This document shows, in pieces, positions 1-64,000 of a DNA stretch of 64,000 nucleotides. This DNA is from Sphagnum magellanicum (lineage: Eukaryota > Streptophyta > Sphagnopsida > Sphagnales > Sphagnaceae). How positions within the stretch are numbered: position 1 is the stretch's first letter; each line of letters starts with the position of its first letter. Below the pieces are notes generated by a model, which saw only the letters and a list, made by a program, of their open reading frames with translations, made no database searches and was not told the origin of the DNA. The stretch covers positions 14,409,061 to 14,473,060 of the forward strand of contig CM038912.1 in the NCBI GenBank assembly GCA_021904315.1. Reading direction: 5' to 3'. A program made the translations under genes and the position numbers.

Positions 1-156
1 CTCTGCAGTGCCCAAACAACTACTTAACCCAGCACAGAATTGCACTGTGAAGCAAGGAAAATGGCTCCCACCCATGTAAGAGAAGGAGAAAGTGAACAGA
101 TTGTGTACCTCCAAGCAGATAGACAGGAATGGATTTCCTCGATCTGCTACTGCCAA
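1..156 (-). other. UXS: UXS 3' flank, probably 3' UTR
   Basis: This lies directly downstream of the UXS stop codon (TAA at 159-157) and holds no gene I recognise. It is presumably 3' untranslated sequence. I cannot place the polyadenylation site, and the transcript may run past the window edge. Confidence 0.5.
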
Positions 157-3100
157 TTACTCCTTGTGGTCCCCAAAAAGACGTTTCCGGAAGTCAGAAA
201 CCATGCGTGGGAGCCCATCTCTCAGAGCAATCTTAGGCTCCCATCCCAGCAGGTCCTTAGCTTTGCTAATGTCAGGCTTCCTTTTATGAGGGTCATCTTC
301 TGTGTTCTCATGGAACTCAATCTTTGCATCAGGATCTATCACTTCCTTCACTATCTGTTGAAGAGAAAACTTAAAATTTCAGTATCTAAACAACATGAAG
401 CATCCTTACACAGACTAGATCAAGCACTGCAAAATTGAGCATGCTGCAGAATCTGAGTGCACAAAAGCAACTTCTGCTAACCAAGGCTTTTGAAGGGCAG
501 GAAAATAAGGCAGATTACAGATACTGTGCTTTCAACTTCAAGCTAAGAGAAATGTCCTCTGACCTCTGCAAGCTCCAACATGGTGAACTCCCCAGGATTT
601 CCCAAATTGAAAGGCCCAACATGCTCACTCTCCATCAAGCGCATTAACCCATTAACCTGCGAGCCAATGTTGTTTGCTGTCACTCCAAGTCCATCTCTCA
701 TGCCTGTACCAATATGTTAGATGTTCTCCTTAACTTTCAGACTATTTGAAACTTTTCAAGTTTCCTTCTTGGAGCCACCCAGGGAATGCATCATTAATGT
801 GACACATTGGATACAACACCTAACACTAGGTTTTTATAACCCAAATGATCATGGATTTGATGAAGATACCATGAAGCTTCCTGCTCAGAGCACAATCCAA
901 GTATCTCATGTTGAAGTATCTGCCAGGACAGTCCAACATGTTTTGTAACAATTCAAGAAGAGGGCACTTTTAGACAAAGCTAGAGATTCTTCTGTTGAGT
1001 GCTGTCTCTGTTTGTCTCACTACTATTGAGAGGGATTTTATGTAGGAACGTACCAAGTCTGAGACATATTGGAAGCTCCGAGTTTGATTTCCATCACCAT
1101 AGATGGTCATTGGTTCCTTGCGAAGTGCCTATCAATGAAACAAAATTAGAAGCTTGTTCTGACCTTCACAGATTAAAGACTGCTGCTCTCTTCCATGTGG
1201 TTGTTTATTTTGCACGTCCAGAGTTCAGAGAGCAGATCTAAGGTTTGACAGGGCACACACCTGGGCCACAAAGTTGCTCACAACACGGCCATCATCAATG
1301 CACATTCTAGGGCCATAAGTGTTGAAAATACGGGCAATGCGAACCTGCATACATAGCTTTGTAAGATACTTTTGACATTCAAAAACTTAATAGGTGACCC
1401 ATCAGGATACAAATGAGCTCCAGAATGGACATGAAAAATATGTTCTCATCTTGGACAGCAAAGCTCGTCAAGTGAACAACAAGAGAAGAATTTTGAACAA
1501 ATCATGTTGAAAACATCATCATAAGTACCAAGAACTTGTCCATACTTGCAATTGAAGAGAAAACTAAATACAATTGAGAGAAATTTCAGATCTGATGACA
1601 TATCAGTAAATAGGGGAAAAATGAAGTCAACCCTAAAAAAAAGAGTAAAAAATTGAGGAAAAAAACTGAAGAACATTTTGAACAACAGCAACCGTCATGT
1701 ACATATTCAGAGACCTTCAACAGCAACATGTTGGAAATGACAGGAATGAGCTTCAGGACCACGTAGATAGCAAGTCACAGGTAAAATCAGGGGTCTCCAG
1801 CAAAGTTTAAGGTATTGAGAATGAAAATGGACACAAACTTATAGAACAACTCAAGGAAACATACATTCACTAGTTCTCCTCTGTGATAATCCATTGCCAA
1901 TGTCTCAGCTGTACGCTTCCCTTCATCATAACAGCTCCTAACACCTGCAAACATTATGAAGGTTTGAGAGCTTTCATGGGACGTGCTCCAGACCCCTTTC
2001 TCAAGCTAGCACAAGAAAATAAGTTGTTTCCTTCCAATATCATTTGTTCTGCAGTGGATAACATGGGATCATGCAGTAGTCATTGCAGAAAGGAACAAGG
2101 CACAATCCTGTTCTTCATGTCAAATCCCCTTGCTTTTGAATGTCCCAACCACAATTTACAAAATACTGAATGAAATCCATGAAAGCTCTCAACAATAGCA
2201 TACAGTAAAACATAGGTCATTGAGCTTACCAATTGGGTTGACATTGCCCCAGTATTCTTCCTTCTGAGGATGTTGCAGGGGATCTCCATAAACTTCACTG
2301 GTACTGGTAAGCAAGAACCTTGCACCCACTCGCTTTGCCAGCCCCAGCATGTTCAGTGTCCCTACCACATTAGTCTTGTATTCTGAAGGTCAAGGATTTT
2401 CATGACAAAGTCATTCTGCATGCTGGCACTTTAGCCTAACATATTAAGTGCAGATCAGCATCTCCTGCAGAATAGAGAAGCCTTCTCCTTAGCTTTTTTT
2501 ATTCTGGAAGTTCAAATAGAAACCGTGAGCACACATGCATGGAAAGAAGAGGATATGATGGTTTTCACAGGATTGAACTTGTAATGGACAGGAGAAGCTG
2601 GGCATGCCAGATGATATATCTGATCAACCTCCAAGAGCAGCGGCTCCACAACATCATGGCGAATGAGCTCGAACCGAGGGTTACCTAAATGATGCATGAC
2701 ATTCTCCTTCCTTCCGGTAAAGAAGTTGTCAACCACGATGACACTGTCGCCTCTTGCAATCAGCTTGTCTACAAGATGACTTCCCACGAAGCCTGCTCCT
2801 CCTGTCACTACCACTCTTAATGCTTTCCGTTTCAAACCAAGAGGAATTTTGGCCCCGGTACTCATGTGTCCGATATGCTGTTGCTGTTGCTGCTTTCCGA
2901 ATGCCGACCAACTGTCGTAAGCGTTCTCATAGCCACCAAAACTATCACTTGAAGAAAGCTCTTTGTGATAGCTGATATCGTGCCTCTCTGAGAGGGGAAG
3001 ATGCTCGCTCTTACCTCGAGACGAAGAGCGAAAGCGGTACTGCGGCTGAAGCAAGAAAAAGGCAGAGGTAAGCGCTATGCCTAGGAGAATGAACAAGAGA

Positions 3101-3225
3101 CGCTGCTCCTTGAGCAGATATGGTACTGCCTTCTTCCACGCCCAATGCTTCCGAGCCTTCGTTGTGCACTGCTCGGATTCCCTAGGAATCTCATGCCGCC
3201 TATGATTCAAGATGAAGCTCGACAT
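157..3225 (-). CDS. UXS: UDP-glucuronate decarboxylase (UDP-xylose synthase), membrane-anchored Golgi type, 7 coding exons
   Basis: Converts UDP-glucuronate to UDP-xylose with bound NAD+, supplying xylose for cell-wall polysaccharides and proteoglycans. Coding exons in transcript order: 3225-2557, 2377-2230, 1944-1865, 1344-1261, 1128-1054, 656-564, 354-157. They total 1347 nt, or 448 residues, the usual length for the membrane-anchored plant type. All junctions keep frame. The ATG at 3225 was chosen because only a TTG lies further upstream in the open frame. Visible parts: a basic N-terminus; one hydrophobic segment at about residues 43-59, giving a type II Golgi topology by family; a poorly conserved stem with five glutamines at 112-116; the Rossmann motif TGGAGFVG at 141-148; [11 protein letters not shown] in the cofactor region; TSTSEVYGD at 247-255; the SDR pair Tyr278/Lys282 in SCYDEGK; and the C-terminal [21 protein letters not shown] block typical of UXS. 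Introns 2-6 are GT-AG; the last donor (GTCAGA) is weak. Intron 1 is AT-AC. The gene looks intact. The specific UXS paralogue is not resolved. Confidence 0.95.
2378..2556 (-). other. U12-type AT-AC intron (UXS intron 1)
   Basis: UXS homology requires the exon ending in V-K-T-I to join the exon starting K-T-N-V-V. Reading down the minus strand, the exon ends at ATC and the intron begins ATATCCTC, one mismatch from the minor-spliceosome donor ATATCCTT. It ends AATAC, followed by AAG (Lys). TCCTTGAC lies at 2396-2389, matching the U12 branch-site consensus TCCTTRAC, with its branch adenosine 12 nt from the intron end, inside the narrow U12 window. No GT donor near the exon edge gives the conserved protein. 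The intron is phase 0 and 179 nt long. Splicing by the minor spliceosome is inferred. Confidence 0.9.
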
Positions 3226-4149
3226 TCTTCTTGTTTCTCCGTTTCTTTTGCAGCGACGAGCCAGAGAGGAGATCAATTGGATGCGCTCCAGAACCGCATC
3301 AATCAAGAATCAACAGCCAGCGCCTGGTTGCTGAAGCCTAAACGTTACAGGAAGTTTAGTTCAATCGCAGCTCTCAGCTCCAGAGACTCTAGCAACAAAA
3401 TCCGCACTCTCCAACTTCCAAGCGAGAACGAAAACAACAGCAATGTCAAGAAGATGAAACATGGAAGAAACTCGGGATGTCGACTAAACTCCAAAAAACA
3501 GAGTACCACAACTGAGAGCAAGCAAAACAGCAGTCATATCACACCTTCCTTCAAGAAACCAGAAATTATACAAAAGAGGAAAACAAAGACCGATGAGGCT
3601 AAGTCAGATCCGTCTGTCCGTCCGTGCGTCCGTCGGCGGGAACAGTAAAGCAAGCCGTCTAAATTCTAAGCTCCACCAGCAGACGAAACCAGATCAAAGA
3701 CACATACATACATACGGAAACTAAAAGAACATGGAAACAGACAGGGCTCAAAACAATAAGAAAACAAACAGCAACAACACAAATAACACCACAAACACGA
3801 GCAAAACACACGAACATGCGCGTGCAAATCCTTGACAAGACTCTTAGCAGCAGATCCCGATGCAGTTGCCAAGGGGGAAATGGCAACTCAGGAAACAACC
3901 AGATCTGTGCACCGATCCAAAGGAGCAAAACTTTTTTGTGTACGTACGTCTCCGTCCGCTTTCTTCTCTTCTCTTTTCTCTTCTCTTGCTCTTCTCTTTC
4001 TCTTCTCTCTTTTTGTGCGTCTTGTTCACAGTCTCGACTTGCACTCGTTTGGCGCTTAACTTACTTTCCCCTAACTAAAACCCAAAAAAACCCCCGCAGG
4101 ACAAGAAGGAAACGCAGCGTTTTTAATTTATTTCCAAGAGTCTAAACGA
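3226..4149 (-). promoter_or_regulatory. UXS: UXS leader and proximal promoter with polypurine tract
   Basis: The region is upstream of the UXS start codon. On the UXS sense strand, about 3958-4014 is almost pure GA/GAA (CT-rich on the plus strand), as often seen in plant leaders and core promoters. Open frames across 3145-4145 are low-complexity readings without recognisable domains and are not genes. The transcription start is not visible, and an intron in the leader cannot be excluded. A family A repeat begins at about 4150, so the native promoter may be under 1 kb. Confidence 0.45.
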
Positions 4150-4445
4150 AGACTGGTTTCAACCAGGGTTTGTTTTTCCCCCAAGTAGGGGGACTGGCGA
4201 TCATCCACAAGGGGAATGATTGAAATTTGGCTACAATAAAGTATGTATTTTTTAGATTCCTGCCTAGTTGTGACGACCAATAGGAACTGATTGTCTAAAC
4301 TATGGCGACACGTAACTTTTTTTTCCTTCGAAATCTGGCGACTTTTGCATTTTCTTTTTTTAAAAGCTTTTGGATAATTTGCACTGGTTTGTTTTTGGGT
4401 CGCCACAGTGTGAAAATTCACTAAAAGAATAAAACACCGGTTTCA
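4150..4445 (-). mobile_element. Family A inverted-repeat element, copy 1 (MITE-like)
   Basis: A reverse-oriented copy, diverged. It begins near ACTGGTTTCAACC and ends near AACACCGGTTTC. In between it has the family signatures CTGGCGATCATCCAC and ATTTGGCTACAA, then two GGCGAC stretches. It lies about 0.9 kb upstream of the UXS start codon. No coding capacity; boundaries are approximate. Confidence 0.55.
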
Positions 4446-4569
4446 AGTTTCAATTGATTTGATTTATTGCTTTTTGTGAGCACCAGGGGTTTTTTCCTTC
4501 CCAATTTTGTGATATCTAAATATTTTGCGAATTTTTCAAAGAAAGTAGCAAAATTAGTCCAGTCTAAAA

Positions 4570-4783
4570 CAGTGATTTCTCTAGTGGTGAATTTTCGCCA
4601 TTTTGCAAAAAAATATTTCTAAATCGTTGAAAATCGCCAGAATTGCCTACAATGTGAAAGGATTCTTAAGATTTTCTATTTTCATATTTTGAATATCGCC
4701 AAATTTGACTAAATATACTTATGGATGATTAGGTATCACTTGAGCAACATCACAAAATTGGGGGGAAAAAAAAAAAACCACTG
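4570..4783 (+). mobile_element. Family A inverted-repeat element, copy 2
   Basis: Starts CAGTGATTTCT and ends AAAAACCACTG, so the outer bases are inverted repeats. The interior holds TTTTCGCC, the near-palindrome CGCCAAATTTGACTAAAT, TTATGGATGATTAGG and the family 3' signature CATCACAAAATTG. Non-coding. Confidence 0.65.
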
Positions 4784-5972
4784 ATTTACACTTAAAAAAA
4801 ACCCCCCAAAAATGTCCAAAACATGTCAAAAATTGTTTGGGGGAAAAAAAACATTGGTAAGGGGTCAGGGGTCCGAACTCAGAGTGATATTTTTTTGGTG
4901 ATGAAATTTTTCAAATTTTCAAACTCAAAGATTTAAGACAAATATTTCTTGTTTTGAAAGAAGATTTCCCCTATTTTTTAAGAACAAATTCCCTGTTTTT
5001 CCACAAAACTTTTGTAAAGTTTTTGAGAAAATGCTTTTCTTCAGAGAATTTCTTTACATTTTGACACAGTTTTTAGTGTTGGGGTATTTTTTTTCATTAG
5101 TTTTCTACAATTTGGACGTGTTCTTTCCAAGCGTGTTGTCAATGAATGCTAAATCTTTTTGGGGATAATCTGGTAATGATGCTTCATCAGAAAACTGAAA
5201 ATAAAAAACATGGGTTTGTTTGCCTCTGGAGTTTTCCTCAATCTTATTATAGTTTATGACCCAATCAGAGTAAGTATTTAATGCTATTTTTTAATTTTAA
5301 AAACTGACAATTTTTAATTAAAAAAATTTCCAACTTTAAAAACATGTGTTTTGGATTCTTTTTCTCAAAAACTTGAAAAGAGTAAAAATTTGCCACAAAA
5401 AAATCAAACGTCTTTTTATTTCCTTATGGGCATTTTAATATATATAGGTACCTATAAAGCAGATAGCAAAAAGGCCAGCCATTTCCCATGCTAACGAATT
5501 ATATTCTCAAAAATCTTAGGTCCCTAACCCAAGGTCGTGGGAGTATCTATTGCTAAAAGTATGAGTGCCCCAGGATTTGAGAATATTTTTGGTTGGAAAC
5601 ATAAAAGTATTTTGCACCTGAAATTTCATGTTTCACACTAGACCTAATTCAGTGCACACTTTCTCCTATACAAATGTGTTGGACAAATATTTCTCACATT
5701 TGTAAACCCTGTTTGGAAAACAAATGCTTAATCATCATTTTACCATGACCTATGAACTGAAGTCTGAGGCCAAGAATAATTTACCATCATTCATAAAAAC
5801 ACTTTATAATTTGGCGCAAAAAGAAAAATTCAATCTATCAAATTTGAATACATATCTAAAACATCAAAATGGACCTATCAATTTGAAGAAAGTTGAACTG
5901 AATGGTTTATAAAACAAAAGGAAAAACTAATTGGTGATGTGATCTTGCAATTGCAATGCTGGTGTCACTAGA
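4784..5972. other. AT-rich spacer without a supported gene
   Basis: Low-complexity A/T-rich sequence with many homopolymer runs. A 62-codon frame at 5724-5912 has no recognisable domain or splice context and is not called. Confidence 0.6.
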
Positions 5973-6257
5973 CTAGTGTTTTCTTTTGGGCGAAATTTCG
6001 TCAAATTTCAACCTGAAAAAAATGATTTTCACTTATCCAAATCATTTTTCATGGAAAAAATGGCCCACATTTGCCAGATTTTGAATTTTTTTTTCCCAAA
6101 TCACCAGTTTATTATGATAAGCTCCAGTGGGTAGCCAAGAATATAGAAAGATTTTTTTTCCTTTCATATCTTGTATGTAACCAAATCTGGCTAAATCATC
6201 TTATGAATGATTGCACTTCAGCTACATCACAAAATTGAAAAAACGAGAAATGTGTCA
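5973..6257 (+). mobile_element. Family A inverted-repeat element, copy 3
   Basis: Left end CTAGTGTTTTCTTTTGGGCG, right end ATTGAAAAAACGAGAAATGT. It carries GGGCGAAATTTCG near the left end and AACCAAATCTGGCTAAATC, TTATGAATGATTGC and GCTACATCACAAAATTG near the right. Non-coding; the right border is approximate. Confidence 0.6.
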
Positions 6258-6662
6258 GGAGACATCAAATGTAAGATCCTGGTCACATAAACTGTTTCAC
6301 AATACAAAGTACATTAGACCACATATATAATTTGACGTTTGAAATAGAATAAGAAGTGAAAGAAAAAGAGGTATAGGCCTATGCATAATGTTAAAAATTG
6401 GATTTATATATTTCAAAAAGACAGCTTCATTTTAATATGATCTAGTGGCCTCTACTCCTCTCTCTACTGTCATCAACAACATACCTAGTCGACATGTTCT
6501 CACGGTGATGTTTGGGTTAATACGTTGGAAGTCTCCAACTTGAGATAGGGACTTAAGGGAGGGACATGGTGGATTTCTCAAATTGAATTTCGAAGACATA
6601 CCTAAAGCAGTGGTGTAAATTTCTTTCACTGCTTTAACGTTTTATGTTGGGTGCTTAATGTT

Positions 6663-6767
6663 GGGTAACACCCAGGGAGCAGGGTGTTCCTGAAATCAGC
6701 ACCCCTTTGGCTCTGCCTTGAACAGGCGCTTATTTTGGGAAAACCCCGTGCTCCTTGGGTGTTACCC
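6663..6767. repeat. Short palindromic element (family B), copy 1
   Basis: GGGTAACACCCAGGGAGCAG at the left end is answered by the reverse complement of CTCCTTGGGTGTTACCC at the right end. The whole 105-bp unit can fold into one long imperfect hairpin. A related sequence lies at 9791-9892. A 71-codon frame crossing it is incidental. Confidence 0.6.
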
Positions 6768-7872
6768 TACACAAAAAGCAATTCAAAGCAATTTGTCCTG
6801 CGTATGGAAAGAGGCACCTATGTGGTGACATTGAACCAGAGCCAACCAGCTCACCATGCAGGATGGATGGTGTGTGGACAGGAAACACTTTTTCATTGAA
6901 GTCCTGTTCCGTAATAACCATCCACCTCCACCTACCTACCTAATAGTCACCTACAGCCTTACCTATTTACTTAGGTATGTAGTAATCATTTATATTCCCT
7001 ACCTATTTACCAATGATATTTACCCACTTCCATAAGTAGTTTAATTAGGTGTGTGGTGGGTCACGGGAGAGAGGATACATCATGGAACCTTAGTAACTCA
7101 GTTGCGGTTCATAACTGGTTTCCAATGGACTGTGCACTGGTATTGGTTGCCAGGTCACAGAATCCCACCTCTGTTATGCTGGCTTGTAGCCTAATGTTGA
7201 ATTGATTTCCATAACAATTTCTTGTAAGAAGTAAAGGGACTGCAATATGTCATGAGATGGAACTCCCTGGCTTACTTCTACAATTAAGTTGCCCAAGCTT
7301 TTCAAAATACATTGTAATGAAGCAGCAGACCTTTGGTCATCCTAGGGTTTTTAAGTTATTGCCTTCTCGCTGATTGTGGCTGGAGCCTCAAAGGGGATAG
7401 AAAGGTTATGGATGTGAATACGTGGCATACAATATAGTTATCCGTAAAGTAACCCTGTCTTTGGGCCTCCTTTCACCCCCTATCCCCTCTTTCAGTGGTA
7501 TCTGCAAAGCAAAAACATTTTATTAAATCTCAGTATGAAATGCTGCAACTCAGTATAAAATGCTGAAACTCAGCATTCAATGCACGAGGTCCAAGACCAA
7601 TTATAGTAGTTATACAGTTAGGAGAAGTGAAAATATATGTAGCAGCAGCGGAGGCGCTCAGGAAAAAGAAAAGACAGGATGAAACTCAGTTTATCACCAA
7701 AATTGATGGGATTCTGAGTTTCAACCCCCCATTGAATCCTGATGTACTTTTTGCAGTGTTTTTTTTAATCTCACCCTGTGTATCACCAAACTCAGGGTTC
7801 TGGTGCTGTATTTTTCTTACTTTACTGATAACTCTAACGTACATGCTTTGATTGTTGACCCTTTGAGATATA
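6768..7872. other. Spacer with CTAC/CTA-rich patch, no supported gene
   Basis: Contains a CCTA/TAGG-flavoured patch at about 6920-7050 and ordinary AT-rich sequence. I see no exon-like segment and no domain in the short frames at 7627-7934. Confidence 0.5.
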
Positions 7873-8160
7873 ATGATCAGTGTTTTCTTTTCCTGGGCGA
7901 ATTTTTGCACTGTGCAGTGTGGGGAGCAAAACAAAATCCCCTACGAAGTGTATAAAGGATTTTTTTTTTTCTAAATGCACAAAAATCAGAAGTCTCAGTA
8001 TTTAGACAATGAGTTCCTAGAGGTCAACAGAACAAAGCAGGATACTAATAAACAATTACTTGCCTGTTGACCTCTACCCAAATTTGGTTTATTCCTCTTC
8101 TGGATGATTGCCACTCCACCACCTACCTGATAAAATTGAAAAAAAAAGAACACTGATCAT
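7873..8160 (+). mobile_element. Family A inverted-repeat element, copy 4 (cleanest ends)
   Basis: The ends are a perfect 12-bp inverted repeat: ATGATCAGTGTT at 7873-7884 and AACACTGATCAT at 8149-8160. Inside are the left signature CTGGGCGAATTTTTG and the right signature CCAAATTTGGTTTATTC, TGGATGATTGCCAC, TAAAATTGAAAA. There is no coding capacity. A CAGTG terminus would suit hAT-type MITEs, but I see no clear 8-bp target duplication. Confidence 0.7.
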
Positions 8161-8899
8161 CATGATGTTTGGGCATTGATGGGATTGAGATTTGCATGGC
8201 TTGAACCTTCAAGTGTGAGAAATGCTGTCATGATGAATTTCGTTCTAATTCATCCTTCTCCAAGAAGGTGATGCATTGATTGGAGTGAAGAACAAACAGG
8301 ATTCTCACCTATTGTTTCGCTTAGAGGTCTTTTTTTTTTCTTTTCATTTTTTATCTCATTTTTGAATTTTCAATGTTAATTAGCTTCCTTTGATTCAACT
8401 TCCATTCGCATATTCGAAAATAATTTAAGGTCAAGTTTCTTACAACGTTTGGAAGCTCCCTTAGTTCGTTGATAAGTTTCTCTCTGCATTTTCAAAGGTG
8501 GGATAGATCCTATCTTTGTGATAACCATAGATCCTATCTTTGCAAAGGTTATCGTTCTAACAATGTACTTAAGGTGTTAAGAGCTTGTTGTCCCAATCAT
8601 CACATCCAGAGTTTTGCAAAACAATCGTCTATATTTATTGGGGTTTGTAAAGATTGACAATTTAAGTCCATTTTCATTTTAAGCCCACCTTAGGTGGGCT
8701 CATGACCTTTTACTTCAAACTGCTCAAGATTCCATGCCTCCATTTCAATAGTTGTTATAGAAAGGAATGAATCATTTTTAGAAGAGCATTTCATAGAGCA
8801 TGCATGAACATTCATTTTATAACATCATCTCAAAGTTGTTTTTAGATTATCATCACGCTTGACTAAAATCTTGCATAAAACTTAAGCTTGGGTGCTTGG

Positions 8900-9660
8900 C
8901 TTTCTGCTCACTTAATCATCCATCTTTAAGGATGATTTTCAAAACATTTTATCCTCAACATTATGCACCAAATTGGAGCTCCCCCATCCTACAGCTCATG
9001 GTATTTTTCAATGTATATGTGGTCAACCCATAGATTTGATAGAGATACATCTATTATGTTGTGTTCATGAGGGAAAACGCACTACCACACATCATGTAGT
9101 TTGAGAATTTTTGCCTTCGTTACTACGGATGTCAGGTTCCATGTTTTGCATGAACAAACTCATATTTTCTCAACACCATCTTTCTAGTCATCACGACAAC
9201 AAATGAATATTGTGCTTACAATAAATGGTATTCACATTTTGACAAATGTAGTCATTGCTAAATTGACCCATGCAAATCTTGTTTCTCAAGCTATTTCTTG
9301 AGGAGTGGCCATGACAATTACAATTCAAACAAAGGTTGTGTTATATCGTGATCAACACCCCAATGATTTCATCCCTTTAATAATAGAGATATTTGAATGT
9401 TTACATCAGCAAGCTGACAACTTTTTTCATCAATGTGCCAACATGGCATGGTTGATGAAGGGTTTTAAAGGTCCTCCTCTTTTGATTTTACGTTCATTTT
9501 ATAGGCAAAAGATGTTGGTGGCTCTTCAAAAAGTTTAGAACATCACTATTTTGTGACAGGCAATTGGAGAAGCCTCTTCTGGGATTAGTGTTCTTCTAGG
9601 TTTTTCTGCTCGTTTGCTTACACAACTTACTTCGTGTTACAAATGTTGAATTTAGGTCCT
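8900..9660 (+). mobile_element. Decayed non-LTR retroelement (LINE-like), C-terminal region
   Basis: The open stretch at 9305-9538 translates to a region with PLIIEIFECLHQQADNFFHQC, followed by KGFKGPPLLILRSFYRQKM. The pattern 'IEvfgcLhqqAdxFfhxCAn...GPPLxxLRxFYRQ' resembles the region after the reverse transcriptase in LINE-like elements, just downstream of an 'advvIaxxTHaxLVSqa' type block that is also visible here. Neighbouring segments continue the similarity in other frames, so the copy is broken and inactive. Family placement rests on recalled motif resemblance only. No 5' part, poly-A end or target duplication was found. Confidence 0.45.
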
Positions 9661-9790
9661 AGGTTTCCCAATTTCTCCTTTTAGGGCTCCCCATTGTGGA
9701 TTTCTCCTTTTAGAGCTCTATGGTACGCATACAACCCTTGGTTGAGTCTTGTAATTAGAATGCATTTATTGGTTTGGTGGCCATCAAGAT

Positions 9791-9892
9791 AACGTAGGAC
9801 CCAGGGAACAGGGACTTCTCGAAATAACTGCCCCCAATGCAGGAGCTGAGTCGGTCATTGAAGGGACTGCCCACTCTGAGGGAGTTACCCCT
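9791..9892. repeat. Short palindromic element (family B), diverged copy 2
   Basis: Shares the layout of the 6663-6767 unit: GTAGGACCCAGGGAACAGGG on the left, GAGGGAGTTACCCC on the right, similar length and a GC-richer interior. The arms match only imperfectly. Confidence 0.4.
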
Positions 9893-10585
9893 GTAAAGGC
9901 AAATGAACGGATGCCTGTGAACTGTTCAATGAAGCTGCGATGAATTCATGGAATGCCCAATGAAGTTGGGATGAATTTGTGGAATGCTCAATGAACAACT
10001 AAAATACCCACGAACAATGGAAACCTGACAAAGAAACAAAACTCCATCCCAGCTCTTGTGAGCGAAATTCCACTTCATTAATCCCACTCCTCCTAGTGTT
10101 AGAAAAATGGCCAAGGGCTTTATGTGGGAATAGAGTGGAATGGAGGCTTTCTATTATTCCTTGTAATTGGAACGTTTTGTTGGTCGTGACACGATTGCAC
10201 TGGGTACACATCACGAATCGAGAAATGGTACCTATCTACATAATACATGGGGCTTGCATGCATTAAAGTCTTTTGAGTATGACTGGGGTGCAATCAAATA
10301 TTTTGGTGGTGATATCTTATAATTTAGAAGCTTTCATTGGTTAGCTGGGTCTCTACATAATATGTGGGGCCTATATATGTGTCCATTTATTTCATTGGGC
10401 ATGTAGTTCAATGGGGTTTATAGTTTTTATGTAAAGACTGCAGGCCGAATTTGAGCTTTTGGAATGATTGCCCATATTTTGGGCACTTGGCGAAAAATGT
10501 TTGTGTAGAATTCCTATGATCAAGCTATCCTAAATTTCACTTGCAAAAAATTCACAGCCTGGAATGTGGTTGGAGCTACCTGGAT
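9893..10585. other. Spacer, no supported gene
   Basis: Mixed-composition sequence with short frames on the minus strand (9926-10214) that lack recognisable domains. A small direct duplication (GAATTCATGGAATGCCCAATGA-like, twice) is seen at about 9940-9995. Confidence 0.4.
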
Positions 10586-11034
10586 CAGAGTTTTCTCTTT
10601 TTGAGTGAAATTTTGCCACTTGCTGATCAAAAAAATCTAGTGTGACTCATACCAACGATTTTTGTGATAAATTGCACCAAAATCGCCAGATTTTTTGGGG
10701 TTTTTCTTTTTTTTTTCCTGAAATCGCTACATTCAGACAACAATAGCTTCCAGCAAGTCACCAGAATGGCCTTTGGTGAACTAGCATGTAGGCTGGTACC
10801 ATAGCATAAACCCCAATGTTTTGAGGTTGCTTCTAACCATGGTAAATATCTGTACCTCAGACTTAGTGAGGGTCTCTGACTTCAAATTTAACGTTTCCCT
10901 GACTGCCAAAATCTACCAGATTTCTTTTCTTTTTTTAAAAAACTTTCCTCTATAACCTGTAGCCAAATTTGGCTAATTCCTCTATTGGATGATGACTAGT
11001 GTGGCTAGATCACAAAATTGAAAAGCAAACACTG
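10586..11034 (+). mobile_element. Family A inverted-repeat element, copy 5 (long variant)
   Basis: Left end CAGAGTTTTCTC, right end CAAACACTG. At 449 bp it is longer than the other copies, mainly through extra interior sequence. The right-hand signature is strong: TAGCCAAATTTGGCTAATTC, TTGGATGATGACTAG, CTAGATCACAAAATTGAAAA. Confidence 0.6.
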
Positions 11035-11169
11035 AGGTCCTGATGCATGTTAGTGTTTATTTTGGTTGAATTATTATACTCGTTTGCAATGAGAATTTGA
11101 ATTGATAGATTATTAGGTCTATGATTGGTGCATGGGGTTCATTTGCATTCATATCAGTTGGCTTCTTTT

Positions 11170-11380
11170 TTTCAAAAGGACTGAAAAATGTGTTTTTTTA
11201 GTAGCCAGATTTTGACTCTTTTTTTGTTTGGAAAATAATCAGATTTCTCTATTGGGTCCTAGCATGTAGCCAAAAATGTGAAGGGTTCTTAAAAGTTCTG
11301 ACTTTCATACCTGGTCTATAGCCAGATTTGGCTAAATTTTATTGTGGATGAACACCAGTTTCACTATGGCAAATGAGAAC
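11170..11380 (+). mobile_element. Family A element, copy 6 (partial)
   Basis: Carries AGTAGCCAGATTTTGAC, a TTTCTCTATTGGG block, CTATAGCCAGATTTGGCTAA and TGTGGATGAACACCAG, in family A order. The terminal CACAAAATTG part is lost or diverged. Confidence 0.45.
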
Positions 11381-12104
11381 ATAAGAAGACCCAACCCAAA
11401 GAAGAAAAACAAAAGTAAATAATCAACAAAAATCAGGTAAAGATCTCATACAAAGAGGACTCATGGCTGAATTGATAATCAAGGATAACAAAAAAAAAAC
11501 AAGACCTCAGATGAAAGAGCTGTCCAAAGACAGGCTGATAGTTGAGTCCAGCCCTGAATTTGGGGAATGGGCTGAACCATCAGCTTTACCATTGTCAAGC
11601 ATGAGGTGTAGGCTATCACATACCTAGATCATGAGTTGTATGGGGGGGAAAGTTCTTAGGCCTAATTGGGTGTAAGATCCCTCTTCTTTTGTAGGAAGGA
11701 TATTCCAGAACCTAAGTTGCCATCCAAATTCATGATGAAATTCATCCAAGTGCTTTAGATTTATGACAGTGACGGTTGTATGCATGCCCATAACTGTTGC
11801 TTGAATTTTAAGAAGCCCTTGGAGGCTATATTTAATATGCATGTTGATTGTGCATTTGGTATATATGCCATACCTTGCTTTGCCAACCATGCTGGATCAA
11901 TCCATTCATCTACAAGCTTTTCAATTTGATTTTTGTCCCCGCATCTTTTGGTGTAATGGAACTTTCAATGTATGGATAGTTTTGTGAAGCTTTTGAAATA
12001 TTTTTCATTGGTGAATTGCTAGCAAGGAGTTGGTTGGCTGAATCCACATAATTATGGGAAGAATAGGGAAAGTGTATTGATAACCCAGGTGAACAAAATA
12101 TGAA

Positions 12105-12250
12105 ATTTATTCAATTTTGTGATGTAGCTGCATTGGCAATCATCCATAAGACAATGTTGTCAAATTTGGCTATGAACAAAATGTGAAAGTAAAAATATTT
12201 AAGCATCCTTCTATATCATTGGCCCACTAAAGGAAACTGATGTTAGCCTC
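12105..12250 (-). mobile_element. Family A element, copy 7 (partial)
   Basis: Reverse orientation: CAATTTTGTGATGTAGCTGC, GGCAATCATCCATAAGAC, TCAAATTTGGCTATGAAC, then the ATCCTTCTATAT block. Only the right-hand half of the element is recognisable. Confidence 0.5.
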
Positions 12251-15200
12251 AGGCAACTGTTTAAGAATTTATTGTATTTTTCCAATTTTTGGCAAATAGA
12301 AAATGTATAAACAGCAATGCATAAAACTCTAAATTCTTTTGGTCATCATAAAACAGAGAAATTTGCCCAGCACAAGCAGTCTGTCAGATGCACACACAAG
12401 TTATTTGAAACCCTGCCAACCATAAATTAACCAAAGCGCCTCAAAGGAACAAAATGGAAGGACTTACATCCAAGAAGACAAATGAATCACCTAAGAGGGC
12501 GAACCACAAGAGGAACATCAAGTTCCCAAACTTCCTCCTGTTGTGAGAAGCATATCAAATAATGAAAGGGGAGGATGTTCTGAAAGGACACTTAGCCTAA
12601 ATAAACCCTCATTTACTACAACAGCATCCCTCAAAATAGAGACCATTTGCGCACACTGCAACATCACTGACACCCTCTACCAACAAAATGTGTGCAACAT
12701 TATTTACCTACACAAAATCACTGAACATGAAGAAAGATTTAGCATAATAAGTGTTGTTGTGACTTGATTCACTACTAGCATTCTGTTGGCTTCCTTCTTA
12801 TGCTTCGTGTTTTTCTTCTATATTTTGCTAATTGATTATCAAAATCCTGCATTCCAATGCAACTCCTTTTGTTTCTTCATTTAAAGAAAGAAGATTGCTG
12901 ACAGATTCCAATTTCCTGGGTGTCAGCCAAGGAACCACTGCTTGTTGTGCACAGAGGTTGCATGAAGCTGAAGATCAGGTTCCCAAACAGGAATAAAATT
13001 ACCTTTACACTGTTCTCTGGATGAAGTACAGGCAGTCCCTTTCTCACTTCAAAAACTCACCAAATTGAAATACTAAAAGAAAATCGAATATTTTGTTGCA
13101 AATTCTCTTTTTAAATTAAAAAAAATTGTCAAAAAAAATTTGCCCTCTTTTTTCTTTTCAGGGAGGGGGAGGCAGGAGACTGTCACCACAGTTCTGTCTA
13201 CTGGCTACTATTTTAATGGTCCTCTACAAATGAGAATTAAACGAAGGCAAAATCTGTTTTGGGATGCTCACCACTGTGGCTGCATCACAACCAGAACCTG
13301 TTTTCCTTCTTTTTTTTCAAAAGTTACACTGTTTGTAACCTTGAATATAAAAGAGTTGCATTTTTTTATTAATATGTCAAGCCCAAAAGCAAAGAGTTTC
13401 AACTTCTTCCCTTATTTTTAAAATTTGGCAACATGTATTATTGTTGATGTGTAAATTGCTGGCAACATGTTAGGGATGATGATTAAATTTTTTGATGATT
13501 AAATTTGCTATACATAGAAAAATAAAGATAAAAATTTGGTTACAACTAATGCTAGGTAGATGTACATTGTGAGGGGGGGAGGTGTTGGGGGGGGGGAAGA
13601 GGTATTGAGCCTTATTCCGCAAAGACTTTGCCAACTGAAACATAATGTTTATTTATTGCAAAATGTTGGTAATACACTTAAAAAGAACAAAAGGGAGAGG
13701 GTCAAGGTTCAAACTTGTAAAAGATAGTAGCTTCTAACTACCAACAGCAAGTGGTCACCCCAAGGGCCAAGGTTGTAATTTCAATCATTTAAAGCATATT
13801 GATGCTTCTTATCATAAGGAAACTTGTCCATGATTAAAAAAAAAATTGTCCCAACATGCTAACAGTTATTAAACATTCATTCATCCCCCATGGAACCCAA
13901 CATTTATATCTAGCAATCTCTGTCAATTTTAACATAGTCTAAAATGTTTCAAGAAAGGATAAAAAAATTTGTGATCAACTTTCACATTTTAATGAAAGGA
14001 TTGATATATCAAGAGGGCCCAAAGCATCTCAAGCATTGTTTTTCATCACCATTTTAAACATGGAATTTTAAAAATCCAAGTTAGATTCACACAAAAACTT
14101 ATTAACCATCTGCTTAGCCTCACCAACCTACACCTTCTTTGGGGAGCAAAACAAAATTCCACCACATCAAAATGATTATTGAAAAGATTTATTATGTGTT
14201 AGAATATAACATACTAATCAAGATATTAAAATATATATATTTCATTTCATTTTATAAAGTGGAAGATTGGAATATATTTGTGAAAACAAATTTAGTGTAC
14301 TTATGTATTTAAAAACACAAATATATTCCAAAAAATATATAAATAACTTTTAATCTTTATGGAAGTTGAAAGTATATTGAATCATATCATTTCACATAGT
14401 TTGAAAGATGTTTGAATACCATGTGACTCATTTGAAAATTTGACAATTAATCACATTCACACAAACGATGACAAGTATGGTTAAATGAGCCATATTTTAA
14501 ATTCCATTCAAAATTATTATTTTAATGATTAGTGAAACCTTTAAATTAGTGTAGTTAAAATGAGGCAATGGTTTTATTATACCATTGTATACTACAAATA
14601 TGTTCATGGATCCTTCAATATAAATAATGAAATTTATCATTTTAAAAAATTCATAAAATTAATTTTAAAGATTTAATAATTATACAGCCCAAAAATCAAA
14701 ATTGATATTAAAAATGAAATGTACCATATTTTTGGAACAATTATATTGTATGTATTATAATATAAAACCCAAAAGCTCCCAAAAGGGGGTACTATATTGT
14801 GCTTTCACCTTGAGTATAGCTTTAGTGACTTGGGGAATGAAACTTGCAGCCATATTTGGACAAACAAAAAAACTCAAATGAACATAAAATTAAAATTTTG
14901 AGAAAAGAATAATTACATGACCTTTTTACATTCAGGCAAATTTTTGCAACTTGTTTAATAGCTAGTTCATTTTCCATTGTCCTTTTAACTAGCTTACAAC
15001 TTGCAAATTTTTTTATTCCTCTTAATATTTTCTTGTTCAAAATTGAAGTGCCCATGACTTTAGGTAAATAGGTTTAGGTAATCTACCTATTTAATTCTAC
15101 CTAACCAAGGTAGTAGTTAATTGCTTTGGCTAAACATGAAATGCCCAATTTGATTAAAAATCATGAATCATTTTCATCAAATGTGTCATTTTGCTTTCTT

Positions 15201-16855
15201 AAATTTGAGCTTGATTAAATATCTCACTTAATTATAACCCATTGACCATTTTGATTAAGGTGATCAAGTTTTTATTTAATTTGATTGAATAAGTCATTAG
15301 TCAAGTTCATTAATAAAAAAATACACATGTCATTTAAAAGCCCTAGGCTTGCAATAAAAATGAATGTGTTCATTAGTCAAGATGAATAAGGTAGTCAACT
15401 CAGATAACTTAAAAAATTATGAATTGTAGTAATGCCCATAGTGCAAACTTGTCACTCAATTGCAACACCATTTGAAGTTGTTCAATGTTCATGTCATTAA
15501 CTCAAAAAAAATTTGCAAGCTTCCAAGTTCATTATTCCAAACTTTGTGTTACAACCTTTTATGATGTGCATGTAACACATTTAGATTTCAAACTCAAACT
15601 ATGCAAAATTCAAAACAATTACAATTCAAGCAAACTTGCAAACTAGAAAGTTTTTCCAAGCTATATCAAAAAGCTCATGAGCTTTTTAAAGCTACAAGTT
15701 GCAACTTGCAAGCTCATTGCTTCACATTTGTGGCCCATATTGTGTTTCATTTTCATGCACTTCAAGCTTGTTGTTTTTGCCAAACTTCATGACACTCACC
15801 ATTCATATGAATCACTCACATTATTCAACATTGCTCCATGCTCACATTTGCAAAACATTTTTGAAACTCTTGAAGCCTTGAGTGTTGAATGACAATTCTT
15901 TAGGAATCAAGAATGAGAGTTAAAGGTTGAAAGTCCAAGTTGAGATTCTTGTTGTTCTTGAATCCCCAAGAGTCAGAAGTTGTTACCGGTTAAGTCTATT
16001 ACATTATGATGAACATCATTTGTAGGATGGCAAATTTTTGGTGAATCCAATAGCCATAATTGCACCAAATAAGATTGACCTAATGGCCTTGGATGATAAT
16101 GTTTTGGTGATCTCAATCCTTCACAACTTGAACTTGCAACAATGTCGATTGTCAACATATAATTGGTTGGTGAATTTTGGGTTTGAGATGTTTCCTTTTT
16201 TGCAACACTTGTCATGGTTTGAGTGGTGAGCAAGATAGTGACTTGACATTTTTAAAAATTCAATTTGATGAATTTTCTCTTAAGTTTTCTTGGCCCTTTT
16301 GTGGAGGTTGCTCCTCAAATTTTTGTTGCATTTTGGCTAATTCTTGGCCAAAAACAAATCATTGATCACAACATTAAAAGAAAAGAAAAACTAATGTGGA
16401 CTTGTAAATGTGCAAAAGATACAGTGGCCTCAAAAAGGTCCAGTTCAGAAAAAGGCTTCTTTAATTGGCATGGGGTTTGCATTTTTGTAGTTTCTCACTT
16501 TATACTGTCCAATTTTGTGTGTTTAGGGGTGGGGCTGGGGAGACAATAAACACTCTATGTTGGATGCGATAAAATTTGTAGAGGCCCAACCACCCCTAAA
16601 GACTTGAGACTTCACCCCTGGGACTTGCATCCTCTCTCTTTGTTTTTCCTTTCCCCCCTGGATGGGTGTTTTGTTCAGTGGAGCTTGCCAGGGTTTCATC
16701 AATTAGGGGATGTTTAGCGCTCTGTATCTGTGTCCCCGTCCTACCAAACCATGTGTGCCAATGCCTATCATGCACACACCTGGAAACCCCTCTCACTCAA
16801 TGTAGACAAATACGGAAACATGTTGGAATTATGGCATGCCGATTATCGATATAGG
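12251..16855. other. AT-rich spacer, no supported gene
   Basis: Contains A/T homopolymers, a G-rich patch at about 13572-13600 and a small TAGG/CTAC patch at about 15060-15120. Frames at 12543-12767, 13140-13421, 14822-15055, 15601-15892 and 15973-16549 show no domain, splice context or conserved-looking composition. Confidence 0.5.
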
Positions 16856-17108
16856 TAATACCATAGTACCTTTACCATTCTAGCAGATATTATATATATA
16901 TGTATATATTTATTTCAAATTTAGCTGCTCAAAATCTCAGATATTTGGGCAGCTTCAATTTGTATGTATTTGTTGAATTTTTCTCTGACCTCAATTGTAG
17001 CTGGAATTTCAGGAAATTTTTACTTTTATTGCCAGAATGAAACACATTGAGAAATTTTTTAAAAATTCTTCAAGAAGATGCTGGAATGGTAAAGGTACCA
17101 CCATATTA
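16856..17108. mobile_element. Foldback/MITE-like element with ~30-bp terminal inverted repeats
   Basis: The left arm, TAATACCATAGTACCTTTACC then ATTCTAGCA (16856-16885), is mirrored by the right arm TGCTGGAATGGTAAAGGTAC then CACCATATTA (17079-17108), with few mismatches. The interior is AT-rich, about 190 bp, and non-coding. The family is not recognised and no confident target duplication is seen. Confidence 0.6.
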
Positions 17109-20100
17109 AACTTCTCTTTAGTCTTGACTTGCCATCCAAATGTCCATTCTGGTGTGCAGTACCTATATACTTTCCAGTAGGTACAACCCTTGGAAAGCTG
17201 TCAATAATTCACCTGCAAACCTCAAAAGAAAAGGATTGATTTCCTTCCCTGACCAGCTGAAACAGGTAGGGTAGAACCACTCATCATCGAGCACATACTT
17301 ATCATTGAACATTATCACATATTTTTCTCATTCCTCAACCAAATTGACCTATTTTTGTGTCATTTGACATGCAGACTGGAGCGCTACAAATGTTCTTTTA
17401 ATGCCAGAAGTAAATGAGCAACCCAGAACACACAGGAAGAGATGAGTGATAGATTGCTTTAAAAAATTGAAAAAAATAGCTCTTGACCCCTCTCTTGCTC
17501 CAGCCCAATATCTTTCTCATTTTGAGTCTGTTCTGAATGATTTAAAACATGATGGGTGCGCCAACTAGGGATTTACAAAACTTTTTTGTATTCCAGAGGC
17601 AAAGATCAGCCATCCAAGATTTGAAGCCTTTAAATTTTTATCTGTTTTAATTCACCCATCATCAAACATTGAACCCCCTTACACCAAACACCTCACAGCT
17701 TCCTCATTCCTTTACCAAATTGAACAATTTTTACAATGCTGGCAGCACTATGTGGAGGGCTATAAATGTTCATTGTGCTTCAGAATCAGAGGAACAATGT
17801 GAACATTGTGTCACGATTTACCCTTGTTTGTGTTCTTAAGTGTTCACTAACCAGCCTATCTACCTTACCCTAAATCAAAATAAGGGGCCAGCTATCAGCC
17901 TAGTGAAAAAGAGATGCTGAACTCAGTGAGAAAAATATTTCTAAGCATCCAATGAGGTGAGCTGGTATGAATAAAAGAGGCTCAGCTTTGTTTTTCGTGG
18001 GGTTCAGGGTTTTAGAGCGTGTTTGTTACCAAATTGTTCCTAATAAAGTTTTATCATGCGAGTGTTCAAAAGAATTTGAACATTTTTTTTGCACAAAACA
18101 AAAGGGTTTTGAACTCCAGATGCAGTGATGTACTACTCACAACTAATTAGTAAAAATCACAAATGGATTAGATTTAAAATCATCTTCTATGCAAGGAAGA
18201 AAATTAATGTAGATATAAATTGAAGTCTAATTTTCTCTTTAGGCTTATTCTGACAGTGTTAGGTGCCTCTACTTCAACCCTGCCCCGCCCCCGCCCCCCC
18301 CCCCCCCCCCCCCCCCCCACCCCCCTTCAAATCAAGGAGCATTCAGAATCAGGAACAGATTCATGTCATGATTTTACATGAATTTCTTTTCTTTTTCATG
18401 TTAATAGAGTCTAATACTGCACAACCATCAAAGAGCCATACAAGCTTCAAATCTCAGCTGCCCCAAACAACCTCTCCCCTCTTGCTATCTTCTTCCAAAA
18501 ATCTTGACATTCACACTTGGTGTTAAGGACTCAGAGTGTTGAGCTCTCTAACACCATGCTAGTCATTGATGACTTAACTCATTTATCATGAAGATTTTAT
18601 ATTAAGCTAACATTCACTTAACATTAAGCTATTGCCCGTTTAACATTGAGTGCCACCTAGGATGCCACCTAGATTTTCATTTAACTTAACAAGTGTGAAT
18701 GCACTGTAAAAGCATCTCTTCTGTCACATAAAACTGCCATCTCTGTGGCCTTCACAAGCTTCACTACGAGTGACTGTGATCTGGCTTTAGGTATGAGAGA
18801 AAAGTGGGCATGAAAGACGCCAGGACAGCAAGGTGCCCTAGGTTGATATCAGGACACAAATTAATTAAGATTTGTAAAGTTGAAAATTTGAGAAAATTCT
18901 CTTGATGTGTCTGAAAATTTAGAAAAAATATATCATTGTTTTGCCTAATAATGAGACATTTCTGAAAATCTCAATGGATATCAAATTTGTACAAATCTGA
19001 AAATACAATACAAATTTTTAAAAGGTTACTTGATCAATACAAAGTTAAGAATTTTTGTGGGTAGGAATTGTAATAAGCTTGTTAATGAATTGGCATTGGA
19101 ATTGTGTGATATATGATTATTTTGTACCTACTCAGCATACTTAAAATAAGTTAAAATTTCATAGCATTTTCCTACTTTATAAACCATTGAGGTGGAGGTC
19201 CTAAAAGGAAAGGGATTTGACCAATGGTTCATAACTGCCTTCACATGTGTAAACCAAGTTTGACCCTCTAAATGATGAAATCTTAAAATAAATGAGACTT
19301 CTAAATGTTAAAATCGCAAAGTAGTTATTCATGGTGCCTAAGGTACCCAAGACAACCAAAATCACCTATTTTTCAAAATTTTAATTTTAACTGTCTTCTT
19401 TTTGTGAAATTTAGCCAGTGGAAAAAACACTGGATCTTCATGCAACACTTACTATGGAGGCTAATCAAAGAAAGTGCTAAACTCTGGAGAAAAAAAGTGA
19501 GTGGGAACTGTAGTCCAAATAATTAAAGAAAGTGCTAAAAGCTGGAGGGAAAAGGTGAGTGGGGAGTCTAGTTCAAACTTCCTTGCCCACACCTAATCCC
19601 TTAAGAATGACAAAGAGTTTGGACATGGAGTGCATGAAGATGTGAGGTGGGTAAACTTTCAAGTTATGGAAGGACCACTTTGAAGACTGTTTTATAGTCT
19701 GCATGCTACTGTTTTCACAAGTTTAGTAAGTGGTATTTAAGTGTATTAGGTCAATATTTATGAGGTTAGCTGGAACTCATCAACAAGTTTGTATGGTCAA
19801 GATCATGAAGTATTTATGTATGGTTAGGATAGATCAGCAGTTATAGAAAGTGGATTTGGTAGGGAGTTTTTTGGAGACTTAATCAGGACTGAGTATGGTC
19901 TGTGCATTCATTATTTCATCATAGCAATTCTTCATAAAAGAAAACATACTGAAGTAGTAGCTCTAGGGTGTATCCAATACAATTCCTTGGGTATCATGTA
20001 TAATGTAGGTAACCCAAAGGCCACTGAGAAATGATTGAAGCCATGTAAACCCTAAACTTGAATTAGTAATAGTTCACAAAATGACTACCATAACCTATGA

Positions 20101-22400
20101 CTGATAATGGTACTTCTTCGCCAAATATTTATTTATTTAAAAACACAAGGTTTGATGGTTCCAAATTAAAATTTTCAAAATTTCAACAGTTGAGGAATAA
20201 GTATGCAAAATACACCTTGTATTGTATATTTGTAATAGTAACCCAATGGTTAGAACAATAGACAGTTTTTCACAAAGTTGACAGTTAGATTCTCAACAAT
20301 TTCTAAAAAATCAATATATATATATATTTATTTATTTATTTATTTTTGGGCTAGAGCTTTTGCAAATTATTTTGTGCTGAACATCAGTCGTAGGTAGGTA
20401 CAATATAGTTGGTAAGGTAGTGAATGGTCATCTGAACTATAACCTGGTCGGTTTATGTGGAGACCGGTTATATGGACTTTGACACACCTTGCATTATCAA
20501 AACTTACATACAGGGAACCAGGTTAGATTTGGGATTAACTTGCACCTCCAAACCATTAAAGAACTCATTTGTCTCAGGTTGCCAAACAGGAGTGGTTATG
20601 GACATGAGATATGTACTTCAAGATTATGTGTTACCTTTTATGGAAAGAAACACACTCGACATTATTCAAGGACCATCAAATGGTCACTCAAGAGTAGTTG
20701 GTCATGGATCCAAATGGAAATCAATTGACATGCTACATGTATGATTTATCATCTAAAATAGTCCATAGACTTCGTTGAAGGCATTTGAATGTGAATGCAC
20801 TTGCTAGTACTCATGTGGAGTGTGCTAACAATTTCAATGATGACTTCAAAAACAAGATGAATGATATATGGAGTATATTGGGTTCCAATGCCTTAGTAGA
20901 AAACGGTGAGGAAGCTCATGGATGGATGACATTACCAAAATATTGGACAACTGTTTTGGTAGTATGTTGGGATGTAGAGGATGATGGTGATGACAACTTT
21001 GCATGAAAAACAATTTGAGGCAACACCATGCATTTCATGATGTTGGAAATGATGAGACTAAGGTTGCTGAAAATGCAAGTGGATGAGATACTAAGTGATT
21101 TGGATCCTACCAGTATGGATTATTTCATTCCATTGGGCTGCCATGTCTCTGGTTCCATTCCATTAATTGCACACTTTCAGTTCACATTTCATTGCATATT
21201 ACTACTTTATACTTATGTTTCTATATGGGAGTTACTTAGATGTTGGTGATGATATTAGTTTATGAGAAGGAACTTGCAAAAGTTGTGTTTCCCAATTTAT
21301 GAGTGAGCTGACTCAATTCAGTGTTGGTGTTTTGAAAGTTCTATCAGGAAATTGAAGGTCTCATGGGGATTTCAATAAAGATCTTGGGTGTGAGAATCTT
21401 GGCCAAGGAATTAGGGTTTCAACAGCAATATTACAGATGAAAGTCATGGTGGTGCTTGATTGGTTGAAGTCATGGAGTTCAATGTTGGTAGTAAGACATC
21501 CATCCATATTGGATGTGGGCTTTTTCCCAGGAATTCCACATGTAGGTTTTCTCAGAATGGACGTAAGATATAATGATCAATTCCATGAAGTAGAAGAAGA
21601 TCCAGGGATGAGCAAGGAATAGTCCAAAAATGGTTAAACATTTTAGAGCACAGAACTCCTTTCTTCTAGGAACTCATAAGTAAGTAAAAGGCATTGTCTA
21701 GAGAACTACTGGGTTCTGTTGACACTCAGCTTGATGAAATCAATTGTGTGCTGAGATACTTGGGCTGAACCAGCAGCTGACCATGATCATCAATTTTGTG
21801 TGAAAACATTTTTTTGGCCATGCATCTCCAATTGTCTTTTGTCTATTAGGTGCCATGAGAAGACTGAAACCCATGATACAATGAAGCAAAACATGCGAGG
21901 AAGTTGGGGAAGAAAACTAACTAATCACCATGTCTCTGGTACCTGATTTAGTTGGCATTGAGGAGGACCAATGAAGACAATGTGTAATCCTATGCTCCAG
22001 TACATGGCGCCTAAAGAAGATGCCTAAACATTGTGAGGACAATTCAGGAAAGCTCACAATAAAATCTGATTTTTATTGAAGAAAGGGAGAAGTTTTAGAG
22101 CTGGACATCTGGACAACACAAGAAATTAGCCCTTGAATCCTTTTTGCTCACATATGTTTTATACTAGACTTTTCTACTAAAGGAAGTCTACAACCAAACT
22201 TTGGTATTTTAATGTATGTTGTAGAATATGGCCCAACATGATTTATTTATCTGTTTAGGATGATCATAGAAGTCCCCTGCTTGATCCATCATCCATGTTG
22301 CAATAATGGTGGGAGACTTTAACCTTTGAACCCAATTGATTCAAACCAGGCAGTTGTTGGTTACAGGTTTAGGGTTTAGGAACTGGTTTTTGCAAACCAT
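17109..22400. other. Long AT-rich spacer, no supported gene
   Basis: Holds the C-run at 18294-18318 and a TATT/ATTTATTT microsatellite at about 20315-20345. Several short plus-strand frames between 20457 and 21622 fall in three readings without recognisable domains. A decayed coding sequence is possible there, but I cannot name a family. Confidence 0.4.
18294..18318. repeat. Poly(C) run, 25 bases
   Basis: An uninterrupted run of 25 C within a C-rich stretch (18279-18325) that stands out in AT-rich surroundings. The true length may differ, because such runs are error-prone in sequencing. Confidence 0.8.
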
Positions 22401-22592
22401 TTCATGGTTGCAAGCTTTAAGTTTTTGTGTGCTGCTTTTGTTGCTGCACTGTTTTGAAGAATCTTAAAACACAAGGTTTGGTATTTGCCTTGTGCTGTAG
22501 AGATGGCAGCTGATCCCCAGTGATCTCACTGTGAGCTCTTGCACTTTCTCTTGAAACCCAATCAACAGACAGAAGATTTATAGATTGTTACA

Positions 22593-22640
22593 TAGAGAGA
22601 GAGACACACACACACACACACTGTGCGCGCGCACGCGCGG
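22593..22640. repeat. Compound GA/CA/CG microsatellite
   Basis: A GA run passes into about nine CA units and then into GTGCGCGCGCACGCGCG. From about 22604 to 22639 the sequence is alternating purine-pyrimidine with one phase break, the type of sequence able to adopt Z-DNA. Confidence 0.75.
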
Positions 22641-25600
22641 GGATGTGTGAGTGAGATGGGTGGATTCATACAGAGTTAGATGTTATCAGAGAACATTTGA
22701 ATGGTGTTCTGCAAACCAGAATGATGAGAATTTCTACATGAGCATTTTCCAGCAGTGTGTGGAGTGTTGATACTGGCAGCTCAACTTCTATATTTCGCTA
22801 GCATTTGTGACAAGTCTAACGGTTGCTTGGTCATTATAAGTGACCAGCTTGGTCATTGTGGGTTCCTTTGCATCAGCTTGCAGGCCTGGGCGGTGAGAGG
22901 ATGTAGCAAAGTACTAGCGTTCATGTTTGGATACAATCTTAGTCTTAGATACTGAAGGACATTTTTCCCCTTGCTACTTTCTCTCTTGAGGCTGGATCTG
23001 TAGTCATGATCAGAACCTTGACTGCCATGCCTAATTGCTTGCTTGTGAGATTCCCAGACAATTTCTAAATTTTGTGTCCTGTGTGGCCATTGCAGGAGCT
23101 TGCCATAAGTCTCCATGAAGTACATCAGACACTGAATTAGAGGAAGATGATCAAAGTTGCAGCCTAATGATATGCTCACTGGAACCATGGCTGTGATTTT
23201 GATCAACTGAGAAATCAAACCACTTTGCTGCTGAGGTAAGAAAAAGCTGCAGATATCAATCTACCTGCTGGAACCTTCAACCCTAATATCTATTGCTCAC
23301 AATTGCCTCTTCAGAGCTTCAACATTATTATCTGTTTGTGCTGCATCTGACTTCAACTGGACTTTTGTTTTCAGAAGATGCAGGAAGCCTTATATGGATC
23401 CAAGGTTTATGCTGATCAAGCAAGCTCTTGATTCCCATTTCTTCCAGAATGAATTTCAAGTGGACAACTAGTCTATAGCAGAGTAAATTCAGGTAGTCTT
23501 TTGATTCACAGCTGCCATCAAGCTGAAAGGAAGATGAAAACAAACAAATCTGTCACTGTTGAACTTCTACCTCACTTGGGTTATAGCTCAATTGTGCATG
23601 CCTTGAGGAAGCCATAGGAGTGACAATTCACTGCTCTGTTGGAACTAGTTGATCTAGGGCTATTGCAAGAGCAGTGTAGTTCAGTGCATGTAGAAGTGCA
23701 TTTTGTGCAAGGATAGATTCAGATGGGTCCTTGATATCCACCATGGCTTCTAGATAGTCAAAGATTTTTGTGTTTTCTGTTGCCAGTGACAGCTCCTCTG
23801 AGTAAGACAGCTATCAATTGTATCATTTCAATGAGTCTCTGCTCATGGAATCATGGTGGCAGTTGAGGTTGGAGAGCTGGAGTACAAATAAGCCCATACT
23901 GCATAACAAGGAATGAGCATCTTCATGCAAGTCCAAAAACCCTAAAGTCTTGCTCTTCTTTTTCATACAGGCAAACTTGAGATGAGTGTAGGCTAGACTT
24001 TTTCAGTAGAGAAATTGATATTGTACTTGGGCAGAAAGAAGTATGGGGCATCATGTGCTCTGGTCTGTAAAATGGAGGTAGTCTAGAACAGCTCATGGTA
24101 CTACACATAATCATCACCTGGGACATGAATTTGTATAAATCTGTTCTTTGTTTTGTCACAGCATGCTAATGCATTGGTATGCTAATTGGTGGTGGAGAAG
24201 CATTTTGTTTGAATGGCCTTAAGTGTTTACTTGGTCATTGGCGCCGACTTTTCTCATTAAAACTCTAGGTTCCAGGTGTTGTACTGCGGGCAAGATGCCA
24301 TAAATTTCAAGGTTTTGTAGGGCCATGCACCTTTTGACCTCAGGGTGCACAAAGCAAGGCTTTTTGTCAGGCCCAGGTACGGTTCCCATCTTCTTCTCCT
24401 CAAGGTTTTTCTCCAATAGGTTACATCCCAGCATAGGAGTTTTTGAACTGTGAAGAGTCGTTGTCAAAGATTTGAATATTGTGTAATCTGAGATCAATCG
24501 TGAGCAAGATGAGTTTGATGTCTGGCAAAATTTTAATATGTGGACTGGCATCATGGGCACACAATGATTCTCTCTCTGTGGTCATGGGTGTCTTCAGGAT
24601 ATACAGATTTGAGACTCCAAATCGAGATGTTGCCAAACATGGTAACACAGTTTTCTCTTTCTATTGACCTTGTCAAATTCTATGGATTGGAAGCAAATTT
24701 GTCGTGTGTGACAGATCAGAGCTACTGGTCATATCTAAGGTGCATGATGACAAACAAGTTGCTAGGTGCAATTGCGATTTTAATAAGTGCTCACTTGATC
24801 ATTGGGCATTACAAAATTTTGAGATTTTATAGCTGTGCGTAGTTTTTTCTGGGCATCACTGACATTAGCCCCAAATCCCAAAATGGTATTGCTGTTGGCT
24901 GAGTGTATTTATTGAGGAAAGCCTTTTGATAAGTTAAGAGTTTTCTTTGTTTTTAATACCGTACAACCAGAGAGACTCAGACTTATACTGCATGTGCCTA
25001 ACAACTCCTTCTACTTGCAAAATCAAGTCAAGGTTGTTCAGACTAGCTGGCAGAGGACTATCACAGATCTGCACAAGTCAGTAAGAGGCTTCATGAATAT
25101 CATCAAACTGATCCCTGCAATCAGTACGAGGCCACAACTATGAGAATCTGAGCATGATCTTCCTCTACAATGTATGTTTGTTTCTCAGGCTTGTCTGTCT
25201 GTCTACATGATTTTACTCTCTAACTTCACCAGGAACTTAATCACCACCACAATAAAAACTCTTGCCCCAGGGACATTTAACAATCAGAGAACTGTCAATG
25301 CTTGGATAATTTGTGTCTCTGACACCTTGATCTGCACCCTCAACCTGATCTGTGCATCACTGTTTGTGAATTGAATAATCAGCTAGATGCTGTCTCAGAT
25401 GCAGGATGCAGATCTTCTGGCTGGTTCATCATCCAAACACAAATCATTAGTTCTTGGAATTTGTTGCCTGCTGCTGGATTAGCCATTCCTGCATTATTCT
25501 GGTGTAGACATGAAATCTGTGTTGCTCATGATCTCAGTGGCAAAGACTCCCTACAGATGATGATGAAGATATATAGATCTTTGTGCATATCTTTGGTGTG

Positions 25601-26431
25601 TAATTTGCTGCTTGGACCTACTTGGAGATGATCTTCAAGCATTGTTGAGGATAAACTGGGTCTTGACAGCAAACAATTTTTAAGTATGAGTGTCAAAATA
25701 TTACTTACATTAAATATGGACATATATAACATGACATTAATGTGGCAACAAATTTGCAACTGTATGACATTTGTTGTATACAAATCACACTGGAATGTGA
25801 TGGAGAAGTCATCAGTTTGATGTTTGATGATCCAAGACTGAAGTCCTTCAAACTTTGATTAATCTCTGCATTGCTACAACTGGTACTATATTGTCTCATC
25901 ATGAGAAGACGATCAATGTCATCTCATCAGAATAGTGTTTAGAGGATTTGACATCATCGTAGTACAAATCCAAAATTCTTCAATCTTTTCTGCTGCCCAA
26001 TCCATGATATCACCAGTTCCAGACATGACACAAATCAGATATGATATCAAGTACACAAGTTGCCATTGCAGTGATCTTCACATGTCCTGCAATGACCTGC
26101 TGCTGCAGAATTGATTGAGTGCAGCAGCCTTCAACAAGCTGCTGGTGCTCATGAGATCAAAAGACCATAGATCTAGAGTCGTATAGGGAATTGGAGGTTA
26201 ACAAAATCTCAAAGACTAGCATGACCTGGCAGACATATTCCAGGGAGCTCCAAGGTTTACTTGAGGGAGCTAGCTAGGACTGCTACATGAATTGTGGGCT
26301 TTTCCAGCCCGAACTTCAATTGTGATCCTGTTGTTCACATGGTGAAATTGTCGAATGTAGCTAAGTATTCACAAGCAAATACAACTTTGTCAGCTGCAAA
26401 AATTTGAGAGACTCAAAAAAGAAGAAGTTCC

Positions 26432-26535
26432 GGAATCATGTCATGGGTGTTCTTTCAAGGATCTAGCCCAGAATCATGTCATGTCTTTCAAGGATCCAGC
26501 CCGGAATCATGTCATGGGTGTTCAATGATCCGGCC
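26432..26535. repeat. Imperfect tandem repeat, three ~33-38-bp units
   Basis: Units start at 26432, 26470 and 26503. Each contains GAATCATGTCATG followed by a TTCAA(G)GATC(C)-type segment ending in AGCCC or CGGCC. The array lies just past the WRKY stop codon, probably in its 3' UTR. Confidence 0.65.
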
Positions 26536-26574
26536 GCGTGAGACTTATTGCTAGAGAGATTCAGGTGAGTCCTA

Positions 26575-26592
26575 GAGTTTTTTACATACCAG
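26575..26592 (-). other. Donor-like sequence overlapping the WRKY stop codon
   Basis: The reading frame ends CCT-GGT-ATG-TAA, and G/GTATGTAA is itself a good plant 5' splice site. Either the protein ends here, or some transcripts splice out the stop and use a different C-terminus from an exon I cannot identify. I took the stop as real. Confidence 0.35.
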
Positions 26593-29500
26593 GAGGCGCT
26601 GGAGGTGGTCCTTGGCCTGATCCAGGACGGACAATATCCTCCAGAAGCCCTTGATCTGAGGCTCCCCGACTAATTTCCTGACTACTTTTCTGCAAACTTT
26701 CCTCACTAATCTGCTGACCGCCTGCACCACCTGATGAAGAAGACCTAAGAATGTTCAACCGTGCTGCAGCTTGCTGTTGCTGCTGCTGACGATCGGCCTC
26801 TAGTAGCTGCTGTCTTATATCTTGTTGGCTTCTTTGCATATTGAGTGTCACGGATCGAACAAAGTCTAGCTGCTGCCGCTGCTGTTGCTGCTGATGGTGA
26901 TGAGAACCAGCAGCAGTAGCAGCTTGAGGACTAATCAATGTGTTAGAAGAACTTGGGTTCCTATCACCCCTAGTGCTGATTGTTTCTTGGCCTGGAGACC
27001 CTGCTCTTGCTCTAGAAAGAAGTGATGAGCCGCTTTCCCCCTGCAGCTGTTGACCACTACTTGGCCCCGGATTCGTTATCATCTGCCGTCGGGTCTCCTG
27101 CTGTTGCTGCTGCTGAATGAGAGCAGTAAATGGGCCAGCTTGAGCTGATGATCCAGATGCTGATACTGAGCCACCAGCTTGCTGCAACTGCCACTGACGA
27201 GCAAACTGAAGCATGGCTGCTGAAGAAGAAGAATCCGGGGCTGATCTGATGCCAGCAGCAGTTTGACCTTGACCTTGCGGCATCTGTCTAGGAATGAGCT
27301 GGGGCAAACCTGAAGATGATGATCTAGAAAGAAAATCCTGGTGAGAGCCTGCTGTGAATTGCATCGGCTCCTGTTTAACAACAAAAGATTCTTGTAGTCC
27401 CAACAATGATCGGGGAGCTCTGAGAAGCCCCTCTTGTAAGCTGATGCTGCTGGTACTGGCCCCTGCAAGACTCGGAGCTGCAGACTGATCTACTAATTGT
27501 TGGCCAGGCGCCGCAGCACCTAACCCTACTAGACCTGAAGTACCAGGTCCTCTAGCAGCAACCGAGTGTTGTAAACTTGCAAAGTTGGATGGAGCTGGAA
27601 AGTTCAAGCCGGCGAGTCCCGGCGCCATGTGGCTTGAACCTGGAAAACCTCCAGGACCTTGGAAGCCACTGTGGGGTGGAGCGAAGAGCCCACCACCTAG
27701 TCCCAGTACTGGCCGCTCGCCGAAGAATCCATGAGACGGGGAGGATCTATGGAAGCCCGGCGTCTGATGAGTGTGCGTGCCTTCGTAGGTGGTGATGACT
27801 AAGCCTGAATCTTCACATGAGCGCTCCACTCTCTTCCTCACAGGACAATTGGGCGTTGTGCATCGATAGTAGTTTCTGCGCATGCGTAATACATGACAGA
27901 GAACATCATACAAATTGATCAATCCAAAATCTTGAGCTGCTAAAAAGTAGTTCATGATCTCATCAACAGCAATGGGATGATCAGTACGAGATCCTTGATC
28001 TAGAATTGTTTTCAAATTCCTCAGCCTGCAGATAGATGCATGGTTTGATCTTGGTACCTGGGATGGGGGCTGTTTTTGACGGCTTTCTGACCATACTTGC
28101 GCCACTTGAAGCCGTCGTCCATGATATCCACATCCGTTCTGGTCTTGATGGCGTACCGGGGCTCTCGCACCCTCTTGGCTCCGCCTTTCTTCCGTGGCCT
28201 GTTCCTGGACACAACGCGCGCACTACCCAACAAATTAACATCAGCTAGCTGCACATCCCTTTTCCTTCAACCCAAAAAATAAAATCCCATGTTCTTGCAA
28301 GCTGATCTCCCTAGTAAATTTATTACATGATCTCTTCAGAATGAATGCAAACATCATGCATAATACAATTATCATCATGCAGGAATCTGTAGCAACAGCT
28401 TCCGGCAGATTCTTCATGCTGAGCAAGAGGATTCAATTGAACAATTATATAGCCTTGAATCAGACATGTAGTCCAACAAGAACTCTAGATCATGGACTAG
28501 TTCCCACAGCAATATATATCATCTTTTGTGTCCAAGGATCATGCGCTGATTCCCACAATACGATGATCTATCGCACAATTCATGAGCAGGATCGCGACAG
28601 CTGGTGATTTGAACTAGACCAGCTCAAGAATTCTTCAAGAGCTCTCATCAGCTTGATCATCCCATGATTTCACTAAACATCCAATTAAGAACTCAAGCTG
28701 CAGCGCTCCATTCTGATGATTGCTGCACGTCTATGCTACTTTTGTTCCCATGAATTCGCTGCAGGATTTTCATGAAACCGCGTCCTGGACCCAATTGGCA
28801 ACGCTGCACCATCTCTACATGATTCTTAGAAACCAGCTAAAAGCTTATGTCTTTGGCGTAACTTCCAGGTGTACGTAGATCTATCCGCATGATCGAGCAG
28901 CTGACGCGACCTATCGTGATTTCACACCATGCATGCAAAGACTTTGACATGTACAGAAGAAGAAGAAGAAGAAGAAGATACGGCACAGCTTGCAGGATCT
29001 CTTGCCCAGCTGCAACTGCAATATCCAAGATATGATCTTCCTGGGTCATGGATTGTCAGAGCTTACAGAGAATGCTGCTGAAGTCTCTTGGACTCGGATC
29101 CAGACTTTGTAGACTGTTCTTCCCCACCAGCTTCCTCCAACGAACGCTCCGGCGTCTTCCTCTTGGCACTACTTGCGCCCTCTTCGCCCGCCGGGCTCGC
29201 TGCCGTTTGGTGTCGGCCACGGCTGCTACTCCGCCTTTCGGCGTCGTCGTCTCCCTCACTCGATGAACCCAGGGACAACGATGAGGTCGGCGTCTCAGTA
29301 TTCATCGTCGTCGACCTCCCTCTAGCTGCAACACCGGCAGCTGCTGGCGGCTCGACTGCATCAGCAGGACCTCTGGGCCCGGCGCGAGGAGCTACTGCTG
29401 GGATTGGAGTCTGCTGCATCGAGCTTATGGACTCTAAGCTAGCGGGATGCCACATTCTTCCTTGCGGTGGCCCGGCGCCATACAAAGATTCGGAGCTGGT

Positions 29501-30181
29501 GGGCTGCACGGCCGTAGAGCTTCGACTTCGACGGCCTGCTGCAGCCTGTGCAGCGGCATCGAGGCCGGCCGACGAGCTCGACATTCTGAAGTTCCCCAAT
29601 TGCGCATCGAAGCTCTCATGTGGTCGACCGGCTACAAACTCGACGTCTTCGGGGCGATCGGAAAACCTAGAACTGTAACTGCTTGGACCAGGTCCTGGAA
29701 TCTGGGAACCACCGACCACAACACCTGAGCCTTGTTGCTCGAGTCCCTCGTCCTGTATGAACCAAGCTGGAAACTCGGACATGAACTGTAGGTCTCGATG
29801 GAAACTGGAGGAACTGCCCGGGGTATCAACGACGTCGCGGTAGAGCTGCTCTGATTCTTGTTTGCCAGCCTCTTGCTTTGTCTGCAACGATCTCGGCACT
29901 CCGGTAGCAGGATGCCTGGAAGCTGAAGATGAAATAAAGGGCCAAGGGTTCAATGCGGAACCAGCAGAACCGCCGCCGCTGCTCCCCGGCGGCATTCGCG
30001 TAGCGTAAGAACTGGATCCAGCTGCTGCAGAAGCGTCATGCGTAGATGCAGCAGGAGAAGGCGCAGCACTAATTTCTTCCTGTTCACTCTTCAGACTGCG
30101 AAGAATCTGGTCCAGGTAGCTCTCCTGCAGGCTATGCATACCTGAGTCTTCTCCTTCCTCGTTCGGCGGCTGACCCGCCAT
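26582..30181 (-). CDS. WRKY: WRKY transcription factor, group IIc, long Q/S-rich protein, 3 coding exons
   Basis: Sequence-specific nuclear DNA-binding protein that recognises W-boxes (TTGACC/T). Coding exons: 30181-29067, 28222-28058, 27875-26582, giving 857 residues. The ATG at 30181 has GCC before and G after it; an in-frame TTG nine bases upstream was not used. Exon 1 (residues 1-372) is Ser/Gly/Ala-rich and ends in acidic/basic stretches. A basic segment [10 protein letters not shown] (380-389) is a likely nuclear signal. The WRKY domain has WRKYGQK at 412-418 and zinc ligands Cys432, Cys437, His461, His463 (C-X4-C-X23-H-X-H, group II). [21 protein letters not shown] and the HQTPGFHR tail resemble WRKY57-type group IIc proteins. 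The intron at Arg427 (27876-28057, phase 2) is the classic WRKY-domain position. Intron 1 (28223-29066) is GT-AG and contains a GAA repeat. Residues after about 470 are rich in Q, S, G and P with several glutamine runs, suggesting an activation region. At 857 residues it is far longer than typical group IIc members (about 200-400). Confidence 0.93.
28953..28980. repeat. GAA trinucleotide repeat in WRKY intron 1
   Basis: About eight AGA/GAA units on the plus strand (TTC on the WRKY sense strand), inside the 844-nt first intron. Confidence 0.85.
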
Positions 30182-33099
30182 GGCCGCCAATCCTCAGAAC
30201 TTTTATTAAGACGGAGATCTACTGCAACGCTCCCAGGAATGATCTAGAATCTGCAGTAAGAGGCCGAGGCGTTCCAACCCAATTGCCATTTTTGTGAGAC
30301 AATCTCCACGGGCTGCACGCGGCCCGGCTAGGTTAGAAACTCGCAGTATACACACCTGACGCCGACGAGCTTGGGTGGCTTGCGCAACAAGATTAATCTT
30401 GTGACGTGTGCCAAACAGCGCACAATTGCTTTGCAGCTCTTGATCGATGAGCGGAGACTATTGGAAACTTCTTGATGAAGCTTGCGATCTATTTGCAGCC
30501 TCTAGCTAGCTACACCACGTCTGCTGTCAGTCACTCACCAATAAGTTCAGGATGATCATCGAGGAGCTCGAATCTTCTTCTTCTTCTCCTTTCAGTTGAG
30601 CACTGCAGCTAAGGCCACGATCCAGCGCAGCTCAATTCCAAAGACTAAAATGTTGTGGGACTTTCTCCAAATCCTTGAATTCCAAATTCTTAAGAAAAAA
30701 ATTACAGCAGCAGAGGAGGAGAGATCAGATGGGAAAAAGATGTGAAAGACAAAACATGGAGCTGCCGCGAGCGGGGATGATCAACGATACCCAGCCCTAT
30801 ATGTGAATATTGACACAATATCAAGCTGGTTTCAAACTCCGGATCTGTCCAGAAGTGCACAAGCCCTAAAGCCAATATCTAGCACCCACTCGACTTCGAC
30901 AAACCAGGAATTCTCCTGCAATGCTCCCACAAAGCTGAGAGATTTGGAAGCAAAGCTCCATGCGAGCTGATGAAAGTGTGCGACAAAGTTTGGAAACTGT
31001 TTCTCGGTGCAGCTCCTCGCCGGTGTTATAAGACAAGGTGGCTCAGCTTCAACCTGATTCAGATCAAATCTATTGCAAGCGCCAAACTCTAGAAGTCACA
31101 GTGCGCGAGCTTTTTCAAGCTCAAGCTAGCTATAGTGCAGGCCATTTTGGTCATCAAAACTTTCCAGTAACAGAGCCTTCCAAGTTTCAATGCATTTAGG
31201 TCTTTGGAAGTTCTGCGTCTAGACGTCTAGAGGCTGTGTGGGTGGTGTTGAAAACCTACACTCGAAACGTCATGAGTTGAATGCATTTTTCTACAGGGCC
31301 CGCTGCTCTAGAACATGAGAATCAGCTTGAGTGCCTGCAAAGTGCATGCGCCAAGCTGTAACCAAAAACAACTCTAGTACGAACATCTCTCGAATCATCA
31401 CCTTTCAAAGCATGTGAAGGTCTTGACAAAAGAATTGATCAATCTATGCGAGCAGACTTTAAACCTCCTGATGCTGAATATGGTCCTAGTCAAGCTGCTG
31501 CTACAGGCAGCAGCGATGGAGATCTAGATCTGTACAGCTAGCTAGCTGTTTGTTATTACTACCACCCAGAGACAATATGAGCATTTAAGAAACACCCAAG
31601 AAAAGCTAACTCTGCAGCCCCAATTCTTAATGGCAAATAACTAGTAGAAGTCTAGAAGCCAACGGCTTGGAGTTGTACAGCCAGCTGCTGGCAGCACACA
31701 ATCGCCGTTGGACACACTCTGTTGTGCAAGCACTAGAAGATCAAAAAGGGTAGAGGGGGAGGGGGGTGCGGGCCGAGCTGGGACACAAGTAAGTCGACTA
31801 CCTGTGAGCTGACTTCTGGCACACACACGCTGATGAGAAAGGTCCACCGTGATATCATGATGATCAGCTTGGTCCACCATCTGAAAAGTCCAGCAAAGGT
31901 TTGACAATCAAAAGACCGGCGCCCTGACTGGCTTCCTGCGTGCCTGTGTGCCTGCCTGCCTGCCTGCCTGCCTGCCTGCCAGTGTTTGTTTCAAATCACA
32001 GCAGCTCAAGCCAACAGGCCACAGAAGAAGATTCACAGAAGAGAGAGAGCGCTAGCTAACTCTCGAGTACAAAACTAGCGGCACTGCAGCAGGATCGGAT
32101 GATCAGCTTCTCAGAACCTGAAGAACAAGATTCGAAGAAAACCCAGCAGCAAAAAAATGAAAAATAAATCAAAAAACGCAACCAATTTCCTAGAAATTCA
32201 AACAAACTTGTATGAAAACAATCCCTGGACCTAAATTTGCTAATTTTCCTCATGAACAGTGAAGTTATAGTATCCCTAAACTAGTGACCAAAATTACTTG
32301 GAACAATTATCTGCTGGGCTCAGGTAATTCGGGGCGAAATCAATGCTTGCTGCAACAGGACAACAAAAATCAGCTGCGCTTGCAACAGGAGGACAATCTC
32401 CAACAATAATACAATTTACACATGATCAGAAGTTTCTTCGGTTCCAATTTCACTGGACACAAGTCTTGTCCATAATTAAAGCTCTCTGATCTGCTGGACA
32501 CTTACATGAAAGTACCCAATAATATTCTTTAATTTATTGTGTATCTCGACTCTGCGTGTTGTTGTTTTTCTGCTCGTAACTTAATTATGTTCTGAAGATG
32601 TGATCGACGTCTAGACTCTCTATTGTAAGAGCAATTAAATTAATTCGCAGCTTGAATCCACCAAATTTCAGCAAATCCCAACATCTAATTCATTCCCCTG
32701 TTGAATCCATGAAATTTTCGCAAATCCCAAAATCCAATTCACTGTTGAATACATGAAATCTTCGCTAATCCCAAAAATTAATTCCCTTGAATCCATGAAA
32801 ATTTCGCAAATTCCCAAAACGAATTAATTCCCTGTTGAATATTATATATATATATTCTTTTCGGCAAGTTGTAATTCTACTCAGGCCCTGGGCGATGGTG
32901 AATCCACACAAAATTCATTTCAAACAACAAAATTTCATATAATTGTAAAGTAGATATAATTTTGTGCTGGGGTGCAAGAATCATTATTACTAACTAAAAT
33001 AAATAAATGTTCCATGATTCCAATGAAATTGTGCAATCTCGCCTGAGCTCGAATTATTACAGTGGAACAAATTCGTGAATTGGGGGATATGCAGCAGCT
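30182..33099 (-). promoter_or_regulatory. WRKY upstream region (leader and promoter)
   Basis: No coding exon is recognisable. W-box cores (TTGAC on either strand) occur at 30810-30814, 31432-31436, 31901-31905 and, as AGTCAA, at 31488-31493. The transcription start is not visible and a leader intron is possible. From about 32100 the sequence becomes AT-rich, with a short ~55-bp direct repeat (AATCCATGAAATTTTCGCAAATCCC-like) recurring three to four times between 32650 and 32840. Confidence 0.45.
31949..31980. repeat. TGCC tetranucleotide repeat
   Basis: Eight uninterrupted TGCC units in the WRKY upstream region, preceded by imperfect TGCCTGTG units. Confidence 0.9.
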
Positions 33100-33364
33100 C
33101 AGTGTTCTTTTTACGAATTTTTGTTTGTAGCCAAAGTGGCTATCATCCTTAGGGAAGATTTAGCCAAATCTGGCTATAAACCAAATATGAAGTACAGACC
33201 TTTAATCTGTCTTTCTATATTTTTGGTTAGACACTGAAAACCGATTATAGAAATACAGCGATTTTTAATATTTTTTCTGACCTCTGGCGATTGAAAACCT
33301 CCAAAAACACTTAAATTTTCGAATTTTAAAATTTAAATTTCTCGTTTTAGCAAAAAGAAGGCTG
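33100..33364 (-). mobile_element. Family A inverted-repeat element, copy 8
   Basis: Reverse orientation. It begins CAGTGTTCTTTTTACG, continues GTAGCCAAAGTGGCTATCAT and TAGCCAAATCTGGCTATAAA, and ends GCAAAAAGAAGGCTG. It abuts the GC-rich W-box island. Non-coding. Confidence 0.65.
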
Positions 33365-33499
33365 AGACTCCAGCTTCTCACCCAAAATAAATTTAAATCT
33401 AGCAAAAAAAAAATTAATTTTGAAAATCTAGAAAATCAAAAAGGGGGAAGTCAGCTAATAACTTGTTGGTACTTAGCGACAGGAAGATTGATTTGATTT

Positions 33500-33704
33500 G
33501 AACTGTGGGCGGTGTGTGTGAAAGCGATGGAGTCAAAAGAGGGCCGCATGTTGCGGCTTTTGACCGCCGCTGCAGTCGCCGCTGTTTTTCACCGTCGTGG
33601 TGGTGGGCAGGGGTGGGCGCGGGGGGGGGACGGGCGGGACGGGGAGGGTGTTCACGCGCCAGCTGCGATTGATCAGTAGTTTCGACGTCGCTTGACTAGT
33701 CAAA
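33500..33704. promoter_or_regulatory. GC-rich island with clustered W-boxes
   Basis: A sharply GC-rich 200-bp patch between two family A copies. It contains AGTCAA (33531-33536), TTGACC (33560-33565) and the 12-bp palindrome TTGACTAGTCAA (33692-33703), which is two W-boxes head to head. WRKY proteins bind TTGACC/T, so this could be a distal control element for the WRKY gene about 3.4 kb away. No gene on the other side of the island is recognisable. Confidence 0.45.
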
Positions 33705-33849
33705 TTTGCTTTTAATGCTCTTGTTTGTACTGTAGAAGTAGGGAGCGACTTTTTAGCCTCTTTCGCTTCCGTTGTAAGAAGTGAAGGAAGAAGGGAAGGC
33801 GCAATTGCTGACTGTCCAAGTTGCTGCTGGGTTCAAAGTTATAGGCTAA

Positions 33850-34156
33850 GCCTTCTTTTCTAAGGAATTTTTGTTTGTAGCCGACTTGGCGATCATCCAT
33901 ACAAAGATATATATAAAAGTAGCCATCATCCCTAGGAAGCTTTAGCCAAATCTGACTATAAATCAGAAAATAAATCACCACTCTTTAATCATCCTTCTAT
34001 ATTTGTGGCTACACAACGAAACCCAAGTATACAAAAATTTGCTATTTTTACTCACTTCTGGCAACTTGCAAACCCCCCAAACTCAGATCTTTTTCAAAAT
34101 TTTAATTTGAAATTCTCTTTTCTCAAGGCGAAATTTCCCGAGTGAAAAAAGGGCCG
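33850..34156 (-). mobile_element. Family A inverted-repeat element, copy 9
   Basis: Reverse orientation. It begins GCCTTCTTTTCTAAGG, with GTAGCCGACTTGGCGATCAT, AGCCAAATCTGACTATAAAT and AAGGCGAAATTTCCCG near the end, closing AAAAAAGGGCCGAG. About 490 bp from copy 8 and in the same orientation. Confidence 0.65.
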
Positions 34157-34778
34157 AGAGACTCCATCGAGGATGGGAATCAGAAAAGTGGAGGAAGCTG
34201 CTGATGATGACTAATAGCTTAGAACTGTGCTGATGATGACTATTAACTTAGAACTGTGTCTGGAAGACCGTTGTGCAGGACCCGGAAGAAAATTTCAGTG
34301 TATTTGCAAGTCGCATTATAGAGTATAACATTTATAACATTTTTTTCCTGCTTCTTTTTGCAAAACATGGAGAGAGAAATGCTCCACCAAATTATAGAAT
34401 GGAGAAATCTTGTCAATTATTGGATACATACTCTGCAATAGTGGCATGAAACAAGAAGCTCCTGGGTTTCCACCAATTTTTTTATTTTTCTCTTCATTAT
34501 AATTTCCTTAAATTTCAACATTTCAAAGAGATAATTTCAAAAAAAATTCCAACATTTTCAAAAATTAATTAATTACTGCCAAACCTGAAAGGGTACTATG
34601 GTGTAAAACATAATAATATTCCTGAGATGTCATTTACATGAAAACTTATGTTGTAATTTTGTTCTGCAATTGTGAGCAACAATGTATGTACATACGGTAT
34701 AAGAAGCTTGAAGAAGCTGGGTAACTTACAACAGATGAATCTGCTTGTGTTAGAAATATATTATTATTCTTTGCAAAC

Positions 34779-34809
<31 letters not shown>

Positions 34810-35227
34810 GGATTGAGGACAGTGATGACCAATAAGATCCAAAGCTAACTAGCTGTTAGCATTTCAGCAAATTCCACTTGACTGGCCAGGAGTCATAGAA
34901 ACTCATTATGCCAAACAGCACCAGGAAATTCCTACCACATGTTGCATGTGGACATGAAAACAAGAAAAGAAAGAAACCCCAGAAAGACGTTACATCCATA
35001 TTGTACCTAGTTTGATGGACCTCTAGTTCTTTCTTTTATGTAAGTAGCTATGGACATGCAGCAGCAGCAGCAGCCAGGAGGTATGCAAACCAGAGAAAGA
35101 GCCTGAGCTGGATCCTTCCTTTGCTTCCTGAATCCTCAGTATTTACCACAATTTTTATGTAGCAACGCACTTGCTTGCTTGCTCACTCCCTAGGCTTCCC
35201 TCCAAGTATACAAAACGCGGTCTGGTG
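34157..35227. other. Spacer, no supported gene
   Basis: AT-rich sequence with a TA dinucleotide tract at about 34780-34810 and a short CAG repeat at about 35058-35072. No exon-like segment. Confidence 0.5.
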
Positions 35228-35524
35228 CTGACTGGTGTTTTTAATATATGAAGTTTTTTTATTCAGCAATAAGTGGTGATCATCCATAGGAAGATGTAGA
35301 AAAAGTGACGATCACCCATAGAAAGATTTAACCAAATCTGTTTATAAACCAGATAACAAGGACAAATCTGTAATGATCCTCCTGAAACCAAATATAGAAA
35401 TCTGGCGACTTTTCCTTATGTTTTCTGACTTCTGGTGCAGATTGAAACTCTAAAAGGGAAATGCGTTTTTATTTTTATTTTATTTTCCTTCTGGAGAAAA
35501 TTTCGCCAGTAAAAAAGAAGGCTG
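35228..35524 (-). mobile_element. Family A inverted-repeat element, copy 10
   Basis: Reverse orientation. It begins CTGACTGGTGTTTTT, with AGTGGTGATCATCCATAGG (the GATCA(C/T)CCATAG block occurs twice) and AACCAAATCTGTTTATAAAC, and ends TTTCGCCAGTAAAAAAGAAGGCTG. Confidence 0.6.
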
Positions 35525-36527
35525 ATAGCTGCCGACATGCCTATTTCCCTGCCTCCCTTCCCATCCCACCCCACTATCCTTAGTGGATGCCGATAATTCA
35601 GCAACTGTTCATTTGGCAGTTTGGCTATGGATCTGGGCCCCCTCCCTTTTTGAAATCATCTGCATTTCTCTTCTTCAACCATTTTGTAGTGAAATTCTTC
35701 ACTTTGTTGGAATTTCCCGGTTCCCAGTTCCAACAATATTTTGAAATTTAAAAGAACCTCTGATTCCTGTTCAAGGATTTTAAATCTTTTAGACAGAACC
35801 TCCAGTTCCAGGCTCCAGGTTCTTCAGATTTCCAAGACTCTTCATTCTTGGTTCTTCAAAAAACTAAAATCTTATGCAGTTCCAATTCCAAATTAGATCC
35901 AGCTCTACTTGCCTACTCACAGTCCAAAATTGATTTTGAAAAAAATTTAGTATAATAAAATCAATAAAAAGTGACCACCTATATCAATTTCGTGCCTAAA
36001 CCCACAAAAATAATAATAATAAAATATTTGTGTACTCAAGACATGTTCCAAAAGTAACAACTGCACGCCTAATGCCACCATTCCACCCTACCCGAGCCCC
36101 AAATCTATTATTCCAAAAAATGTATACCCGAATTTCTTTCTCAAACTAACAACATGTGTAACCCCCAATGCATTAGCTTGCATTTATGTGTTGCATTATC
36201 TGACTCAATATTTGGTTTTTCTTATGATCTGCCAAAAACAGAAGTAGCAAAGTAATTGACATCCCATACTATTTCAAAAAAGTCATGTTGACGACACACA
36301 ACTCTACAAGTCTGCAGTGTGCACATCACATGATGAATCATGATTTTGTTCAAAAGTAAACACTGTGAAGTCAAGAAGAATTTGCACATGTGTACACATT
36401 CAAGGCAGAATTCAGCCAGATTCCGGAAGCAAGGCACTTGAATTTTCCCACACTATATTATTCTATTGTTTCTCAAAACATGATCCAAAAACTGGGAAGA
36501 AGGGCCACATCCTTTTTTTCTTTGTGC

Positions 36528-36775
36528 ACACCTGTTTTTAAAAAATTGAAATTTTCTCTCTCAAATTCAATGAATTCTTTTTTAAATCATCAGAAATTCT
36601 TTAATTCAAAACTCTTTTAAAATTGCCAAATTTCTATGCACTGATCAACTTGGTAGCAAAAATATTAACAATAAGTTTTCCTTTCATATTTTGGAAATAG
36701 CCAAATTTGTCTAAATTGGCTTATGAATGACTATGGCCTCATCTACATCACAAAATCGAAAAATAAGAAGAACTG
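36528..36775 (+). mobile_element. Family A element, copy 11 (partial or diverged left end)
   Basis: The right half is clear: ATAGCCAAATTTGTCTAAAT, TTATGAATGACTATGG, CATCTACATCACAAAATCG, AAGAACTG. The left border is uncertain. Confidence 0.5.
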
Positions 36776-38829
36776 AAGGATCTCAGCTCTGTTAAAAAAT
36801 TGTCAATATTTATTACAAAATCAACTCTGATGATGAGTTACAAACTGATGACAATGTTTTTGCCTTCACATCTTATATCCAAATAAATGTCATGCCATCA
36901 AAAACTAACATTCAGCAAACTAACTCGGTGTCGCACGCACACACACACACATATGTATAAATGGGCAGCCTAGCCCCATGCGGTGCTGGGCCCCCAAGAA
37001 GCCCACAAATCATGGCTGGATAAAAACACTCAATGGGTGGTGCGAAGGTGCCTGTGCTCTGTCATGGAGTGTTTTAAGAAGGGCCGTGTGAAAGATGTTA
37101 GGTGCCAAAACACATCCTTCATATTATCATGCAATCATGTGGCTCACAACTCCAATGTTAGCTTTCAAACTGTGGCTGCCTAGTGTGTATACACATGGTC
37201 CCAATATACATTAAAACACTTTCAAGTTGAAGGGACCACGCAGGAAGCTTCTATCTGCGCTCTCTCTCTCTCTCACACACACACAGATGAGCCATATGTA
37301 TTTCTGGTTGCTTGCACTTGTTACCTACTACTGGAGTCCGCCCACAAAGAGGGAGGGAAGGAGGGGGTGGGCTCCAAGCAGCAAACTTTTCAGGAATTGA
37401 ATGTAATCCCTGTACTTGTACCTAAAAAACATTGTAACAATAATTCAGGGCCTAAAGCATTATAAAGAACCAGAAAAAATTATATATATAATTTTAAATT
37501 TAGAAATGATCCAACTTTTGACATAAAGATCAAAAATAAATAAAAATTAACGTCTTTCAATCTCATCATGAAACCATTAACCTGAATGTGTTCTTTTTTG
37601 ACAATTTTTTTCATGTTTTTGACCCCCAAAAAAAGACAGAAATTTCTTGATTTTTATTTTAGTGTAAATTTGACTAGTTTGGCTAAATGTTTTGCAAAAT
37701 AATTGCAAATTTTTATATTAAAATTGGATGGGGAAAACACCAGTTAGGCCTTTCATTGGACTTACGGAATATTGATTACAAAATTTTGAAATTGAAAGTG
37801 AACAATTTCAACTGTATTTGTGACTTACTGTTATTATGTTAAAGTTGATATGAGACTTCTGTTGTGTTGCAAAGTAGATAACTTGAGGTCAAGTTTGTAT
37901 TAAAAATTTTGTCTTTCTGAAAAGAACCCCAAAGTGGGAACCACAGCCTACTCTTTCCAGGGGTTGTGCTTGATTGCACCACAGTGTGATGATGACGATG
38001 ATGATAAAGCTGATGAAGAGTGTTCAATTATTGTTGTTCCAGCTTGTGATCATCATAGGTGAACAGCAGGGGGGGGAACACAGGGAGGGGAAGAAAGCAT
38101 GAGGACAAAGCCCATATTTGCTTTAGGCAATTTCTCATTGTTGGATAACAACATCCCCTCATGCCAGCCAGCAGCACACATAGAATCATAGACAAGAATG
38201 ACCAGAACACCAGCAGCAAGCAGGTCTATTGTCCACAATCAAATCCACCTGATTACTTGACCCATCACCCACCAGTTGTTATAACTTATGACTTATCAAG
38301 GAATTACAACTGAGTTACCTACCAAGGTTCAGCTGTCATAAGCAGTGTTGTGCAGGTATATTGTCTTTCATATATCCTAGGGTAAAGGGTATATATAAAT
38401 TTTCAGTTTATTTACCCAATGGATAAGGGTATATTATGATTTTTTTTCCATTAGGGTGGGATCTGGGTAAACAAATTTTATAATTTTGAATAGATAGTAA
38501 GGTCTGGGTACCCTTATCATATCCCCCTGGTTAGGGTTTAAAAAAACAGTGAATAAATTTATCTTATTTATTGAAACATGGGAAAAACAAAATTCACACT
38601 TTGAAATTTATTTAGACAACTTTCATAGGCCTAAATCCAGTGGGACTATGCACATATGTGATGTCAAATTACAATGAAAAAATTGCATGAGAATGTTTCA
38701 ATTTTTAATTCCTAAACATACATAAAATGAGAAGCCATTGACATCAAATTGGACAACATGCCACTTGCCCTACTAAATATAAATGTAAATCTAAGAATCA
38801 AAATTTGTCATACCAACAAGTTCAACCTA
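36776..38829. other. Spacer with CA/CT microsatellites, no supported gene
   Basis: CA repeat at about 36935-36952 and CT/CA repeat at about 37260-37286. Short frames (36983-37183, 37839-38238) lack domains. Confidence 0.5.
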
Positions 38830-41250
38830 GTGATCTAATTGGTCTTCAAACTCCTCTTCAATTTGATCTAAGAAATCTATTTCAACATCCCCAAAGTCAT
38901 CAAAAGACTTAACCCTTACAAATGCTTGACAACTAAAGTGTGGATCATCTAGCTAATTCTTGAAAATTAAAGCAAGTTGATATAAATTTTTGATTCCAAG
39001 TCAACATCTATGAAGCCCTACCAAAACCTCAACAATAAGAAAAATCCATTATGCTTCAATTTAGCTTCTCACAATACTTAAAATCTAATGACCCAAGTAT
39101 CCAACAACAAGAAACTATAACTCATGTGTTTTCCATCATTTTAATGGGTCTTCACAAAACTTTGCGACCAATTGTCAATTTTGAAAACATGCAAGTCCCA
39201 TCGCACATATAGTCAAAAACAAATTGTTAGCATTACACATTTGATTTAGATATATTTTATTAAAATCTATGATTGCAAAAATTAAAAACTTACATGTTTC
39301 ATGACAATTTGATCTTAAGTCAATCTTGCACCAAACATCAACAATAGTCATTCTTGGGAGGTAGAATTTGATGGGTGTTTTGCAAAAGGATGAGTTTTTT
39401 ATAAGTTGAACACAAAAGGTGAATTAGAGTTTCAAAATCATACCTTGTTCTAATTGTGGGTTTTTCTATTCCCACATCACTACTCAAAATAAAAGGATCC
39501 TTGAATATGGGATCAAGCATTAAAGCCAACATCATGTGAGTTCTTTTAATCAAATTGATGCAAACAGTCCAAAAATGGAACAAACATACAAATGACTTCT
39601 AATCACATGGACTACTTGCTAACAAGAGCAATTTTGCATCAATTGAAATGGGGGAATAGAGCTCATTTAGATTTATAATTCAAGTCTCTCATTGGTCAAT
39701 TTCACACAAAGGTTAATTGCATTTGCAAATGCATCATTCAACAACCAATAACCATGACATTGATTTAGCACATAGCTTGATACGACCTAAGCCAAGGTTG
39801 AAGTAATGATTTTTGCTATGGCCTAAATATGTGGTGTTGGAAATCTACCTTATAAAACCAATGTTTGTTGATTGTAACAAACATGAATAGTAACCCTAAA
39901 TTCATGGGCTTGTTGGAACATTGTTAAATTCAAAGTAAACTTTATTTTCATTTATGTGATTAGTTTCCATGTCACAAACTTACAACTAAACAAGCTTTTG
40001 TCCACTCTACCCCTCCTTTTCCTAAATTTTTTTGGCCATGTTTCAATTGAAGATTGTGTAGATTTTATGTTTACAAATTGAAACCTAAACTTACCTTCTT
40101 ATTAAAAGTGGCATATTGGCAAGTTTTTAAAAGGGCATGACCAAAACAAACACCTTCAAGGGTGTAAGCAAGATATTTTGTACATACTTGGCACCTTGTT
40201 TTCTACTTGAAAACATGAAAAAAATAGTCTTTAAACTTTTAACCTTCCTCTAGCATTTTAAACAAATGAAATTTTTAGTTTTTTTTATGGGAATCTCTAG
40301 CATCCTTCTAGCTTCTCAAAGCAATTTGTGTCATATCATTTAGACTTTTACAAATATCCCAAAAGTATCCCCAACAATTACGTCATTTTTCAAAGGTTGG
40401 GAATGATTTTAGTTATCAAAACAAATTCCATTAACAAAAAAAATAATATTAAAATGTACAGCACTTCAATATTGAAGTGCTTGAAAAAAAAACCAAATAT
40501 TTGCAAATATATTTCACCTACTTTCAAATTTCAAGTACTTGAACTTTATTTTTAAACTGCCACAAATTTTATGTTTAATTCAAATACTTGCAAGTAGTTT
40601 TTAAAAACATGATGATAACAATTTAGCTTTTGAAATCCATTCAAAAAAAAGTTAAGAAATAATGTACCCAAATATAATATTATTATCCTTATAAAATCAT
40701 ATACTCGTTAATCCTTTTATTTAAAAACCCCACTATATTGTTGCTTACACTACTTTTTTTATAGATTTTACCATGTTTTCACCATCAAATGGTGCTAATA
40801 TCCCCAATTTTTCATAATTAACAATTTGTTTAAAAACATTTGTCATTATAGATTTTTTTTTTAATTTTCATTTTTCAAATAGTCAATAATTTTGTTACTT
40901 AACATGTATTCCTTAAACAAAGTTTACAATTGACCAACAAAATTAATTATCATAAAAAAAATTTCCTCAACTAGAGAAATTGTGACATGATTTGGTTCCC
41001 AATCCAATGTTAAGAAATTAATCAAAAGGACAAAAGTATCAAATGCACCTTTGTTCATCCAAAGGTCAAATGTTACTATGATAAAAACTACAACAGTGAC
41101 GTAGATGTCCAATTTGATTAGATGTCCACATTGACAAATAATCGAAAAGGTGAATAATGGGTGGACCAATTTGCCATAGATCCAAAATCCCTATTTACTC
41201 AAAATCTTGATCAAATTTTGGACATTACACTTAATTTACATTTGTTTCTT
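38830..41250 (-). mobile_element. Decayed hAT-superfamily transposase
   Basis: Two separated stretches match hAT transposases of the plant BED-finger type in the right order on the minus strand. At 41169-40924 is VTFDLWMNKGAFDTF, then INFLTLDWEPNHVTI, the region holding the first catalytic aspartate (FDLWM). At 39583-39338 is MMLALMLDPIFKD, then RTRYDFETLIHLLC, a block usual in the C-terminal half. Near 38920-38830 an acidic tail reading is also visible. The intervening sequence is interrupted in all frames, so the gene is dead. I could not define terminal repeats, so the element borders are approximate. Confidence 0.7.
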
Positions 41251-44200
41251 GCATATTTTTTCCATGTCATTAATGTCTCATTTACAATTTTTCTTTATTG
41301 AAGCATGTAAGCAAAAATACCATAAAACACCTCTTCCTCCAATGTGATATGGACTTATCAAACAATGCTCCTAATTAGCCCATTCAAAAGTTCATAAGTA
41401 TGATCCTAGAATTCAATTAATTCATTTTTTGTACCCTTAGTTTCCTTATTATGTATCTTATTAATTTCAAATCCCTAACACATACCCCATCAATCAATGG
41501 ACCGTATCATAGTCCACATAAAAATGGTAGTCACAAGTATGTTCCATGAATTTTCAATTCAAAAGTTTATGGCTTTTACGATTTTTTAGAATTTGTAAAA
41601 ATATTTTGTGCATCATGTAGATCTTTAAACCAAGTTTATTTTAATAAATTTCAAAATTTATAAAAGAACATGGACATTGCAATGACAACCAGAAGGCATA
41701 ATGGCTTATGTGACACCCAAATTTGCACTATGAGAAATCACGTTTGTTGAAACCACACTACCCTGCAACTAACACTCAAAAAACAACTCATATACAACTA
41801 TTATGCAACTATCCCTTGGGTATTTCAACTACTATGCAACTATCCCCTTAAAAATATTGTGTACTAATAAATAAACTACCAAGTTAGAAAAACAATTAAT
41901 TATATTATAGTTGCAAGTGAGTTGAAAATGGGTCTTCTATACGATAATTTATACACATTGTGCATACATATGTAGTCAACCATGTTTGATTTTTTCAAGA
42001 GTTACATTGTAATTACATGTGGCAATTATTTTAGAACTATTAAAAATGTGTTACTAAAACAACAACTATGTTGCAACTAATGTACAATGTATATACATGC
42101 AATCATGCCACATGTCCACATTTCCACCACCCATTTTAAGATACATTTGTAATTAATTTTCGATTATGCTCATTGATACAATTCGTATGGCCACTAATGC
42201 GTCACTACTAAAGTACTATTGTTCAACTATTAATGACTATAATACAATTATTTATAACTTAATATGGATACATATTCATCAATTATTTATATTTTCATCA
42301 TATGTGTTTCATTTTGAATGATTTAAAATCTTATGGGAATATAGGGTAGGAGTTTCTTTAGGTGTTACCACTTGGAACCATCACACCTTGATTTTTTGGC
42401 CCCATCAAACTTTGAAAAATAATAAGAAACATTTAAATAAATATTTTCATTTTTTTAATGAATACATTTATTAGGTTCCATAGATTTTGAAATTTCAATA
42501 ACATTATTGTGTATTTTGATGTTTCTAATCCTTGCATTTAAAAAAAGTTTCAAGAATGTAATGATGGTTCCTTTCCATAAATTTTTTGGTTAAGAACAAA
42601 AATTTGAAATGCAATTTTGGAATTTTCCTGAGAATTTTTTTCCTAAGGTAATTTGAAAGTTAGATGAAAGCAAATTAAGGGTGACCACTTTTCACCAAAA
42701 AAGGTGATGTATAACAAATATTATAGTATGTAGTAAGCTAAAATCTTGATGGTATTTTTTGGCTATCCTAAACACAAGCAAAAAATTTAAAATTTTGCAT
42801 GACAACATTTTGGAACTCAAATTTTACTTTGAGTGAAAATTAATCTTGATCCAATGATTATATGAAGAGGATTGGATAAAATTAATGTACATATAATATA
42901 TAACTTATAATTTCTCAACGGCCATAGGGCCCCATGTTTGTGGTTCATGAAACAATTACCAAACAAAAAAAATTGAAAAAATAGTGCAATGCCCATCTAT
43001 AAATCTCTTCCTCTTTGATATGGTAGTGGTTTTTTCCTTATATATATAGTGCATTTATTGTTCAAAAATGCAAAAAACACTTTTTTTTTTAATGAAATTT
43101 CATCCAAAAACTTTAAATCTCTAAATGGTCCTAGATGTCATTCATGTATATCACTATCATACACCATAAAAAAATTCACCCAAGAATTCCATCCATAACC
43201 TTAATTTTGAAGTATATATGCAATTTTTTCAAACTTTGTGACAAGTTTTATTTTGTCACAAATATATTCCATATGTTTAAGTTTTTCATTTTTTATTGGA
43301 TTTTTAAGAATAATTGATTAGATTAAATTTCAAGTTAATCAAATATACTTAAAACAAACAAAAATAATCCAAGATGTGATGTCCATACATTACCAAAAAA
43401 AGTAATTGCAAAAAAATTATACTTGTGATTACAATTTTTGGGGGGCTTAATGCGCTTATGCGCAATCATTATATTTTTAGGTTTTTATTAAGAAATTAAC
43501 TGAATAAACATAATTTAGTTATGAATTTCCAAAGTTAAGGCTATCAATTTATGAAGGGGTCATTTTAATTAAAAATAAAGATATTTAACAATTTCAAAAA
43601 AAAAATTCCAAAATAAACTTCAAACCATATATTAATGCATGCAATTGATAAACATGAGGGAAAAAAAAATTAGTTGTGAAAATTTAAAGTAAAGGGCCTA
43701 GGAAAGTGGTTTGGTTGTTTTTGGTTCCTTTTTCATTCCTTGAAGTGGTTTCTAATGATACCAACCAAGGATACTTTCACCCAGTGCTACCTTAAGTTTT
43801 AGACATGATCTTTGAAATGCAAGGGAAAATGCGTGATGAAAAAATAACAAGGAGAAATGAACTTTCTAACTTACAAAACTTTTTTTTTTTTTTTTTGGGG
43901 ACCCTTCTTACTTTCAAACCTCATAACTTTCTTCTTTTTTATTAATTTTAAACAATTTAAAGTGTTACATGAGCACCACCTGAAGTTCTAAAAATCATCT
44001 TTGAACTTTAATAGCAATAGAACAACATACAAGGAATTTTGTTGGTGTTTGGGAATTGGTTTTTGTAACATTTGGTGACTTGTTTTTGAATTATTAACCC
44101 CCTTTACTTTGGGGGGCCATAACTTTCTCAATTCTATTCCGTTTTTGACGATTTTTAATGCACCAAATGTGACAATTCAAGTTTTGCTTACACGCCAACT

Positions 44201-46500
44201 CCCCTTAGATCTAACGTACTTTGAACACTTAAATATTATAGTTGCAACTCAATTTGCAATTAATGAACAACTAAAAGATTTAACCCATATGCTTTGTCTT
44301 TGAATCCCATGCTACCAACTATATAGAGAAGGCTTGTTCTCTTATATTCTCACATTAAAATACATGTGTCATTTTGGGATGAGCTTTAAAAAACTTAACT
44401 TAAAGGCAAGACATAAAATAAAAACTAAAATTTCATGGCTATTATTTAATGCACTTAATCTTGTGTTTTCCTACCTAATTAACTACCTAGGTAAGTAAAT
44501 AGGTCCTATTTTCTACCTATTTATGTAGGTAGGTAGGTCCTAGGTAAATATGTAGGTATGTAGGTTTTAAAACCTACTAACCTACTTACCTATGGTTATG
44601 TACGACCTACCTAACTACTATAAATTTTTAAATTTTTTTTTTCAAAATACAATTAATATGCCATGTGACAAAAAATTTATTATGCCACATGTCACAATCT
44701 CGAACCATCATTAATAATCATAATGGATGATGGAAGTCAATATTTCAAAAAAAATTATGTCCAAAAATCTTCATAATGCCACGTGTCATATTTTAATAGA
44801 TGGATGATAATTAATAACATCAGCATAACATCATGTGTGTAGTTACAATGAATTACACTGTATATATGAAGAGTTGCAAATGTCCTTTGCAACTCAAAAA
44901 TTGATTTACAAGGCCAATTGCAAAACACCCTTTTTTTCATAATGTCAGTCTGCCCATTTGTGCATGCACCCATCTCAACCAAGTTGACTTATTCAAAATA
45001 CACATGTCATTCAAGCCCTTAACTTCTGATCAAGAAAGATCAATTAGTCAACTTCAACCGTTTGAAAAACCAAGAATTTAGTAGTTTAGGTCCATGAGGG
45101 TGAAGAAGTTGTTTTTTCTAGCTCACCTTCATACTTGACATAGTTTCATTTGTGGTTCATTGAAGGTAGGTGGATGTGTTGCTTATTGTTTTTTCAAAGT
45201 TGTTTTGTTTTTGTGCATTTTCTACATAAAATCAAAATTATGATTTATTCATCTGCTTTTTTTAAAAAAATTTGCTAACCATAGATTAATGTCATGTGTA
45301 AATGTCCTAATTCATTTTAATTAGCAATAGAATCACATATGTAAGATCTGTTAGGTTTAGGTTACATAAAGGTAAATTGATTATTTGTAAACTAGATTCA
45401 TTTTTCTTGAAGCAATGAGATTTGCACATTTTAAACCTTGGAAGAATTTTTCATACTTTAATCATTTGAAATACTTCTTCATCCATGGCATTTTGTTGTG
45501 GCCTCAATGTTTATTCCAATTTCATTCATCTTATTTTACTGATAAGTGTTTAGAGAAACTAATGTGGCAAATAAACAAACATGTTAGCTTTGTTGCTAGT
45601 AGATTTTCCACACTAATGATAATGGAATCATTTTGAAAAACTTTGCATGCTTTAAATCGATTGTGAATTATCTCCCAATTTCCTAATTAAAGGATATGTT
45701 AAGTGCATATATGACATTTTGAAAAATAATGATCTTATCACATGATCTTACAATTTTCAATTACATTTACATCATTCCTCACAACTTCAAATATTAAGAC
45801 TAATTTTTTTTCTAAATGATGGCAATAAAAAATTTAATTTAATTTTAGGGTGGCTCAAATATGTGGATATTACAAAATTAAATGATAACAATGTGTGGAA
45901 AAAATGTTTTTTCACATGTTAGCATCCAAACAATACTTTGTTTAAGTAGGTGCATGGTTGGGTGCACTATTTTTAGAATAATGAGAAAGTGCTTTTATAG
46001 TAGGTGTGATTATAATTTATTTTTTTTAGTATATGTTAAATTTTGTCAACATGGACTATTTTTTTAAGGTATAGACATGGATATACACATGGGCTAATTG
46101 ATTGTGATGTTTTGAAAAAAAAACAAATGTTACTAGTACAAAAGTGGGGTGTTAAATCACTATGGGACCTTAAAATCAAAATTGGTTCACAAGCCACTTT
46201 AGTGATTTCACCTTGGTTTAAATTATTTCACTATAGGGTCATTATGTAAACACCATGTTTCACTACTAATTGACATAATTCACTATTATTATTCACTATA
46301 GCAAATAGGTTTATTTTTATGTTGTTTTAAATATCTTAAGTTATTCTACATTATACCTTATGTTATTTTAAGTTACCCTATGTTATTCTAAATTATATTT
46401 TAAGTTATTATAATTTATTATAAGTTTTTTAATCTGAAAGTATCATAGGTTATATTTTAACTTTTATAAGTTTTATCTTATTTTAGTTATTTTATTTTAA
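41251..46500. other. Very AT-rich repeat-derived spacer, no supported gene
   Basis: Contains a TAGG/CCTA-rich patch (44470-44620) like those inside the CACTA elements, and a weak ~195-bp duplication around 43905-44300 (both parts contain CATAACTTTC after a CTTACTTT/CTTTACTTT block). Small frames have no recognisable domains. Confidence 0.45.
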
Positions 46501-46534
46501 GTTATTATATGTTATTTCAAGTTATACAAAATAG

Positions 46535-46660
46535 ACTATTCAAGGTCATTTTATTATATTTTATTATAGGTTATTTTATCTTAAAATATATTAATTTTAG
46601 ATAACATAAAACAAAACAACATAAAATAACCTAAAATATAATAAAATAACTTAACAGGGT
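46535..46660. repeat. AT-only imperfect palindrome
   Basis: TTTTATTATATTTTA and GGTTATTTTAT on the left are mirrored by ATAAAATAACC and TAAAATATAATAAAA on the right. The array of TTATTTTAAGTTAT-like units extends left to about 46320. It can form a long hairpin or cruciform. Confidence 0.6.
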
Positions 46661-47182
46661 GAAAATCCTTTAAAGTGTAACACACAAGATTAAAAAAAAT
46701 TATTTTACCCTATATTTTGATCCCCATAAAAAATAATGACTCAAAAGTTGTCAAATATTTTTAAAGGATTATATTATAAACCATTACAATTTTAAATTTC
46801 ATCATAATCATCCATAAATGGGTAAAAATATAATCAAAGGAGCCATTCAAGTGAATGAACATTCTTTATTACTACATTTTTGTATGTTTGAAAGATCATA
46901 AATGAAGCTACAAGCATAATAATTTGGATTGTCATAATTGTCTTTGGAAAATTTTCCATCAATTGCAAAGTTTACATGTTCAAAACTTGACATAAATCAA
47001 AAATGTTTTTGAATGTTCAAAGCACTCAAACCTCAAAAATGGACAATCCTTATTTTTTTCAAATAAAACATCTTTTTTTTCTACCAAACATGCACCATTC
47101 CTTTTGAAAATTGAAAAGGATTTTAACATTGATGATTAAAAGGGCTAAAGGACTTGAACTACTGAAAATTGCTTTTATAACC

Positions 47183-49069
47183 CATTAAAAGAAATTTGAA
47201 AATCAACAACTAGATTTGTGATTAAAAATAGCATAGTCACCTAAGACAAGTGCCATAAGATAGTTAGTCGCAAAAGACATGACATGGCCATGAAATTGAA
47301 AGTGTAGTCGTAAACTTTACAACTAGGCCAGAATTCCTCGTCCATTGTCATGGATGTTCCATAATATGACATGGAACCCCAATTTGTGATAGTTGCATGT
47401 TACCAAATGTGCCATTGATGGGTGGTTAGGATTCAACCACATGGTAATTTAAAGAACCAATGGCAATAAAACATGTGGCAATTTTTCATTTGTTCAAAAT
47501 ATATATTTTATAATTATAATTATTAAATAATATAATTCATTATATTCAAGATTATAATTCATTCATTATAATCTATCCTAGGCTAGGGTAGAATAAACTA
47601 CCTAGCATAAGTTAAGTAGGTAGGTAGGATCCTATTCATTTTGTTCGAGACAAGCCTTTTAATTGGCTCATCCCATATGGCATATGCACTATGTTTATAG
47701 TGCATACCATGAATCTAGTCCATTCTTTCACCTACTTATATACTTCACAAGTTTGAAGTTGTAAACAAAGGATATGGGATAAATTTTAATGAAAGGGAAA
47801 CACTACAACACTACAACATTATCACATCCTTTCTCCCATACAAAAACATTATCATATATCAACACAATAAAATATTTACTATTTTCCTTAACTATTTATT
47901 ACCTATCCTACTTACTACCTACTACCTATCCTACTTATCACATACTACCTAGGCTACATTTAATAAATTAATTGTTTAACATAGCTAATTAATTAATCAA
48001 TTAATTAACACAAAAACATTATGACATATCCACAAAATAAAATATCTCTTGTTTAACTTATAACCTAGTTACCTACCTACTACCTACTATGTACCTAGCC
48101 TACCTAATAAATTAATTACCTAGCCTAATTTAATAAATTAATTGTTTAACATAGCTAATTAACTAATCAATTAATACAAAAACAATATGACATATCCACA
48201 AAATAAAATATCTCTTGCTTAACTTATAACCTATGTAGGTTACATACCTACTATTTATTATCTAGCCTACCTAATAAATTAATTACCTAGCCTACATTTA
48301 ATAAATTAATTCTTTAACATAGCTAATTAATTGATCAATTAATATAAAACATTATGACATCCACAACATAAAATACCTCTTGCTTAGCCTACCTACCTAC
48401 CTACCTACCTACTAGTACGTATCCTACTTATTACATACTACCTAATTAGTTGATAATTACATACTACCTAATTAATTGATAATTAAGTACCTAATTTAAT
48501 TTTTGTTAAAAATCTAACTACCACAAAAACAAAATATAAAAATGTTTTAACCAAATTGGTGAACAAAATAGTGTTATGGTGATATATAGCCAAAATTAAA
48601 ATGGTTAATCTAGATTAATGTATTGAATTAAATTATATTTATGTTGAAAATTTATGGAATTACCATGTGCACCATGTAGGCTAATTTGAGATAGTCAACA
48701 ATTTATATTGTTCATAGTTGTAAAAAGAATATAGTTGTTGTCAAATGCAATTCAATTGTCATCCATAAGTGGACAGACAAGAGAAAACAAACAAAATATG
48801 TCAAATTTTCATCTACATTTTGACTTAAAACTTTTGCACTCATATCATGCAATTACATATTTGATTAATAGTTGGTTGGACCCGTCATTTAGTCGCACAT
48901 GCAGTCGTATATACTTGCAATTGCATGGACTGATAAGATTACAAAGATCACAGTTGCAAACTAAGTAGGTTTAAACAACAATTATATTATAGTTACAAAA
49001 AGGATTTTGAAACTTATTAACATTTTCTAGACAAAATGATGGTCGAAATGGACAAGATTTCTTCTACTG
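47183..49069. mobile_element. Non-autonomous CACTA (En/Spm-like) element 3, target duplication ACC
   Basis: The left end CATTAAAAGAAATTTG and the right end (read inward) CAGTAGAAGAAATCTTG are CACTA-type termini close to those at 53003-54959. They are flanked by ACC at 47180-47182 and 49070-49072. Removing the element and one ACC restores ATAACCCACTTGAACACATT, matching ATAACCCATTTGAGCACATT in the unoccupied repeat at 59660-60330. The 1887-bp interior has no transposase and contains the 168-bp tandem array. Confidence 0.85.
47841..48490. repeat. Tandem array, four ~168-bp units rich in CCTA
   Basis: Units begin near 47841, 48011, 48177 and 48344 with AAAACATTATGACATATCC-like sequence. They carry CTACCTACCTA patches and TTTAATAAATTAATTGTTTA, and end with ATAGCTAATTAATTAATCAA. 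Spacing is 166-170 bp and the last unit is truncated. The array lies inside CACTA element 3. Confidence 0.85.
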
Positions 49070-49355
49070 ACCCACTTGAACACATTTGGCTCCAAAATGT
49101 TTTTAACCCTGAAAATTATGGATTTTGAAAATATGACTTTAACTAAAGTTGTTCATATTTATATGATAAAGGGTATGAATGCATAACATACATGATATAA
49201 AATCAATAAATGCAATGTTAAATGGAACACCTAAAATACGAAATTTAAAGTTATAAACCAACAAAAAACAACACATGTCAGGTGTTAAATCTTGGAAAGG
49301 ACTTTTACCTTGGCACCCTTAACTCCTTTGACTATGTTTTCATCCAAATGTGTCT

Positions 49356-50569
49356 TTACATGATAAAAAAAATTTAGTTCAAAAAGATTGAAAAGGGTGA
49401 CAATGTAATAAGATTTTGGTACACTTTAAAGAATTTGGACCCAAAATAAAATATCATGTAACAAAACAAGATAAAGACATTTGTTTAGTTTTGATTTTCA
49501 AATTTTTTTTGGAGGTAAAAGATTTAAAATTTAGATCTTGATTGTGATGGAGGTTAGGGTGATTGTTTATTACACACACACACAAAATTAGAAAGTTACT
49601 AGAGAAGATAATAGAGATACAAAATGTAGTTAAAAATTATGTTGGGCTATGAACCATAGATTTTCCTATTTTCATTTTTTATTTCTACACTTTTATACTA
49701 TAGATGTTTGATATGTTCAATTTGGAATTTAAAAAATAGTAAATGAATATACTCTAAACTTGTGGTGTTTTTTCATTGTAATAATTAAAATTTGTGATCA
49801 AATTTTAATTATCAGAAAGAATCCAAAATCTGGGAAATAATGGAACAATAACAATAATGAAAAAAATGTGTGAATATAATTTACAAATTCATTTAAATGG
49901 TTTAAAACAACAAATTATACGTGATTTAAGTGTTGTTTTGTGTATAATTTGTATTGATTTATTATTAAACATAAAGAAAATTTGAGTAAAATTTGCACCT
50001 ACGAAAGTCTAAACAATGAAAAGTATAAGAATTGAAATCAAAAGCATACAAGAAGTCAAAGGAAATTGAAAATTGATAGAACAATGTGAATTGGATGGTG
50101 ATTTGAAATCTACATGGGCAAATGGATGAAAATGCCAAGCTGTTAAACATGAATTGAAATCTTGAAAAGAATTGGGATGTAGAACAAGAGTTCTATGAAA
50201 CACCAATGTGGGTATAATTTTGGAACCAAGAAGTTTACAAACAAAAAAATGACTCGCATGGCATCAGGTGTTTTTAGTCATAATTAGAATAAAAAGAAAA
50301 GTTTGGATTGGGGCATTGCTACATAACATGGTTTATTTGCTAGTTTTTATGACTAAAACTTCAGTCATAACAGACAAGGGACAACTTTGTCTTCAATTAG
50401 ATTAGACCAGTCGTTTATGCCAAAAATGTGACCGAGTCTAATTTGACTAAATGTCCAGTTATGTGTATGTTGTGATTAAAGTGCCTATTGTCTGCTATGA
50501 TTGACTTGACAACATACCTAGTTGACATGTTTGCCAAATGGCATGTTTGTTGTGATTAAGATGATTAAT
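49356..50569. other. AT-rich spacer, no supported gene
   Basis: Only short frames without domains. Around 50335-50400 there is a palindromic TTTTATGACTAAAACTTCAG / TCATAA segment, reminiscent of CACTA subterminal sequence but without matching ends. Confidence 0.4.
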
Positions 50570-50985
50570 ATTTCACCCAATATCTAGGTGCCACATGGCA
50601 TGTCTACTATGACATGGTCCTATCCCTAGATGCCACATGCCATATATAATTTGACTAAAGTGATCAACAAATGGCCTTATATTTATTATTTTTCCAAAAA
50701 TTATTAACAATTGGCCTTGTAGTAAGGTGCCACATGAATGTTTGATTTGATTGAAATGAATGAAAAATGGCCTTATAATTAGGTACCACATAGGATGTCT
50801 AATCTAACTAAAATGACTAACAAATGGCCCTATAGTTAGGTGCCATATGGGCTGTTTAATTTGATAGAGATTACGAGCCCGATAATTAGGTGCCACATAT
50901 GCTATTTGATTTGACTAACATGACTAACAAATGGCCACATGGGTTGTCTAATATGACTGAAGTGACTAACAAATGAATATGTGTG
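50570..50985. repeat. Degenerate tandem repeat, ~56-bp unit
   Basis: AGGTGCCACAT-like sequence recurs at about 50586, 50628, 50725, 50781, 50838 and 50888. Each is followed by a T(A/G)TxTAATTTGACTAAA segment and AAATGGCC(T/C)TAT. Spacing in the central part is 50-57 bp. Confidence 0.65.
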
Positions 50986-53002
50986 TATAATCTATTCATA
51001 TATTAAATAAACATGAGCATTTTTACTTAGCATGTAATCTAAACCCTACATACAATAGCTTAGTTACAAACAAATATCTACATTCTATGAAAGGTACATA
51101 TCAACATCCCACAAAGAATAAACATGCATGGATTAAAAAAATCATAGGAGCACAAGTTATAGAAAGTTGCAACAAATTTATATATCATAATATAAAAATT
51201 GCAAGTAGTTCAAAAAAGTTTGAACTATGAAATGGGTGTGATCAAACTCAAATGAGCCAATAGTAATAAAGGACTCAACCACAAATGCGCCCTTTTTTAA
51301 CATTTTGATTTTTCATAGAAAACATTTTTTGAAGCATTTTTTTGCAACATGTTCTTAAGTAAAAATATTGACAAATCCCCCAGTAAATTACATCACTTGT
51401 GTTAACTCTTTTTGAATAAATATGAATTTTCTAAAAGTGTACAAATTTTATCAAATTATATGTGTTATCTTGAAAAATGATCATAATTTCAAATCATGTT
51501 AATATATGATGACTACTTAAAACTTTCTAGTTCATTGTATCAGAAGCCAACTTTGTTCATATGTCATACACATTATGACCCATTTATATCTAGCAAATGA
51601 CTTTTGAAATTTTAAAATTTTGAAATGATTTTTTGAATTTTTAAAATTTTCAAATACCACAATTTTTAAATTGTGAATGTTTTTCTTATGTGGATGGTAG
51701 GTTATCATCATTTCAAATAAAATCCTATCAAAATATCTTTATTAAAAGAGTTTTTAACCTAGTGTTTCATAAAATTAATTTTGGGGTGTTCAAATTCAAA
51801 AGTCCTTTACTAAAACCAAAACTGAATTTATTAAATTGAAATGATCTTTTTTTGAATTCTTCAACACTCATATAAATCATTTAGCACAAATTTCCTTGAT
51901 TAGCATGACATTAAAGTGGCATTACATAAATATGTTTGAAAAAATTGATAATTTTTTAATAATCCAACATGGTTTTTCACTCATTTGACTATTGCACCCA
52001 AATACATGATATGTTCCAAGGAACATCCTAGTTGCATACTAAAATTTTCCCTTTTAAATTTACATATATAAGTCGGTATGTTTCCAAGGCCACATTATAA
52101 CATTTGTATCCAATTGCATCATCAACAATATAAAGGGAAAGATCATGATCTAGAACTAGACACAACAAATGGGCACATTTGACCAAACTTGATTTAATGT
52201 TAATAGAAAGGCCAATTTTTTGGGAGGGAATGTTGATGAAGGACAACACCTTCACCCCCAAATTTGATGAAATCTCCAAGTGCACAATCCTTGTTTCCAC
52301 TAAAATGGAAGGATTATACAATCATTTAATCGATATTATAAAACATATGGCAACAATGTTAATCTAGATTAATTTCCAAATAATAAAATAAGAATAAGTA
52401 TAGTACTTGTAGTGCATATCTACACATAAAGCATGTTCATGAGTTGAAATTTGATGTAAGCAAATCAATACAAACATGGCATTGTTCACCCACTTACCTT
52501 GGGCAAATTTCTACAACTTTTCTAACAATAGCCTCCTTTGCTGCTTCATTTTATATAGACCTTAAAGCTAATTCATAACTAGTAGAATCTCGTATCAAGA
52601 TTTCTTTGAATTTTTTTTGAATTATCCACTAACTTTGTTTATGTGTTCTTTAAAGCCTACTCATTTGTAAGACAAAAAATGTTTCAGTAAACAATCAATG
52701 AACTACTTCTTAAATGCACATTAAGCATTGTGACACTTGTAATATAAAATTGTGATCAAGTGCAAATGCTTTAATGTAAGAGTGTCTTAGTTAAGGGTTT
52801 CATCACCAAATCACCTAAGGCAATGCAATAGACCATGCAAAAGTTTTTAAGGCATTCCAATGTGGGTTCTATTTGTAATTTGTTATTGCCCATGTGGATT
52901 AACATTTATGTACTTTAGGATGCTTGCAACCTCAAATAACCCCACCAAGTAAGGCCATAGCATGTCCAATTGGTAATTATCTTCTGCCTCATTATCAAAT
53001 AT
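50986..53002. other. AT-rich spacer, no supported gene
   Basis: A 97-codon minus-strand frame (52321-52028) has near-balanced hydrophobic composition but no recognised domain. It is probably a fragment of a decayed transposon gene; I do not call it. Confidence 0.4.
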
Positions 53003-54959
53003 CACTAGAAGAAAATTTTAAATTTATGACTCCATATGTGATTGATTTTGTAGTCATATTAGACATATATGACTTAGAAGCCCTTAGTTGTAACAGATGA
53101 GTAGCAAAGGACAAGTAGTCATTTAATGTTTGACATGGCACTTTTCATCCTATAGTCATTAATGACAAGTCATAGAAAACAAACCATATATAATGTTGAG
53201 GTTTCATGTAATGAATGATTAAAATATGATTAGCACACAAATTATTTTTATAAATAAGTAGGTAGGTAGGTAATAGGTTTAGGTAAGTCGAAAAAAGCAA
53301 ACAAGCAAGTAGTAGCTTAACCTACCTAACCTAATTTACATAACCTATGTAATTCACCTATGTATTACCTTAGTCTAGCCTACTTACCCTAGCCCCTTAG
53401 GAATGCACATAGGTTGCAAGTATTAGGAATTGGACCCTTCATTTTCACAATGATAAACCAAGTCCTTACTAATGGACTCCAACATCAAAAGGTATCCAAC
53501 TTTGGTCAAGTTTTTTATTTCACATGTTTATTTCATATCACTACAAGACTATGAGGTAGGTGGGTTGATGGGTGGGTTTATAGGTGGATGGGTAAATGGG
53601 TAGTAGGTACATAAGTGGGTGGATTGGTGGGTTGGTGGGTAGGTAAGTAAATAAGTAGGGAAATAAGTGGGTAGTAGGTAGGTAGGTGGGTGTGTGGGTG
53701 GGTAAATAGGTAGGTAAATAAATGGATAGTAGGTGGGTGGGTGCGCTGGTGGGTAAATAAATGGGTAATAGGTATGTAGGTATGTGATAGGTAGGTGGTT
53801 TGGTGGGTAAGCAAGTAGGTAGGTTGATGGATGGGTGGGTGGGAAGGTAAATAGGTAGATACATAAGTAGGTGGGGGGTGGGGGTTGGTCAAAACATGTA
53901 ACTAGAAGCCAAAAAAAATGTTAGATGTTAAACATAATCGGTCAAAATCAAGCATTTATTTTTTATTACCATTGAAAACCATAATAATCATGGCAAGTTA
54001 ATCATTTTTCTTTCATATGAATGTTAAGAAACTTAGAGTAAAATTCATTTGATCCAATTTTAAGTTTTGGTTTTAATTTAGGATGTCTGAAAATGTACAC
54101 CTAATACGTCACATGGAGTTAATTTTGTAAAGGATTATCAAAAGGACTCATATAATAATAATAAATTCATTGAAAAAATATAGATGATAAAAACATACTA
54201 ACCACACTCAAAAAGCATTCATACTTTTTAAAATGTGGAATTCTAAAACTTTAAAAATTCTAAGAATGTTCAAAATTGCTTTAAAATTTCAGAACTTCAA
54301 GAATCATTTACCACATATAAATGGGTTATAATGTACATGATGTATGGAGAAAAGTTATAGATTAGAGTATAATAAAAGGAATGTGAAATTTTAATTTTTA
54401 GTGATGACTTAAAATTTTGATCATTTTTCAAGATGAAACATTGAATCTGTAAGGAATCTGAACACTTTTAAAAATTCATATTTATTCAATAATGACTAAA
54501 GAAAAAAATTTGATGCATTGGGGAACATTTAAATATTTTTTACAACAAGTTACAAGAAATTTCATTCAAAAAATCATTTGCATGTAAAAGTTTTTTTTGG
54601 GAAAAAGGACTTGTAGTTCTTTTCCAAAGTAATCCCTTTGGTTCTTAATTATAGGTTTTGACCTGGTTATGGTTGTTTATGTTCATATCAAATTATTTAT
54701 AGTTATTTTTTAATCATTGTAATGACAATTGGACATCCATGTCACTTTGTCATCAGTCACAGATGCCACATAGATGAAATCAAAGTGATGAAAACTAACA
54801 TCTCCCATCTTGTTACCACCTCATCATGTCCCACTACTGTATGACTATAATTTTTTACACATAGGATTTGAAGTAATAGTTTATGACTAAAGTCATATAG
54901 TCATTTAGGACTTGTAATCATAGATTTCTTAGTTGCAAAGGACAAAATTTCTTCTAGTG
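53003..54959. mobile_element. Non-autonomous CACTA (En/Spm-like) element 1, target duplication TAT
   Basis: The left terminus CACTAGAAGAAAATTTT and the right terminus, read inward, CACTAGAAGAAATTTTGTCC form matching inverted repeats. TAT flanks both sides (53000-53002 and 54960-54962), the 3-bp duplication typical of CACTA elements. Subterminal regions carry repeats of the TTTATGACT / AGTCATTTAGGAC type. The 1957-bp interior lacks transposase and holds a GGTA/GGTG array at 53560-53880. Confidence 0.88.
53556..53882. repeat. GGTA/GGTG/GGTAAATA minisatellite
   Basis: About 325 bp of degenerate 4-bp units (GGTA, GGTG, GGTT, GGTAAATA) on the plus strand, inside CACTA element 1. The two long minus-strand frames across it (about 105 codons, Tyr/Pro/Thr/Leu repeats) are by-products of the repeat, not genes. 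Confidence 0.85.
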
Positions 54960-54962
54960 TAT

Positions 54963-56137
54963 CTTAAACAAAATGTATGAAAATGGCACATTCCCCATAC
55001 ACTAAATATACATTCATTTTCTTTATGCATTCATTTTCCACATCAAAACACATTTTTTTGTAAATTTAATTAGAATTTTTAATTCTACATGACTTGGGTA
55101 ACCTTTTGATAAATAATTTGGAATGAAAATTTTTCTTTATGTGAATCTTATGTTGTCCTGAAGTTTTATGGGTCATAGAAATTTGGGGTGTGATGATTCT
55201 AATGGTACCACCTAAGGATAAGTTTGCCCCATAAGCATCAATTTTGGCAAAGTTATTGTCAACCACATGCCTATATCACATTTGGAAAGAAATAATTACA
55301 AGAATTGATGGTGGTTGGTTTTTTGCCACATCTCATTATGGCAATGTATAGTTTCCAATTTTTTCCTAATTTCACATGTGTTACTTGACACAACAATCCA
55401 TTGACATCTAGGACTAATAGATGTCATACATTGTTAATTACCAGAATACTTGGAATGAAAATATTACAACCACCCAGTTGTTTTGCAAAAAGGATATGTT
55501 GACTTGTTTATGGAACATCTGCACTTAGCAACACTAACATGGTGTTATCCACAATTTACTTCCCACGAATGTGTCATGTTGTTTGTTTATCCGGGTTATA
55601 GGCTTTCATGTCTCTATTGGATTCATCAAATGCTTGCACCACCACATTTGTAGCTTGGGTAGAGCCTATAAACTCATTTCCTTTCTACCCCATTGATGGC
55701 TACAGTTGATCTCTTTGTTTTGTTGATGAAGTTTCGCCCTAACCCTAAAAAGAACCTCCCATAGTTAGATTTGCCACATCCCACATCTTTAAGTTTGCAA
55801 CTTGGCAAAAGACATGTATAATGCACATAGATAACAAATAGAATTATTGAGAAAAAATAGCATGTGAGTGACTTTCCATCCCTCTACTCTCGGTTCTACA
55901 AAATGACTATGATTGAAAGCACAAATGCTACTGGTGAAGGAAAAATGCAAGTGTAATTCGAAATGTTAGTTTGCGTTTGTAATTGAAATGAAGTACCTTG
56001 CTTCCTATGCATCATTTGCGATCAAAACTGATAGATATATTTTTCAAGCTCACACATTCCACATTTTAGGACTTTATGTCAAATTGTCATTCATTTAAAC
56101 CAATGTTTAAGGATTCAACATCATGTCTAACATAGCT
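54963..56137. other. AT-rich spacer, no supported gene
   Basis: A 66-codon minus frame at 55266-55066 has no known domain. Otherwise nothing recognisable. Confidence 0.4.
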
Positions 56138-56695
56138 GCAGACCACTAGTCAATTGAAATATTGTTTCTAACGCATAGGTTATTCAAATCTGACTTGCCA
56201 TAGCTCACTAAAAAGCTAATTACAAGGGGCATCTTGTTACCAAATCCTAAGCTTTGCAGCTAAACCAGCAAGAGGTTATGTTACAAAACTCGAGAGGGTT
56301 TTACAAAGGTGATAATTTAACTTGGCTACAGACCACCAGTCACTTGAAACATCATTTCTAACACATAGGTTACTCAAATCCAGCTTGATTTAGCTCATTG
56401 AGAAGCTAACTACAAAGCGCACCATCCTACCAAATCTTAAGATCTATAACTAAACCAATAAAGAGTTATGCTACTAAACCCGAAAGGGTTTTATGAAGGC
56501 AGTTGATTCAATTTGATTGCAAACAATCAGTCATTTGAAATACCATTTCTAACACATACATTATTCAAATTCAGCTTGCTTTAGCTCATTAAGAAATTAA
56601 CTATAAGGCGCAACTTGCTACCGAATCTTAAGCTTTGCAGCTAAACCAGTAAAGAATTATATTACCAAACCCGAGAGGGTTTGTGAAATCTTTTC
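56138..56695. repeat. Tandem array, three ~190-bp units
   Basis: Units start near 56138, 56328 and 56519. Shared blocks are TTTCTAACACATAGGTTA, CTTGCTTTAGCTCATTAAGA, TACCAAATCTTAAGCTTTGC, AGCTAAACCAGTAAAGAGTTAT and ACCCGAGAGGGTTTT. Divergence between units is moderate. Confidence 0.85.
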
Positions 56696-56948
56696 TAAAG
56701 TTCCAACTTCCCAATACTATCACTACTCACTTCCATCCTTCCAAAACTATTACAAAACTTCCACTCTATTTTCTTTATTTTTTTCACCTCCCAAAACTAA
56801 TCATTCTTTTCCTCTTCAAAATTTTTGTGGGAACAAGTATTCGATATTGAATTGAAATTATGTCCAAGGAAAGAGAGAGCTCCCAATTATCTGAGTTCGC
56901 CTTTTAAAGAGAAAGAAAAAGGAGGTGAAGGTAGATCCAAAGCTTGAT

Positions 56949-57120
56949 GGCCAATGGAAGGTTCCATGCTTGGTGGCCAATGGAATGTTCCAAGCTTAGT
57001 GGCCAATGGAAGGTTCCATGCTTAGTGGCCAATGGAAGGTTCCAATCTTGGTGGCCAATGGAAGGTTCCATGCTCGATGGCCAATGGAAGGTTCCAAGCT
57101 TGGTGGCTAATGGAAGGTGA
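56949..57120. repeat. 26-bp minisatellite, seven CCAAT-containing units
   Basis: GGCCAATGGAAGGTTCCA starts at 56949, 56975, 57001, 57027, 57053, 57079 and 57105, exactly 26 bp apart. The last unit is partial. Each unit contains a CCAAT motif and the palindrome TGGAA(G)GTTCCA. It lies about 250 bp beyond the end of the 190-bp array. Confidence 0.92.
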
Positions 57121-57660
57121 AGGAAAACACATTTTCACCTCTTCCCATTTTCCCCCCAACAAACTTTATTCAAACCTTCAATTTTGCTTTTGACCTATGG
57201 TTTATTTTACCATGGTTCTAAGCCATTACTCCCACCTTTCTTTCCTTTTCCTTGATCTATAAATTATGACTACGCACCTTAATGTAACAAGTCCTTGTGA
57301 TCTCTAGATTTGACCCTAACACAACATCCTCGTGATGAAAAACCCGAACTTCGAGAGGTGCGTGCTTGTCTTGAAATTGAACCCCCTCAAGCCTAGTACT
57401 ATCATATTTCTCCGAACTCTTGCACCCTGGTGATCTTGTTGCAAATCGACCCTGCTTCTGGTGACAAACCTGAAAGCATTTGTGAAGGTTGTTATGAAAT
57501 TGAAAATATTTTTATCTTCACATGGTCTTTAGTTCCCGGCGTTGGACATTATCGTTGGTTGCGCAATCTAATTTGTCGACTGCCTCCTAATAGCAAGGCG
57601 GACTACCTAGTTCGCACCATTCGACGCATCCTAGATTTCCTGTAATTATAAACTATGGCA
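57121..57660 (+). other. Higher-GC segment with a 71-codon frame, unidentified
   Basis: Follows the CCAAT array. It contains CTATAAAT at about 57257, an AATGTAACAAG stretch, and a plus-strand frame at 57430-57645 that shows no domain I recognise. Composition is less AT-rich than the neighbours. It could be a promoter and first exon of a repeat-borne gene or the end of a larger repeat; I cannot decide. Confidence 0.3.
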
Positions 57661-58332
57661 TAGCCCAAGATTTTACATGTACTTGCAGCTCCTTGCTGAG
57701 CTTATCCCTATTCTAAATAAATGTTTCAATCCTTATGAAATTCCTGTTGCCATTAGCACACTATCACACTATTTAATTAATCTTTAAATTGTTTAAAATT
57801 AACCTTATGTTCATACGGCTTGAAGATTGTTCTATCTCTATTGGATCCTTCATAAACATCCCTTCAACTGCTTCAAGAATTTCTAATATCCTTACTACTC
57901 ACTAAATACTAGAACAAGATCAATGTTGTGCTTAACACCGTGAATTCTGGTGTCTACTTCTACCCCTTACCCTTTAGAGAATTTTCACCCCTAATTACGC
58001 AATAGAGTTTCTAAAACTATGGTTACCAGCTTTTTGTTGAAGAAAAGAACTAACCCAACACCTTATTCACCAATAACGCATTTCATAAAAAAACACAACC
58101 CCTCCACGCACGCAGCACATTCATCATTCCCTATGAAGTTGCTAAAAGCCTCTAATAACCTTACCCCACTCAAATAACCTTGATGCAACTCTTAAAAATT
58201 GAGACTACCGCACATGGTTGTGTCAGTATGGTTCACATAGCATATTGGAGCTTAAGTATTAAGCCCCAATAAACAAGAACACAATAGAAATTTATCAACT
58301 AACTTGATTTCATTAAAACAACATTCACTCAT

Positions 58333-58674
58333 TCAAGATTCATTAAAATCATATCTAAAATCCACGTCCTTCAAGGCTTCATAATTTATTTCTACTTCTC
58401 TAATCAAAGAAGTGTTCCAACTTACCAATGTTCCCAAATTGCCATCATCTAATTGTTCATAAGCAATGCCATTTGATTTTTCTTTCTCCTCCAAGGTAGG
58501 AAGATTGCCTTGAATAGTCACTATTGACTTCATGAATGCAAGTGTCTCCTCCATCATTGTTGACATATGCTTATGTTCTTGAATGATCTGGTCTTGGGTG
58601 GATTTTAACTCATCATGATTATTCTCCATGGCTTCTAGTTGAATTTCAATATCAAATGTCACTAATGTGTTCAA
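58333..58674 (-). pseudogene. Fragment encoding a coiled-coil-like segment, probably transposon-derived
   Basis: A 113-codon frame with a charged, heptad-like stretch (EAMENNHDELKSTQDQIIQE, then HMSTMMEETLAFMK) followed by an acidic tail. It lies downstream of the Transposase_24-like fragment at 60763-60413 on the same strand and could be its distal part. No catalytic motif. Confidence 0.3.
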
Positions 58675-59659
58675 CGCATTTTCAACAATAGTATTTGCAT
58701 TTGGGAGATCTTCCTATAATTCAACAAGATAATTAGTGCAATGTTGCTAATTAACTTACAACTTGCATCCAACAAATTTAGATTACATACACATAATTGC
58801 AATGACTACTAAAACCATATACCAACAACTTGTAGAAAAAGTCATAGTCCAAGTTCTGGTAAATAGATCAAATTTTTTTTAGGGGGAATTAGAAGACCAA
58901 AATCCTTACCATTAGCATTTTTTGAAGAACTATAGGTCTAGATGGCTAATTTCCACCAACTTCTATTGACTTAAGACATTAATGACAACCATGAAAAAAA
59001 TAATTAAGTGAAACGAAAACCGAATTTGACAATGAACTAGCAATGGTAATTTATAACTTTTAGTTAACAGAAGAACATCAACACCTATTCATAGAATTTA
59101 ATTTTCATAATAAGGAAACTCAATTTCTCCTTTAACCTCATTTACTTTCAACTCCAACCTTTTGCACTTGTTGTTTTTCTCTCTCACACATTCCTTCTAG
59201 ATCTTAACCAAAGTAGATTTCTTCCTAGCTCCACCTCTTACATCCCATCAAGCCTAGCAAAACTTTAATTATTGTTCCACCAATTGAAAACATGCAGGCA
59301 ATAATTTATAGATGGTACATAAGAACATAAGGAATGAAGAATGCATGCCATTGCTAGAAATTGAACAATATGGAAAAAGGACTAAAACATACCATTCTTT
59401 CTTCTAAACCAATGTCACCTATTCATCCCTTTCATGATGTTGTTTTTTGAACTGTTCAAATTTTGCACATTCATGTGGCCCTATCAATATTTTCCTCTTG
59501 CTATAACACAACTTTCAACTATTCGCAATGTGCTTTGCATCAATTCCATGGATAGGCCTCATTTTTTTCTATTATTTTTTTCAACCACCCCCGCCTACCC
59601 TTCAATACAACTACAACTTGATCTTTGACATGCTTGAAGGTTATGAGATGATCCAAATA

Positions 59660-60330
59660 TTCAAACCCAATGTGTGAAAACACGACCAAAGGATCCAAGA
59701 GCGCCAAGGTAAAAGTTTTTTTCCAAGGACTACCTATGACACATGTCATTATAATCCAAAATTATAACTTTAATTTTTTTATTTCAGATACCCCACTTAA
59801 CATTATATTATAGATATAAATAAATTTTGACTAAAATTTGATTTTATATTGTGTATATTATGCATTCATGCCCTCTATCACATAAATATGAACAACTTTT
59901 GTTAAAGCCACATTTTCAAAATCCATAATTTTCAAGGTCAAAAGCACCCATTTTATAACCAAATGTGCTCAAATGGGTTATAAAAATAAATTCGTCAATT
60001 CAAGTCCTTTTGCCCTTCTAATCACCAATGTTAAAACGTTCTCCAATGTTTTGAAGGAATGGTGCACATTTGGTTTAAAAAAAGGATGTTTGAAAAATAT
60101 AAGGATTGTCCACTTTCAAAGTTGGAATGTTTTGAGCATGTAAAAACATTTTTTATTTGTTTCAAGTTTTGAGCATGTAAATTTTGTAATTAATAAAAAA
60201 TATTCTAGAAACAATTATGACAATCCAAACTATTATGCCTCCCTTGTGATTTTTCAAAGATACAAAAATGTAGTTTTGAGGAGTGTCCACTCACTTGGGT
60301 GGCTCCTTTGATTGTGTTTTTACCCCAATA
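59660..60330 (-). mobile_element. Older dispersed repeat P, second copy (unoccupied CACTA site)
   Basis: Aligns in reverse to 46800-47182 plus 49070-49355 without a gap where CACTA element 3 sits. It reads ATAACCCATTTGAGCACATT across the site. It overlaps the minus-strand frame at 59749-59540, which has no recognised domain. Confidence 0.75.
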
Positions 60331-60412
60331 TCCAAGGTTTTTTTTAATAATTTTTAGCTCTTTAAGGGGTTACATATGGATGTCATCAAGATTTGGATTG
60401 AAGGGTTGTCAA

Positions 60413-60763
60413 TTAGTTGTTCCCACCACCACCAATTGGTTTTCCATCTATGTTACAATGGACAACAAGCTTAACATCTTTGCCTTGAATTTCAACGACT
60501 TCAATGCCAAGCCTTTTCATTACCTTGTCCATTTCCCAATGCCTAGCCCTTTGTGTCATTTGCTTTGAATGTTGATATGAGGAAACCACCATGTTGTCTA
60601 GTTGGTTAATTGATGCACTAGTAATTGAAGCAACACATTGAGGAGAATTTATCCTCAGAGTTTTTACAGAAAAGATAAGGGTCTTTGGATGACTTGAATA
60701 AGGCCTTCCTAGTGCTTGAATTGTTGTTATTAGAGTTCTAGGGCTTGTTGAAGGCCTATGCAT
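60413..60763 (-). pseudogene. Transposase_24-like fragment of a plant DNA transposon
   Basis: A 116-codon frame ending KLVVHCNIDGKPIGGGGNN. The 'k(l)xVxxnxxGxPIG' pattern resembles the start of the Transposase_24 domain found in proteins carried by En/Spm-like plant elements, where it is followed by a conserved Trp-rich region. Here the frame stops and the next part is the non-coding-looking repeat P. Similarity is short and the call tentative. A further minus frame upstream (61039-60821) is Pro/Tyr/Thr-rich and may be the N-terminal part. Confidence 0.33.
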
Positions 60764-61418
60764 ATATTGAATGGATCATGTGAGCAACTATTGGCATTGG
60801 GTAAGAGCTAGTGGGACTAGCTAATACTGATTTGGTCGTGGTAATAGTTGTGTGTATTGAAACGTAAATGGTGGCAACAATTGTGGGTATGGATTAGGTG
60901 TTGTAGAGGTGGTAGGGGTTGACTTGATGGCTACATAGGCATATGTTGGTATATAATAGATGTTGCTGTTGTGGGAGGAACCATGGTTGTAGGCATTAGC
61001 CAAACATTCATCTATTGCCAACCAAAAAGCAATTGCCACCTTGGAGGCTAAGCCACAATTATAGGGGGGTTTTAAGGTATTCTAATAGTGTTGGCAATAC
61101 TAGTGGATTTAAATTGGAAATAGGTATATAATTGGTGCTTGTGGATTCAAATTACTAGTAGGTATAGTTGGCATTAGTGGATTCATTACATTAAGTATAA
61201 CAATAATTTCTACAAAGGCCAACCACAAAAACAAAGCAACATCAAATTATGTGAAATTGATTCTGGCAACAACAAACTAAGGCGAACTTCAAACTTCAAA
61301 AACAAACTTGGGATGTATAAAATATATTTAAACCTAGACTAAAAGTTATAACTTTGGCCCTTAAATTATATTCTGCTTCATGAACATCATCAACAAGATC
61401 AAATGTCTCCTATCCTTT

Positions 61419-62978
61419 CATTAGTAGAAATCTTCAAATTTATGACTAAGTTTATGATTAGTATTCTAGTTATAAAGGACATGTGAAATCATTAGTGATA
61501 GTTTTGTTATTGTTTAATTATTTTTATCATTACAAATTGGACCTAAGAACTTGGGGAACAATATTTTTTTTAAATTACAATATTTATTATAATAGATTTA
61601 TTATGTATAATATAAATAATAAGATATATTTTATTTCAATTTTTTTAATCTCATTATTTTCCATCTTATCAATTGTTAACATGTGTCATTAGTATTTAAA
61701 CTAGGTTTAAAATCTAATTTAAATGGCTAAGTAGACCACTTGATCTACCTATTTAAGTTCATCACAGTAACCACTTAACATAGGTAGTCTAGGTAGGTAT
61801 GGAATATTTGGTCAATATTCCAATGTTGACCACAATGAATGTCATTTGTGAAGTTTGGTCCTTGGACCCCAAGGATGGAGTTCAACTCCCTTACCACTAA
61901 ACCACCCCACATACTATGTAAATAATATATTTTTCATTTTATTTAGACCATATTTTATTTCAACATAATTTACACAAAACCTCAAATCTGATAATTCATA
62001 TATTATTGAAAATTTTCAAATTTTAAAATTAAAAAAATCATAAATCAATTATATATATATATAGTTTTCTTAGTATTAGTCATATTAAATATGAGGTATA
62101 AATTTAATATAATCATTCTAATTTAATTTTAATAATAATAATAAATGGTAATATATTACCTAATTTTCTGAAATTATAAAATTTATTCAGTTTTACACAT
62201 ATAATCTAATATAATTGTGTAATAAAAAATTTACAAATGAAAAAAATAAAATTTATACATATATTATTTAAATTTTATTTAAATTTATGATAAAATTTTA
62301 ATGTAAAAATAAATGATATATTTCCCACACCTTACATTTCTATTTTATTTTTACATTACAACACAAAAAACTTATTTATAATATATCATACTTTTAACAT
62401 TAAATTGTATTTCAATGTATAATATCTAATTTATTCACATTGAATATTTCAAATGGATTAATATCAAAAATAATTTTTAAAAATGTAATAAAGGTTTTTG
62501 TATTACCTATATGTATAATATTAATCAAGTTAGCTCCTTACATGTTGTAGTTCATTATGTCCATTTATATTCATATTAAATTATAAGTAGTCATTTTTGA
62601 ATCATTGTAAAATAATTATATGATAACATTGTCTATGTAATGACACATCATTTTGTACAAATCATTTGCATAATTATTCTATAGTCATATTTAAAATAAT
62701 TTTATCTTAGACACATTTTTAAATGGTATTTTGGACATCCATGTCATTTTTTCATCAATCATGGATGCCATATGGATGAAAATTTGCAATGACAAAACAA
62801 TGTCATCCTTCCTATTACCATGTCATTATCTACTAGTCAAATGCATCATTAATATATGATGGCAACTTTTTCCACATAGGATTTGAAGTAACATCCTATG
62901 ATTATGATATATTATGTAGTTGTTTAGGACATTTAGTCATTGATTTCTTGGTTGCAAAAGACAAAATTCCTTTTAGTG
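61419..62978. mobile_element. Non-autonomous CACTA (En/Spm-like) element 2, target duplication TTT
   Basis: The left end CATTAGTAGAAATCTTC and the right end, read inward, CACTAAAAGGAATTTTGTC are degenerate versions of the element 1 termini. TTT flanks both sides (61416-61418 and 62979-62981). The last 250 bp are clearly homologous to the right end of element 1 (shared CACATAGGATTTGAAGTAA and GATTTCTTGGTTGCAAAAGA-like blocks). No transposase. A TAGG patch lies at 61690-61810. Confidence 0.75.
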
Positions 62979-62981
62979 TTT

Positions 62982-64000
62982 AGTGGGTTTTGCCTTTGGA
63001 GTTATACCTTCATCATAAAAACAAGATTCATCTTGTTGTGAGGGGGAAGGAAATGTAGTTGGGTTTAAGTGCACTAGTTTATTAATTGTGAGTTTAAAAT
63101 TTTTCTACATTTTCCACTTCTTTGGCTTTTCTTTTATAGTGCTTCCCTTTTGTTGGTAAAATATGCACAAAAGATTTAGATTTTTGCATTATATAAATCT
63201 CTAGTTTAAACAATACATTAGAATCTCTTGCAACATATAAGTTCATTACCTGGCCTCCTATAACATATGTTAAATATAATTTGCGCCAATATGTAAACTC
63301 ATTCACATTCTGCTGCAAAATATAAGGTTTAGGGTTTAAGAAATTTTCAAAGAGGAAATGAACATAACACCAAAAATGAAAAAGAGTGCACTGGAAGGGG
63401 GAAAAAAATAAAGAATAAAAAAAAAAGAATAGAAGTAAAACCTAATTCAAAGATAGAATGGAAGTATAACCTACTTCAAAGAAAAAATGAAAAAAATTGC
63501 ACCATAAGGGGAAAGGCAAAAAATCAAGAAGTCAAAAAGGATTTCTCTTTAAATTCTTCATCATCTACATCATCGAAATCAAAATCTTTGCTAGAATTGA
63601 CCTTTGGGTGCAAATGGGTGAATGCATGGCAAGGTGGTTCACTTGTGGAATCACATTCATATTTATGTAGGGTACCTTTTGTTTAAATGGATGTGGTGAT
63701 AAACATATGTTTTAATTTGTTAATTGATAATCGATTTTAAATTCATAACTTGATTATGAAACTAAAACTATAATTTTTTTTGAAATTGTTACCCCTATTG
63801 TTAATAATGGACTTTTGAAGGGACAATGTATGGACTAGTTTCTTAATTGCAAATGTATAACATTGATGTATTCATAATAAATTTCAATTTAATTGATTTT
63901 TAGTGACTAAATATATGTCGAAAAACAGAATAAATAACATATATATGAGACCGTTTTCTTGAAAAACTTAACAAATGTGTTTTTATGGAATTTGAAATGG
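62982..64000. other. AT-rich end of window, no supported gene
   Basis: A 74-codon minus frame (63318-63094) reads YWRKLYLTYVIGGQVMNLYV followed by a basic tail, without a recognised domain. It may be a decayed transposon exon. Confidence 0.35.

Follow-up and report, generated by a model that had tools for sequence, protein, structure and literature searches.

Within the opening 3.2 kb of the window (the whole 64,000-nucleotide stretch of Sphagnum magellanicum DNA analyzed here), the minus strand contains a seven-exon UDP-glucuronate decarboxylase (UXS) gene of 448 codons running from 3225 to 157. The enzyme produces UDP-xylose, a sugar of the cell wall. Intron 1 of this gene is very probably a U12-dependent AT-AC intron that goes back to a shared ancestor of the plant's transmembrane-type UXS genes. 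This assignment draws on the splice signals, on a junction fixed by protein homology, on the retention of the signals in five paralogues whose intron interiors have diverged, and on genes for minor-spliceosome snRNAs, CENATAC, and the DIM1 family in the genome. Judged by its sequence, the intron is no different in kind from the known AT-AC class of U12 introns. The features of the gene and of related loci are collected in Table 1.

Table 1. Coordinates of the window UXS gene, its intron 1 signals, and related loci elsewhere in the genome
Feature	Position	Strand	Basis or remark
U12-type AT-AC intron 1, phase 0, VKTI/KTNV	2378..2556	-	direct reading and human-UXS1-guided spliced alignment
5' splice site ATATCCTC	2549..2556	-	6/7 against TATCCTT at positions 2-8
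Branch site TCCTTGAC	2389..2396	-	8/8 against TCCTTRAC; branch A at 2390, followed by 12 nt of intron
3' splice site AC	2378..2379	-	direct reading and signal scoring
UXS exon 1, 669 nt, starting at ATG; encodes hydrophobic segment and GGAGFVG	2557..3225	-	gene model
UXS exon 2, 148 nt, KTNV to NPIG	2230..2377	-	spliced alignment and gene model
Rest of UXS gene, introns 2-6 and exons 3-7 to stop	157..2229	-	converted from gene model
UXS introns 2-6, each GT-AG	1945-2229, 1345-1864, 1129-1260, 657-1053, 355-563	-	gene model
U6atac copy L044	C3:15185943-15186060	-	Rfam
U6atac copy L045	C15:9968075-9968192	-	Rfam
U6atac copy L046	C4:26728283-26728400	-	Rfam
U6atac copy L047	C13:20450220-20450338	+	Rfam
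CBP20 AT-AC intron (in L072), 129 nt, phase 1	C16:12550895-12551023	+	modelled by eye

The protein encoded by the window gene matches human UXS1 (PDB 2b69) with an E-value of 3.7e-137, and Pfam detects the GDP_Man_Dehyd and Epimerase families in it. It combines the UXS catalytic domain, with its GGAGFVG motif and a catalytic YxxxK whose codons lie in exon 3, with an N-terminal hydrophobic segment, which places it in the transmembrane type of UDP-glucuronate decarboxylases. Elsewhere in the window, the minus strand contains a 507-aa open frame (26585-28105) in which Pfam recognizes part of a WRKY DNA-binding domain (E 1.4e-12), and two tandem arrays lie at 47838-48414 (unit of 170 bases, 3.5 copies) and 56128-56682 (unit of 191 bases, 2.9 copies). 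No Rfam family was matched on the window, and ARAGORN, run on the window in its bacterial setting, reported no tRNA.

Intron 1 is 179 nt long and opens with ATATCCTC and closes with AAATCCTTGACCTTCAGAATAC. The upstream exon ends in GTG AAA ACC ATC, and the downstream exon starts with AAG ACT AAT GTG. Published U12 signals comprise a donor of the form ATATCCTT and a branch site of the form TCCTTAAC located 10-15 bases upstream of the 3' end (PMC2426677). The window intron carries a close version of this donor directly at the exon border, a complete TCCTTRAC-type branch site within the expected distance, and a terminal AC at a junction established independently of any splice signal. Pairing between the corresponding region of U12 snRNA and the branch site is predicted at -6.2 kcal/mol. 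Across both strands of the 439 Mb genome (31 contigs), ATATCCTC has 11,321 matches, compared with 9,562 for the same pattern read backwards. This amounts to about 1.3e-5 per position and strand, and here the donor falls at a protein-defined junction with a perfect branch site.

The junction was fixed with a purpose-written spliced aligner, guided by human UXS1 and applied to six UXS genes, in which GT-AG, GC-AG, and AT-AC introns were charged equally. Human UXS1 aligns without a gap across the junction (NPIKTL/KTN against NPVKTI/KTN in the window protein). The aligner picked AT-AC ends at the same codon in all five transmembrane-type genes and at none of the 36 other UXS introns; GT-AG was called for the 25 other introns of these five genes and for all 11 introns of the soluble gene. 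Withholding the AT-AC class cost 38, 35, 37, 40, and 47 points in the five genes and altered the residues at the junction in each. The sequence-only reading had proposed an AT-AC intron of the U12 type within the UXS catalytic domain, with its branch adenosine 12 nt before a terminal AC; its coordinates proved exact, the guided alignment selects the same ends, and the donor and branch-site scores bear out the class assignment.

It is very unlikely that the AT-AC ends reflect a misread junction and that the intron is an ordinary U2-type GT-AG intron with shifted ends. Suitable dinucleotides do lie near both ends: 12 nt ahead of the donor there is CCT|GTGAAA, and CTTCAG comes 5 nt before the intron terminates. 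Forced GT-AG or GC-AG models can also be drawn. However, these models cost 35-47 points, often require two introns, and alter conserved junction residues in all five genes; GT-AG and GC-AG models of the junction were rejected on the score loss and the altered residues. Equally improbable is the idea that the segment is not spliced at all, either through retention or through decay of the gene. If retained, the segment would introduce a stop 14 codons on, and its length of 179 nt is not divisible by three. The spliced frame, by contrast, stays open over 448 aa with the match to human UXS1 described above, and the catalytic part of exon 1, as searched, is 92-94% identical to the paralogues (98% to its own locus). 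With the frame open over its whole length, a decayed UXS gene was also set aside.

Six UXS genes were assembled from 66 genome matches: the window gene (L048), four further transmembrane-type genes (L049-L052), and one soluble gene (L053). Of the remaining matches, those at 25-37% identity were taken as other sugar-nucleotide enzymes. A 43-residue UXS-like match at C9:11763747-11763875 on the plus strand (60% identity, query residues 284-326) was left aside and may represent a sixth transmembrane-type gene or a fragment. All five AT-AC-bearing genes encode an N-terminal hydrophobic segment and GGAGFVG, whereas the soluble L053 encodes GGAGFIG and shows no hydrophobic segment in its first 120 residues. 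The AT-AC intron is thus present in all five transmembrane-type genes examined and absent from the single soluble gene, a distribution that upholds the earlier suggestion that the position of the intron can be used to trace UXS paralogues.

Donor scores in L048-L052 are 6, 6, 7, 7, and 7 of 7, and branch-site scores are 8, 8, 7, 6, and 6 of 8, with the branch adenosine 10-12 nt from the intron end. The ATATCCT donor and terminal AC occur in all five genes and the CCTTRA branch core in four; the weakest branch sites, at 6/8 each, are ACCTTAAT in L051 and CACTTGAC in L052. The automatic alignment placed the L051 branch site out of register, and its branch core was taken from a direct reading of the intron. 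As a background, one donor among the 36 other UXS introns reaches 6/7, and branch sites reach 7/8 once and 6/8 once, in two different GT-AG introns of L053, neither of which is the intron with the 6/7 donor.

The conserved signals stand out against intron interiors that have diverged. Among the paralogues, L048 pairs with L049 and L050 with L051 (each at a fourfold-site distance of 0.34), L052 stands apart, and distances of 0.85-1.27 separate these groups. With the first 8 and last 25 nt trimmed, 15 shuffles for each comparison, and L052 omitted for its length, interior identity was 0.18-0.42 between pairs (0.34-0.38 when shuffled) and 0.52 and 0.48 inside pairs (0.35 and 0.41 when shuffled). 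Retention of ATATCCT, AC, and CCTTRA against this divergence is as predicted by selection on U12 signals.

The same comparison bears on the spliceosome involved. AT-AC introns removed by the major (U2) spliceosome exist, for example in sodium-channel genes (PMC2831892), and the window intron could in principle belong among them. According to that source, U2-type AT-AC introns carry G at +5. All five introns studied here instead have CC at +5 and +6, with a U12-type branch site spaced as expected, contrary to such a reading. A U2-type AT-AC intron was rejected on the C at +5 together with the branch site, and there is very little chance that it is the correct description.

At nearly the same place, L053 (C19:4335500-4344500, sense 3507-3704) has a GT-AG intron between VK and TI, in the same phase as the U12 intron and 6 nt to its 5' side. 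This may tentatively be read as one and the same intron by descent, turned from U12 to U2 type with its two ends displaced, although we consider this somewhat less probable than not; if so, the U12 intron is older than the divergence of membrane and soluble UXS. In keeping with this, L053 and the transmembrane type share two other intron positions (NPIG/, phase 1; VSD-/V, phase 0), and 20 of 155 positions shared between human and Arabidopsis are reported to be mixed U12/U2 (PMC2426677). However, conversion needs both ends to have moved 6 nt in step, it is described as affecting AT-AC introns less often than GT-AG ones (PMC2831892), and this intron, the third of L053, keeps no U12 signal (donor 4/7, branch site 4/8). 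Independent gain is an equally possible alternative.

The U12-type intron of the transmembrane-type genes closely resembles the AT-AC U12 introns surveyed in plants (PMC7367187, PMC10639083), with which it shares an ATATCCT donor, a TCCTTRAC-type branch site (here at 10-12 nt), and an AC end. It also lies in the 5' half of its gene, where plant minor introns are reported to be enriched (PMC10639083). AT-AC introns make up 23% of U12-type introns in soybean, 26% in Arabidopsis, 13% in maize, and 22% in rice (PMC7367187, Table 2), and this range of 13-26% in four plants agrees with the rarity ascribed to them in the sequence-only reading. A text search of the literature returned no paper linking UXS to U12 or minor introns. 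UXS may nevertheless stand in the supplementary gene lists of surveys, and Sphagnum fallax is among the species of one of them (PMC10639083).

Comparison with poplar gives a mixed picture of how old the AT-AC form may be. According to PMC3629030, the pattern I genes PtUXS1/4 of Populus have six introns, like the window gene; PtUXS1 has exons of 80, 84, 75, and 93 nt, which are the lengths found in all five genes here, and the soluble poplar class has 11 introns, as does L053. However, Table 3 of that paper gives exon 2 of PtUXS1 as 145 nt rather than 148, a one-codon difference at the AT-AC intron, and its text describes all poplar UXS introns as GT-AG, in contrast to intron 1 here. Taken together, the statement on GT-AG ends and the 145-nt exon count against deep conservation of the AT-AC form.

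A second AT-AC intron in this genome provides a point of comparison. CBP20 is reported to hold a conserved U12 intron across land plants (PMC5932401), and the AT-AC intron modelled by eye in the CBP20 gene here occupies the same place. Its donor is ATATCCTC, and it contains CCTTGAC with the A 16 nt from the intron end. The published CBP20 case resembles the UXS one in that a plant gene keeps a U12-type intron at a constant position, and the U12-like CBP20 intron of this genome also has AT-AC ends. The two differ in that CBP20 is described as a single gene conserved across land plants (PMC5932401), whereas the UXS intron is shared by five paralogues within one genome.

Parts of the machinery expected to act on such introns can be recognized in the genome. 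CENATAC and DROL1 have been described as acting specifically on AT-AN and AT-AC introns (PMC11039992); CENATAC (Pfam CCDC84) is matched in three stretches within 2 kb, and the DIM1 family is matched at three places, any of which may be DROL1/TXNL4B. Hits above the Rfam gathering scores were obtained for U11 (two places), U12 (three places, one of them only just above the cut-off of 53 with 53.2 bits), and U6atac (four places). Rfam found no U4atac in the genome, with 49 of 33,459 candidates scored and a model that matched none of the control genomes. A U4atac pattern, built from the human 5' end with one base changed to fit this plant's U6atac, gave four matches compared with seven in the control direction, and Rfam found no U4atac in those four loci. 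A search for the U11-48K zinc finger gave no match in the genome; this search and those for U4atac were weak. Along with the low-scoring L051 and L052 branch sites and the U6atac variant described next, these negative results weigh against the U12 assignment.

An unusual feature of this machinery lies in U6atac. The AAGGA segment of U6atac pairs with the 5' splice site, yet all four copies found here have GCCGA in place of the AAGGA of the Rfam consensus. The consensus reads UGAAAGGAGAGAAGG, and the copies read UGAGCCGAGAGAAGG (L044 and L045), UCAGCCGAGAGAAGG (L046), and UGAGCCGAGGAGAAGG (L047). A whole-genome search for the downstream U6atac core with at most one mismatch recovered these four loci alone, and no match came up in the control direction; the core pattern had no copies outside this genome in the viral and genome contigs searched. 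L044 and L045 do not differ at any of their 118 nt, and their flanks show no BLAST similarity. Both have CCATAY at -61 and -62, TATA at -30, and a 3' run of seven T; a helix is predicted between their 5' GUUGAG and a CUCAAC close to the 3' end. Promoters of the U11 and U12 genes are similar (CCATAY at -65 to -68, TATA at -30 to -32), and L046 and L047 have neither element.

For six donors, the computed pairing of the nine-base variant segment is 0.0 to -2.3 kcal/mol, compared with -4.2 to -7.1 kcal/mol for the consensus. The UXS and CBP20 donors retain the canonical CCT despite the GCCGA in U6atac. It is conceivable, though less likely than not, that a U6atac unable to form the canonical 5' splice-site helix activates this plant's AT-AC introns, the window intron among them. 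Donor recognition would then depend on U11 together with proteins, for example CENATAC and DROL1, or on a different pairing. Possibly, a canonical U6atac gene is missing from the assembly or has diverged in its core. If a U6atac without the usual donor-pairing segment does operate here, it would bear on how AT-AC introns are recognized.

Under the standard scheme, U11 would pair with ATATCCTC and U12 with TCCTTGAC, and the U4atac/U6atac.U5 tri-snRNP, aided by the AT-AC-specific CENATAC and DROL1/TXNL4B, would then activate the intron, joining VKTI to KTNV. We infer that the window intron is ancestral and is spliced by the minor spliceosome in the plant. The supply of membrane-bound UXS would pass through this spliceosome, and that of soluble UXS, with its 11 GT-AG introns, would not. 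If the intron were retained, a stop would follow 14, 47, 20, 97, and 41 codons past the junction in L048-L052; as this stop precedes the catalytic YxxxK, unspliced RNA cannot encode the enzyme. U12 introns have been described as less efficiently spliced (PMC2952598), and splicing of the window intron might limit enzyme supply; the sequence-only reading likewise proposed that output of the enzyme may depend on minor-spliceosome activity. A rare intron class with even rarer AT-AC ends occurs in all five membrane-type UXS genes identified here, but the soluble gene lacks it. If its splicing is limiting, the Golgi-side supply of UDP-xylose would follow minor-spliceosome activity, and the cytosolic route would not.
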